This document shows, one piece after another, positions 1-64,000 of a stretch of 64,000 nucleotides of DNA (its first letter is position 1; every line of letters starts with the position of its first letter). Under the pieces are notes generated by a model, which saw only the letters and a list, made by a program, of their open reading frames with translations, made no database searches and was not told the DNA's origin. Source of the DNA: Phytoseiulus persimilis (taxonomy: Eukaryota; Arthropoda; Arachnida; Mesostigmata; Phytoseiidae); assembly GCA_037576195.1 (NCBI GenBank), contig CM075103.1, positions 30,650,723 to 30,714,722 on the forward strand, given 5' to 3'. Made by a program: the position numbers and the translations under genes.

Positions 1-3000
1 CCTTTAGAATTGATTCAGCCACGATTCTGATGAACTGTTACTGTTAATAGGTAGAAGAATCGGGAGGTCCCCGATGGCGGCCATCATCCACCATAAAATG
101 TGGAGTGACGAAACTCAATCTTTATCTCAGGAAACCTTCTCCGATTACCGGTCTTTCGCCGCCTCCGAATTCCATGCGCTCTTGAATGTAGCGTGGTGTT
201 CGTCGTTGACTCCAATCGAGGAATTGTTGAACGAAACTGGTACGATTCCAGGTGGCCACCAGGTATACAGTCTAATAAACAGCTCGTTATAATTGAAGTT
301 GTTTTTTTGTTCTGTGGGAACTCCGTCCTGCACAGGATTCGAGACATTGGGATGGCCTCATCCATCAGGCGGGACGAGACATACGTGTTCTCGAAGGTCT
401 CTCATGACTTTCGTCCACCAGCGTCAGCAATGATAGCTCAAGAAACCGATAGTGGATAGGATATTCAGTAAACTTCTAGAGTCACACGCGAGTCTCGATA
501 CGTCCTGGACATGATTGCATGGAATAGGCGTGTGAACTCGATTCAGCATGAGTCAGAAGAGAGAGTTCATCATGAAACCTTTCGTATCGCGATCTCTGGT
601 TTGAGAACAGCAAATACGGATAAGTCCACTCGGAAACGTCCGTCACCCACAGACCGTCGGTGAAAGGCGAACTGCATCAGGAACAACGTTGCAGATGAAG
701 CCGTACAGAGGTGACTTCACCGGGCGCTTGGTTGCTCACAGGATAGCTAGAAGCCTCGAGACGACGTAAAAATCGAAGCTCTTCCTAGCTTTCGATCGCT
801 CGAGTGTCAACAACCGGGTATCACGAGGCAGGAACAGAGGATCTCTCAAGCACTCGGAAAAATAATTGGGGAAGAATCACGCATCATTCTCGAGTGTTTT
901 GTTACCAAATATCGATCTTCTTGGGAAGCGAAACGCTCTCGCCGTTGAAACTCCAGGGGACACAGGCATTGCGCTTCTGGATTCACAGGGAACTGCTGGC
1001 TTTATCGATGACCAGAGTCGCCGGAACTGCGAGTTGACCGCTTCTTGTAGTCATCGTTTCGATTGTTTTAAGGAGGGAGTTTGTTTGTTTTAGATGAGAA
1101 GAGCACTAGTCCATCAGAGACGTTCGGAGACTAACATTCGACAAGCCTTTGATGGTTTCTGCCTGGGGAGCTCATGCTCCGAGAAAATCTCGAGCTAGTT
1201 GTCATTATCACCCGTTATTCATCGCAGCGAACTCGACTCGAACGTATCTAAGATGCTTGTTTCCGGCGTTCATAGTCGATGTTTGGTCAATGAATGGCGA
1301 GTTCAATGATCGAACGACGTTATTCTGGGATATCTAGTCCAAATATGCGTCTTGGATTCTTGGCTCTCTGATTCAAGTGGCACCTCAGGGAGCTTCCGTT
1401 TCATGCACGAATTCTCGGTGATGGTGACCTACCAGATTTGCAACGGCACACCATCTCTCCCCTTGACGCGGTGGTACAACACGCAACTTCCATATCTCGT
1501 GGTATCAGGAGATGCCAGTGACTTTGTCGAAGTACCGGATATGATTTTGATTGTAGAAAACGTTCCCTGATCTCGGATGAAAAATCAGGATCCACTTCTG
1601 ACGCCGAGTAGCCGACGAGAAGCAATGTCGGCGGCACCTCTTGCTCACAGGGTCAAGTGAATCGGATGTGAGCTCCAATTTCCCGAACTCGCCCACCTAT
1701 ATGTATAGTGTCAGTAGTTCGAACAACGAACTTCATTGGGCAGTTATTCTGGGGCAACGGCGTCCGCACACGAAAACGGTGAAATTGTTTACGCTCAGAT
1801 GTGAACCCAAGTTTCTTAGCTCTTTCATCACATGGATATTCAACTTTCGGAAGCTGTTGAGGAAATAGGGTTGATACCCGGTGGCGGCTGCAGAAAAACT
1901 GACCGCGCATCGAAACTCGAATAAGGTTCGAAGCTTCCGGGCCGGTTAGATCAGAAGCCGATTCCATCCCTCTTAGCATATAGATCCGGTGGATGAAGTT
2001 GCTAATCCGCCATTCCGGGATTCCACAGTGCTCTGATAAAACCATCTCGCCGCCGGATCATGTGAGCGATGACGATTCACAGTTTCATCAACAGAAAGAG
2101 GTACGTTGAGATTTCCAGTCGGGAGTTCGAATCTTCGCTGGCTCCACCCTGGGGACCTTCTGGCCCGGATGTTCGGTCATACTCCCTGAGCTGAAGGCTC
2201 CAAAGAAGCTCTGTAAACGGGCGTGGCCCGGAATCTTTACGTCGAAGCCTCAACATGACAAGGGGCCGCCCAGCTACGCCTTGTGCTTCTTTTCTGATAT
2301 TGACTCGACCTACCTGTGGCAACCCATGAGAAGGAGAGCAGTGGAACTGAACTCGAGATCACGTGGAAAAGTCTTCTCCCGATTTCCGGTCCCTCGACGA
2401 TGGATCATGCTCGGCTCGTTTTTTCGAGGCACGCTTACATCAAGTGGCGGAGCGAGGTGTTCTGGTTCGCTCCGAAAATCGTCTTTCGAACCTCGTTCCC
2501 AGCCTTCGCTCAGAGCGGAGTCCCGTTATCTCCCGTCGAAACCAGCGGAATTTCTGGCAATCCTCCCTCATTCTCATGACCGGATGGGAATTCGTCTCGG
2601 AGGAAGCCTCTGAATGTCCTCATCGAGAAATGCTTCATCGCAACTTGCGCGTCTGCTCAAAATGAGACTTGATGCACGTTTCTGCGCATGTTGATTGGGT
2701 TGTCATCGCTCGTACCGGTTGAGGTCGCCCACCCACGGCCGAGAACTGGACGTGCTTATGACTATGTGCTAGCTCAGTACTTGCTTCGTTGGGGTCCTGA
2801 AGCCGACGGTCGCTGGTCCGAGAGCTGGGCCTAGCGGGAACGAGACCGACAACAAGGCGTGTGGCTGAGGCCCTTGCGGTCCGTCCCGATAGCGTATGGG
2901 GGCCGATAAATGATCATATCCATGCGCAACAGGAAGTTCTACTCGTCGTTGTCGTCATCGATAGTTCGTGGTCGTGTTCAAACCTCGCCTCTTGCTGTCG

Positions 3001-6000
3001 TTTCGTAAGATATGCTCATTTATTGCCTGGAGGATATCATATCATTAGCCTGGAGTTGGGGAAATTTGGCAACGTGTCGAAGATGAACTATTCCAAAATG
3101 CTGGATAGGCCGTTGTCTCTCTCTCTCTTCGTCGTGGAATATTCCAAACGGTGTCAATTGCTCTATCGAGAGGTGGAAGCATTCTCAGTCGATTACACAG
3201 GGACAGATCGAGTCAAGAATCGCAAAATAGAAGAGCCTGAGGATGAAAGTGGCCGTCCGGTTTCTTCCGTCGACCATCGAGCTCGTAGAGATGGAGAATC
3301 CTTGAGCCAAAGGCGCAGCGAGAAACACCGATGCGCCGAGAAAGTACTCGCGGCATTGCGCCCAGAGCGTCGGGAAGTTGTCGGAAATATCCATGATGAT
3401 GTTTGGGCGCAGCTACTCTCCTCTTGGAAGGATCAAAAGCGCACGTATGGGTTTCGAGGAGACCCCAGCGCGGAAGAGGAACCCAATATGATTGTTCTGA
3501 ACGCTGTTCGTGGACTTGCGACTGATGTCTGTGCACGGAATCTCGGGGAAATAACTTAACTCGTTTCATGGTGCTCATGGGGCATTTTGGTGCCTCCTCA
3601 GTCTCGATGCCCAGGGCACACGCGGTTTCCCTCGGTTCTCCCAAGCTGCGTCACGGGACTGCACTCCTTGTGGGCTCTTCGAGGAGCGACATGAGGTGTT
3701 TCATCGGGCAGCTTCCGATCACTTGAGAACGGCGGCGCACCCGAGTTCTTATTTTTGAAGGTGGGGAACCCATTCAACTGCATTCGGGATTCCAAAATGA
3801 ATGTTATTCGCCATGAGGCCGTCGAGTCTGTCTTCTTCCATGGCTGTTCTCGGGTGGGTATGGGGTCGACGGCTGACTGGAGGGGAGACGGTATATACCC
3901 TGAGGATCAGTTTCGCAGTATCCTGATCATCCTCGTCAGTCAGCTGCAAGCCTCTCTCAGAGTCGCACCTACACGAGGCGATGACTCGGAGGTTCCCCGA
4001 GATCGTCGGCTCGATTCGTGGAAAATCATTCCCGTGTCGTTCCTCCATTGGCAAGCTGACCTCCACAGCTATCATTGACTTCAAGTTCTGGTTGTGACTC
4101 CGATCACAGTGTCTCGTTTACCGAGCACGACTTCCGTAGCATGGGAGAAAATTAGGGACAGTCCCTCTGGATACGGGATGAGAACCTCCTTCTTAGTTGT
4201 TGATTGGGACTGCTCCGGAATATCGAGAGAGCGCGGCGTGAACCACTATCCTCCAGGGGCGCCCAAAGCATTTCCCACAATTTGCAGCCGAGAGGGATGT
4301 AAAATAGTCCCAAGCTCTGATGGTGAGAATATAATGAAGGTATCCGCTTCCATCGTAAATTGATAAGAAACTTGTTACCTCGTCGACTTGCTATTTTATG
4401 ATCCCCAGGTGGCTGAGAACTATCCTTTCAAGAGATCCGCAGCGAAAGTTACACCACTGGATTTTTCCAACTATCATCATTAGATAGTGGAATCGAATAC
4501 CCTCCGACCATGTTCTCACCTCCCACTGTGGGAAGAGCCAGCCATGGGCAGATCGAGTTCATCGGAAAGCTTCGCCAAAGCTGAGGCATCCCAGAGCGGA
4601 CTCGTCCGTAAGGCGATCGTAGCGCGATCTTCAACGCACCGGGAAGAAATGAATGCGGGATGTTTGCTCGGCTATTCGTGTTGCGCGAATCCATGTCGCC
4701 TGTAAACCCCAGCGCCGTTCCCTCGGCATGAGTTGTAACGGCGCAATTTCCGATCCAGTTTCCAATGAAATGCCGGAAAAACTGAGAGCAGAGCAAGGAC
4801 AACCGCGAGTTCCGCTCGTTGAGGCTTGCAATGCTGAGCAAGGTTCCTCGAGCGTCGTCAGAATCACCGCGTCGAGTGGATTCCTCAATATTCCTTGCGG
4901 CTCACCTAAATTCCTCGACCTTGTTAAGGTTCTCCCCATGAATGTGTCAGAAGCCGCTGAGCTCATCCGGCCGGTTCTCAGGAGCGAGCTTCCGATTGAC
5001 TCCCACCCCATTCTTGACAATCATTCTGCAGAGGCAGTCGTTAAAGGCACCGACACCGCCTTGAGACGTGATCAGAATCAAAAAATGAGTTGCGGGCGGA
5101 CCTCACGATGGACCATGAGGTTCACCTCGGTTATCCACTGGGATTCAAGGGTTGAACTGGAGCGAGTGGATTTCTATCTTTGAGTTTCGAGCCCAGACGC
5201 CTCGCACGGTTCTTTGCGTAACATCTTCCTTCCCTGAATTCAGGAAAATCCGACGAAAACAATTCCGGATCCAAATATCCTCTTACGACTGGACAGCCTC
5301 GCTCCTTCGGTTCGCGGCTTAAGAACGATTGGGACTCTGGAACATCCCAACGGAAGCACTGTTCACGTCCTGGCAGGGATCGATCCGGGGAGCCTTCCGT
5401 GTTCCACGATTCGAGGAAGTGAAAACATGAGACTCCCTGAAGATCCGGTGGAAAGATACGAGTGTACGACGGGGGTGCTCGTCGCCCGTTCGCGTAGAGT
5501 GGAGCGAGTGAAACAATGTCTCTGCACAGAGTCCTGTCCTGTGGGGACATCGTGACGGTTGATCGTGTCAAAGTATCATTCACGGTCACAAGCTTGTTCT
5601 CGTTTCCAAGTACATGATCATTCGTATACTGACGAGTTGCAGAGCTGTGAACGGGGTCTCAACTCGATAGAGCAGACGAAACTGCGAGATACCTTTGAAC
5701 TTGTGTGAGAAATACAGGAATTGACGCTGGGATCGAGGCTGAGATGCATTGCACATTTGTATGGAATATGCTCATTAGTACTGCGTATTCTGCGCATTCG
5801 TAGCATGAATTTTTCTGTGTTTAGCTACGATGCCTTCATACGGAGTTTACGCTCCCCGGAGATGAGGTTTCGGGCTCGATGATGGAGGAAATTCTCAAAA
5901 TACTATGAGGAATACATCTGGTGAATTACGACGTCCCTAAGGAATCATTCTGCCTGAGCCGTTTCCTAACGAGAACAACTACTCCTCGAACCACTCAGGG

Positions 6001-6021
6001 AGAACCTAGAATCGGTCGGGC
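1..6021. other. Intergenic, no supported gene
   Basis: No recognisable domain, splice-supported exon or promoter/poly(A) pair was found. The longest open frame (2861-3559, +; first ATG at 3083, 158 codons) is hydrophilic in its second half but resembles nothing I know. It lacks a TATA box and an AATAAA signal at useful spacing, and frames of this length occur by chance in this stop-poor DNA. Confidence 0.5.
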
Positions 6022-6376
6022 AGGTTATCAGGGGCATTTCTTGAGTGTCATTCTGTAGAAAGGCCATCGATCCACTAAATCCACGAGGGTTTCTTCTTAG
6101 CGGCTCAAAACCACGATTTCGCGTGGGCTACAAGTCTCACTTCTGGGAGAGCGTGTTTTCGATACAACGTGGAAGTTCGCACGAGGCAGTGCGTTCGAAG
6201 AGCTGACTCGAGACTGTAACATCCGAGTCTCCACGATTCCAGCAAACAGTTCTGCTCCTCCAACGGCGCGCTTCAAGGTAGCTGGATCTTTCGGAAGATT
6301 CGCGCTGAGACCGCAAAGAATGATTTGTCGATGTTGCGTTTTGTGGAATTTTAGCTCGAATTAGGCGTCCATTCCC

Positions 6377-7395
6377 TTGAAGTTTCCTCTACGATTGGTG
6401 ACGACGCTTCATCTTCGACCCATGGTCGAATCCTATAAGTACTTGTGGATCGAAATATCGAACGAAAAAGAATACTCATCCCAACACTGTAATGGGCCGA
6501 CGGATGAGGCCAACGTAGCGATCAAAAGACTCAACGCGAGAACTCTTTGGAGCTTCAACAGGTTTGAAGTATCCAAAATTCTTTGGAAAGCCACCGCAAT
6601 ACCACAGCTGACCAATTGCAATAGGGTGTTCACCATGCTTAGAAGGCTGAGAAACCTCATTGAAGTCAGACAAAGGGACGCGGTCAGGTGGGCCATGGGC
6701 ATACAATGGAGACCATCAGCAAAAGCATGTGTTCCGAGTAAGTGAAACAGATGAAGCCATCCAGATGGCCCAGAATGGTACTCACAGCAACTGAGATAAC
6801 AAACACAAAAGTGAAGGCAATAGAGGGACTCAGATGTTTGAGAACCCAGTTTGACCTTGAAGATCTCAGTCTGACCAGAAATACACTGAACGAGCCAATC
6901 TGGAATATGTTCCGCAAGAAACTCAAAACGAGAGTGCGGGACTTCACATGGCGACGAAATATGGATTCCAGATCCACATTAACTGCTTATCGACAGCTCA
7001 AAGAGACTCGAGGTCTCGAGAGGGAACTGTACGATAACTCGCGGGGCAGTCGGTCATTGGCTCTAGCCAGAGCAGGAATGCTCAACACCGAGAGCCGACA
7101 GAACTCCCGGGACCGTTCCTCAGACATAAAATGCGCGCGATGCGGAGCCCCAGAAACCGACAATTATGTCATTCTGGAATGCGAGAAAGGAAAATACCCC
7201 CAGACGGAATTCCCGTACCGACTAGGACTTCACCCCGATTCAACAGCGAGGAACCTGAGAAGGACGATGGATATCCCAAGGCGATGGGAGAACAACGAAA
7301 TATTATCTGTGAACGCAATACAATTCACCCCAGAAATGAAAGGGAACATATGTGCATATGTAAGGTCCAATAAAATCAAATCAAAACAAATGTCC
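6377..7395 (+). mobile_element. Non-LTR retrotransposon (LINE) 3' fragment, decayed
   Basis: Two overlapping frames read like the C-terminus of a LINE ORF2. The first (6377-6745) has a thumb-like segment of the KYLG-V-IS type (here SYKYLWIEIS), then WSFNRFEVSKILWKA and RQRDAVRWAMGI. The reading then shifts frame (VSETDEAIQ lies in another frame near 6737-6765) and resumes in the 6742-7590 frame. That frame ends with a zinc-knuckle-like CARCGAPET...ILEC at about 7132-7183, where the usual His is Tyr. An A-rich end (AAAATCAAATCAAAACAAA) near 7370-7390 probably marks the 3' terminus. The RT catalytic core is absent, so the copy is 5'-truncated and dead. The clade (I/R1-like) is only a guess. Confidence 0.82.
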
Positions 7396-7599
7396 CCTGG
7401 CAATGTTTTCGACCGATTCGAACGGGGGCACCAGACTCATCGACGCGTGGGGGAACCTGTTGTGGCAGAAAACCGCGCCGTGACAGCTCTGGGAAAAATC
7501 CCGGGACTGTTCCCTGCTGCAGACAGAATTCAATCAAGGAATCTGTTTGTTTTTGCGGACCACATCGGGCATTGCTGGATGAGAAATTGAGTTTTTTCT

Positions 7600-10500
7600 C
7601 CTCCTCGAGATCGATCGGATATCTGAAGGAGTTCGAGAGCAAGGGCGGCATCGTTGGAAAGGATGCCCCAAGTATGTATCGGAGTCGGCTTCCACTTCAT
7701 CGGAGAGAACCTCAGCGATTCGAATAGTTTGAAATCAAGCTCCGAGGTCACTTCGACTTGGCATCCCTCTAGAATGCAAGGAGCTAAAGGCGGGTCAAGT
7801 GGGTTCGTCTCGGCGCGGAAAATCACCATCCTTGCAATTTGACCGAAACAAAAGGAGCTCTCTTGAATGTGCGCTCGAATCTGGCTCTTGTTTCGAACGA
7901 ACTTTCAACAGCGATGCCGACAGCTTGCTCATCATCGATAGAAACATCGCCCAGATTCCCCGGCAGAGCCAAGCTTCACGGCGAGATTCCGCATATTCGT
8001 ATATTCAGACGATTCCTCCGAGGGATTCGAGGCCGCCACAGTCAGAGAAACGAGGGTGTTCGAGTGGTGGCACCACTAACCTTGGTATCGCCTTCTCAGG
8101 AGACTCGGTCCCACCATGCGTTCCTTCGTGCCAAGTGGAATTGAGTCGGTTAGTTCGGATTCAGTTAAGTTCTTTGGCGGTAGTATCACAATGAGAACGT
8201 CGTAGTTTAGGAATCAAGTGTTTTCCGTTTCACGTCTTCCTCTCTATAGAAAAGCTCCGGATTTCACCATGCGGAACTTCTCGTTGTTGCGAGCGGCGAT
8301 GAGAACGGCAACCGGCTTTCACAATGGAAACATCAGAAACCCAAGCATCCCTGACGCTACACCTGTTTGTTTTGAAGCTGGAAGTCTTGGAGTGAACTGT
8401 CGATGACCTGAATGGCCATCGGGACCATTTGAGTGCGCTGCGATGACTAACTTGTCTGTGGCGTATGAGGCTTGTCAGACGCATCCTTTCGACTCAGCTG
8501 ATCACAATATACTTTGTGACCAAGTCCAACCCGAATCGCACATTCGCCCGCGGTTCAAGGCGCGGTTTGCTCTATCAATAGGCTCCAGTCCCGATTCAGC
8601 TACTCACGTTCATCCAGTCCGGACTTGGATCGCGATGTCGTGTAGTTGCTCTCTTCGCGAAGAATCGGAGAACGTCGCGTGACCAGCGAAGCTGTTCGAA
8701 CGATATCGTCCCGAAAGCGTTCGAACCAGCGGCGAGGAAGAATTAGATTCTGCAACTACTTTGCTTCACAGAACTCTCCATACAACGAAAAGGCGAACAC
8801 GTGACTCTGAAGCGGTGGAAATTGGTGTACATCTGAACGGACACCAAGATGTGATCGTATACGTTGGCTCTCGGAAGCGTGATGGGAAGGAAAAAAACTC
8901 CAACGCATGTAGTCCTCGAACCGGGTACGGGGACGGGGCTTTTTCGGTAGGTCATTCTGGGACCAGAGCTCCGTGAAGTCTCGTTGGGTGTCTCGGTCCC
9001 TTTGGAACGTGAGTTTTTGAATGATGCTACAGAGGCAAGTCTCGGAGGCTACCACGCGACTCCCGAGTCAGCGAATTGGCTGTCGACGGAATGGATCTGA
9101 AAGAATGTATGCGGATCATCCTTGTTCTTGAATCAGTTCTTCCAATTTATTACATGAGGAAACAGCAGTGAGCAAACGGCGGTCCTTCATGGATGAACGT
9201 CCAGTAGAAGTCCGATTTCCCTGCGGACATCTTGTCTACCGAGAGTTTCCGCAACCTTCTCTTTCAGGATAATCGACGAATTAATGAAATCGTTTGATCG
9301 GGAAATGATACCCAAACCACTCATATCGTCGAGAAAACAAGAGGAAAACATTCTCAATCACGATTGGTGCCAGAACACGGATCGCCCCTGCTGCGTCACT
9401 TGAGATAGACTCGGAAATTCCAGCAAATTAACAACCAGGGTTGTATCAGAAGGAGAATAAACATCTGAAGCGTTCTGAAATGAGCTTCTACGAAATCTGA
9501 TGCTATATCGGAAATAAATCAACGAAAAGTAATCCAAATGACGTCGTTTCCCCTAAATCAGGGAGCAACATCAGCAACAGGATAAAGTATGTTTCGATAA
9601 ATTGATTTGATGGGAATCTGTGCGGCTCACAGAAAAATATACAATTCAAGGAGAACAGACTCGTGGAAGAAATCTCGGTGGATCTTTTTGTTCTGCCACA
9701 GGTGTTTACAATCCGAACTGAGAAGCAGGAAAAATCTCGCTCGCGGGTCGGACGGACACAGGTCGCGGTACTCAACCGCATCGGACCTTGATTGACCCGG
9801 AAGCATCGGGAATGATACCGACTCTGTGAAAATTTCGATGAACAACATATGAAACGGATGTGAATTGTTTTGATCACCAAGTTTAGAGCCGAGTTATTTT
9901 GTTGGGCATCAAGCTCTTCAACTCGTAGTAACGTGATCCGCGTTGACTAGCAGCTTCGAGAGCAATACTATTCACACTTCGTAAACTCAAACACGAAGCA
10001 ATTCGTGCGTGCTCAGTGCTGTGATCCGCTTGTTAGACTTGTTTAAACAGCCGTTCAAAACTTTCGTTCACTGCTTCTAAAATATACATATAGCACACAA
10101 ATTGAAGCGTTGAAACTTCTCGACATGGTCCACACGGACCGTGAGGAGATCCTTATTTGCGGGCTGGACAATACCACAATGAAGCTGGTGGAAACGATTG
10201 TCAGCTCATTGTGTTGGTGCCACTCGGATCGGACTTCTCCTCTGGGCTGTTCCCTAATTGAATCGTTTGAGTCCCGCAAATTCATGAGGTTTTCCGCGAT
10301 TCGCCCTGATCCCTCGATGGGGTGCTTCAGTTCTGTGAGCTTTACCGGCATTCGAATCGGATTGAGAGTTCGAGAGAGAGGGAGGACTCAAATCCTCGCA
10401 AAATCAGAAGACCGGAGAACCGGATTCCGACAAAAGCTCCAGGGAATAGAGTGGGGAATTCGCACTCGGAAATCTGAGTAACTCTCGATTAGATAAGATC

Positions 10501-13487
10501 AGGAGGACCGAGAGGCGGTCCGAATCCGACACGTATGAAATCTCATCGCTGTCTGAGCGGACTCCGCGGAATCGTGAACGAAAAAGGTAGTTCAGGCCCA
10601 AACACTTACGTCTGTTGATGTCCTTTCTCCTGCAACGACACCCGAAGGCGACGCGGGGTCCAGGGTCAGCAAACTTCGGACTGCAAGCCTCTTCTGGTTG
10701 ACCTTCAAGGTTGTTCCTGACGCTAGTTGGTACGATTGGGGCTTGCGATGGTTCCAATTGTTTCCATTCCCAAGCATAGCGATTTCTCTGATATCAGTCA
10801 CTAGATTCAGCGGAAACCATCGCAAACCTTACCCCTGTGGTGTGCACAAACGAAGTGGTTGCCGATGCGAATAATCGATCTGCGGGATCATGAATGCAAT
10901 TTATGAATGAAGCAGGTCTCCATGGCAGCAGTGGATCCTGCACGGCTGAGAATGCGCTCATTTGCAGTGCGTACCGGTCGTTTGGATCGGATCAATCGAG
11001 CTTGCATCCCGTGTGATATCTGACCATGCACTTTTATTAATATGTAACAGATTTCTCCGTGGGCTTCGCGCTGCTCCAGCTCTTTTCGGTAATTTCCTCA
11101 GGTCTGCGCCGGCGACTTCGTCGATGAACTTGAATGGATGGCTCAGACGGAATCACGAACAGCTGCAGATTTTCTTCTGGTTGTGTGATTGAACTTCGTA
11201 ACTCTTCTCATGTCTGTGCGCTTTCGGCGTACTATCGTGCCAGCGAAGTGGCCATATCCGCCGCGCCATTCCTTCCAGCTTTCCGAGTCGAATACTTTCC
11301 GCAGCTCGCTGTGATAACTGAGTGCGCAAGATGCTTGACTATCCTTCGTCGCGGAGCAGGAATCGGAGCTATCGACGCTGGTACCCGATAATTTTGCTGG
11401 CCAGTCTCCTTGGAAGTGGAGCCCGATGGATTGCTTGGATGACTCGGAGAGAAGATCTCGCAGCTCGGTCAAGACTGTTGCGGCGAAAGCAACTGAGTCG
11501 CCTGGAAAGCTTCCGATTCGAAGCCTACGGCCTCGAGTACGAGGCTCTCTCTTGAATAGGGTTCCTCAAGCGACATGCCTGTGAGTTGATCCCACCACAG
11601 GTTAGATGAGGAAACTTCCAGGATGACTGCCCATTTGGTATGCTCGCGCTTCCGGTAACTGCTGTCTACTTTCACTATCATCTAGGGAGACAACGCCGGG
11701 CTTCCCTCCTCGACGGTGAATTCGGTGACTCTTCACGGAACCAGTGAAGGCTTTCGGTGCAGGGCCGAAACATCCAGCCCAATTCAACCCGTAGAGCGAC
11801 TCTGGGAAACCATGCACAACAATGCGGCCTCGGAGTGATTGCGCCGGCGAGCGATGTAACCATCGCTTGCATTCAAGAAGAAAAAAACACTCGGGCTTCA
11901 TCTCGTGCGAAGAAAAGTTTAACGCACAGAAATTATCCCCTTCGGATCGCCGAGAATTCAAAAATTCATTCTCTCTTGGATTCTCCTCTTCGCAAATATC
12001 GAACCATCGCTTGATTTTTTTTTGTGGAATATCACGGAATTTCTTTCTGACATCCATCATGAATTTTCAGTTCCTGACATGGTCGAGGGACAATCACAAT
12101 AATAGTATTACTTGTTTCTCAAATAATAGTTATTTCTGTCACGATTCGAACGCCTTTGTCACAATGAGAGAAGAAGTCCCGATCATTCCACGTTGCGTTG
12201 GGCAGGTTTGTGCTGGAAAGTGTCAAAGACCGAGCAAGGTGGAGAGAGGCCCAGAATATATCAACTATACTGGAATGGAAACGATTGTCTATTTTCGTTC
12301 ACCTCTTTTCGTTTTATTTTATTTTCTTGAGCTGAGAGCGAGGGGGGAGAAAATTCTGGCCAAATTTAACTTCACCCATAAATTGACGTCGTTGTTTCTC
12401 ATCGCGGTCTGATAGCCTTCCCCTCAGTCGAAAGTCTCGTTGGATGATTCGAGTTCATTGATATTGTTCGCCCCCGATATGCTTCCAATGAGGAAAGCAG
12501 CCCATGCGTTCTGGACTGGAGCAGGTCGGGGTTGAGTTGCTGTATCGTGCGCGCTCGGATCTGATCGTATAAGGACAACACTCCACTGCAAATCTGGTAT
12601 ACCTGCTAGAGCCCGATAAATTGAATACACATTGGCGGACTCTTTCGCGCACGGTATATTTAATATTTTTGGAGTCGAAAATCCGCTCGGGCTAGGGTTG
12701 CAAAGGCAGGTCCCTTTCACTCTTACTCGACATGTTTGATCGATGGATCGATCCGGAGACCTAAGAATTTCAACCTGTAACATCGGATACGGAAACCGAT
12801 ACTGAATGAATGTGTCGCTCTGATCCGATTGTCACACACCATGAACAACCTGTCAAATCGCCTGCGTATTGGACCCGATCCGGTTTCACGGAAAAAATAT
12901 GGTTTGCAGGATGGTCCTCCCGTTTACGATGTGGAGCCTCGAATTTATTATCAAAACGCGCTTGACGATTGGGGAAAATCTTTCTCCCGTTCGAGTTTCA
13001 TCAGGCGATGAGGAAGCGAGAGCTTCAGGGTAGCGACTCCATCGATTCTTCTAGAAGACATCCTTTTTCCGGAGCGGACTGGAAGACTTGGAACTGTGAT
13101 TGCTTCCACATTTGCGTACAGACTTCGTTTCAAACTTGGCGCCAGAAGCGAGCCTGAACAGAGCGCTGCTGCCGTAGTTCAAGACAACGATGACGACGCT
13201 CATTGATCCGGCTTGTATATGCAGTTGCAGCAGCAACTAGTGGAGGCTTTTACACGGATTCTGACCGAAAGCACCATGGTTGAATCGTTCGCTTTCCGGA
13301 CGAACTCACACCCAGCGCTCCATAGGGTCCTGTCGAAACGGCTATTTAATCAAAGTCGTCGCTTCTAGCCGCGAACACGGGAAATTATTTTGCTACTTTG
13401 TTCTAAAATGTTTCTTTTTGAATTGTCTTAGCAGCTCGGCCGGCGATGGCCGTAGCGGCGGCTGTGGTAAACTGGTACGGTGCAGCC
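7600..13487. other. Intergenic, no supported gene
   Basis: I see open frames up to 196 codons (11822-12412, +) and two TTTATT motifs at 12313-12324 that would be poly(A) signals for a minus-strand gene. No exon with homology or matched splice phase supports a gene. Confidence 0.45.
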
Positions 13488-13650
13488 ACGAAAGGCGCTG
13501 CTGTAGCGACCCTTTCCACCAGCGGCTCGCTCGCGACCTATGTAGTCTTCAGTTGGCGGTGTGTTTACGGTCGGGCTGTACTCTCGCTTTACTTGTTGTT
13601 AGAGGCTTACCACGTTTCTTAGGGAATTGCGTGAACTTGAAATTGGTGGA
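13488..13650 (+). promoter_or_regulatory. dsx1 core promoter and leader, conserved with dsx2
   Basis: This block aligns closely with the minus-strand block 32363-32195 upstream of the paralogue. Shared stretches include GACCCTTTCCAC, AGCGGC, GCGACC, TAGTCTT, AGTTGGCG and GTGTTTACGGTC, and further down ACCACGTT. An initiator match (TCAGTT, A at 13551) lies inside the most conserved part. There is no TATA box at -30. Conservation across a non-coding paralogous region indicates a promoter copied with the gene and kept by selection, or a recent duplication. Confidence 0.7.
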
Positions 13651-13703
13651 TAGAGAGACTCGGCGTCAGTGGCGATCGCATAACTTGGCGACGAAGACAA
13701 CGG
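13551..13703 (+). other. dsx1 non-coding exon 1 (predicted)
   Basis: The 3' border is a strong donor GTAAGTAA at 13704. The matching acceptor is at 14011-14012, preceded by a long pyrimidine tract (ATTTTTTCTTCCGTTTTCAAG), giving an intron of about 309 bp. The paralogue has the same layout (donor GTATGT, intron 255 bp). The exon start is taken from the initiator at 13551. A (GCGA)n microsatellite lies inside the intron near 13767-13790. Confidence 0.6.
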
Positions 13704-14077
13704 GTAAGTAATTTTTCGGTTCGAACGTTTTCCAATAGCTGGATTAGCTTGACTTTGACGCGTAAGCGGGCGAGCGAGCGAGCGAGCGAACCAACGAACG
13801 ACCAACAACGCACACACACACTGTCTCTCGACGTAACCCTTTTCTCTGGTGGCAATATAACCTTGTAGGGCGCAGACATCATTTCAAGTCTTAACGAACT
13901 CAAAAACTGGTTTCGTACGGCATTGGGTCTCCATCCAGCCACCTTTCTATCACTGGTCTGGGTGACGACGGTGGCGACGACAACGACATTCATTTTTTCT
14001 TCCGTTTTCAAGGAGGACACCCTCACCACTGCTGCTTCTGGTAACCAAAATCGGAATACGGAAACCTACAGAGACGC

Positions 14078-15074
14078 ATGGCAATAAATTCGTTTGGGCA
14101 AACCCTCATAGACTTCGGAGACACTATGTCTCAGATTAAGGAACCGAGCCCTGATTCAGTAATCAACGTCGTTGATGACGAAGACGACCAGCAGGAACCG
14201 TCGTCGAGTGTCAGCGACGCCTACACCAGGGCGAGTCAAAATGTGACTACTTCGACGTTTGAGGGTAACCTCGGCCATCCCCCTGACCCGTCTAAACTGA
14301 TGTGGTCCCTGTTTCCGGGAGGAACCCAAGCGTTCGGCATGTACGAGATCCAACGCATGGCCATCATCCGCGCCATGAGCCAAGGACCGATGGGATATCC
14401 GATGCCGTCGATCCAATACCCGCCCAGTTATATGCCCAGGATGCCGTACGATGTTCCGATACGACCCCAGTTCGACTCTTCAACAGTTAGTCTTACCACG
14501 AGACCACGCACAGATACGAACGCAGTAGAGCAACCCCTACCTTGTCCTGTCAGCGAACGGCACTCCGCTGTCGCCGCTGCAACTGCACCGATGGACTCGA
14601 AATCCGCAGCAGCTGTGGTAGCTGCTGCAGTAGCGGCGGCGACACCGGCGATGATGAAGCAAGTTGCCGTCGTTCATCCCGTTCAATCGAATCGCAGGCC
14701 CAATTGTGCGCGATGCAGGAACCACGACTTGAAAGTTGCCGTTAAGGGTCACAAAAGACGCTGCCCCTATAAAGACTGTGAGTGTGAAAAGTGTATTCTC
14801 ATCAAGGAACGACAGATTATCATGAAGAAACAGGTTGCTCTCCGGCGCCAGCAGGCACAAGACCAGGAAATGGGCGTAACTCAGGTTCGCTCTATCGACG
14901 ACCTACCTATGAGCTACCTGGGCCCTATTGAGCTTCCTGGGACGAACGTTGAAGTATCGAAAGAAAAACGAAGTAGCGGCAGCAGTACCCACGATATTGC
15001 GGAAAGTGATTTGCCTCCTATAAAGCGACGAAATTTGATTCACGCCAGCGCGAGTTCAGCTTTCTCCTCACTGG
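14078..15074 (+). CDS. dsx: Doublesex/DMRT-like transcription factor, main coding exon (dsx1)
   Basis: DM-domain zinc-finger DNA-binding protein of the doublesex/Mab-3 family, which directs sex-specific transcription in the nucleus. The DM domain is at about residues 207-255: C210, C213, H216, H225, C229, C234, C236 and C239 have canonical spacing, followed by the recognition helix [19 protein letters not shown]. The N-terminus is acidic and low-complexity, with an Ala-rich run at 164-190. The ATG at 14078 is the first after an in-frame TAA in the leader. The exon starts at 14013 and ends at 15074 with donor GTAAGT (CTG G|GTAAGT, phase 1), so the frame reading on to 15133 is intronic. The arthropod Dsx dimerisation domain is not in this exon. 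Its closest relative here is the minus-strand gene at 31 kb. The DM residue after CRNH is Asp rather than the usual Gly in both copies. Confidence 0.93.
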
Positions 15075-18000
15075 GTAAGTTCCTTTTTGCCATACTATCA
15101 CTCAAAACCGCTCCCGCTGCCATGCATAGATAGAGCGGAAACGTTGTGGAGCCGGCGTGCGGAATGCTCACGTCGAATTCTGTTCCGTTGGAGTCTTAAT
15201 TGAGACCGGTGTCGGCCCGATACGCGCGATTAAGATGAAAACTGCCGACACCAGACTAGCGGGACTGGAGCGTTCACATGCGCACGTCTCAATGTTGTTC
15301 TTCGCGTGGTTGCAACATCGATTGCAGACGGAGGATGACATCGTCACCAGCACAGAAACAAAAACTGCTCCGAGATTCGCCCATTTTGAGCAAGTTGCTC
15401 AACCTCCCCAGGCAGTTGCGGAATCCCTACCCAGTGGCCGAAAAAATATCTCTGTGTGACGAACGGAACAGTACGAAGTAAAGCCATCGAGCCGCTGAAC
15501 CCCCGGAATCCCTCCCTCTGATGCTGTCCCAAGGATCGCTGTTCCCAAAATGGAAACCTGAATCCGGGGCTGTACTCGGGCGGAACCCCGACGTATCTCT
15601 GCTGACAAGTCCTAATAGTTTTTCCCATCAGGCCGAGGTGTCAGCTCAGGCGAATGCTCGCGGAAACCACGTGTTGGCGTTAGTTTAGCAGAATAGCGGC
15701 CACTTGTTCGGTCTTGTCTTACGCGTATTGCCAGTCATGACCTACGCTCCGCTCCAAACTGGAGCCTCACCGCTCAGTTCTCGCTCCCCTCATTCGACCT
15801 CTTTGTCTCTCCCGGAATCAAACTCCTTCGCAGTGGAGTATCTCCTGGTGGAAAAGCGTTCCGCGTGAGACATTTAATCGAGTCCGTGTCCCAGCTCAGA
15901 TCCTGCGGAAAAGGATTTTCTACAGCGCCGAGGGGAACACAGCGGAAGTAGAAATTTTGATCAACGAGAATCGCTGATTTCCCGGAGACTGTATCTTCTT
16001 CTGGTGAAATGAGGAAAATAGCTTGTGCGCTGCGGTCCCGCTTAACAGTTGCCCAAATTTCTCACCTCTGAACATCCATCGATACGAGTTTCCTCATGAC
16101 TTGTTTGCTCATTGATGAGCCGTTAAGACGCATGAGGAAAGTTTCGGAAAAGTAGCGCGAATCGAGAGCCGGCACCGAACAACTGATGCGCCATTATCAA
16201 TTCATGGTCAGTCGAAATTTGTCCTAAAGTGGATGCGGAGATGGGGATTAGTGAAGACCCTGCCACTCGAAGTCTGTCGGGATGTTCTATGTCGCGAATC
16301 GTTTCGCTTCGCCCCCCCCCGTGGGGGATCCGAGCTTTCCTCAAAAAATGACTATCTGGGCCTTTTCCAGATGAGAGATAGGGAATGCGTGCTAGGCTGG
16401 CTGACGTTTTTTCGTGCCTTCGTCTCCTCGTCTTAGTAGTTCTCCATGGACCTGGATAGCACATCGCCACCTGAGAGTCCGTCCTCTCAGGGCTGATGCC
16501 AGTCGTCATGGAGGGGAACAGGTTACACTCTTCCGCGTACATGCTCACGGTCGGCCTCAACTTGAGTACGGCATCCGGCGTTCCTCTCTGACGCGTGATC
16601 ATTCCTCCACAAATGAGGAGCTTGAAACTTCTACGATGGTGTTTCACCATGGAATCTTAGCCACGCAGATTTTCGCTTCTGGGAGTCTCTGCTCACCTCA
16701 TGTACGCGGAAAGCGGCGAAGGATCGATCGATGCACTCCATTCCAGTATTTCGTCAACCCATTATCCTGTCAACTGATCAGCGCAGGCGCTCTTGAGCCG
16801 CGTTACCCTTCCCCTCACTTCACTCGGCGCAAACCAAGGAGACTTCTAGGCAGACTCTGAACTCCCGATGCGAGAAATACTGATGCCGACAAGTCGAAAT
16901 CGGAGCCGCGTCGGATAGAGGCCCAATTTCGCAAGTTTTGCTACTGAAGCAGATTGGACGGGAGGGTACCCCCATTTTACCAGCATGCCCCCGACAGGTG
17001 TCCGTATTCGGTGGTCACCCGAAGAAGGAACCGGCCTCGATTTTCTTGAGCGCATGCGCTCACCCCGATCCCCTATCGGCCTCACGAAATGATAACCGTC
17101 GCGAAAACGGGTCTCCGGGGGTTCTGGATGACGACTCTAGCATCCAGGTTTGATGGCGTGGTTTCCCACAGATTACGTACGTGGATTGGGGTTCCATTAG
17201 CCCTCCTATTGATCAGGACGCAGATTACCGACGAGCTACCCAGTACGTATGAGACTCCAGTTTCCGAATGTGTCGAGCTTTCAAACATGACGATTCGGTA
17301 CCGCTCCCGTCCTGAGCCAACCGGAAATCGCCGCTGCTCACACATTTCCATATGCTGGGACCCTGATCACTATGAAAGCTCGACTCGTGATTTTCAAGAC
17401 GCTGAACGCATTCGTGGTCGTTTGAGAGAAACATGCACATCAATTTGTATCAACAGGACTCTTGCTATCGTTTCGACGGAAGTTGTTCGGTGTGCGGGGG
17501 GTTTGATTAGACGACCGGAGCGCGAGCGAGCCGTCGAGCATACAATTGGAGTGCCCGTTCTCTCAACACATGTTCCTAATTGTTCGCCATTCGGGATCAG
17601 TACGGACATGGATTTTCTGCACGCATCTGCATTACTGCTCACACATGGTCCTGTCGTCCAATTAGAACAAGAGAAACTCGCATGTGTTTATTCCCTCGGA
17701 AGTGTTGTGTCGGCAAACTCTTGAGTTCGCGGAGCGATACTCTAAGATCTCTGTTTATCAGCGACATTCCGGAAAGCATTCTAAACAATCCCAGAACTGA
17801 CTGCTAGGATTTTTTCCCCGCTGAGAATCCGAGATTGTCCTAAATCTTGATATCAAACTGTCAGTGTGTTCTAAAGCGACATCCAAGACATCGGTCACAG
17901 CTGAAATACGATCCGTTTACTTTGGAGAGAGCTCTGACTTGAGTCGTGCATGAACTCAAAACAAGAGCACAAAATATTGAGACGCGTGGGAACGTCGATG

Positions 18001-21000
18001 TCATCCTTCGAAAATAGCACTCTTTGCCCTCATATATTTCGGCTAGCCGATAAGTTTCCTCTTGATCTGTCGGTAGAGCCATCGGGCTCTTTCGGATTCG
18101 GCTTTCAGCCCTCGCGCAGCTCACAGACGCTCGTACACAGCGAGCGGATTGTTGGGAGATTCGATTTCGGTGTTGTTTGCGTGATTCCACGATTCCGTGG
18201 CAGTCAACGCACTGGTTCTAAAAACGTTCGATTCCGTTTCCTCCGTCCGCCGTGATGTTTTTCGTTTGCCGGACGCAGGAGGACCACTCACCGGGTGGAG
18301 TTGGGTTCCGACTCAACTCCCTCTACAAAGGTCTGGAAAGAGCCGTAGGTGTCTGTGGAATGCCCGCGAACAGTGACCTGAAGTTCTCACCAATCCTGGA
18401 AATTAGAGATGGTTCCTATTCAGGGCATGTGGAACAGAAACCGAAAGGATTGGAGCTGTTAGATTGGACGGGCACGTCCCGTGAGACGAAAATCACAAAT
18501 TTCACTCCTGGCGAATGCAGACGGGTCTACCGAACGGCTCCAAAGCAGGGAAACGGCGGGCGAACGTCGAATTATTCGGGATTCGAGGCTTTATGATCAG
18601 TTCCGTAGCAATCAAAGTTGAGACACAAGTGTTTGTTATCGCGTGTCATCGGTAACAACATGTCAACTAAAAGGGTTAACAACTCTAGCGGAGCTCCGAA
18701 ATTCTAGAGCCCACTTTTATCTGCGGCAGAGATCCTCCGAACGTTTCGATATGTTTTTGGAGACATCCGGTCGACCTAGGCAATCCTTTGCCCAGTCATC
18801 AGTCGAGCCACGATAACGACAACGCGATAGGGCAATCAGAGAGATGAGGATGAAGTTTGACGCGGAAGCCCGAAGTTCTGCATCAGATTTTTGTTTCTCC
18901 TCGAGAAAAAATCGAAGCTGAGTTCGAAAGTATATTCGTGTTCTACGCGAATCCAAAAAAGCTTTCGAACGAAGCACATGACATTCAAGAGTTACGGTAA
19001 TGGGGTGGCGGCTCTCTCAAGTGTCTGCTCGTAGCGTCAGCCGCTAAACAATCCCCGGATCGAAGCATCTTCTCCGAATCGTGCTGTATAACTTGTGAGC
19101 TTCGGAAAAGAGAAAACTCGGTTTTGTTTATATTTTTAGGAACAATATCTCAGTTGGAGAGGAGAGCGAAAATTCCCTGTTCCCGAAACGCGAAAAATAA
19201 TAACTGTCGAACGCCGGTTCGGTCGCCGGTGTTGCTGCTCAACGCTTGAAACGGTGGAAAAAACAGCCTTGTCGACAACCTAGAATGCGGGTTTTTGCCG
19301 AACTTTGTCCGATCCGGATACCGGTGAACGGTCACCAACTCTTGCTGGCCGAGATGAATTCATGCCAGAACACCACAACATTAGCAGCAACAGCAGTTTA
19401 CACCGTTCGGAGACTTCGTTCGGAGCAGAACGTCGCGTTGATAACGGCAAGCTCGGTGCGAACGATTCAGTTCGAATTTCTCGGCGCTGATTCATCCTCT
19501 CGTTGCGAATCTATTCTCAACTCACACATTGTTGGCTCGAAAGTTTCAATGGTCATGTTTTCCATGGTACCTGCTAGTCCCAGATGTGAGGGGCCGCCTC
19601 GTTCTTGAGATTCAACATCGAAGTCTGATTGGGACGCCTCGGAGTAACGGAAGACATGGGATAACAAATGAGCATGGGTCAAACCATGAGCTGATTGGAG
19701 CAGTTAGAGCAGCCAGTTTACGAAAATCGAAACCGATTCTACCAAAAACGACGTTCTCCGCTGCCAGCATTCGGTTGAACGCAGTGTCCAGTGGCTCATA
19801 TTCCTGTTTCTCCTGGAATGTTCTCTGAGTTTTCCGAGTTATTCGCATGTCAAATCTGTGCCGAGAATATGCAGCAGCTCATTTGATCAGCTTGTTTCCC
19901 GGCAGGTTTTCCAGCAGACCATTTGAGAACGGCGAGAGTGGCAAATGGTGCGGCGGATATTTTTTAGGGAATTTCTAATCACCTTTCGTGGCTCGATTCC
20001 GAGCGAGACTGGCCAGAGATGGCGAGTTTTTCCGTTTCGAAGTGGAGCCGCGCGCTCCATCCGAAGTAGGGAGTCATTAGAGGCGGCCGAATCTTCTCCG
20101 AAATTGGTGCCATAAAGGCAATTTGTATCAGGTCCGCGTCTGGAATCCAGATCCGGGCATTGCCCGACTCATTGTGAGATTGTCTCATAGGCGGGTCATC
20201 CCGATTCATGAACTCGTACTGATCATTGAACGCACTCGTTCAAGGAAGGAGGACACCTTCACTCAGGAGAGCACGCCGTTTAACTTCTCTATGGGCACGC
20301 GAATACCCGTGTTCTTTCTCTGGCAGAACCAGATCGACTCCTTGACAGAATTTGGTGGTTGCCATGTTCAGGAAGAAATGTATCGATGAGCTGTATTTGT
20401 AGTCAAGTCTACTTTTTCAACCGATACCCCGAAGGCTCGTCAGCTGGGAACATTTGAAAGCTTGAGCAGCATCAAGACCGTTTACGAAATCCGTCGGAAT
20501 TGACGGTCACAGGTGTACGCTAATATCATCGGTAGCGATTCCATCCGCGTTCATCTGGTTATAATTGACAACGTAGATGGTGGAGCATCCTGTCTGTCCG
20601 TTGAAAGGTCTGTCCCGCTTCAGTTTTCGCTGGACGGCTCCAAACGTTAAGAATCTTGCGAGAACATGCGATATAGTCAATCAATACCGCTTGTGCGTAT
20701 CCTTCGAGTGCTTCACCGGACGCGAATCGTACGGAAGTAGACAGGAAAAAGTTCCATTGGAAGATGGGTAGAGCTCAGCTCTCCGAGACTCGAAGGAAGC
20801 GGCGAACGAAATTCAGACATCGAATAGATCGACAAGCGTCTTGATTTTGCGTCTGGCTCGCCGATTCTGGTCGCATCGAACGAATATTCTTGCTCTGACT
20901 ATGCGCTCTCGGGGTTCCATTCAAATCAAATAATTCGTCCTTTCCCACGCGTTCAACTATTCCGCTTGTTGAGTTTGCGCGCATCTAACGCTAACTTCGT

Positions 21001-21957
21001 ATTCCTTTCCGAATCTCTAAACGGCTGAGACCACTAAGAGCGCGCTGGCAGCTATCTCCCCGCAGGAGAAAGCGTACTCTATTTCCGTACAGGAACAGAT
21101 GGAACTGTACATCTACGATGAATGGCTGCGGTGATACGGACACTAAACAGACCCTGAGGGAAGCTTGTTCCCATTCCTGTTTAGAGTGCTACTTTGTATC
21201 CATTGCACAGCACCGTTGCTGTTCAGCCCGACCGAAAAGTTTCCTAACTCATCACATCCAGCTGATAAGTGTTTCGTTCTCATAAGTTCCGTTACTGTGC
21301 CGGTGCGATTTCTCATTCGTTGGCGGCAGAACAGTCTCTCGAATATTCAAGATTGTAATCCCAGTAGATTACATCCTTATATCTCAGCACTCGTACACGC
21401 AGCTGGTAGCATCAATCAGTTGTCCCCGAGAATAGAGGACACGAGCCAGCGGTTCACAGCTACTTGCTTGAAGTCTTCCCCGCTAGAAACAGACCTTTGC
21501 CACATACAATGTATACCATCAGAGCTCTGAATGAACCACTGGAAGCATCCCTTCTTGTTGCTAGTCCCATTGGGTGTTTGGCCAGGTCAGCTCTTTGCTT
21601 TATGGAAACAACTCCTCGTAGCTGCATCATGAAAGTACTTCAAGAGCTCGGTCCTGGACGGGCCCCGATGACCCATCAGCAAGTCAACGTGCCTTCGGGA
21701 ATCCCCTCTTCTTTCCCTTGTCTTTGGAAAATATCCGTAGCGGAAGCCATCGCATCTCGAAATGCTGGAGAATCTCTTCGATATTTTCGATCCGACGAAG
21801 CTCTGATTTCCGAGCGAAATATTCAAGGAGGCATCTGTCCTGGGTCGCGAGAGGACTCATTGGGATAGAGGCTCGTTCCTAAACAACACTTGAGGCATGA
21901 GAATCAGGCTACGATCGTTCGCATCCGAAGAATAACGGCAGTCTTCCGCTTTTTCAG
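15075..21957 (+). other. Large dsx1 intron (predicted)
   Basis: It runs from the GTAAGT donor at 15075 to a CTTCCGCTTTTTCAG acceptor at 21943-21957. I searched for an exon resembling the Dsx dimerisation (UBA-like) domain and found none. Open frames up to 211 codons (17089-17724, +) and 175 codons (16123-16650, -) have no recognisable similarity. There is a poly-C run near 16313-16320. Confidence 0.45.
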
Positions 21958-22013
21958 AGTCTTCCTCATCCTCGTCATCATCAGACCCTCGAGTTGACTC
22001 AAGAATCGCGTAG
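21958..22013 (+). CDS. dsx: Predicted last coding exon of dsx1 (Ser-rich tail)
   Basis: The acceptor (CTTCCGCTTTTTCAG) is the best pyrimidine-rich acceptor I noticed downstream of the dsx1 donor. Joining phase-1 G to AG gives Glu, then eight Ser, then DPRVDSRIA and a TAG at 22011-22013. The predicted protein is 350 aa. The downstream DNA (22.0-24.7 kb) changes to an AT- and purine-rich texture like a long 3' UTR, ending at AATAAA 24690-24695. Another frame of the same exon is open for about 40 codons (to a TGA near 22100) and could be used by an alternative splice form. No transcript proves this join. Confidence 0.4.
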
Positions 22014-24715
22014 GCTGTGCGAGCAGCAGACAAGAGAGCAGACGGCTGCTGAACTAGCTAGGCGGCTGGTTGGGAAACAAGCCCGAGCAGGAGAAGGTTG
22101 AACTGGTGAACAGTATACGTGATCATTTAGTCCAGATAGAAGGAAACCACATGCAGATGAAACTACAGGGTAGCAAGCAAGGAATCAAGAAGTCGACTGA
22201 GTGGGAGACTGGCTGAACGATCGAAGGCCGGGCGTTCAGAGGAACCGAGCGACCGACACCGCATGTATTTACATACCATGATTATATATCATACCGACGA
22301 GCTTAAATGACTTGGACAACGAACGACATATTGCTAGAAGTCGACATACTGCTTTATGTATGGAAGATGACTCGTGCAGTGCATTACAGAGATATACGCG
22401 TCTACTCATACGTTGAGCACACGCTCATCCTGCGCAATCTAACTTTCGATCAGAAATGACACAGATCCGAGAGAAGGGACATTCGAAGTGAGGGCATTGA
22501 CTAGGGGACAGAGAGGGAGGTCTTTGAAAGTTTGAGAGAGAGAGGCGGGGGAGAGAGTGGGAACGCCTCGAAGGAGTGTGACCGGGGAACGTGCGAGGGA
22601 TCAAGATGGGAACGATGTAGAGGAGGAGATCGACGACAAGAGTGACGCGGTACAGGAGATGGAGGAAGGCGAGCGGATGAAACAGAAAGCGAACACCGGA
22701 GGCGAATGGATGGTGGTAGAAAGCTCTGCCAGAACGAAATGTACGAAAGAGGGAGCGAGAAGAGCAGGCCAGCCGTGAACACGATTGGGGAAGAAATCGC
22801 ACAGCCGATTGGGCATCATTAAAATCTGAGATAGGAGAGGTGCGGCGATAGCGAGTAGGTTTTGTACGCGTGAAGGAAATCAGAGGTGCAGAGCTAGCGA
22901 GCGTCGATGGAGAGAGGAGCCGCGATGTGTGTCTATTCTTCCTCCATGCAATCAGAAGCCGATAACCAGCCAGAACAGGATGACCTTTTAACTACAACAG
23001 TCTCAACCAAGCAATCATAACAATTTTAACAGATGAGCCGTTTCGAGAAATAGAAAAATAGCGATAAAATTGCTCTCCGGCATCGCCATCAACAGCCGTA
23101 GCTGCAGGTCGATGCTTGCTCTCGTAAACATCATCTCTATGGGAAGCTGATTCATAACCTTTCAGAAGTAACGTGCATTACAATGAATGAGACTCGAGAC
23201 GGAAGCCAGAGCTCCGCCAGGAGTGCGGGGTCATTCATCGGGTGCACACTACCGAACGCAATGGACATGGCTGCTGCTGCTGTTGATGGTTCCAGTCGAT
23301 ACATTCAGTAGCAGGATAACCAGGAGGTGGTCCTTCTCGCCGTCGATACTTGTACTCCCGCAAGAACGAGACGGAGGGGTCAAGTTATAGAGCTGGGGAG
23401 AACCCGAAAGCTAAACACTCCTATTGGACCTTAATCTATTTATATTCATATTCTGTACAATTATGTATTTATATGACAATCTAGGTTCTTCAAATTTCGA
23501 ACAATTAAAGTGAGATGAAACTGTATTGTGCCGCTGAAAGTCCCGAGTTGGGTCGGAATGCAGTTGATGCTGCTGCGCGAGCTGCTTCTTGGTCAGATTT
23601 TTCTCTGAGGCAAGCTGGCCCGTGCATGCTCGCATGCTGAATTCCGATACAAAGTGCCAAATGGCGCCCTGACAGTTGATGTGTGATATGTTGTGAGACA
23701 TCGGAACTGCCACCCACCGTATGTACTTTTGGAAAGTTTTTTGTTAGTATCCTTTTTCGGAAGGGTAAAGGAGGAAAGCGGATTCGAACGTTGGGGTCAG
23801 GGTAGCTACAGTTGGAGCGTCGCTAGCCAGTCAGTCAGATTCTCGCCACGTCATTGTGATCGTTTTCGATGTTTGGAGACGTGATTCGTAGAAGCTGCGA
23901 AAAGAGTAAGTTGAACCCTTGACCAAAAGGTGATCTCGCGGAGGATCGCAAGGCTCATCTGGGATATCTCTGGAAACCCCAGCGTTCGTTTCCGGTGGAG
24001 TTGAACAGACTGTAAACGCTTGTTGTTTGGCGGGCACATTTGGAAAGGAGAGAACCATGTGATTCAATCTCATCAGCTATGTGCATTACTCGAATTCTTA
24101 ACTCGCAGGACAGATTGGTGATCAGTGGCGAACCTCTATGAGCGCATCATGAAATTCTAGAAATTATCCAACTCAGTTGACCGGAGAATACTGGAGTTTC
24201 GCACATTTGTTTTTCCCGAACCCAAGAAATATACTGAAGAGGGGAACCAACACTGGAGAGCGGGTTTCCGACAGATTTCGTGGTATATTTGGAATACGCG
24301 GAGGAAGATATAACATTGAGTCTTTACTGGTTCACCAAAGGCTTACGATCAACGGTTTTCAGTGTGCAGCTTTGACATGTTGAAAGGTTGACAGAGGCAA
24401 GTTACTTTTTCAAACATCAAATTGGAGCAAGAGAAGCAACCGACAAGTTATCGAACGTCTTCAAGAGACTGAGGCGAAGATTACACTTCCGCAGTGAGAA
24501 CCGTTTTTTTCTACGAGGCATCAGATTTTCGATGGGTTAAAAATATGAACAGTGCTATGTTAGATCAACTTACAAAACAATCATCGCTCATATTATGAGC
24601 AATAATGTATTCATAATCATATTCTTATAATCACCTAAAAGGTGCAAGTTGACATCATGAACCCATACATTGTGTGAAATCATCCAATCAATAAAAAAGA
24701 ACCAATTTAATCAAT
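22014..24715 (+). other. Probable dsx1 3' UTR
   Basis: No supported coding sequence. The stretch has many TATTTATA/TGTANA-type AT motifs (for example around 23440-23480), a purine tract (22497-22780) and an AT-rich end (24530-24700). It closes with CCAATCAATAAAAAA (AATAAA at 24690). Assignment to dsx1 rests on position and composition only. Confidence 0.4.
22497..22780 (+). repeat. Purine-rich (GA) tract
   Basis: About 280 bp with strong purine bias on the plus strand, including GAGAGAGAGGCGGGGGAGAGAG near 22532-22555 and many GAAAG/GAGGA units. It lies inside the presumed last dsx1 exon. It could be simple sequence, or a purine-rich SR-protein binding region. Confidence 0.6.
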
Positions 24716-27700
24716 GCGCGGCGAGTCGTCTTACGTGGATCTATACTATACTGTAGCAGTGATTGGATTTCGGATGCTATAGTACCATGCTATAGTAGCA
24801 ATTGGATTTGCATCATACGGAATATGTGACAAGATCTATACCGGTTTAAATCTCGTTCCCCGGTCCTTCAAGATAGGAGAGCATTTGGTCGAAAAATCCA
24901 GCTTGAGCAATGCCGAGCTTCCATGTGCTCTTTCGGAGTCGTCTTGGATGCTCGGTCGACAGCGTCAGCATCAGATTTATCGAAGGCTTCGCTGGCTTCT
25001 CCTGCGGGAACCGCCTAAGACTTCATCAAAGACTTCGTTGCAAACAACGGCAAGCGAAAGAAATCCCCCCTCGGCGTATCTGCGTCCGCTCAGATAAATA
25101 GCAGTTCCACTTGGGACGAATAGTGAGAAGCGTGCAACTGGTCGGATTCTCTGAAAGCACACGCTCCGATGTACACAGAAAAACGGGTAACAGAAAAATG
25201 TTTCTCATGCTGTATGCTGATTGTGACTCCGATGACGTGATCTGGAACTGCGCTGATTATGATGGGGTGGCGGCGCGCGGGCATCGAGTCGGGTTCGGAG
25301 CAGTTCTGCGAAGAACAGCGGATCTGCTTCTGGTTCTCAGATTCGAACAAACCCCAAGTCTTGATCACTCGAGTTTCCGATCCCAGCGGTTAGAAAAATC
25401 CGAACATGATACCGCGTCGACTCGGAGACGAATTTCCAGCCTCATGTACCGCTGCTATCCGCTCGATCTTCGAGTCTTCGTTCCCGTTGCAACCAGTTGG
25501 CAGAGCTCTCTCACAAGAGAGCTAAACCGGATTACGCGGAGCCTTGGTACCTCGCTGGCAGCAACGTTGAGTGCCATGGAGACGTCTGCTTGCGTCTTCT
25601 AACAAATGTTTTCCTTCTAGTCCCATATGAGCGGTTTTCTTACGGGACAGTGGCTAGAGGACTGCATTCGAAGAACTTTTCTGTTTGTGGAAGTTTTATA
25701 TTCTGGGAAGTTGTTGGCGGTTTTGCGGACGGTAAGTTTTTGTCGAATAGGACCCCGTCACTCAGTCAGCCACTGGACCCCTCCGCGTTCCGGTTGGTGT
25801 TGGAGCCCGCCCTGACGGATGTTAATTTTGAAAATAAGTCACGATCACATCATTCCAACGCCAGGAGCTATCGATCGGCGGCTGGGTTACCACAGAACGC
25901 GAACGTCAGATCATGGTAATAATTTCGAGTGCGCTCATTCCGAAAGTTTCCGAAACAACTTCGTATACTACTTGACGCGAGCCTCGGGATCAGAATCTTC
26001 ACCACCTGAGAACAACAGGTGAACTCAATGAAGTTTCTTCTGATTCCGTCGTTTGAGTGGGGAAATGAACTCACTCGTAATAATATAGGCCAATCATCCA
26101 AACATTTGAGTCCATGTCGCCTCCTCAGAGGGAATTTGACGCCGCTGCGTTCATGAGCGCCTCCCTCAGTCCGGAACATGATCATTTCGCTGATCTCGGG
26201 GTTGATTGTTCTCAGCTAAGCACGCAGAAATAGATACATCGCAAGCGCCGTAGACGCGGGTTACTTTTGGAAACATTTGTAACAACTCTCTGCCAGAATA
26301 AATGACGTCAGCAAGAGTGATTCGACCGGTTGGCTCGAATTAGCATCACGAATTTCACTCAACCATCTACTCGCATGCTGGGCTCGTTCTCGTAGTCGGT
26401 GCTGTTGAAGCTGCGACGGGTCATGGAGAAGGTGAGTAGATCTTCTCGCTGAGAAGACTATCGTTTACTTCCAAGCCAAGATATTTACTCAAAAGATCAA
26501 TAAATGATTTGATTGCTTTCGTTTCATCAGCTCAGACATCATAACGCAGCCGTTGGCCTAGTCATCAGCCGAAGACATGTCCGTACAAAATATATGTCGC
26601 GAGTCTATGGCTTCCGCACCGTGAACGGGACGCTTCCTATCAACGTGGTTTCTTTCACACCGATGGCGTTGTCAGTGAGTCGGTATCGATTGCGTTCAAT
26701 TCGAGGTCTGAGTGGCTAAGGAGTCGGCAGCCACGACCCAGCCAGAAAACAGAAACAGCACCGGCGACAAGGAGCCCTTTCTGTTGCGACTCTGCCTTTT
26801 CTTGCTCAATGATTCGGCCCCTCTCGTCGGTTCGTATTTTCGATAGCTAGATGGCCAAGCAACAAACCAGCCGACGTGTGGACTGGTTGAGCGAACTGGT
26901 TGGCTGCGCTTGAATTCGACTTCTGGAGAGAAAACGTGATGAAGGCCAAGTTCATTTCTAGTTGAGCAACATTCGAAATTTTGGAAGTCTCACAGCATTG
27001 GAAAAACCTGATGATCGTTCTCGCCGCTGCCGCCGCGGTCGAAGCGTCGCATCGGAATCACCGCAACGCCGCCATCACCGCCAGCCTGCCGGTCGGTCGG
27101 TCGGCCCAAAGCCAACAGCAACGTGGTCGGTAACAACGTCGGCGAACAGCTTGCTCGCCTGCCTAGTGGCCCGCCGCCCCCTTCGCCTCTCTGCTCGTCT
27201 ACCCCTTTGCCTTCCTCCCTGCCGCCTGGCTGCCTGCTTGTCCCTCCGCCTCTCCGCCCGGTTGACGGGCTGGCTCCCTTGGTCCTTGGCTGCCTCTCTA
27301 TAATTCTTTCTTTTAGCTGCTCTGTCTGCTCCGCCAGCCTAGCAGCCAGTCACAAACCCAGTCTGGCCGCTTTCCCGTCTGTCTACATGCCGTGTTTTCG
27401 TGAGCATGCGGCGAAGTCTGTCTGTTGGTAACAGCAACAGAGAAGGTGGCAGCGGCAACGACTCCGGCGGTGGCTGATGCGAAGGCCCTTCGCCGTTTGC
27501 AGAGCCCTCTGGTGATATTCGATGGAGTTGATATTTCTCTGCGGCTGCCGATCGGCGGCGGTCGGGTGGCCTCGCCGACGATTGCTACGCAAAGCGGGCT
27601 TTCGAACTGCCACTACGAACGGCTTCACTAACTTCTCGTCGGGTTGAGACAGGGTCCTACCGAGGTGGGTAACTCTTGTCGCGTGGCTCGTTGTCCTCTC

Positions 27701-30700
27701 CATCCGCGTCGACGGAAAGACGCTGCCGGCTCCGTAGTTCTTCGCTCGGGCACCAGTAGGGAAAGGCTGATGCGGGGAGCGGTTTCCGTTATGATTCGCA
27801 TGATTCCGTCGGTGAATGGAGAAGATGAAATTCTGTGTCAAAGCCCAGACTGGCGGAAGAAAATCTGATACGATCGGGCGAATCCTCCGAAGATCCGCCA
27901 GCCAAGACAGTGCTTGCTCCCGCCTTGTGATTCCGATTGAGGTCTTTCTGTTGGAGCCGGCATGATGATGCAATTTCAACTGCTCCGGGAGTGAATCACA
28001 CATATATGAACTGAGAAAGCGTCGATCACTCGGGACAATGAATATCGCTGTATCACAAATGAGCCTCGAAGAACATCTATTCGAACCGAGGGGACCGATG
28101 TGTTGGAAAATCTAGTGTTCCAAGAGAGCCTCCCGACGCTTTGTTGAAGGAGGAGACGACTACGAGAACTCTCACTTTTTGTAATGCCGGAGACCTCTTT
28201 CGATCAAGCCGGAGGAACGAACTTTTGTTGGATTCAAGAGCTTCACGGAGCTCTTCTCCGAGTTGCGCTGGCTACAACGGGAAGAACGGTATCGGCCTCA
28301 ACAACCTGATTGCGGGTCGGAATCGCTCCCTTCCGAGATAAACGAAGGAGTGCAATTACTCGTTGGTTCCGGTCGGACTGGCATAGAAAGCGAAATACTG
28401 ATTCGCAATTCGTAGCATTGGCGCTTCTAACAGTGCACGGGAATCGATGACGGCTTTGAGCGAAGGTAAAGCATTCCGGTGTAGTCAATTTCAATCCATC
28501 AGAACAGACCGGAGCAACGGCACGCCTGGGCCCTCCGCCGTGAGTCCAACGAGGAGAACCCCGGACTTGCGGACAGTTGAGGGCCGGATCGATACTCTAG
28601 AAATGAGTTGATCGGGAACCCGATCGCTTATGGCCGCTGGTAGCTGCACACAAATAATCTTGACACATCTTATCGGTTTTGAGAGATGTGCCTGGGAAGG
28701 AGGTCAAGTCGTCCGTGAGTAGAATGTTTCAACTGGGAGCGAGCATTATGCACAGCGCTCACTCGAGTTTGTCACAGTTCACCGAATCCGTAGTCGCGCT
28801 GATTGTCGTTCTGTGGACTGATTGAAACCGAACTCAATGCAAATCCCCAAAGACCGTGGAGTAGATTTTTCATTTTAGATGTATTCTTAGTCTCGAATGG
28901 AAATTTGCGACAGTGTAAAGCTTTGGAACACCTCTCGAATTCACTCTAGGTAGTACCGCGAGAAGCGGTTTTTCTCGCCGGCACGGACGCGCAGTCGACG
29001 GTGCGAATCCTGTATTAAATCGCCTCAAGTTCGGACTCGGTGATTCTAGGACGAAAGGATACAGGAATCCGTGCTGACCACACGTCCAGCTGCGATGCGC
29101 GGAAAACCCTCTGTCGATTGATGCGGCGTTCTCTGTCAGCGCGAACATGAACTCGGAGACAACGCGAAACATGCACTCGGGCAGGAAAACTCGTTCACAT
29201 CCAGATCTCGAGTCCCGTCCCTGGAAAATCCCGCATGGGACAGGTACCGCAGGAAATCGACCTGTACAGGATCTCTGGATCAGTCCTCGCCGACATTGCA
29301 TCACTCAGGTGTCATCAACCGAGGAACGGAAGAGTTGGCCGAGCTAAGCGTTGAGGGCGCTCGCTTGTCATTACGTATCCGTCTCGAGAATCCTTGATTC
29401 GAATCTTAGCTGCCCAGCGCGGTTAGGGTTTCCATGGTTCCTCCTCAGTAGAGGCGGAAGTCAATCAGTCTCACCAGCAGTCGAAACTGGAGAACGTGAG
29501 AAGAAATAGAAACGCTGCAGTAGGCCGTCTTCGAAGGAAGATTATGATCACCTAGAAAGAGCTTCTCGTAGTTTCTCGATTCTGGAACCCCGGGAGCGCC
29601 GCCATCATCCATGCACGACGAGTCCCTACTCTCAGTTTCAGCCGTTGATTGTGACGATGCCGATGTTCTTCGTCGATCTTCTCCAAAGGCTCACATCAGA
29701 GGCCGGGCCGAACTCTCATAGAGATATCATGGGGAGAGAGGAAGTTCGGCGATCAGTGGTTTCGAGACATTGGATCCTTTCAGTCGATAGTGCCAGTACA
29801 GTCAGGCCTTGCTCGAGGCCGGCATTGAGTCCGTCTTGGAGCAGCAGAAGTTGCAGTAATTTGTGTGGTGTAACGTGGGAATCCACCCGACTTCTGTCGC
29901 TGATATACTCGGGGGAAACGGTGCTTTTCGGACACCTCCGCGGAATCAAGGAGCATGTCATGGGTGAAAGAAATTTTTATTCGATTTCAAGTTCGCTTCG
30001 AATCGGGTATATACTTCTCGAGAGGTTGCCGGGATCCGTCAGACAATGAGCGACTCGCAATTAAACTGCAGAAATGTTCGGTAATCGTTGCCGGGAGCAC
30101 GATGACCCGACACGATCCCAGCATATCCTCGTCAAAAGGATTTTATTCGTCAACAGAGTTTATCGAGAATCAGGTAAGTCACTCGATACGCGCGACGACT
30201 TGGTGTGAATGTGAGGGCTTCCTCTGATTGGTCAGAACTTCACAATGCTGACGAGTGTTCGGTTTACGGACGAATAATGGGAGCTCTCGCGCATACCGCC
30301 CCTCCCCAGGTTCTTTCTGTAAATATCTGCTGCTCGAGGCAGTGTCAGAGATCTGTACACATTTCCAGAGAAGTGTTTGCTAAGCCCTCCGCCGTTCCAG
30401 CTAGAAAACTCGACACCCCCCCCCCCTCCTCCCGTTGTCCCGCAGTTCCGATTCTGATCGGGATAAGAGAAACAGTTTCATGGCAGAAGCTTGCGGAGCA
30501 TTCGCCCGCAGTCAATATCAATCTCAGAACATCTCACTGCCATTGTCAAAAATTAGAAGATCCTAGCCTCCGTCACACCGCTTGGCTTCTCACCATCTCC
30601 TTTCCATTCAGTATTATCACGTATACGCATCGCCGAAATTACGATATCCTAATCAAGTTCAGCATAGCAACCCTGTATGTTGACGCTCTCACCATAATTC

Positions 30701-30972
30701 ATCTTCCAGTCAAAAAGTCACTTGGGTAAGAGTTCAGACACCGTGTCACTGGCCACCCGTCTCAGTCGGAGTTTGAGTTAGAATTTCCTTCGTCCTGACG
30801 CCATGCCATCAAGTCCCGCACGAGCGAGTATCCTCATCCGTCGGCCCTCTACCGGCGACGGGTCCCAGTCGAGAAGCGTGACCTTAGGAATGAAATCATC
30901 AGCTGTTGAAGATTTCCAGAGTTTGGAGCAGTTATGAATGTAAGCGGTACTTCCGTGGAGATGATGAAAAAT
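24716..30972. other. Region between the two dsx genes
   Basis: No supported gene. It contains an imperfect local duplication at 24745-24815 (CTATAGTA...ATTGGATTT units), a pyrimidine-rich stretch at 27170-27330, an Arg-rich minus frame 27383-28003 without similarity, and a poly-C run at 30415-30426. A strong isolated donor (GAATCAGGTAAGT, GT at 30173) has no partner exon I can defend. TTTATT at 30142-30147 could serve as the minus-strand poly(A) signal of dsx2. Confidence 0.4.
29331..29413 (+). repeat. tRNA-like / SINE-head remnant (weak)
   Basis: An A-box-like TGGCCGAGCTAAGCG and a good B-box (GATTCGAATC at 29397-29406) lie about 60 bp apart. AGCTAAG (29342) pairs perfectly with CTTAGCT (29405). 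No convincing anticodon arm can be drawn, so this is at best a tRNA-derived relic. Confidence 0.22.
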
Positions 30973-31869
30973 TCAAGACCCGTCGAGCGAAGCTTTCGCA
31001 TTCGCCTCGATGACTCTCCGTCGCTTGATCGGTGGCAAATGACTCTCGGTGGTGTCGTACGTGCTGCTTGGGATCCATGGGGTCGTTTGAGGATTCTCGG
31101 CCGAGGTCGCCGGGGACTGTGTAGAGGCGGAGGCATCGATGCCTTCTTTCTGGGTGTATTGCCGCTTGATGCTGTTTTGTTTCTTCATCAGAACTTGTCT
31201 CTCTTTGATTAGGATGCACTTATCGCACTCGCAGTCCTTGAACGGGCATGTTCTCTTGTGGCCCTTGACAGCGACTTTGAAGTCGTGGTTTCGGCAACGG
31301 GCGCAGTTCGGCTTCCGGCTCATAACGGCTTGATCCTCTGCTTCCAATAGTTTAGCGGCGGCCGCGGACGTTCGCGACGCTTCCTGTACAGTCGAAGAGT
31401 ACTCCGGTTGCATGTATTGCCTGTAGGCTTCTGCACTGCTGACATTGCACGACCGGGACAGTTCGTCGAAGTGCGATGCAAGAGGAATCTCCGAAGGCAT
31501 TGCATGCACAAAGTCTGGGTACTGGATCGATGGAATCGGGTATGCAGCGAGCTGTCTGTGCTGCTGTTGCTGATTCATCGCGCGGAAAATCTCCATGCGC
31601 TGCACTTCGTATAGATAGTTCGAGGAAGCACCCGGAAACAGGGGCCACATTGTTTCGGACGGAACGCGGTAGCCCAAGCCCAACTCCGGGACCGATGATG
31701 TTACGTGCGGCATCGAAGAGATGCACGCGTCGCTTGCGCTCGACGATTCTTTCCGCTGGCTGCCCTCATCGTCGATAATGTCGATCACGGGACCCGGTAT
31801 TTGCACCTCGTATTGAGACATACCGTCCCTGGAGTCGATTGGGAAGTCTCCGAAACAGTTCTGTCCCAT
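30973..31869 (-). CDS. dsx: Doublesex/DMRT-like transcription factor, paralogue (dsx2)
   Basis: A 298-aa DM-domain protein, paralogous to dsx1. The DM domain is at about residues 186-232 with zinc ligands C189, C192, H195, H204, C208, C213, C215 and C218. Conserved blocks outside it are MSQ near residue 17, VIDIIDDE, LFPG, YEVQRMEIFRAM, YPIPSIQYP and SHLPPIKRR. The Ala-rich run of dsx1 is replaced by a Gln-rich stretch (99-106) and a different linker. The start is the first ATG: the frame is open to an acceptor at 31925-31924 (TTTTCATTCCAG), but the predicted leader exon ends in an in-frame TAA. The frame stops at TGA right where dsx1 has its donor; only a weak GTCTTG is present here. The gene is convergent with dsx1. 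Sex-specific use of the two copies cannot be read from DNA. Confidence 0.93.
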   Translation of the reverse strand: MGQNCFGDFPIDSRDGMSQYEVQIPGPVIDIIDDEGSQRKESSSASDACISSMPHVTSSVPELGLGYRVPSETMWPLFPGASSNYLYEVQRMEIFRAMNQQQQHRQLAAYPIPSIQYPDFVHAMPSEIPLASHFDELSRSCNVSSAEAYRQYMQPEYSSTVQEASRTSAAAAKLLEAEDQAVMSRKPNCARCRNHDFKVAVKGHKRTCPFKDCECDKCILIKERQVLMKKQNSIKRQYTQKEGIDASASTQSPATSAENPQTTPWIPSSTYDTTESHLPPIKRRRVIEANAKASLDGS

Positions 31870-32178
31870 ATGCCTCTGAAGCTGATCGATGGGTATTCGG
31901 ATATTCTCAAAGCCGATATTGTCCTGGAATGAAAATTGTTCCTCGAAGAGCAGGTGCTCGCTGCACTAAAGCAGGACTTTTCGAGACGGAAAGTGACCGC
32001 CAACTCTCATCCAGTCTAGCCGCGTGCATTCGGCTGGCTAGGACTGGAAACGACATCCGCGCTCACCAGCCAACTACGCGATCGAGGAGGATGACATCAG
32101 AGGGCACGTTGCTTCTTCGAGCGAGTCGGTGCCGACCGAGCCGAAGGGAACCTGTGTGCGTCTGTGGCAGCTACATAC

Positions 32179-32298
32179 CTGTTACATTCATTGGCAAAGG
32201 GCCGAACTTGCGTACTTTTCCGAATAACGTGGTGGGTCTCAGACGAGCGAAGCGAGCGAGAGAGAGAGTACCGACTGACCGTAAACACAACGCCAACT
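32179..32298 (-). other. dsx2 non-coding exon 1 (predicted)
   Basis: It ends with a consensus donor (AACAG|GTATGT, GT at 32178-32177) and pairs with the acceptor at 31925-31924, leaving a 255 bp intron. The start is placed by alignment to the dsx1 initiator (minus-strand TTAGTT, A at 32298). It contains a GCGA/GA-rich stretch (32240-32268). Confidence 0.58.
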
Positions 32299-32363
32299 AA
32301 AGACTAGATTGGTCGCAAGCAGGCCGCTAGTGGAAAGGGTCGACACAGCAGAGCGCATTTCGT
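32195..32363 (-). promoter_or_regulatory. dsx2 core promoter and leader, conserved with dsx1
   Basis: Read on the minus strand this matches 13488-13650 over most of its length: TCGACCCTTTCCACTAGCGG, TAGTCTTTAGTTGGCG, GTGTTTACGGTC, ACCACGTT. The initiator C of dsx1 (TCAGTT) is T here. No TATA box is seen. Confidence 0.68.
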
Positions 32364-32399
32364 AACCATGTTCTCCACCCATTCACCCGTAGCGCAGGG

Positions 32400-35300
32400 A
32401 GTTAGTCTGGCCCTCGAGGAACCGACCGAGCGAATTCAAGATGGAAAATAAAGACACTCTTAGACAAAGTAACCAGAACATGTCAAGAATGTTATGATAT
32501 CAGCGGTTCCCAGCGCTGCTAGTGCCTCCCGGCATTCTCGGTGGACACCCTGCGCGGAGACCGACTTGGGCAAGAGCCATCATGGCCGTCGGTCTCGCTG
32601 AGATTTCGTCATCCCTACGAAACATCAGATCGATTTCATACGGAAACTGAACTAGGGGTTGCAGCTCAATTTTCGTATGAGATACGATCGTCACAATCTA
32701 TAGCTTGCAGTGAAAAGAACTCAGGGTTTCCCTATTCTGTGAGTGGATCCCGATTCCGTACACTTTGCGGCCATGGGTTTCGTGGATCTGGAATGCTGGA
32801 GATTGTATCGGAATTCGATCGGGAACGTCACCCAGAGTTTCTTCCCTCTTCCGGCTCAATGAGGTGAATGTTGAAGACACAGCTGGCTACGGAACCATGA
32901 TTTCCGCCTGACTTCTCGAACGCCGGAATTTCTCGGAACATCTTCTCCGGCTTTGTAGCGAGCCATGCGGATATCCTCCCCAATCGGACACGCGAGTAAC
33001 ATGCTTGTAGGGATTCTGAGAACGTTCTCAAGTTGAAACGGTAGTACATTATTCTCCGTCAACGAGTCCATGATGGCGGTCGAGGAGTCGGGAATTGAAT
33101 TCATAAGTGCCGAAATGGAGATGGCAGCACAAATAATCCGCTTCTCAAGATTTCGCAGTTGGTTGACAGACGTCAGAACGCTCCTTCGTTAGCTGGCGGA
33201 CCTAAGCAGATCGGGGGGCTGTGTTGACTGTACTGAGCTCACAAGACTACCCTCAAAAGACTTATAACTCGATTTAGCGCCGTTAAGGTCCTTCCGCAGG
33301 TCGACCACAATTCGAAATCCGGATCAACCTAGTATTCATCGAGGCTGGAATCTGAATTTCCTGAGAAGCCCGCAAGTATTGGGAAAATGAGCGACCTGGT
33401 CAGTATTGACAAAATCGGATTCCAGTCAGATCCATGGGCCCATGGGATCTATCGAACTCTGATTAAAAACTTGCCGAGTCGAGCATAGCGAGGCACGGAT
33501 CGATAGCAACGATCGTCTTCGTAACCTCCGCGAACCCCCCCTGATGAAAATATCCTTGAAACGAAATCACAGAGATTGTTCAACTCACGTTCTTGCTCCC
33601 TCTTATAATCAAAGCCGAACTCAGTTCCTGCCTCCCGTCCACAGCCACGGGGTTTCGGGGCTGCCAACGGAAGACAGTGTTGTATATCGACCGGTGGGGT
33701 CTCACCTGGCCATCCTCGACGAGGAGTAAGATTGGACTCAGATCCCCAAAACCTGTGATGGGAGTCCCATAGTGTCTCGTCGATTACAAACGAGCACGCT
33801 TAAATTCGAGAAGGCGCTTCCAGTCTGCGAAATACATCGGCTGAAGCGATAGTCAACACTGATTTCGATCAATGGAGTAGTTAGAGCTCCGGTCGCGGCA
33901 CGAGAATCGCAAACCGTTGGAACCGTTTGCATCGCGCCTGCAAACCTGTTCAATCGCATGAGATGAGCCGTCTCAGAGAAACAAGTCAGGGCCTTTTTTT
34001 CACAATGGTCCATCTCGTTCTGTTCTAGCCCGCGCGTTACTACATGGCACGGAAAGAAAACGAACTGTAGAAGCTCGTCTTTCGGTCCACGTATGCAGTT
34101 AGCGTGAGGCTATAGCTCATCCGCAAGGACAGTTGGAGTTTCTGAACGCGCCAGGTACGGCAGAAACTTTGTCACCAATAGTGGAGCTTCCCGCCCCAAC
34201 TAAACCGCAAGGTAATACAGCCTCGAGCGGCTGAAAGGAAACTGTGAGCACAACAGGAAACTTCGGAGTGGATCACGAGCTCAACATCGATGTCGAAGAT
34301 CAGGGCTCCCTGATTTTGAAACAGTCAATCGCTTATAGTTTCCATTACTTGGAAAACGAGCCAGTCATGGGAGCTCACAGCCTGGAAGCAGAGCTCGTGG
34401 AATAGGTGCCAAGGTGTCGCGAATCAGCTGTTGATCATGAGAGCGAGTCGAGCGAGCGATTCTGAATCCATGCCACTGCGACCCGAGTCAATCGATGCGC
34501 CGAGGCTCTTGCGTGTCGGTATTCCTGGGGAGGGCGCATGCCTCCAGAGTGATCCTCACGATTTTTCTTCCAGGTTTTGCGTGCCCTGCACCCACTGGAT
34601 CCCCCGCACGCATTAGGATGCGTATCTCGTACGCTTAGCAGCCTACGAAACCTTATTGCTCCAGTTGTGAACTCTTCCTGTGTGAACTTTCCCCAATGAG
34701 ATCACACTCCAAGCGCCGAGTTTTGGGGCGCTCGGGATTCTGTCGGTGCAGGCGAGCGCGGCCGTTCGAGTTCCGGTTCGGAGCCGGATGGGGAGCTCTT
34801 CATGACGATCCTTACGGTGACCTTCCCCGGCAGAAATAGGTCACATAGCAGAGTTGTCGAAGTAGAAGATCGAGCGGGCCAGCCGGCGTTGGCCAAAACT
34901 GCCATCGGTACACAATGAGATGCTCTCTCTCTTCATGGAAATTTCAAGTACGAGAGGAAAGAAAGATGGTCAAGCTCTCAGGGATTATCCCTATCCTAAC
35001 ACCCAGACTTGCTTGGTATCGACGACGAGTCGAAGGTAAAGGGTTTCTCCCAATCGATCGCGTGTCCTCTGTGGTCGCTGGAACCCTTCTGCTGCAGACA
35101 TTGGAAGAACTTCGCGAGCCATTTAGCTGAATCATACACGGCTGGAGGAGCCCGAGGGGATTGGACGAAGTCTTACCCCTGCCTGTTCAAAACTCGTTCT
35201 TTGTACCGAAATCCAGACCGATTCAACCGTGCGAATAATTTGTGGCAGGATTCAATACGCCAGTGAAATTATCAGAGCCAAGCTCCGTGGACCATGTTGG

Positions 35301-35472
35301 TACATGGGTGAATCAATGGGAATTCCCAGTTCTATTGGAGTGCTACAAACGTGCTAACAAGGCCATAGATGCTTCAACTACCCTACCATGGTACATATTC
35401 CAACAACATAGCCACACTCAGACCTGACCGTTCGGGGATAGTATTCCCGCTTGAATAGTTCCCCCACTAGAT
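32400..35472. other. Intergenic, no supported gene
   Basis: Only short open frames. A 67-codon ATG frame on the minus strand (34905-34702) is Ser/Pro-rich but has no promoter, splice or similarity support. Confidence 0.5.
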
Positions 35473-35686
35473 CCGCCGTTCTCAACCTGGATTCTGCGGA
35501 GCTTCCGGGGCTCCGTGTAGCGTTTTTCGGAGCTTCCGGGGGTCCAATCCAATTCTCGATTTCATCGTCATTCGTAAGCTTCTGACCGAGTTCCGCCTGC
35601 TTTGAGCCCTGAGGTCATTCGCAGAAACAGTGGACCCCCCCCCCCCGCGAGTTTTCGTGGGGAGAAAAAAACGTTGGGAACCATTG
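35473..35686. mobile_element. hAT-like MITE
   Basis: A non-autonomous element of about 214 bp. The left end reads CCGTTCTCAACC and the right end, reverse-complemented, reads CAATGGTTCCCAACG. These match the general hAT terminal form CAGTGGTTCTCAACC. The inside has a repeated CGGAGCTTCCGGGG unit (35497 and about 35528) and a poly-C run (35635-35646). The 8-bp flanks (CACTAGAT / CCTTAGAC) could be a degraded target duplication. Confidence 0.55.
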
Positions 35687-35689
35687 CCT

Positions 35690-38600
35690 TAGACGGTCGC
35701 GAGATCTATCGACTACTGCTCCAGGTCTGGGGTTGATTCTGCGATGTTGTCAAGAGCTTATCTGGGAGCTTCGGACGCGTTCCAGAGTGTCCCCAGGATG
35801 ACCCCGGAATTAGTTCGGAGGCCATGGGACATTCTGGTTCACATCGCTGGAGCAAAGCAATCACTAGATCGGCCCTTCCCATCCCAAGTCTTCAGGATCG
35901 ATGGTCAAATTCATATTCAGTGCTCGTAGCATACCACTCACAAGGGACCTACCAGAAGAGTTCCCCTGGCCCAGCTGCCCAGAACTCAACTATATCAAGC
36001 TCCAGGGCCCTATGACTATCCCATATTAGTTCGCCGAGGAGTGAAGGCCGGATTAAACCTGAAGCTAGCCTAGGGTGGCGCATTCCGCAGGAGCGGCGAT
36101 TTTTTCGAGCGAGGCTCTTTCGGAGTACGGCTCTCAATTCCGAGTCCACCCCACCAAATCACTAAGCTACAGGCCAATATCCCGCACTTCTCCCGCAATG
36201 GATTTTTCTCTAAGGAGACTCCCAGAGGAATTCATGATCGTGGGAAACTAAATTGGCGTCAAGCTCATATCGATACCCATTCTTTTGTGAGTCTTCGGGC
36301 TGCGCGTTGTCTCCTTCTACCCGCAGCTCTATTCCTGAGCCACAGATTTATTCTACATCGTGACAGAGGGGATGTAGGATTTTTTCCCCCTATAATTGCT
36401 GAGTAAAAATTTGACCGGTCCTATCACCTTATTCTCTTGAACATCGCACGATGAATCTGTAGGAGGATGCCGGTCAGTAAGTGCACATCGAATGTTCGTT
36501 TTCCATTATCGACCATATGGGAAAATTGCCATGGCTGTGAGACGACTTGAGCATTTAGAGATTCTCTCCATAGAGTCCGAGATCGCGAGGATAATTCTGG
36601 ACGACGATGTGATCAAAATGCTCTTCGACAATGAATGCAGACGAAGGATGTGAGATAGCAACGCACTACCCAATATGATGCACTTCGTCCATCGCGCTGA
36701 AGATCGAAATTTTCTATTTTCATGGCCAAGTCGAACGATCCGTTTTATTACTACTCTCGGCTACAGCCGATTCTCAAATTGGATCCCGGGGACACTTCTG
36801 GTAGGTTCTTCACAATGTCTGACCATCTATTGGCTCACTCTTGGGGAACACGTGGTTCCGTGATGCTTTTCGTTTCGTATTCCAGACGAATACGATTGTA
36901 TTTGACGATCGATCACCCGAGCACCCATATATTCGATCATTCGGAACGTTTGTTGTTTACCTGATCGAAATGATGTGTGGATTGATCTCGACGATCCGTT
37001 GATATTTTTCCAAAACAGAACTGTAACAATCGGACGTTCTCTGCTCTATATCGCCTTCACCCTGGGAGAGCTTCTGCTTCGCTTGCAGAAAAAACATGGG
37101 GGACTACGCTGTCGCATTCTCTCCTCGCTCACCTTCCTGAATGAAAAGTTCGACAGCGATCTAGGAGGAAAACGGGTTTTCTTCGCGGGACAGATGCTCG
37201 GACAGAACCTGATTGAGTTGAAGAGTGAGCGAGATACTAGAAGGTGGTCTTGTTAGGTTCTGTGGCACGTAATTTACGGTATCGATCGTGGGTAAAATCA
37301 AGTCCCCATCCCGATTGAGCAACCTCTCAAATCTGTTGACGGTGGGGATCGGCATTTCTCATCACGGGAGCCACGAGTTGCATGAATGACTGTCATTCTG
37401 GCCCGAGCTCACATAGGCTTCTCCAGGCGTGCGATGGTCAGGGTTTCCAACACTTTCACTCATCCGCAAAGAGCCTCATTCAGGATGATGACTGAAGATG
37501 CAAAGAAGTGGTACGTTTCGCGTAGGACGGGTCACGTTATGAAATCAGGATGGATAGAAGAGGGTTAGTTCCCAGGCCTATCTGGAGATATCGATTCGAG
37601 GAGGCGCGCCGCAGGAGATGATAGAGAATCCAACAGACTGCTCCAAGATATCCGCTGTTGGGCTTTTGGACCAATGTCCGAACCGATCGTTGGCGCTTCA
37701 GCGATAGCCAAGAACTTGCATTTCCCAACAGGGTCCGAATTCTATGTCTTATCTTATCCCTGCTCGTGGAAAAACACCGACTCGCGCGATGAGCACGTAT
37801 AGATGCTCTGTCGGGGGAGTTCCGACTCTCGTGCTGATCTCCCGCGATTCGTAGCCATGCTTCATCATCCAATGCGACCATCGCGGGGTTTGATGTTATA
37901 CTGTAAGCCAAAGTCGTGCGGCCTCACTTATGCGGAATGCCGCCTTTTTCAGGAAATGGCAGATAAAGCGTCCGGCAAGGGATTCGTATGTGATCTACGG
38001 AATGTCCTCCCATGAAGCCGTCCGCTGTTCAGCGGTCAGCAGTGAGAGTGGAGAGGTCAAGCCGATGGTACGGGACAGAGGAGACCTCTCGACCTGGATT
38101 CATGACAAAGGTTGTCTGCGAGGCTCCGTACTCCAAGGTCAAGGCGTCTAGACCTACGACATCGGATGCGTCTCTTGGATTTCCCACGCAGTCATCATGA
38201 GACGCGCAGGCCTCGAAAGCGTTCGGGTAAAACCATTCTCCAATTCAGAACCCACGGGAGCCATTCGTCAATCGATCCAAGCTACATCTTTTTTTCCCAT
38301 GCAGTTTTTCACACAGGATCTCTGCCAGAGTCACTACCATCCAAAAAAAATTCAGTCCAGCGGCTCGGTATGGAATTCCGGAGACCGACGCCCTGCCACC
38401 GTTTCCCGTGTGTCTGACCCGGTTTCCGGAGAAATCATTACCAGGATGGCTCAATGCTACTCTCCCGGTGTAGCACCAAAACAAAGCTTCTTTGAGTAAA
38501 CTTGAAATCCTTCGGCATCACCAAGGTCCCGAAATCGGCTCCTGCTCAAACGTCCATAGCGGGTGTTCCTGCTTTATATGATCCATGCCGTCAATTGAGG

Positions 38601-40300
38601 GTCCGAGCGATAGAACGGGTCTCCGCAAGCCTTTGACGGTGGTCTTTGCTCCCGAGAACATTCATGAGAGCTGTCGTGAACTAATGCGCCCTCGGATTTA
38701 TTTCACATGCAGAGTTGTTTCAAGCGGAGCCCTTACGGACTCTTGAGACCGTTTCGGGACGTCGTTCGAAACTTTTCAGTGTTCCCTACGCAGATTCCGG
38801 GCCATCGAATGCGGAGCCGCGTGAAGAGAGCACTCTAACAAAGAGGAAACCAGGGATGCACTTAGTAAATATCAGAAATTATGGCTGCAGGAGATATCTA
38901 GCAGAAATTTTAGAATTTTTTTTTTTTTAGATCAGCCAAGCGTTGTCTTCTTAGTTGGGGACGATGCCGCGGAGGAAAACGATCCGACGTCCATCCGTGA
39001 AGAATGACGTACGGGTCCGAATCTCTCTGGTCCACGGCGATTCCAGTTCCTACGCAGCACTGCGAGAATTCAGTGTTGCTTGACATCTGAGGATGTGTGC
39101 TTCAGAGAGTTGGAACTATGGAATTCAACGCCGAAATTTACGCTATGCGTTCGTGCATGCACAGCCACAGAATCATCATGCATGTGGGGATAACGTAACC
39201 ATGACCATAACGTTCATCCTACCGCGAGGCAAAGCGAAGATGAATGTTCGAGTGTCTCTCAATTCTCTGAGCAGGTTTGAGTTCGCACCATTTTTGAGTG
39301 AGGAGACGAACGAGTCCGACTTTCTATGTGATGCTGTGCGTTATTGGGACTTCCAGAGTACCATAAACTTTTTAGATGGTCATACACAAGATTGTTCTCG
39401 ACTGTGCGTGAGAGTCCAAACTCCTCGTTCGAGATTAGGTACGCACTATGAAGTCAATTCCATTCACGGATTTTCATTTATAGTATGGAGCGTCTTCATT
39501 GCAACATTTCTGGAAGCGGAGAAGTTTGAGCGAGCCATTCGCGTGTTCAGGAACTTGCAGCGCTGAAGCGTTACGATTACTTGGGACCATTCGAGTCCAT
39601 TCGATCTCAAAGTCTGATGAGCTTTCCGTACTCAGACGCATGCGGCTATCTCTGCTGTCCCACACGCGAACCTCCGAAATTCCATTCTGGAGGCACCCTT
39701 GACGAACTCTCTCGGCGTTTCAATATTGTTCGCGCATTCCAAGAGCGAATGCACTGAGGTTTCCACGAGCTACCTCGTGAAGGCAGAGCGTGATTGACTC
39801 AGTTTCTGCGGAAGAGGTCCTCCTCTCAGTTCAGAAGAGATCACATTTGAGTGATCTCAATCATCGATGAGGCTGTGCGGCAATCACAAGCATCAATCGC
39901 TCACGCCAAAGACAGCGACAACCCGGGATGACAGCGCCCTTTCGCGAATGTGTTTTACGATCGTCCGGTGCGGGAAATGGAAGCACTGGAACTCATGCAA
40001 GGAAAGAAAAGGTCATTCCCATTAGAGTAGACACCAGACTCGAGAGAAGAAGAATCCCACACATCGCTGTGTTTGCGAGTAGTTGAGAAAGTTTCGATGA
40101 ATGCACTCGAAGTATCAATCGAAACGAAAGCGATTCTGATGGCTAGCGCTGCTCAAGTGGGGCACCGAGTGCCAAATATAATCGTTCGTTCCCAATTTAG
40201 GCAGAAACCACGGAACTTCAACGGCTGCTGACTCATCAAAGAAAAAACTCGAAGGTGTGATGTCATGCTCAACTGCGCAGTTAGATGTCGAGACGATAAA
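35690..40300. other. Intergenic, no supported gene
   Basis: The best open frame is 39093-39566 (+, ATG start, 157 codons). It has no recognised domain, TATA box or AATAAA. There is an A/T homopolymer at 38919-38929. A single CCCTGGGAGAGC at about 37067 resembles the SRWDL-gene promoter motif but has no such gene beside it. Confidence 0.45.
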
Positions 40301-40392
40301 CGTCTGGGAGAGAGGATGTCAACGTCTGGGAAGAAGCTACTGAATCGCTGCAAATGTCTATATAGCCTCGGGCGGGCAGCGATTCGCTCAAA
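40301..40392 (+). promoter_or_regulatory. SRWDL gene A promoter
   Basis: Two direct copies of CGTCTGGGA (40301-40312 CGTCTGGGAGAG and 40323-40334 CGTCTGGGAAGA) precede a TATATA box at 40359-40364. An initiator-like TCA (A at 40390) follows 31 bp later. Gene B has the same motif with nearly the same motif-to-TATA spacing (34 vs 36 bp). Confidence 0.65.
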
Positions 40393-40415
40393 GCAAGTGA
40401 CCAACCTTTAATGAG

Positions 40416-40637
40416 ATGGCGTTAGCGCTGCCGATCACGAAGTCAGGGTTCGAACTCTATGGCTTCAGAGCAACGACGCGGCTCAGGAACGTTTCCACTT
40501 GCAGCGTCCAATCAAGTTCATCGGACAAATCACCGGAGTGTGCGCGCACTGGACTCAGACGCAGTCGGTCGACTCAGAATATCTATCAGTCTCGTTGGGA
40601 CCTCACTGACCTCTGCTCATCCGTCGGCAAGAGGTAG
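40416..40637 (+). CDS. SRWDL-box small protein A (73 aa), unrecognised family
   Basis: An intronless gene for a small basic, Ser-rich protein. I do not recognise the family, but it is clearly related to the genes at 42456-42635 and 46976-47239. Shared with gene B: the N-terminus MAxAxPIxKSxxxLY, a central RxRN(V/L)STCS (residues 22-30), and the C-terminal Y(Q/K)SRWDLT...GKR (57-73). RLRNVS fits the RxRxxS consensus of AGC kinases. No signal peptide or TM segment, so cytosolic or nuclear by default. The start is the second ATG of the transcript; a four-codon uORF (40411-40425) overlaps it. Promoter and AATAAA flank it in the right order, giving an mRNA of about 0.67 kb. Confidence 0.8.
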   Translation: MALALPITKSGFELYGFRATTRLRNVSTCSVQSSSSDKSPECARTGLRRSRSTQNIYQSRWDLTDLCSSVGKR

Positions 40638-41043
40638 ACAGACACGCCACGCTAGAAACGCGTTATCATGTCAACGTTCACAAGTGTTCGAGGCTCCAAT
40701 CGCCCGCCTGATGACCCGATCTGCGGAAAAGACTGACATCTAGAAGCCGTTCGATGGATCGAACTCAAGTCGACGACCAGAACCGGAAAGCCGCTGACAA
40801 CCACTTCGATGCCGCCTGAAGGAGCGGTCCCTCTTCGGATGTGCTCTCGGCTCGAGGAAAACCACCGCCTGTGCCGGTATGAACCATGGACCATGATATT
40901 CATTCGCTGGACGCCGGGAAGCTGTCGGCAGTGTTGGATCACGAGCTAACATTCCACCTGGGATCCGCTGAAGCGGGAACCACGATCGGATACAGTGTGT
41001 TCATATAACGAAGTCGATGTGAACCTCTCTGCTTTGATTGATC

Positions 41044-41049
41044 AATAAA
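41044..41049 (+). terminator. Poly(A) signal of SRWDL gene A
   Basis: AATAAA about 400 bp after the stop codon, in TTGATCAATAAAAGG. It is the first such signal downstream. Confidence 0.55.
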
Positions 41050-41059
41050 AGGATCTCGA

Positions 41060-42089
41060 ATGATCGCTGTTCCGCTTGGGAACCGGGGTAACTCCTTGGA
41101 GGCTCCTTGGCCTACGGACGCGGCTGTGGGGGACGGGGATGGACAGTGGGTCGAAACCACGGTGCCGAACGAGCTGAATTCCGAGAGAGCAGACGTGAGA
41201 CTTCCGCAATCAGAAAGTTTCCGAAACCTTCCCGCTGTTTGTTGTTCCCCTCAAGATAGATCGAACTAAGTCCTATTCCGATTATAAATCCGGCTTTGCC
41301 TATCTCCCATGTGGTCAGAGCGGTGCTTGCGGCTGTCGGGCTCAACGACCTGCGCAGTCGACAGAAAGATGTTTCCGAATCGAGAAGAAATTATTGGATG
41401 GAGTCCAGCTCATCCAGCCCGCCGATCGTTCGACCGAGCGCACTTTATTGAAGCCGAGTGTAAGATCAGCCTGTTGCCCAACAGGTAGTTCACGCGACTT
41501 GCGGAGTATTTAGATTATCCCACGGGTGACAACGCTCTCAGATAAGATCCTCGGATGATGTCGACCGCTACCAGCAAGCGTGATGATCTCGAAGTTGCCT
41601 GAGCTATGACCGCAGACACCCTGGTCTTCTGCTCCAGACTCCGAGAACCACTCGAGTCTGCCATTTCGATGAACGACGCTGTCGATCTAATTTTTGCCGC
41701 TTCGGTTCAGGTTTCACTTCTACATGAGTTCCGTGCCCTCATCGCGCTCGATTGGATTCCATTTATTCCCTAATCCTTCCCATCAGAGGGTGGTGTAAGT
41801 ATACCTACACAGCAACCTCTGTCGAGCTCGAGTACCTCGACGTCTCGAGGGAGGGCAATCAATGGGATTCTCGAAATTATGAGGACGTGTCAGACCGGTC
41901 ACTCGTGAGGGGAAATGAAGTCATAATTGATTGTCCGGAATCTCTCCAGAGTTCCGCGCCGATCTCATCCGAGGCAGGCAACAGTGGATTCCGAGAGATG
42001 ATCCATCGGAACAATATCTGAGGAGAGAGGCAGAACCATCCTGATTCGAATTCCTAAAGAACGAAGAATTCATCTCATATGATAACTCC
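41060..42089. other. Spacer between SRWDL genes A and C
   Basis: No supported gene. A minus-strand ATG frame of about 49 codons (start near 41617) is followed by TTTATT at 41443-41448, but nothing else supports it. Confidence 0.45.
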
Positions 42090-42095
42090 TTTATT
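42090..42095 (-). terminator. Poly(A) signal of SRWDL gene C
   Basis: TTTATT on the plus strand (AATAAA on the minus strand), about 360 bp past the stop of gene C. The spacing is like that of gene A. Confidence 0.45.
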
Positions 42096-42455
42096 TGGAC
42101 TTCAGCTGTAGTTTGAAGTCGATTCCAAGATTCCAGAGCAATTTACAGAACTTCAATAACTACGTGATTCCATTGGCATCGTGGAGGGATGCTTGTTCCG
42201 AGCTGACCGCTGCATCGTGGAAAGGGATAATTCCTCGTTCCTTAACCACACATTTGAGTCAATGTTCTGTCCTGAAGTGTGACAATGAATTTCCGTCGCA
42301 GACGATGATGCCCGAGCAGCTGTCACGAGTCGGGGGCACGTTCTCGCACTGCTAGTCTCCAGTCGCAGAAGTTCCGTTCCTTCCAGACGAAGCACTCAGA
42401 AACCGGACGAAAATTGGGAGTCTCTCGGGGCCCGATTTCTGGCACGGGGCCATTG

Positions 42456-42635
42456 TCACTCCCTGCGATTCTCCGTGAGGTCCCAACGGCTCCGGTAGAT
42501 ACCTTGGTTCTCGCGACACGAGCGAAGATTCGTCACATTCATAAGCACGGGGAACATGAATTCAGTACGACAGTACCGTTTCTCTTCGTGCCGGCAAACG
42601 ATTCGCAAAAAATCCAGAGCGTTGAGCAAAGCCAT
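42456..42635 (-). CDS. SRWDL-box small protein C (59 aa), unrecognised family
   Basis: Third member of the family, found because the minus strand encodes GIYRSRWDLT near the C-terminus (residues 45-54). The DNA over this stretch is about 80 percent identical to gene B. It starts MALLN, like MALAL of gene A, has a central LMNVTN where A and B have LRNVST, and ends TENRRE instead of GKR. The Ser-rich middle of A and B is missing and residues 6-30 do not align, so the N-terminal half has diverged strongly. TATA, ATG and AATAAA are in correct order on the minus strand. Intronless. Function unknown; it could be a decaying copy, though the frame is intact. Confidence 0.72.
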   Translation of the reverse strand: MALLNALDFLRIVCRHEEKRYCRTEFMFPVLMNVTNLRSCRENQGIYRSRWDLTENRRE

Positions 42636-42663
42636 CCTGCACAGTTAGCTTGAGCTGTTGTCA

Positions 42664-42749
42664 CCAATGTTGGCTTCAGCGGTTTTGGGACGAAAATATA
42701 AACCAGCTCGCGGAACTCAAGTAGTCGAACACCCGCACCCTGGGAGAGA
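42664..42749 (-). promoter_or_regulatory. SRWDL gene C promoter
   Basis: A TATA-like TTTATATT on the minus strand (42702-42695) lies about 65 bp before the ATG. CTGGGAGAGA occurs on the plus strand at 42740-42749, so it is inverted relative to gene C, about 40 bp upstream of the TATA. Confidence 0.55.
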
Positions 42750-42789
42750 GTTCTCTTTGAATAGGAAGCCAACGAGTAAACACTCTTCG

Positions 42790-45700
42790 CCAACACACAC
42801 CCCAATATCAAGGGCCTGATGTCGAGCAGCAAGATGCCACTCGAGCACGACGCGACATGGAGCAGACGATAAGACTTCCGTGGGTCGCCGTCCGTTCTAC
42901 GCCTGCTTATGTTCGGTACCGACGCTTTCGTTGAGCAAACACGTCGAAATACCACGAGATCCGAAAAATCCACACCCAGAAGTTCAGGGCTCAGTCGTCC
43001 ATGGGGATGAAAAATCGGAGCTGTGCGAGACCAGTCCTGGAAAATTCCCATGGACTATGCCCTGAGCGATTCGTCAAGCGGGCCAAGAGACGATCAGAGT
43101 CCTGGTCCACCACGGACTTCGTGGACGCAGTGTTCGCGATGTGAAAGAGCTCGATTTGGCGTCGCAGTGCCATCGCGTGCAAACTCCTCAGGAAGGGTTC
43201 CAGCTTGGGAACGCCTTCCGGAAAACTTGACTCCTATGAAAACTCACACACAAACCCTCCCCGTATACAGCCATGATTTTTCTAGCAAAACATCCGCCGG
43301 CGGAACTCTCGATAAAAATTGTGATATCATTGTTGTCCATTGGCGCAGCGGAGACCAGCCAAGGACCCAGGCCCTGCGACTAACCTGTTGAGCCTTGGCG
43401 TATGTCTGCATTGCGTTACCTGCTCCACGTGAAATCTTCCATGAGTCCCGGAGCTCCATTCTGCGGCTAATACGATGAAGTTGACCGACTCCACCTACCG
43501 GTTCGATCGGATGAGTCCGCTTTGTTTCCATACGGACTTTCGATCAATGTATTGCATCAGCGGCTCATGTCTCTGGAAACACGATCCCAGCGACAATGAA
43601 AATCGAAACTCGCAGCAAGTGCTCGCTCGAAGCGCTGCGATGCCTCGAGCTGGAGTCACCTCGCTGGAGTCTCAGTTTGCCGGAGTTTTCGTGTAAGAGC
43701 CAGAGCAGAGGCCTCAATGATGACCTTCCGGTTGAGAATCCGAGTCGAGGAATCGATGAAGTGACGAGATTAAGGTCTCATAATGGGTGAAATATCGAAT
43801 TATTCAATGGATACATCGCATGAATGCTCAAATCACGTGCTTCTATCCCGAAGTCGGCCATAACTCGTCAAGTTGTGGAATTACGGTGGCACAAATCATT
43901 CGCGCATCCTCATCATGGAGCACCGTCTCCAAATAAGGGTTCTGGGAACGGTCTCCGCCGTTGCAGGATCGGTCAAGAACTCGATGGGCTGGAAGAGCTG
44001 GAGATATCGTGCACGCGATTAACCTTCGCGGAGGTTTTGCACGCGGCGCTACTCTCAGCCTGGCGGGAGCTCGAAGGACGCTCATCCGTATCTACAGCAG
44101 TCTGCCCCAGTCGATCGATTGAAGGAGTTTGTTCGAGCACTCTGTTTGCAGGTCGCGAGTCGTCTGGCGTAGGATACGTGAGACCTCGCTTGCGTCAGCT
44201 CTGTTTACACAAAGCTCCCATTGCTGGGGAACCGAACATCCCTCTCGAGCAAGGCACGTCATCTGCCTTCCGGCGGAAGGTACCCTCAGCCTGACACAAC
44301 ACCCGCACGACCGGTTCAACAGCCTCAATTTCCATATTCTTGTCTGGGATTTATCTCCTGGCCCTTCCAGGTGAGACAAGAATACGGTACACTCTACATT
44401 CTGCGTAGGGAATGTTGTTCGATGAACGCAGACTCAAGGTCGGCGCTGTCCCGTGGATCAGGGCATGGTTGAGGCTTCTCTAAACCGAGCATGCTTCGAA
44501 GAAACCGCTGGAAGTCGGTCGCTAGGCTAGGGGCTAAGACCGTGAGTTTGTGAGTCATGGAGCAGCGTTGGCGTCCAGATCTTTCCCCATGGTGTGGCAG
44601 CTCATTTGACAGGAAGCTCCTCCCCCAGAGAGGTTCTCCAGCGGATCGGCCCGATCTATGAATCCAAGGCGACGTCCGGACCGGCCTCGCCGTATGCGAT
44701 CTTCAGCAAAGTTATTCTAGGAAACATGCCAGACTAAAACTGTACTCGATCGAACTTGGAACCGAGACGGAAAACCAGCCGCGGTCGCATCCTCCAGAAT
44801 TATCCAAGGAATATAAAAAAAATTGTTCCCTTGAACGATCAGCTGATGACGTTTCGAGGTCGTCTAATGGGCATGTCTCCCTCAGCAGAAACCGCGGATT
44901 ATCATAATTGGATTATGGCTTGGAATATATATCTCTTAGACGTCATACTTCTTCTACCCGAGAATCTCGTGCGCTGGAGTGGATTCGGCCAATAGCATGC
45001 AATAGTCGAGGTATTTCAAAGGGTTTCGATGCGCATCGAGGGCACTGTTTTTGGAAACCTCTCACGGCTTCCCGGAAATCCATTACGTTCCCTGGCTGGG
45101 GATCACTCTTCTAAGGAATATGGCTCCTCAACTTGTAAAACTGTCAAGAATAGAAGTCAATCCTGCTGGGATCACCCGCTAGCGGTTTGAGATTGAAATG
45201 AACCAACACGGCTCGAAGAACCAACCTCATAAGCTGAGCCCGGAGGTATCATCGATCATTGGCTTCATCAGAGAACAATAGACTCCCAGAAGACTTTTCG
45301 AGAATCACCTCATGCTTCCCATGCCGACGTCATTCGGGTTCCACTCATGACCTTCGCACCTAGCGGATAACATGCGATTGTTTATAACCAAGCGGTGCTC
45401 CACCGCACCGTATTCGGATACATCGTGTCAACCGATCGTTTCTAGGATCGCGGGCGTGAGAGACTGATCAGTTGGTTTCGAGTTACTTTCGTTGCTACAG
45501 CTCTGAGCGACTCGAGGACCTCTAGGGTGAGTGTCCTCCGCTTATCCCACCAGTAGTAGCCTTGAACTGCTCACTGTCATCAAAGAACGGACAATGATCG
45601 TCTCATAAATAAAGACAACGTCAATGAACCAGAGGTCAAATGGGGTGAGGGCTCCATACCTGAATTAGCTCACACTTGACAGGGAAGGGTTGTTGCTCAG

Positions 45701-46849
45701 TGTAGAGCTGTACTACTGTATTGTGCTCTATGAGAATCCCTGACCTCTGTTTGAATTCGTGGATTTGTATATTTCTCGCTCTCGACGGTCCCCACATCGG
45801 AGGCTTTGTTGGTTTCCGCGAGGAAACTAGCACGTAGAACGTGGGGTCTACGACTTTGTCGTATCCGGAACATCCAGACTATCGTGTCAGAGCTCTGCTG
45901 ATTGACGAATGGAAAGTTTCTGCGGCTGGAACACATACATCCCGGAGAGGTCATCCCGTCGAGTCTGTTGAGAGGAGACTCATTAGAAAGCAATTCTCAT
46001 CTACTGTGTTTGACTGGATGATCCTTGAGGAGTCGAGCAGACCTGAAAATGTTCACGAACCAGCAACGTGCATTCCTCGTTTCAAAGCGCTCGGATACAC
46101 AGACAATGGCGCCAGGATTTGGAGAACCAAAATAATTCCCAGGATTTGAGGGAGCGAACCGATTCGATTGCGGGATTCCGCTCGAGAAGGAATCCCCGAG
46201 GTGAGTCGTTCCCGGAAAAGAAACATCGCTTTTCTTCCAGGCTCCGGCGGTCTTAACGACCACCATGACGTATATCATATTCGCTCAAATGAGAGAATCG
46301 TGACCTGATTGTAAAAAAAGTGACATCATTGCATGCGTAATAGGCACTATGCAATAGCTCAAAGCTCAGCACTTTTCGCTACTGCGAAATTTCCACGAGT
46401 GTTTTTCAACGTTGCCGATAAGTCGAGAGCTGAGAGTGTTTGGGCGTCGCGTCTCCGTGGATCGGCGATTCATGGAGCCCGACGGCACCGTCGGTAGTTG
46501 TACGTGACGAGCAATAATTGAGAACAATGTGAGCTCGCACGTGACCGGCTCCCTCATAATCCAAGACTTTCGCACTTTCCCCACGGCGCGCTCGAAAAAT
46601 CTGTATGATGCCTGCAGCTTAAGCTTTCGAGCTATTTCTGCTGGTTTCGACGGTTCAGCTAAATATAGCATCCCGAGGTACCGGTAGACTTGATACATTG
46701 ATTTTCTGCTTGCATGCGTTTGAATGTATCGAGTGAGAACGTTAACAGCCACAATTTGACGACTGATAAGGAGAAGGGGAGCTGTCGCGTCTTCATGAGT
46801 GCGCAGCGAGATCGCGACGATATTTCTTCTTTCTTTGATCTCTACAAAG
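42790..46849. other. Spacer between SRWDL genes C and B
   Basis: No supported gene. The longest frames are 43824-44294 (+, 156 codons) and 46366-46866 (-, 167 codons, TTG start). The latter abuts gene B's promoter and would be divergent from it, but has no ATG start or similarity. No fourth SRWDL copy was found. Confidence 0.45.
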
Positions 46850-46920
46850 CGTCTGGGAGAGGGCAACTGTCTGGCTCTGACTCTTAAATACTCCCGCGTC
46901 TAGAAACGTCGAATCATTCC
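46850..46920 (+). promoter_or_regulatory. SRWDL gene B promoter
   Basis: CGTCTGGGAGAG (46850-46861) and a partial second copy CTGTCTGG (46867-46874) precede a TATA-like TTAAATA (46884-46890). A consensus initiator TCATTC follows (A at 46916), 32 bp from the TATA start. All parts match the layout at gene A. Confidence 0.7.
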
Positions 46921-46975
46921 ACTCTACGGATTACTGAGGTGAACAACTACTGTTAACAGTCTTCAAGCTGTCGAT

Positions 46976-47239
46976 ATGGCCTTCGCAGTTCCAATCATGA
47001 AGAGCAACTACAACCTCTACGTGCTGGAGAAGCCCAAATCCAGCCGTGTCCGGAACCTGTCCACGTGCTCTTCGAGTTTGTCGTCGTCTTCCCGTGGTTC
47101 CAGGGGGAGCCAAAATTCACTCGTTTCGACGACCTCCTCCACAACCTCCGGCTTTTCACAATCATCCATGCCTTCGGAAGGTCTTTACAAGAGCCGTTGG
47201 GACCTCACCAACCCCCGAGCCTTGCTGGGAAAACGCTAG
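46976..47239 (+). CDS. SRWDL-box small protein B (87 aa), unrecognised family
   Basis: Intronless, small, basic and Ser/Thr-rich, and the longest of the three paralogues. The N-terminal box MAFAVPIMKS aligns with gene A; RVRNLSTCS (residues 24-32) keeps an RxRxxS phosphorylation consensus. A Ser/Thr-rich linker (33-66) follows, then the C-terminal YKSRWDLT (71-78) and GKR end. No TM segment, signal peptide or Cys pattern suggests secretion. The ATG is the first after the predicted initiator and the TAG at 47237 is followed by AATAAA at 47512, giving a compact mRNA of about 0.62 kb. Promoter motifs are shared with A and C, which suggests co-regulation. Function unknown. Confidence 0.82.
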   Translation: MAFAVPIMKSNYNLYVLEKPKSSRVRNLSTCSSSLSSSSRGSRGSQNSLVSTTSSTTSGFSQSSMPSEGLYKSRWDLTNPRALLGKR

Positions 47240-47511
47240 ACTTCATCGAGGAGCATCTGCCTGAGTTACTTCGACGATGAATGGCCTCGGTCTGCCGAGC
47301 ACGGTTCTCAAAGTTGACCCTAGGAAGCGATGTGGCGACTCAGCTCAAAAAATCGCATCTTTCGAGCCCCTGGAACACTTTGGGAGGATCCAGCCGAGCT
47401 GGAGGTTGGCTCCCGCCATCTCGCGCCAAAGCTCTATGTAGTAGAGCGAAAAGCAGCGTCTCGATTCACCAGACAAACGAACAGATGAACTGTGCGTAGA
47501 ATGTTTTGGAA

Positions 47512-47517
47512 AATAAA
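47512..47517 (+). terminator. Poly(A) signal of SRWDL gene B
   Basis: AATAAA in GGAAAATAAATCC, about 275 bp after the stop codon. Confidence 0.6.
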
Positions 47518-47539
47518 TCCTTGTCAACGGAAACCATTT

Positions 47540-49544
47540 TTGCTCTTTACTCATACACCATGACTGAAAATGACCTAATACCTATGAGAGTTTGTGGTTC
47601 CCGCAGAGGAGGATAATGTGGAAAAATGGGCTTCTCAGACCTCAGTCCGGGCACTCGTTGACGTTTCGGTGGCCGACCCCCACGCATAAGCCGAATGTGC
47701 TTGCTCGTCTTAGTCCGAACGTCAATGAATATCGTTCTCCTCAGATGTACTAGGCCTCAAATGAACTAAGATTCTGATTGAGGTCGGATTTCGAACGAGA
47801 CCCCGCGATGATACGATGTCGTTATTCTGTTTGTTTGAGTTCCGACGAAATCTCCCAACAAGAGAAGTTGAAGCTGCTCAACCTGGCGTGCATCCCACGA
47901 CGTTTGGTGGCGGACGTGAGACTCTTTCAGCCAAATGCTCCGTGGTTTGCTCCGCCGAATCCTTCCCCGGAGAGCCTGCGAAAGGCGGAGAAACCGGATC
48001 AGTCATTAAATGAATTGTAGAAGATCGGGAAGCTTTCACTCGGATTGGGATGCTCACTTCCATCGCAGGTTCCGATGAGATCGACAGAGTTATTGGGAGA
48101 GATGTTGCCGGCAAGGGTTCCTTAGACGATGAGAACTCCACGGGGATTTCAGGAAGGTTCTAATAATGATAGATGAACTCCAGGAAACCAGGATGTTTCT
48201 AGTGGAGAGTCGTTAGACTCTCGGTTGCTCGTGCACTGCCCGGAGCAAGCGCGGAATACTGTTATCATAACACGCACAAACCATCGATGATGGCTCGTGA
48301 GGATGAATAACTCTGCTAAGTGGCTAGGAACACTCCGCGTGCTTAACATTTTGACTCGAGCACTCTCGTTCTAAGCCGCGTACCTCCTTCACGCGACACT
48401 TGCTTCTTCGCAAGAGATTATCCCCAGGGCCGGCTCCCGTCAACTCCAGTGTTTCTTGGCGTTCTCTCCCGCGGAACAGCAGTGACGCCGGCGAATGTCT
48501 TCAGAATCGACAAGTGCTTTCTGTAGTTTTCAAATGATCATGATTCCCATCCGTGCATGCCGTAAACTGAGCCCGACATGTGACATGAACATCATTGCGT
48601 CGAAGGGGAGCGGAGCATGAGGGAGTATTCTGAGAGCTCGCTGACGATATTCGCGGAGCTGGGCAAGGGATCTTTCGCTTCAGAATAGCCGTTGAGGCGG
48701 ATGCACGTACCAATCTGCTTTCAAGAAACTGCAACCAGAGTGAAACTGGCAGGCTGCTGAGCCCTCCGACACACTCGCGCTGGTTCTGCTCAATACGACG
48801 TCATCGAGGCTGACGCTCGTCCTTTTTTCGGGCAGATGTGGAAACGCTCTTCTCACTGGATCCCGTCGTATCGCGTAGTCACGTTGAAGTCAGTGGCGAT
48901 GGATGCGCTAGTTCGCCAACCGTCATTTTCCCGAGATCCCTCAGAGGGACATGGGGCTCGGATAGTTCCCTTCCGGCAATGACATGTCGGCGAGATTGAG
49001 CGCCGAATCCGCTCCGACGAAGCGAAGGAAACCCTCAAATCCGGAGTCGAACAAGTATATTGACATGATAGTCAGATAAATACCGAGTTCATTGTCACGA
49101 ATTCAGGTGACCGAGGCTCCACAAAACGGCTTATCCCAACTTCGCCATCGGAACTGCTTCCTTCGGAATCTGCTATTCAAACATCAGACCCGAGCCCATA
49201 TGGAGTCTCCAGAACCTGCCTTACAGTGCGCAGCGGCTGATCTGGCGGAAATGGGTGGACAGAACTCACGTCGTGTGAACTATCCGTGGATTTGATGCAT
49301 TGTGCTGATACCAATAGAGCCTGATGATTTGGCACAAAGGGTCTAGCCCCATGAGGCAGGTTTTCTTTCGGATGTTCATAGAGGAGAGAGGAATGCCTTT
49401 CTTCTCCTATGATCTCTGGGACTACTGTACGCTAGCTACGTTCTTCGGTCTTCTCAACTTCTTGATCATCCTCTCATCTTGTTCTCCAGGCTCTCTTCTG
49501 GGCTGTTCCCCTTTTGGAGACACCCTAAATGAAGAGATAGCCCT
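47540..49544. other. Intergenic, no supported gene
   Basis: Only frames below 90 codons without promoter, splice or domain support. Confidence 0.5.
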
Positions 49545-49775
49545 CGAAGAGAGCTTTCCAAAAAGTTGTTCGACGCTGCACGCCTAACGGGTCTCGAGAT
49601 ATAACGATTTCAAGTTTGCTCTTGACCATGCGGATTTAAATGAACAATTTTTGATTGATGTGAATAGATTTGGATCTAGGTTACGGAAAAGGCTGTAAAC
49701 TTCAGGAATCCGTTCTTTCACATAGGGAACACGATCCTGCTGTTTTTAGGAGAATCCGTCGAGGTGGAGCACCTA
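49545..49775 (+). repeat. Dispersed repeat R2, copy 1
   Basis: Aligns with 54499-54712. Shared stretches include CGAAGAGAGCTTTCC, CTCGAGATATA, GATTGAT, AAACTTCAGGA and GGGAACACGATC. This copy carries a few extra bases. It is probably part of an unclassified transposable element. Confidence 0.65.
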
Positions 49776-50603
49776 ACCGGCTGGATCCTTTCTCTACATC
49801 AATATCAATAACTCATGGAGCCTTCCTCGGACAAAAATGGTTGCCAGAGTCCGCCACAGAGCCGACAAAATCACTCCAGCTCCTCCGAAATCTAAGTTTC
49901 CCACGGGTTTCCTCTCTCAGTGGACATTTTCTCGGTGAAAACTTTTCTCTCGAAATGGGCGTCAGACCCTCAGGTTTCCGAAGGAAAGGAAAGTCTCCCC
50001 AGGCTTAGCGATTTCAAAAGCTTCCAGAATTCTTGCCAAGCCAATGGACACGTGTATTGTTAGCTTTGATCTCCGCAAGCTGGCGATTCTGGTCCTGAAT
50101 GCGCTCGAAACCGCGGACTTTCGATCGAAATATTCCTCTGTGGGCTGCCATTCTCTTGAGATGCGAAAGGGTCGATAGAGACATTCAAACATTGTAGTTA
50201 TGTCCACTCCGCTGCCCGTGATTTACTTGTCTGCGGTGGAGAGTGCGAGCTATCTTCGATAGCTTCCAGCGAAACTCGCCGACTAGTCCATCGCGCGGTC
50301 ACTCATCACTTTCATCCCGGAAATCGAGTAGACCATGGCAACTTCAGCTAATTTTGCGTCTCAACCCGTGAAGCAGTCTCAATCTAGTCGCATCGAGATG
50401 TCTCATCCGGACGGCAAGAATCATTGTGGATGTTGCGGGAATGGCCAGAATTTCTCGCAGCCTGTTTAGAGACTCCGAGCACGTTTTAGTTGTATCGGTC
50501 ACTGAAAAGAGCAATCGTGGAACAAAAGAATTTATATCTCTCCGCAGAAATTGACGACACTGCGTGACCCCGAGAGAAAAATTGTGGATATCTGCAGTTT
50601 TGA
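49776..50603. other. Intergenic, no supported gene
   Basis: Contains two short ATG frames that read like protein (50335-50469 +, 44 codons; 50148 down to 50011 -, 45 codons) but have no further support. Confidence 0.4.
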
Positions 50604-50609
50604 TTTATT
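50604..50609 (-). terminator. Poly(A) signal of the two-TM gene
   Basis: TTTATT on the plus strand (AATAAA on the minus strand) begins only 3 bp after the TGA of the 50612-51099 gene, implying a very short 3' UTR. Confidence 0.5.
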
Positions 50610-50611
50610 GG

Positions 50612-51099
50612 TCAATTGTCATATATGAACGTCCGCTCATCGCCGTACGGTTCTTGAACCAAATCTTTTGCGTCGTTCTCAGGCACATTGTGAGCTGGAT
50701 CGCCGTTGCCTGGATGTTCGTTGATCTCTTCCTGACATATGATTCTGTAGGCGAAAACTAAGCAGGGCGACACGAATAAAACGGCCAGCAGAGTCAGAAC
50801 GAAGAGCTTCGATAGGTCTGGCTGTATTTGCTGTGTGCTTTCCTGGCCTCCAGGAATAAATTATATTAGCACGATACATCGCTCCATCGAGAGCTGATCA
50901 CTGCGAGGGAAGTCGTCCTCTCATCTGAGAAAAACTCCGAGGCAGGAATGCTCGGGCCTTTCGGATCAAGAACTCAAAATTTTTTCATCGAGCATCAACT
51001 CACGCCATGCTGTTTGAGCGGCGGCGCCATGTGCCTGCTGACGAAGCTGGAGAAGAGAATGATATTCGCAACCATGGAAACTATGATGACGCCACTCAT
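50612..51099 (-). CDS. Small two-transmembrane protein, two exons (104 aa)
   Basis: Exon 1 is 51099-51004 (32 codons, ATG start) and ends at a consensus donor GGC|GTGAGT in phase 0. Exon 2 is 50830-50612 (an alternative acceptor would start it at 50821, also phase 0). The intron is about 173 bp with a CTAAT branch-like sequence. Exon 1 encodes hydrophobic GVIIVSMVANIILFSSFVS; exon 2 begins with a second membrane segment LFVLTLLAVLFVSPCLVFAY. A soluble acidic tail of about 45 residues follows, ending TFIYDN. Two clean TM helices, matching phase and an adjacent AATAAA argue for a real gene, although frames here are stop-poor. It may have further 5' exons: an acceptor-like TTCTCCATAG lies just upstream of the ATG. 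I do not recognise the family. Confidence 0.5.
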
Positions 51100-51109
51100 G
51101 GTCAGTCTG

Positions 51110-52426
51110 TCTCCTATGGAGAATTTCGTTTATTGACTTCAGACAGCTTCGTTTCTATTGTTTATTGAAAACATAATACCGGACAGGATCGCCGAAACTG
51201 CACGTTCTCACATCTGCCTCACAACTCAGCTTCCGTTATGGCTCTAAAGCACTTATTGTCCACATTTCCACAGATTTTTCTTTGGGCTCATTGAATAGGC
51301 CGAAGCAGTACAGCCCCAACTCCCCAACTCTCCAAATGATCGACGCGCGAGTTTTACTGTTGGTGTGGTGCGTCTTCATCTATTGAGAACTCTTGGGTCC
51401 CCAACGATTCCCGATGGGCCCGACCCCTCGAGCAGTTCCTGAATTCGCCGCCGTAACCGGTGACACCGCACGCTTCGGTTCTCACGTACTGCGGCCTCAG
51501 AACTCCGGTGGGAGAAGAGACAGCGAACAAATTCCTGTTGTTGAGACGTTGACCGTCCAACAGATCACGGATTCAGATTGAGTTGATTTCTGGTGAATCT
51601 GCTCAGTAAGAACAACCAGATAGACAAGGAGATACGGTATCATTGGGTTGCATTCTATCCACAGTCGCCTCAGGCGAGGACGCTGAGCATGCGGACTGAT
51701 CGTCCACCCCCTCATGCACATGATACTTTTCATTCGTCTTCAGACTCCGTCAACCCGATCAGCGAGACCGATTTGGGCAGTTCCACTCAGTAACTCAGGA
51801 ATCGAAACCATTCGAGTGTGTTGAGTGTCGTTTCGACTCATGAGCTTCCCTCAAATGAACCCAAGATCGGCCGACTGACCAGGGCTCCTGATGAAGCATA
51901 AGATAATGTGACCTAGAACACGGGTTTCATTGCATCGTCCGTACGCTCTCCGGAGGAAGACAGTTACAGGGAGTCGTCGAGCGTTAGGCCTCGCCCCAAG
52001 GTTAATGCGTGTGGACAAACGAGCAGTGATCCGGCTCGAAGTCGCTCTGGTTCTCCCGACGGATGGCTGAAGACCAATTCAAGTCTCTCTCGGCAGTCCT
52101 TGAATATTTCCGCAGGGGAATTCTTTGTCAGTATATCCACCGCCATCTTCTATTTCGATACACGGTTCATGTATCTCTCTACCTCAATTGACAATATGGC
52201 GCATGTATTGTGAATCCAGCCCAGTCACCATCTGAGAATCCCTTCAACGAACCTAATTTCTCCAGCAAGCAAAGTGTACGAAGGAGGCGGATTTCTCAGC
52301 GCCTACAAAATTCTCGGGGTCCACCAACGAAGCTGCTTTTCATCCATTTCATTCTCAAATAAGCTGAACTAGTCGAGCTTCGCCTGGCCTAAAACGGAAG
52401 GCGATGGGAATCACCCCTATGCACCC
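51110..52426. other. Intergenic, no supported gene
   Basis: Two minus-strand AATAAA sequences (TTTATT at 51128 and 51160) could end an upstream minus-strand transcript, but no exon is recognisable. Confidence 0.4.
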
Positions 52427-52864
52427 CTGACTTCTGAATTCTAACTTCTCACTCCTGACTTCTAACTTCTCAATCCTGACTTCTAACTTCTCACTCCTGA
52501 CTTCTAACTTCTCACTCCTGACTTCCAACTTCTCACTCCTGACTACTAACTTCTCACTCCAGAATTCTAACTTCTAACTCCTGACTTCTGACGTGGGCTC
52601 ATACCCCTTGACTTCTAACTCCTGCCCTCTAACGTGGGCTCATACCCCTGACTTCTAACTCCTGCCCTCTGACGTGGGCTCATACCCCTGACTTCTAACT
52701 CCTGACCTCTAACAAGGGCTCATACCCCCTGAATTCTAACGTGGACTCATAACTCCTGACTTCTTACTTCTAACTCCTGAGCCCTAACTCTTGACTGCTA
52801 ACTTCCAACTTCTAGCTCCGGACTCCTGAGATCTTACTCCTTAAATCTCACTCCTGACTTCCAG
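52427..52864 (+). repeat. Minisatellite (CTGACTTCTAACTTCTCACTC family)
   Basis: About 440 bp of imperfect 18-19 bp units of the form CTCCTGACTTCTAACTT. In the centre (about 52590-52740) the units form a higher-order repeat of about 39 bp, with four copies of the variant GTGGGCTCATACCCC inserted between CTGACTTCTAACTCCTG blocks. Units decay at both edges. Confidence 0.92.
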
Positions 52865-52869
52865 CTTGT

Positions 52870-54498
52870 CCAGCGGTGCAAGGCAAGTCAGCTCAACTCC
52901 GTCGGTGGCTCAGGAACTCAGGACTGTAAAAGCGCGACGGTGGAGTCGCGGACGTTCCCGGTCGCCCTGCTTCGTGCGCGAGCGCTTCTCTCACTTCCGC
53001 GAATAACTTGACAGTTCTCGAATTGCGGCTCTGATTCCATTGGAGAACGGCCGGTTTCGCCATGTGGGCCGTTGCGCATGACCAAGCGGCGGCACCGCTG
53101 CCTTATTCAAGTAGCGGACGTGCGTACTGTCGGACAGAGATAGCTCCTCCACTCTTATGGGATCAAACGATTCGATTTCCCATTTTTCTTGAAGACCTGG
53201 TGGCAAGTTTTGGATCTAGAGGCGGCGGTTCCTTCCAGTTTGGAAGGCGGCGAGTCCGTGAATCCGGCACTGGTTGCAACCCTCCGACTTTCCGGGCTGA
53301 TGGATCACGGAAAATCCCGAACAGCGGGGAAATTCTCGGATGCTCGGTACAATTCTCCCATATTTCACGATTCACCCCCTTCGTCGGTCCTCTTGCGGTT
53401 CCTCGAAGTGTTCCTCCAACAGGAACACTAGAGAGGACCAGAAAGGCGCATTACGACTCCTTCATGCGATGAGACTCTATCAGTTGAGCTCCGAAGCTGA
53501 AACTGTGAGCTTCAGGAACATACTTATGTATACCCCACGAATCCAGAGGCGTGGTGTTCACGTTTTCATAACTGTGCCATGATGATGGAATATTGTTTCT
53601 GTGGGAATGTTCGCCGGCGGTAAGTTTGGTTGAGCGCTGTAAGATAAATTGTCGGGGGCCCGGGCTTTTCTCGATCCCGTGATCGAAACGTCCCATCTTT
53701 CCTCTCGAAGAATCCAGCAGTTCGCCTCTTCCTGCGCTGGAGCTTTAGGGTGGATGAATCAAGCATGCTGGCGGCATAAGATACCATAGACGATCGACGC
53801 GCGGAATTCCGCGTCCAGAGACTGAACGTGAGTCCATTGCCACGGCCATCGAATTTGATGGAGTTCTTTGATGGAATACTTTGCATGTTCGCGGGACTCC
53901 GGGGATCGGAATTTTCGCGGGAAGCACCCCGAGTCGTGCGGTTCTGCATGCTGATAATATGAATGGATGTGTCGCAGATTGCCAACCTAAGTAGCACTGC
54001 GCCATTCATCTCCAGCTCTGTACGGACTCGATGAGGCCGTGTAAAGGATTGGAGAGCTGCGGCCGCCCACGTTCCAATTCCACGGTTTTGAGGAGAATCG
54101 GCTGTTTCATGGGCAAGCAAGCTGAGAGCAAGACTTTCCGAGCCATTTGAGTGAAGCTCGGGCAACAGCCCCCGTCCCCGCCTGTATGAGACACCTCAGG
54201 AAGAGAGTGCCTGAATTGACAACTCGGATAAAGGATGTCTGAAAATATTGATTGGATTCCGGTTATTCAAGCCGTCTTCCCAATGTTTTGCATAATGAGT
54301 CGAGCGCTGTGTGGACCGAAGGAAGGAAGCGCAGCCGGCAGGCTTTGATGCAAAATCTGGAGCTACCCACGGAGATCCATATTTGGCACAAACGTGAGAG
54401 GAGGAGCATCGTTGCCCCATTCAAATTGAGGAGCCTCAGCTTTTCAATGCCTTGGAAATCATGCGATCCGGTCACCGGCCATCTGAGCACATAGCTAT
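52870..54498. other. Intergenic, no supported gene
   Basis: A 199-codon minus frame (54165-53566) and a 136-codon plus frame (53062-53472) overlap nothing recognisable. I judge both chance frames. Confidence 0.45.
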
Positions 54499-54712
54499 CG
54501 AAGAGAGCTTTCCGGGAAGTTATCGTTCGACGCTTTACGCCGAGTGGTTCTCGAGATATACCGACTTCAACCACCGACCAAACTGTTGATTGATCTCAAC
54601 AGATGTGCATCTAGAAAACGGGAAAGGCTGGAAACTTCAGGATTGCGATTCTCCACAATGGGAACACGATCTCGCTGTTTTCAGATAAATTCATCAAGGT
54701 GGGGCGCAAAAC
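54499..54712 (+). repeat. Dispersed repeat R2, copy 2
   Basis: Second copy of the repeat at 49545-49775, same orientation, about 5 kb away. It shares the CGAAGAGAGCTTTCC start and the GGGAACACGATCTCGCTGTTT region. Confidence 0.65.
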
Positions 54713-55249
54713 TCTACCTTATCCAGCCAGATCCCCCGAACCGCGGACAGAAGAAGCTTGGGCGCGAATGGCCGATTTCGGCGATACGCAACGGAAAAAA
54801 CGCGCGAACGTTCTTGAATTCCTTCTGATCTGTTTGGCTCAAATTCGGACCGATCCGACGAAGCTGTAGGGACACGTTCCGAAAGAGAGGCTTGTCGATA
54901 CCGGGAAGTTCTCCCCGTCCTGGATTCTGACGCTGATTTGCTCCGGTTATTCATGCCCTTGGAGCATTTGTCCCCAAAGCGTGGCTTGAACTCTCTAGAG
55001 ATCCAGCTTCGGATCTCAGCGAGTTGTGGGCCCCGCCCCCGCCAAACGCGGAACGAACGGGAACGGTCCGCTCGCGACGCTTGGCAAAGATGGATGCAGA
55101 GATAGATTCCCTGATGCACCCGAATCGCGACTCGAAAGCCGACCTGTATTCGAATTCAGATTCGAGCTGGGTCCGTGGATCCAAGCACGAGTTCGGGCCC
55201 GCGTTCGGGCTCAAGGGCCCGGTACTCAGTCGTGGCCCCCCTCACTGAA

Positions 55250-55440
55250 ATGGTCGAAAATCGAAAAGTCGCAATATCACGATTCCGGCGACACTGAGAT
55301 TATGAATCCCTGGTTTCTCTTCAGAACCATTGAGTCGCTGGAGAATGCGATTTCGCGGTGTTTGTTTCTCGCAGATTGAACTGTCTCATGGATGCGACAA
55401 GCTGGAATTCCTCTTGAAACGCTCAGGAACCTCTAGAAAA
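55250..55440 (+). repeat. Partial copy of the inverted-repeat unit
   Basis: Matches the left arm of the 59731-60807 element (about 59890-60150). Shared stretches include CGGCGA, ACTGAGATTATGA versus ACTAAGATCATGA, TTTCTCT, TTGAACTGTCTCATGGATG, and GAAACGCTCAGGAACCTCT. A further shared piece is at 55650-55690 (CCTCTGGTACGATGAGTTCG), equal to 60184-60205. This copy is single, not palindromic. Confidence 0.6.
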
Positions 55441-56021
55441 TGTCAGTTCAACACAGAGTATGTTTCATCGATGTTGAAAACGTGAGTTGAGTGATGGAAT
55501 GTAGTCACAAATGGAGAAGAATCAAACATTACGCACGTAGCGAGAGCTCGTTGAAAGTTTATCCTCGTTCCCAAAAGCGATGTGTGATTAGAATTGACTT
55601 CACTTCTAAACTCGAGCGATGTATCGGCTTCTGGGAAGTGATCAGCATCTTCCCTCTGGTACGATGAGTTCGATAGTGCCTCCAGATAGTCTTTTCGAAT
55701 TTTCGACCGCTTCAGTGAAACCGTCGTTGTTGGCAGGCGGCTCTTCAAATCCATACGAACGTAGCCGCGTCTGCAAGCTGACTGAGTTCTGCGCAATTCG
55801 AGTACCTTGTCATTTTTCTCCGCCTCCTAGAACCTGAGTTATGAGCTGCCGAAGTTTAGTGCTCAGAGCTCTTGCAAGTACCCAACATATTTTCCCATTG
55901 TTATTTCCCTTTCTTCCATATCAACAGTTCCTTTTGCGAATGATAGGGCCGACCCTTCATCAGATGGAAAAAAATCCGGATACGAACCCGACCCAGATTC
56001 GGATTCCGACTCGGAATTTCT

Positions 56022-56910
56022 CGGTTGAACGGATGCGCAGAGAATTTCCGCCATTCGGATAGCGCGAGCCTATCGCACGACCTCGACGCAGGCCCCATTC
56101 GTGCTCGCCAGGTCAGTGCCATGACCGCTCCTGGTCCAGGAAAGGACAGCACTATACACGAGGTACAACGAAGATACAGCCGAGGGGTCCGAAGAAGACG
56201 ACGCAGACAGAAATGAGATCGAGACTGAAACCCTCAACGCATGGCAGGCGCAAAAGGACCCATCCACGAAAGGACGATGGACGTATGCGAGCATACCGAA
56301 TATCAAGACCTGGGTGGGAACAGACTTCGAAGACCTCACTTACCACACCACGCAGATGCGGACGAATCATGAAAACTTCCAGCAATACCTGTTCAGGATG
56401 AGGAAGGCAGACTCGCCTCTGTGCACACTCTGCGGCTCCGGAGACGAAGATGATGCCCATCACAGGATGATCACGTGCGCCGCACTAAGTCAACCGAGGG
56501 GCCATCTGGAAGCAAACTCGATACCGCAATAAGTGGAACACAAGCAGAACTCTGGAGAAGAATGGGAAAGAACGACGAGAAAGGTCGGAAGGAAGGAAGA
56601 TAGCCTACAAAGGAACCGCCAGGTTTGGCGAGCTGTTCCCGCCACAAGGATCGCGAGCGGAACAGCCCAGAAGAGAGCCTTAAGAACAAAATGAGAGGAT
56701 GACCAAGAAGTTGAGAAGAGCAGAGATCGTAGCTAGCGTACATTAGTCCCGAGGATCCCTGGGCTCGAGTGCCCTGGAAGTAATACCAAACGGAGGCACC
56801 TCTCCGAGTCCCCAGACACCCGAAGGCAGAGGAGAGAGTTTTAGAGGGTGCAAGCCCCTCACTGGCCAGGGATGCGCCAGTCTCTCCTCTATAAGCATCA
56901 AAAAAAAAAA
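56022..56910 (+). mobile_element. R1-like non-LTR retrotransposon 3' end with poly(A)
   Basis: One frame runs with typical R1/LOA-type ORF2 C-terminal sequence: IRIARAYRTTST, then PLLVQERTALYTRY, GRWTYASIPNIKTWV and a zinc knuckle LCTLCGSGDEDDAHH...C, ending at TAA 56530-56532. A TGA near 56120 interrupts the frame between ARSVP and PLLV, so the copy is dead even apart from its 5' truncation. A 3' UTR of about 370 bp ends in 11 A residues (56900-56910). It lies about 0.5 kb beyond the 3' end of the cytochrome b561 gene, in the opposite orientation. The long minus frame 57094-56471 is a shadow of it. Confidence 0.88.
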
Positions 56911-57420
56911 GAAGAACGGATGCGGATCGTCGAGACCGAATCATGCCCAACTCTGTATGGGACTCGGTAGTGGTTACGATTTTTGCTACAGTAAGGGGTT
57001 GCTGAAGAGAGGATGCCTTCCGGCATATTCCATCGGTAACTTCGCTGCCCTCATACGACTTGATGGAGGTTCGATTCGCAAAATGAGATGACATTCACTC
57101 GGTACCATAAAACTTCCGCGCACAGAGCAAACCTTGAGGGCAAATCGGCGGGCAACTCGAACTCTTCCCATCGTGTACTTCAGCTCATATCACAAATAAT
57201 TTCTCCTAGATGTCTCAATTCAGGTCTCATTGACATTACAGAGGCCTACGAACTTGCTGCATCATCAATCCAGATTCGGCACGCTCAACTCATCGTGGAA
57301 TCTCCGAATTTCAGATGCTGCTGAGGTTTGAGAAGAGTTTCCTGTGGCATGATCGGGGCTCACTCAATGTGGAAATATAGCAGAATCGGAGACAGATGTG
57401 CTTACATCACAGCGCATGAA

Positions 57421-57426
57421 TTTATT
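57421..57426 (-). terminator. Poly(A) signal of cytochrome b561 gene 1
   Basis: TTTATT on the plus strand, 165 bp after the stop. The surroundings (CATCACAGCGCA...TTTATTCT...CCTGC) match the 3' UTR of the second copy at 63705-63740. Confidence 0.68.
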
Positions 57427-57590
57427 CTTACATGCCTGCTCCGTATCGATCCGAGTCGATGGAATGTAAAACCTCTGGACACTCTACGGTATGCCGCGGT
57501 GAGACCAGGTTACAGAGCATGTTCACGGCGGCGAGGTTCGAACACCTCTGTCCGGAAAAATGCATTGATATCTCACTTCAGAGGAAGAAT

Positions 57591-58740
57591 CTAGTTCACA
57601 TAGACTCCTTCGCTACGTTCCCGAACCGTTCGACGCCGGAAACCTGCAAAGGATACACACACGCCGACGAGGAGAGCGAACAAGATGAGCGCCACAGTCG
57701 TCTGAAAGTCACCGCTCTGGCCGCCGATCTCCAACAAGACTGTGCCGCAACTGAGCAAAAATATGAGAACTCCTCCGAAAACGTGTATAGGCAGCAACCT
57801 AGAGAGAACGAGTCCGCTAAGCCTTCGTCCGAGAGCTTCCCAACGCAGCATTGCACCCGAATCAAATTGAGTTTGATGCGGTTCCCATCATTCAGACTCA
57901 CCTTGCTCTGATATTCAACGCCAATCCAGGAGCCACTAATGTGGCGAAGGCAACTATGTATTGGATGAGAAAAAGAACCGTCGAGAGAAGTCCCAGTCTA
58001 CCATGCGTGCCGTGCGGTATTTTGAAAGTTCCGTCTTTCTCGAAGACCAGGGTCAGAGCCGCGACGGCGGAGGCGAACGCTGCAAGGTGCACAGCGGCAT
58101 GCGCGGCTTTGGTCACAGCCTTACGTACATCACGCAGAATCCTGGAATGAATGACGGTCTCCATGAAGCCCTTCATTGGCTAACCTGCGGGCCACCACTT
58201 GGTCGATGGCATATCCTTGCACTGTCTCAACACGGTTTGGGTTGCTCATCGCGAGCGAGAGTCGAAGCCCGCGTCAATCATCGTGAGCTTGATCGCTGTC
58301 ACGCATCGTTTCCAATGACGCCAGTATTTCGGTACAGCAGGCCTCTGGGAACCTGGGAAAAAGCATCGCCAATGGCACTCACCTGAATATGAGGAACGAC
58401 TCGCCCTGAAGCACTATCAAACCGAAGGATGCGAGGAGCGCATGCCAAAAGTACACAGACTCATTTCCCCCCAGTTCATGAGCCTTCAAGTTGATGAGAA
58501 GCCAAAGGAAGGCCACGGCGCATACTTGCGTCAACCCGAAAGCGACGTAGAAAATCTTGAGGGTGGCTGACGGAGAAGAACTTCCGCATTTAAACTCAAC
58601 GAGCATAGCACGGCTTGTGGAAAAGGGTTCTGTAGCCTGTCACGATTCTTCGCCGAATTCTGCGAACAAAGCTCAACGCCTGAAATCGCGAGGGTCGAAG
58701 CGAGCTGTAACTTACGCGGACTAATACTCTCCTCTGACAT
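57591..58740 (-). CDS. Cytochrome b561 family protein, gene 1 (four exons, 239 aa)
   Basis: Transmembrane di-heme ascorbate-dependent reductase family, moving electrons across vesicle or plasma membranes. Exons: 58740-58716, 58629-58383, 58141-57902 and 57798-57591; introns of 86, 241 and 103 bp, all GT-AG in matching phase. Six TM segments are visible. Heme-ligand histidines are all in place: WHALLASFG (TM2, before QGES), KAAHAAVH (TM3), THGRLGL (TM4, usually HSWLGL) and LPIHVFGG (TM5). The first AUG after the predicted start site is MSEESISP in exon 1; a model starting at ATG 58606 would give 223 aa. The MKGFMETVIHS and MLRWEALG frame starts in the region are intronic. A second copy lies at the window end. 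Confidence 0.87.
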
Positions 58741-58823
58741 CGTCTATCTATGGTCGTCGAGGCCCCGAGGAATCGGAAACGAAACTGAACTCCGCGGTTA
58801 GAGCACTGCGCCGAGAACGATCA

Positions 58824-58860
58824 CGAAATGAAGTTCCCTATCCCGGAGCGTGGTTTTATA
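58824..58860 (-). promoter_or_regulatory. Cytochrome b561 gene 1 core promoter
   Basis: TATAAAA on the minus strand (58860-58854) is followed 31 bp later by a consensus initiator TCATTT (A at 58829). No ATG occurs between this initiator and the exon 1 ATG at 58740. Confidence 0.65.
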
Positions 58861-59730
58861 TCATTGATAACAGCTATGCTAACTCAAAGTCTCCTTGCAA
58901 TTTACGGATCGAACCAATGTAGTCGTTGATCCCCGCGGTCACGTACGCAAAGTCGCGGATCGAACGTGACATTTGGCAATGGTGCGGATGGGTCAAGCTG
59001 GTCTTGCTCCTAAGCTTTGGTCATTTGTACCCCTTGACACCGGGGGGCTTCTGATGCTCCTTATATCTTGAGAGGGAAAAGGCTCTTCAGTGAATCCTTC
59101 GGAAGGCACTTTCCGGAATGAGCTCTGGAAGAGACGAATAACAAATGTTCTTATCTCATGTTGTTCAGCGACGATCGAGGGGCTCAAGATCTGGGCAATC
59201 CTAAAGAATATTCGAATGTCCACGTATTCTGCTCACGGGAACTGGATTTTCGAGAGCATTCTGGCGCAGGATATGTTTTTTTGTATCGTCCAGCACCGCG
59301 GGGCTTTCACCTTCAGTCCACACTCGGGGGAAAATCAAGGAGCTGAACAACAACAGGCCTGGAATGTTTTATGGCCGAGTCTGGACTTTTTCAGTTGTTG
59401 ATAATTCGTAAATCGTTGGAACGACCCTCACCGCCGCCAGCTCTCTCATAGAGTCTGCTCGCTACTTTGTGGGCGGTGTCTCCGACTACTGCCAACCAAG
59501 CGAGTATCTAATCAAGTTGAGAGTTTCCAAGACTTTTCATTCGCGGAACACTTGTCCGGTTCCCTCTGCCCGCGTAGCCCCCACGATGTACATTGACCAT
59601 TGCTGCTTGTTCAATTTGCGTCCGCTCAGCTGTCTCTTCCAGGCAGGGATATCCCTACTTCGTCAGTATCAGCACACGCTCCTTCGAATACTCTGCCAAC
59701 TCTGTGTGCTACCGTCGCACACACTCGAAA
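58861..59730. other. Intergenic, no supported gene
   Basis: Only short frames, with no similarity seen. Confidence 0.5.
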
Positions 59731-60807
59731 ATATTGGTTGGATGCAGAAGTTCTGGGCCCCGAATTTCACTCGCTCATAACTCCGCCCCAAGGAGGCGCG
59801 GGGAGATGATAAAAGATACGAAATGCGCGGAATTCAGTCACCTTTCGGATGCAGTCACCGTGCTCACATGAGCGAATTCACTGAGCGGGACGAATTTCGA
59901 AAAATCGGGATTTTGCGCTTTCGGCGAAACTAAGATCATGACGCCCTGTTTTCTCTCCGGAATCATGAAGTTCGTCGAAAAATAGGAGGTTTTTGAAAAG
60001 AAAAAATCAGCATCTTAGCCGCAGCAAAGCGGAGATATCGGCCCCGGAAGATTTGATTCTTTTTCAATTTCTTGGTGATTTTTTCCGCAAATTGAACAGT
60101 CTCATGGATGGGTGAAATTTCCCTGGAAACGCTCGGAAGCCTCTCGGAATTGCCACTGGTATATAGAATGTTCGGCAAATCTCCCCTCTGGGACGATGAG
60201 TTCGATTGCTCCGGCGGAGAGAACTTGATGGCTTTATCACAAAATGTCATTTTCTCGATGGTTTGGATTACCAGGAGCGACGCTGGGAACGGGAGAGAAA
60301 TTACTTCTCCGTCCGTGGTCGTAATCACTTTTTCGCAAGGCGAACAACAATAAAACATGTTCAAGTGACAATTCTGAGAGGCTTTCTAGCGTTTACAGGG
60401 GAGTTCTAGCTTATCCCATCCATGAGACCGTTAGGTTCGGGTAACGAAAGCACCAACATGTGAAATCTTCCGGGCTGGATATCTCTGCTCCGCCGCGGCC
60501 AGAATGACTGACTTCTTCTAGAAACCGCTTATTTTTGGACGAACTTCATCATCTCGGAGAGAAAATAGAAGGGGCGTCATAAAGAGACTCATAATCTTAG
60601 TTTCGCCGGAACCTTGAAATTGCGCTTATTCGAATTTAGACCCTCTTAGTAAAATCGCTCGTGTGAGCACGGTGCTTTTTGAATAACGTGGCCACTGCAT
60701 CTGGAAGTTGACTGAATCCCGCGCATTCCGTACTTCTTTGATCATCTTTCTGCGCCCCCTGGGGGCGGAGTTGATCAGGGGTCCGGATTTTTTGCGTCCA
60801 CCCAATA
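59731..60807. repeat. Large inverted repeat (foldback-like element)
   Basis: The left arm 59731-60157 pairs with the right arm 60807-60363 around a spacer of about 205 bp (60158-60362). Diagnostic matches, left versus right reverse complement: ATATTGGTTGGATGCA / TATTGGGTGGACGCA, AACTCCGCCCC in both, AATGCGCGGAATTCAGTCA / AATGCGCGGGATTCAGTCA, GTCTCATGGATGGG in both. The arms differ by many substitutions and short indels. No transposase frame is present. A single-arm relative lies at 55250-55440. Confidence 0.85.
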
Positions 60808-63719
60808 ACTAGAGGTATACTGCCTGAATCTCTCATCCCGATTTGGGAAAATTTCCTGCGAATCCATCCATGGGAAACAGGAGACTAAAATTCGACACTC
60901 AGGGATAGAATCGCGGGAATATATTCTACATTTTACCAGCGTGGGCGCTATGAGCCCGTATCGATGGTCGAGAATAATCGTGTCATCTTTGTAAAAAACA
61001 TTATTCCATTGAGGCGAGAAGGCGTCTCAAGCATTTACGAAGAATGGGAATTGCCCGCCTCCGAAATCGTCCCTGATACGGAAAGGATCTAGCTTTTCGA
61101 TGTTGCCTCAAGAGTTATATCGATGAATGTTCCCACTCTCATAGATAATGATAACACGGAGCGAATTCACCCGGTTCGTCTTCGCATTGGGACAGATGAC
61201 CCAATCTGACGGATTGTTTTGAGGTCGATTTACGATAACTGAGAGTATCAGGATTCGAGCGCAAATCGAGACCTATTTCGTCCTCCACGTACAATCGGTT
61301 TGCGCTCATTTCTCGTGAACGCGAGTACAGAAGAGGCAGTTTCCAAGATACATATCTTCGAGGAAAGCGGGGAAGTCTGCGAAGCGATCTCCGGCACAAC
61401 AGGGAAGACAACAGCCGCCGCGATTCAGTCAGAGGAAAGTCAAGTTTTTTCGATCCAGTGTATGGCCTTCTGCGACTCGATCCACTGTTCATTCAACCTC
61501 CCCGGGAAGCCAGAACAGCGTACCCCTTGGAGCGGATCTGATGATGGCTACTCGCTAGGTTTCGATTACGGGAGCCATCCATAGTTTCATCTTCCCGCTC
61601 ATGGTGGAAACTTATGCCACGCGCTTGAGTATCTCTCTCCGCTGTCGCTCCAGATTGACATAATTCAGTTAACTGACCATATTGGCTGAGCTGGTTGACT
61701 AGAATTCATTGAATGCATCGAGCAACGGTGTTTTCCAAGACCAGTATCACTTTGAAAGCTTTGGCTTCTCGGGGAATTGATTTTTTGTCGCTACGATCAA
61801 ACAAGGCGTCAACAAGCGTACGCTTGAGATGGGAGCGTTATCGGCGTGTGCGACTGGTACGGCAGACAGGATCGATAGAATCTCCTCGATCCCTCTTCGA
61901 CCTTGAATGACGAGGATAATCATCTTCTGAGTGGGCCTCCTTGAGCAAGATGAGTTCCAGGTCGATGAGTCCTGTGCACGCAAATTCAGAAAGGCTCCCA
62001 GGGCCACTTCCATAGAGAGCGAAACTGAGCCCTCTATAAGGTCAGCATCTTGTCCATTTCGAAGACATGTGGGATTCACGGGGTCATTTGTTGCTTCGGA
62101 CGTGGAAATCAATATGAAGAACGAGATTCAGAACAAGGATAGTCAGGTTCATTCCTGAGCTTTCCAAGGAAATCTGCCAATAAAGTTGCAGAGGGGTCAC
62201 TACTCTCGAAGAAATCTTCAGCTCGATGAGAATCGCTCAGAACAGGCCCAATGGATGGGGCCTTGGCTCTATGGCGAGCGATATGATCCATTTCCTCCAG
62301 ATTCTGTGGAGTGTATAGTAAGGCAGGTTTGAGGGACTGTTCAAGTGCACCGAGCCCATGCTCGACTCACCCGACAGATGCGCTCCCGGTCCCTTCCTTC
62401 TACCCCGAGTGGAACGCTCCGCCAAAAGTTCAACGAGATCCCTCTTCTCATCTCTCTCTCCAAGGGCTCCCTATCTAGGAGCACAACCGCCGTCGCTGAA
62501 ACGAGTTGGGAGCTTCTTCGCGGTATGCTCGTCGGATTGTTCAGCCTCAGTACCGTTCGCTTCTACGGTATATCGGCGAACTTTCTTTCTGGACACTTCA
62601 AGTTCGGTTCGGCGCGGACCTTCTTGGTTTCCTCCTCCATCCAGGCGTGCTCAGTTTCTGCTGCCTCGGTAGTAATGCTGTCACTCCGCAATGGATTCCG
62701 CATAGATCGAATCCGTTGAACGTCAACAGGTGCATAAAATGAATCCTTTGCTCCCGTCTGTAGGAGACCTGAAGTACTCACGACTCTTCTGCTGTTCTCC
62801 AGGTCAATCTGTTGGGTCTCATATGGAGAGTTGCCTCAACAGCTGCTCACTGAAGATTACCATTCCGCTATCCGCCTGGTTGGAAACTGGAGACTCAAGG
62901 TTCCTGATCGGACTTCGCACTTTCACGGTCTGCCAGCCTTCATTTGACTCTCTTCATTCTGGGAAAAGATTTCCAGCATGATTGCCGCGAGAGGAGACGG
63001 GAAGAAGGCGCAGGATGTGCTCATTCCTGACTGATCGGTTCGCGAAAGGAGGCAGACGAGTCCCATGTGACTGGATTTTCCCTGTGAACCGCTGCCGGAG
63101 CTCGTCCTTTTTTGGTGTAAAAAGTGACTACTGAGAACGTGTGCCGCTCGAGCTAAGTGTCTGTTCCCTCGTCACCTCATCCCGATACTCGAAGCGCGAA
63201 GTCAGAGCAGAATAAAACCAAGGAACCGTCATTTCCGCACCAAGTACGTTTGTGGAGCTCAAAAGATATATGTTGGGGAACCGGATGTTCCGTGGAAGCT
63301 ATTTTCGGAAATCGTGGAAGCTGGGTGACATTCTTTTACATTCGGCCTGGACGATCAAAGTCACGGAACAAAGCTGATCTCAATGAAAAATGGACGGAGA
63401 ACGCACCCTTCACGGATAATCCAGCTGATATTGGATCATGATTCATTCCAAAAGGATGCCTCGTGAGTCGCTCGCGTTTACGCGGTCTCGTTCATATTGG
63501 ACAGGTCCGCAAGCGCGTTCGAGGCCACTGAGCTATCACCCACTCGGACTCGGCAAAATTCCCATAACATACCGTTGGAATTGAATCACCGATCGCAAGG
63601 TGCCCTTTAAGTTTGGGAAGATTTAGCCTGATATGGTCGGCGATCGCCCATGACGAAAAGAGAGGACCATATGGTATCACAGAATCGGAATGACCAGTTT
63701 GTTTATCACAGCGCAAACG
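60808..63719. other. Intergenic between the two b561 genes
   Basis: No supported gene. At 62.3-62.8 kb all frames are open and charged on the minus strand, but two mutually exclusive readings look equally good, so none is called. AATAAA at 62177-62182 follows a 75-codon plus frame with a TTG start. Confidence 0.4.
63479..63555 (-). repeat. tRNA-like / SINE-head remnant (weak)
   Basis: On the minus strand an A-box match TAGCTCAGTGGC (63535-63524) is followed about 45 bp later by GAACGAGAC (63492-63484), one mismatch from the B-box. No proper tRNA fold is evident. Confidence 0.22.
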
Positions 63720-63725
63720 TTTATT
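63720..63725 (-). terminator. Poly(A) signal of cytochrome b561 gene 2
   Basis: TTTATT on the plus strand, about 114 bp after the stop of the partial gene, in a context homologous to the signal of gene 1. Confidence 0.68.
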
Positions 63726-63838
63726 CTGAATTCCCTGCCTCGCTGCTCCAATCCAATCACATGAGCCTATCTTTAGTCACAAACCAATAGGCTTTGGATA
63801 CGAGCATCACTCGAATATCTCAGAGACTCAGTGCTATC

Positions 63839-64000
63839 TCAAGTCCGGTATACAACTGAGTTTATGCTGGGGTTGGCATGATCTTCCGCGATCGGTCGAC
63901 GTCGGAATTCTGCGAAAGATACACAAACGCCGACGAGGAGAGCGAACAAGATGAGCATTAAACTTGTCTGGAAGTCACCGTACTGGCCACCGAGCTTCAA
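63839..64000 (-). CDS. Cytochrome b561 family protein, gene 2 (3' end only)
   Basis: The last 53 codons of a second b561 gene whose 5' part lies beyond the window. The frame reads GGQYGDFQT...LILFALLVGVCVSFAEFRRR, matching the TM6 region of gene 1 at about 26 of 32 positions, then a different tail ending VVYRT and TGA at 63841-63839. The tail is longer than in gene 1. It has the same strand and order as gene 1, so a head-to-tail tandem duplication with the stop codons about 6.2 kb apart. The heme-ligand histidines are in the missing part. Confidence 0.88.
   Translation of the reverse strand: MKLGGQYGDFQTSLMLILFALLVGVCVSFAEFRRRPIAEDHANPSINSVVYRT

Follow-up and report, generated by a model that had tools for sequence, protein, structure and literature searches.

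The locus described here raises two questions: do three short open reading frames that lie near one another and have almost the same closing residues form a family of genes, and what might their products do? They look like a small uncharacterised gene family with two, probably three, neighbouring members that have a near-end motif in common. The window, i.e., the whole 64,000-nucleotide stretch of the Phytoseiulus persimilis genome that was analysed, is part of contig C3 in a genome of 181 Mb and 127 contigs. The AATAAA signals and a pair of DM-domain genes in the window are in keeping with an animal genome. The genome-wide counts given below are either exact pattern matches or candidates scored by the search tool.

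Three short open frames and their signals

The original prediction placed three small genes here, named A, C and B in the order of their positions, and the lengths and strands of all three frames were confirmed, as was their MA(L/F) start (Table 1). Each gene was also said to have TATA, ATG and AATAAA in the right order; this holds for the AATAAA, which follows every stop, and for the TATA of A and C, but the TATA-like box of B is non-canonical.

Table 1. Positions in the window of the three genes, their putative signals and their box regions
Feature	Positions	Strand	Description
Gene A	40416..40637	+	73-aa ORF, no intron needed; paralogue of B
Gene A upstream element	40301..40329	+	CGTCTGGGAGAG, 11 nt, GTCTGG; -115 to -87 from ATG
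Gene A TATA-like box	40359..40364	+	TATATA at -57
Gene A SRWDLT box	40590..40607	+	codons of the box
Gene A AATAAA	41044..41049	+	3' of stop
Gene C	42456..42635	-	59-aa ORF; divergent member or partial relic
Gene C upstream element	42740..42750	+	CTGGGAGAGAG, opposite in orientation to the gene; at -113 from ATG
Gene C TATA-like box	42695..42702	-	TTTATATT at -67
Gene C box region	42475..42505	-	31-nt inverted copy of that of B, 87% identical; SRWDLT codons 42474-42491
Gene C AATAAA	42090..42095	-	3' of stop
Gene B	46976..47239	+	87-aa ORF, no intron needed; paralogue of A
Gene B upstream element	46850..46874	+	CGTCTGGGAGAG, 7 nt, GTCTGG
Gene B TATA-like box, weak	46884..46890	+	TTAAATA at -92
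Gene B box region	47178..47208	+	31-nt partner of that of C; SRWDLT codons 47192-47209
Gene B AATAAA	47512..47517	+	3' of stop

All three genes are preceded by a common word, CTGGGAGAG, which lies at -112 from the ATG in A, at -123 in B and, reversed, at -113 in C. The 11-mer found upstream of C is common to A, and its 9-mer core is common to both A and B, the extra AG being shared with A. Among 5000 shuffles, three gave a 9-mer common to three 150-nt upstream stretches, as did 37 of 20000 random triplets taken from the real window. Within the window, CTGGGAGAG occurs in five copies against 0.74 expected, a count reached in 0 of 100 shuffles. Two of these five, at 6143 and 37062, adjoin no family member, and window tblastn around them gave nothing better than E 3. 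A and B have a longer arrangement in common: the composite GTCTGGGAGAG-N6-14-GTCTGG matches the whole genome twice, at A and at B, with 0 matches for the reversed-pattern control. A and B served to define the composite, so that their own matches follow by construction, and the informative part is its absence elsewhere. Taken alone, the 12-mer CGTCTGGGAGAG is common: the genome has 52 matches, vs 38 for the reversed control. The promoter module common to A and B is found nowhere else in the genome, which makes co-regulation testable.

Paralogy and protein-level constraint of A and B

In our judgement, A and B are real protein-coding paralogues that can be called from their sequence ahead of expression data. 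Their alignment runs from Met1 through the final Arg and has 31 identities in 73 aligned residues; because homology extends from the first residue to the last, both frames look complete. The blocks in common are MA-x-A-x-PI-x-KS, LY, R-x-RN-x-STCS, SSS, Y-x-SRWDLT and GKR; the PIxKS, RxRNxSTCS and GKR end foreseen for both proteins are therefore present in each. When B was used as a query against the whole genome, A was recovered at E 3.1e-5 and, besides B itself, nothing else fell below 0.1 among 10 matches; conversely, A recovered B at E 2.9e-5 and C at 1.5, B alone being below 0.1 among its 10 matches. Across the 181-Mb genome, A and B are each other's best match. Restricted to the window, tblastn placed the pair at E 4e-12 to 6e-12, values obtained without composition correction or a low-complexity filter.

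The manner in which the two sequences differ points to selection on the protein. Identical residues are encoded by the same codon at 12 of 31 positions and by different codons at 19, and at five identical positions the Ser codon is swapped between AGY and TCN; residues thus kept across different codons indicate that the protein is conserved. The proportion of synonymous differences (pS 0.76, 41 of 54 sites) exceeds that of nonsynonymous ones (pN 0.44, 73 of 165; Fisher p 7e-5), a contrast counted as support rather than proof because the alignment was protein-guided, which biases pN downwards and favours pS > pN. Synonymous sites are near saturation across the whole alignment, so the duplication is probably old. 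Reciprocal best, full-length matching combined with a synonymous excess is what was found for A and B when they were tested as protein-coding paralogues. At the DNA level, homology beyond the box is slight, and no words of 10 nt or longer were found in common among the 3' stretches.

Relatives in the collections searched are absent, in agreement with the earlier statement that the family resembles no known protein. In Pfam, none of the three proteins matched a family at the cut-off, the single match being that of B to a silk-protein model at E 0.47. A PDB search with B alone returned no match, and one with an A-B profile returned two, at E 0.29 and 0.91, that were weak and taken as chance. No relative was recognised among 47 pattern matches in viral contigs or among eight in prokaryote genomes. 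A literature search for 'SRWDL' found no paper, and the publications listed on phytoseiid genomes and doublesex, on mite short ORFs and on chromosome-level genomes of predatory mites included nothing bearing on A, B or C. The result is a concrete small-protein gene family that is absent from Pfam.

The SRWDLT box and the status of gene C

The three proteins had been predicted to end with (I/L)Y-x-SRWDLT. The motif is found in all of them, near the end rather than at it: nine residues follow it in A and B and five in C. SRWDL occurs three times in the window, whereas 300 dinucleotide shuffles averaged 0.09 occurrences and never exceeded 2. The identity of the box DNA between B and the inverted copy in C is, as proposed, beyond chance, an exact 18-mer being common to both, and the 14-mer CGTTGGGACCTCAC has four matches in the genome, three of them in this cluster. 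Between 40 and 48 kb there are 13 repeated 12-mers, six repeated 14-mers and three repeated 16-mers, counts equalled in 6, 0 and 1 of 200 shuffles, respectively.

Across the genome, codon patterns of the SRWD(L/F)T type occur at 14 places (10 + 4), close to the 13 (10 + 3) in reversed controls; thus, the SRWDLT motif alone is not rare. Among these 14, the three cluster copies are the only ones that combine the Tyr with CTGGGAGAG at most 600 nt upstream, and the 11 places outside the cluster have neither. A loose Y-x-SRWDL codon pattern matched 13 places (42 for the reversed-pattern control), eight of which translate as Y-x-S-R-W-D-(L/F). The five of these that lie outside the cluster were rejected as members, no further resemblance being seen by eye. 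The codon variant AGTCGATGGGATCTC was likewise set aside; its one genome match, on contig C4, falls at a locus without a visible Y-x-SRWD frame. Within the window, LYIDRWGLT at 33647-33706 (+) matched C, B and A at window E values of 0.05, 0.25 and 1.1, and since its frame has no preceding ATG, this match is probably due to chance.

The box is also more uniform in its codons than its residues demand. All three genes use the same codons for R, D and L (codon-usage probability 6e-4), and B and C do so throughout G, Y, S, R, D and L (8e-4), both probabilities being post hoc and based on usage in two DM-domain frames only. Synonymous identity in the box exceeds the codon-usage prediction, and protein constraint alone does not account for the excess; possible causes are gene conversion among the copies and a further role of the box as DNA or RNA. 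A stronger version, in which the box is kept mainly at the DNA or RNA level, as a binding site or an mRNA element, or by gene conversion, instead of as protein, would draw on the same codons and appears very unlikely. Ser is encoded by TCT in A and by AGC in B and C, Thr by ACT, ACC or ACG, and conservation between A and B spans the whole protein at near-saturated synonymous sites; moreover, Rfam gave no match over 36-50 kb.

For A and B, the family claim of the original prediction has good support; for C, it is carried by the box, the ATG frame and the promoter word only. Homology between A and C covers the box region (21 aa, 62% identical), and full-length homology of C to either A or B was not found, about 21 residues aligning. 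As a query against the whole genome, C recovered, besides itself, only A, at E 0.73 (two matches); in the same uncorrected, unfiltered window search, E was 2e-5 to 3e-5 for A-C and 6e-4 to 2e-3 for B-C. PIxKS, RxRNxSTCS and GKR are all absent from C, and its fraction of Ser and Thr is 0.08, against 0.27 in A and 0.33 in B. C may therefore be a third, divergent family member or else a partial relic: the promoter word and the open frame favour a gene, and the missing blocks favour a relic. Judged on these sequence features, it is probably a gene. The main alternative is that A and B are real genes and that C, as a partial or decayed copy, carries the box and the promoter word and yields no working family protein. 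The short match, the loss of the N-terminal and RxRNxSTCS blocks and the low Ser and Thr content would follow naturally from decay. Retention of an open ATG frame with TATA and AATAAA, of CTGGGAGAG at a similar distance from the ATG and of a box that fits every position of Y-x-SRWDLT argues against it, and we regard such decay as possible, though doubtful.

Possible roles and competing likenesses

The reading that we prefer, with a probability of about one half, is that the genes encode co-expressed regulators acting through short linear motifs, and that the family arose by old tandem duplication, with C inverted. An old tandem duplication would have produced a local family of single-exon genes, and an inversion would have given C its orientation. 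From the upstream CTGGGAGAG element, A, B and C might be switched on jointly, and the transcripts would be translated into short, basic proteins (net charge +7 in A and +9 in B) that are predicted to be intrinsically disordered in A, B and probably C. An AlphaFold model of B has a mean pLDDT of 52 and no secondary-structure elements; as it was built from an alignment of two rows, this low confidence is weak evidence for disorder. Such proteins would likely serve as dosage-controlled adapters or inhibitors. In A and B, the N-terminal MA-x-A-x-PI-x-KS...LY block may be followed by a functional phosphorylation site: RxRxxS/T, present in A and B only, corresponds to the AGC-kinase consensus, possibly also to one for 14-3-3, and makes the conserved RxRNxST a candidate for such a site. 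All three proteins would carry hY-x-SRWDLT as a C-terminal Tyr/Trp candidate docking box. C, with neither RxRNxST, PIxKS nor GKR and with only 8% Ser and Thr, misfits the full mechanism. The excess of synonymous identity in the box, the high number of CGTCTGGGAGAG matches in the genome and the two CTGGGAGAG copies away from the family also weigh against this reading. If the box proves conserved in relatives, it would define a short linear motif not described before, with a partner accessible to pull-down. A broader proposal is that this is an undescribed, co-regulated family of arthropod micro-proteins with a new Trp-centred hY-x-SRWDLT motif, serving as a death or signalling switch and as an independent counterpart of Reaper/Hid/Grim or Bearded; we consider it a long shot.

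The Drosophila cluster of Reaper, Hid, Grim and Sickle invites comparison, as it likewise consists of small clustered genes, and A and B have MA-x-A N-termini. In IAP antagonists of this kind, an N-terminus such as A-(L/F)-A-(L/V) would bind BIR domains after removal of Met. Here, MA opens all three proteins, the mature ends of A and B place Ala third and a hydrophobic residue fourth, and the genes are small, single-exon and clustered. The mature ends ALAL of A and AFAV of B are plausible IAP-binding motifs and ALLN of C is not, so that the reading fits C poorly. MA starts are in any case common owing to the ATGG start context. The strongest conservation here is that of the C-terminal SRWDLT box, and the fly proteins are not known to carry such a box. 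No sequence relationship to them was shown, and a search of the literature for reaper, hid, grim or the IAP-binding motif together with mites or chelicerates found nothing. That A, B and C are IAP antagonists is, in our estimation, very improbable.

A different likeness is to the Cip/Kip inhibitors of cyclin-dependent kinases, which also have R-x-RN(L/V), an RW some 40-50 residues later and a probably disordered chain. No Pfam match to Cip/Kip was found at E up to 10, a range in which the HMMER filters drop most matches above 0.1, and there was no PDB match to solved members.

The Bearded-type Neuralized antagonists of an Enhancer-of-split-like complex offer a further comparison: the proteins here are likewise small, encoded in a cluster and equipped with an RW motif near the C-terminus, fly Bearded-type proteins carry a DRW motif, and the promoter word includes TGGGA, part of a CSL site. 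The RW of the Bearded family sits in a different motif. Its Neuralized-binding motif is NxxN, and an amphipathic helix is also expected; NxxN is absent from A and B, only C having one (NVTN), and no helix appears in the weak two-row model of B. A scan of both strands over the 200 nt upstream gave no CSL consensus, and no Brd, GY or K boxes were found in the 3' stretches of the three genes. We hold a Bearded-type identity to be barely credible. The Enhancer-of-split complex resembles the present cluster in its clustered small genes for poorly conserved small regulatory proteins. In the part available of a survey (PMC4575448), the complex is reported from insects and crustaceans, and no E(spl)-C-related genes are reported from one mite, one tick and two spiders, which also speaks against the reading. 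The Bearded-family and Cip/Kip readings each fail at least one test.

Finally, the GKR end retained in both A and B, as Gly followed by a dibasic pair is a signature of amidation and cleavage, might suggest amidated neuropeptide precursors, a most improbable reading that fits C poorly, GKR being absent there, and that is opposed by N-termini that are not clearly hydrophobic in a simple scan (highest 9-residue hydropathy 1.27 in A and 1.49 in B, each at residue 1; 1.83 at residue 26 in C).

The window contains a second local duplication, a pair of DM-domain genes of the doublesex/DMRT type on opposite strands (14045-15133, +; 30973-31965, -), each with one long open frame and with 137 of 338 aligned positions identical. 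Two further frames resemble, by eye, the C-terminus of a non-LTR retrotransposon protein: 56125-56532 (+), with no Pfam match, and 6742-7590 (+), with a weak zf-RVT match (E 0.07).
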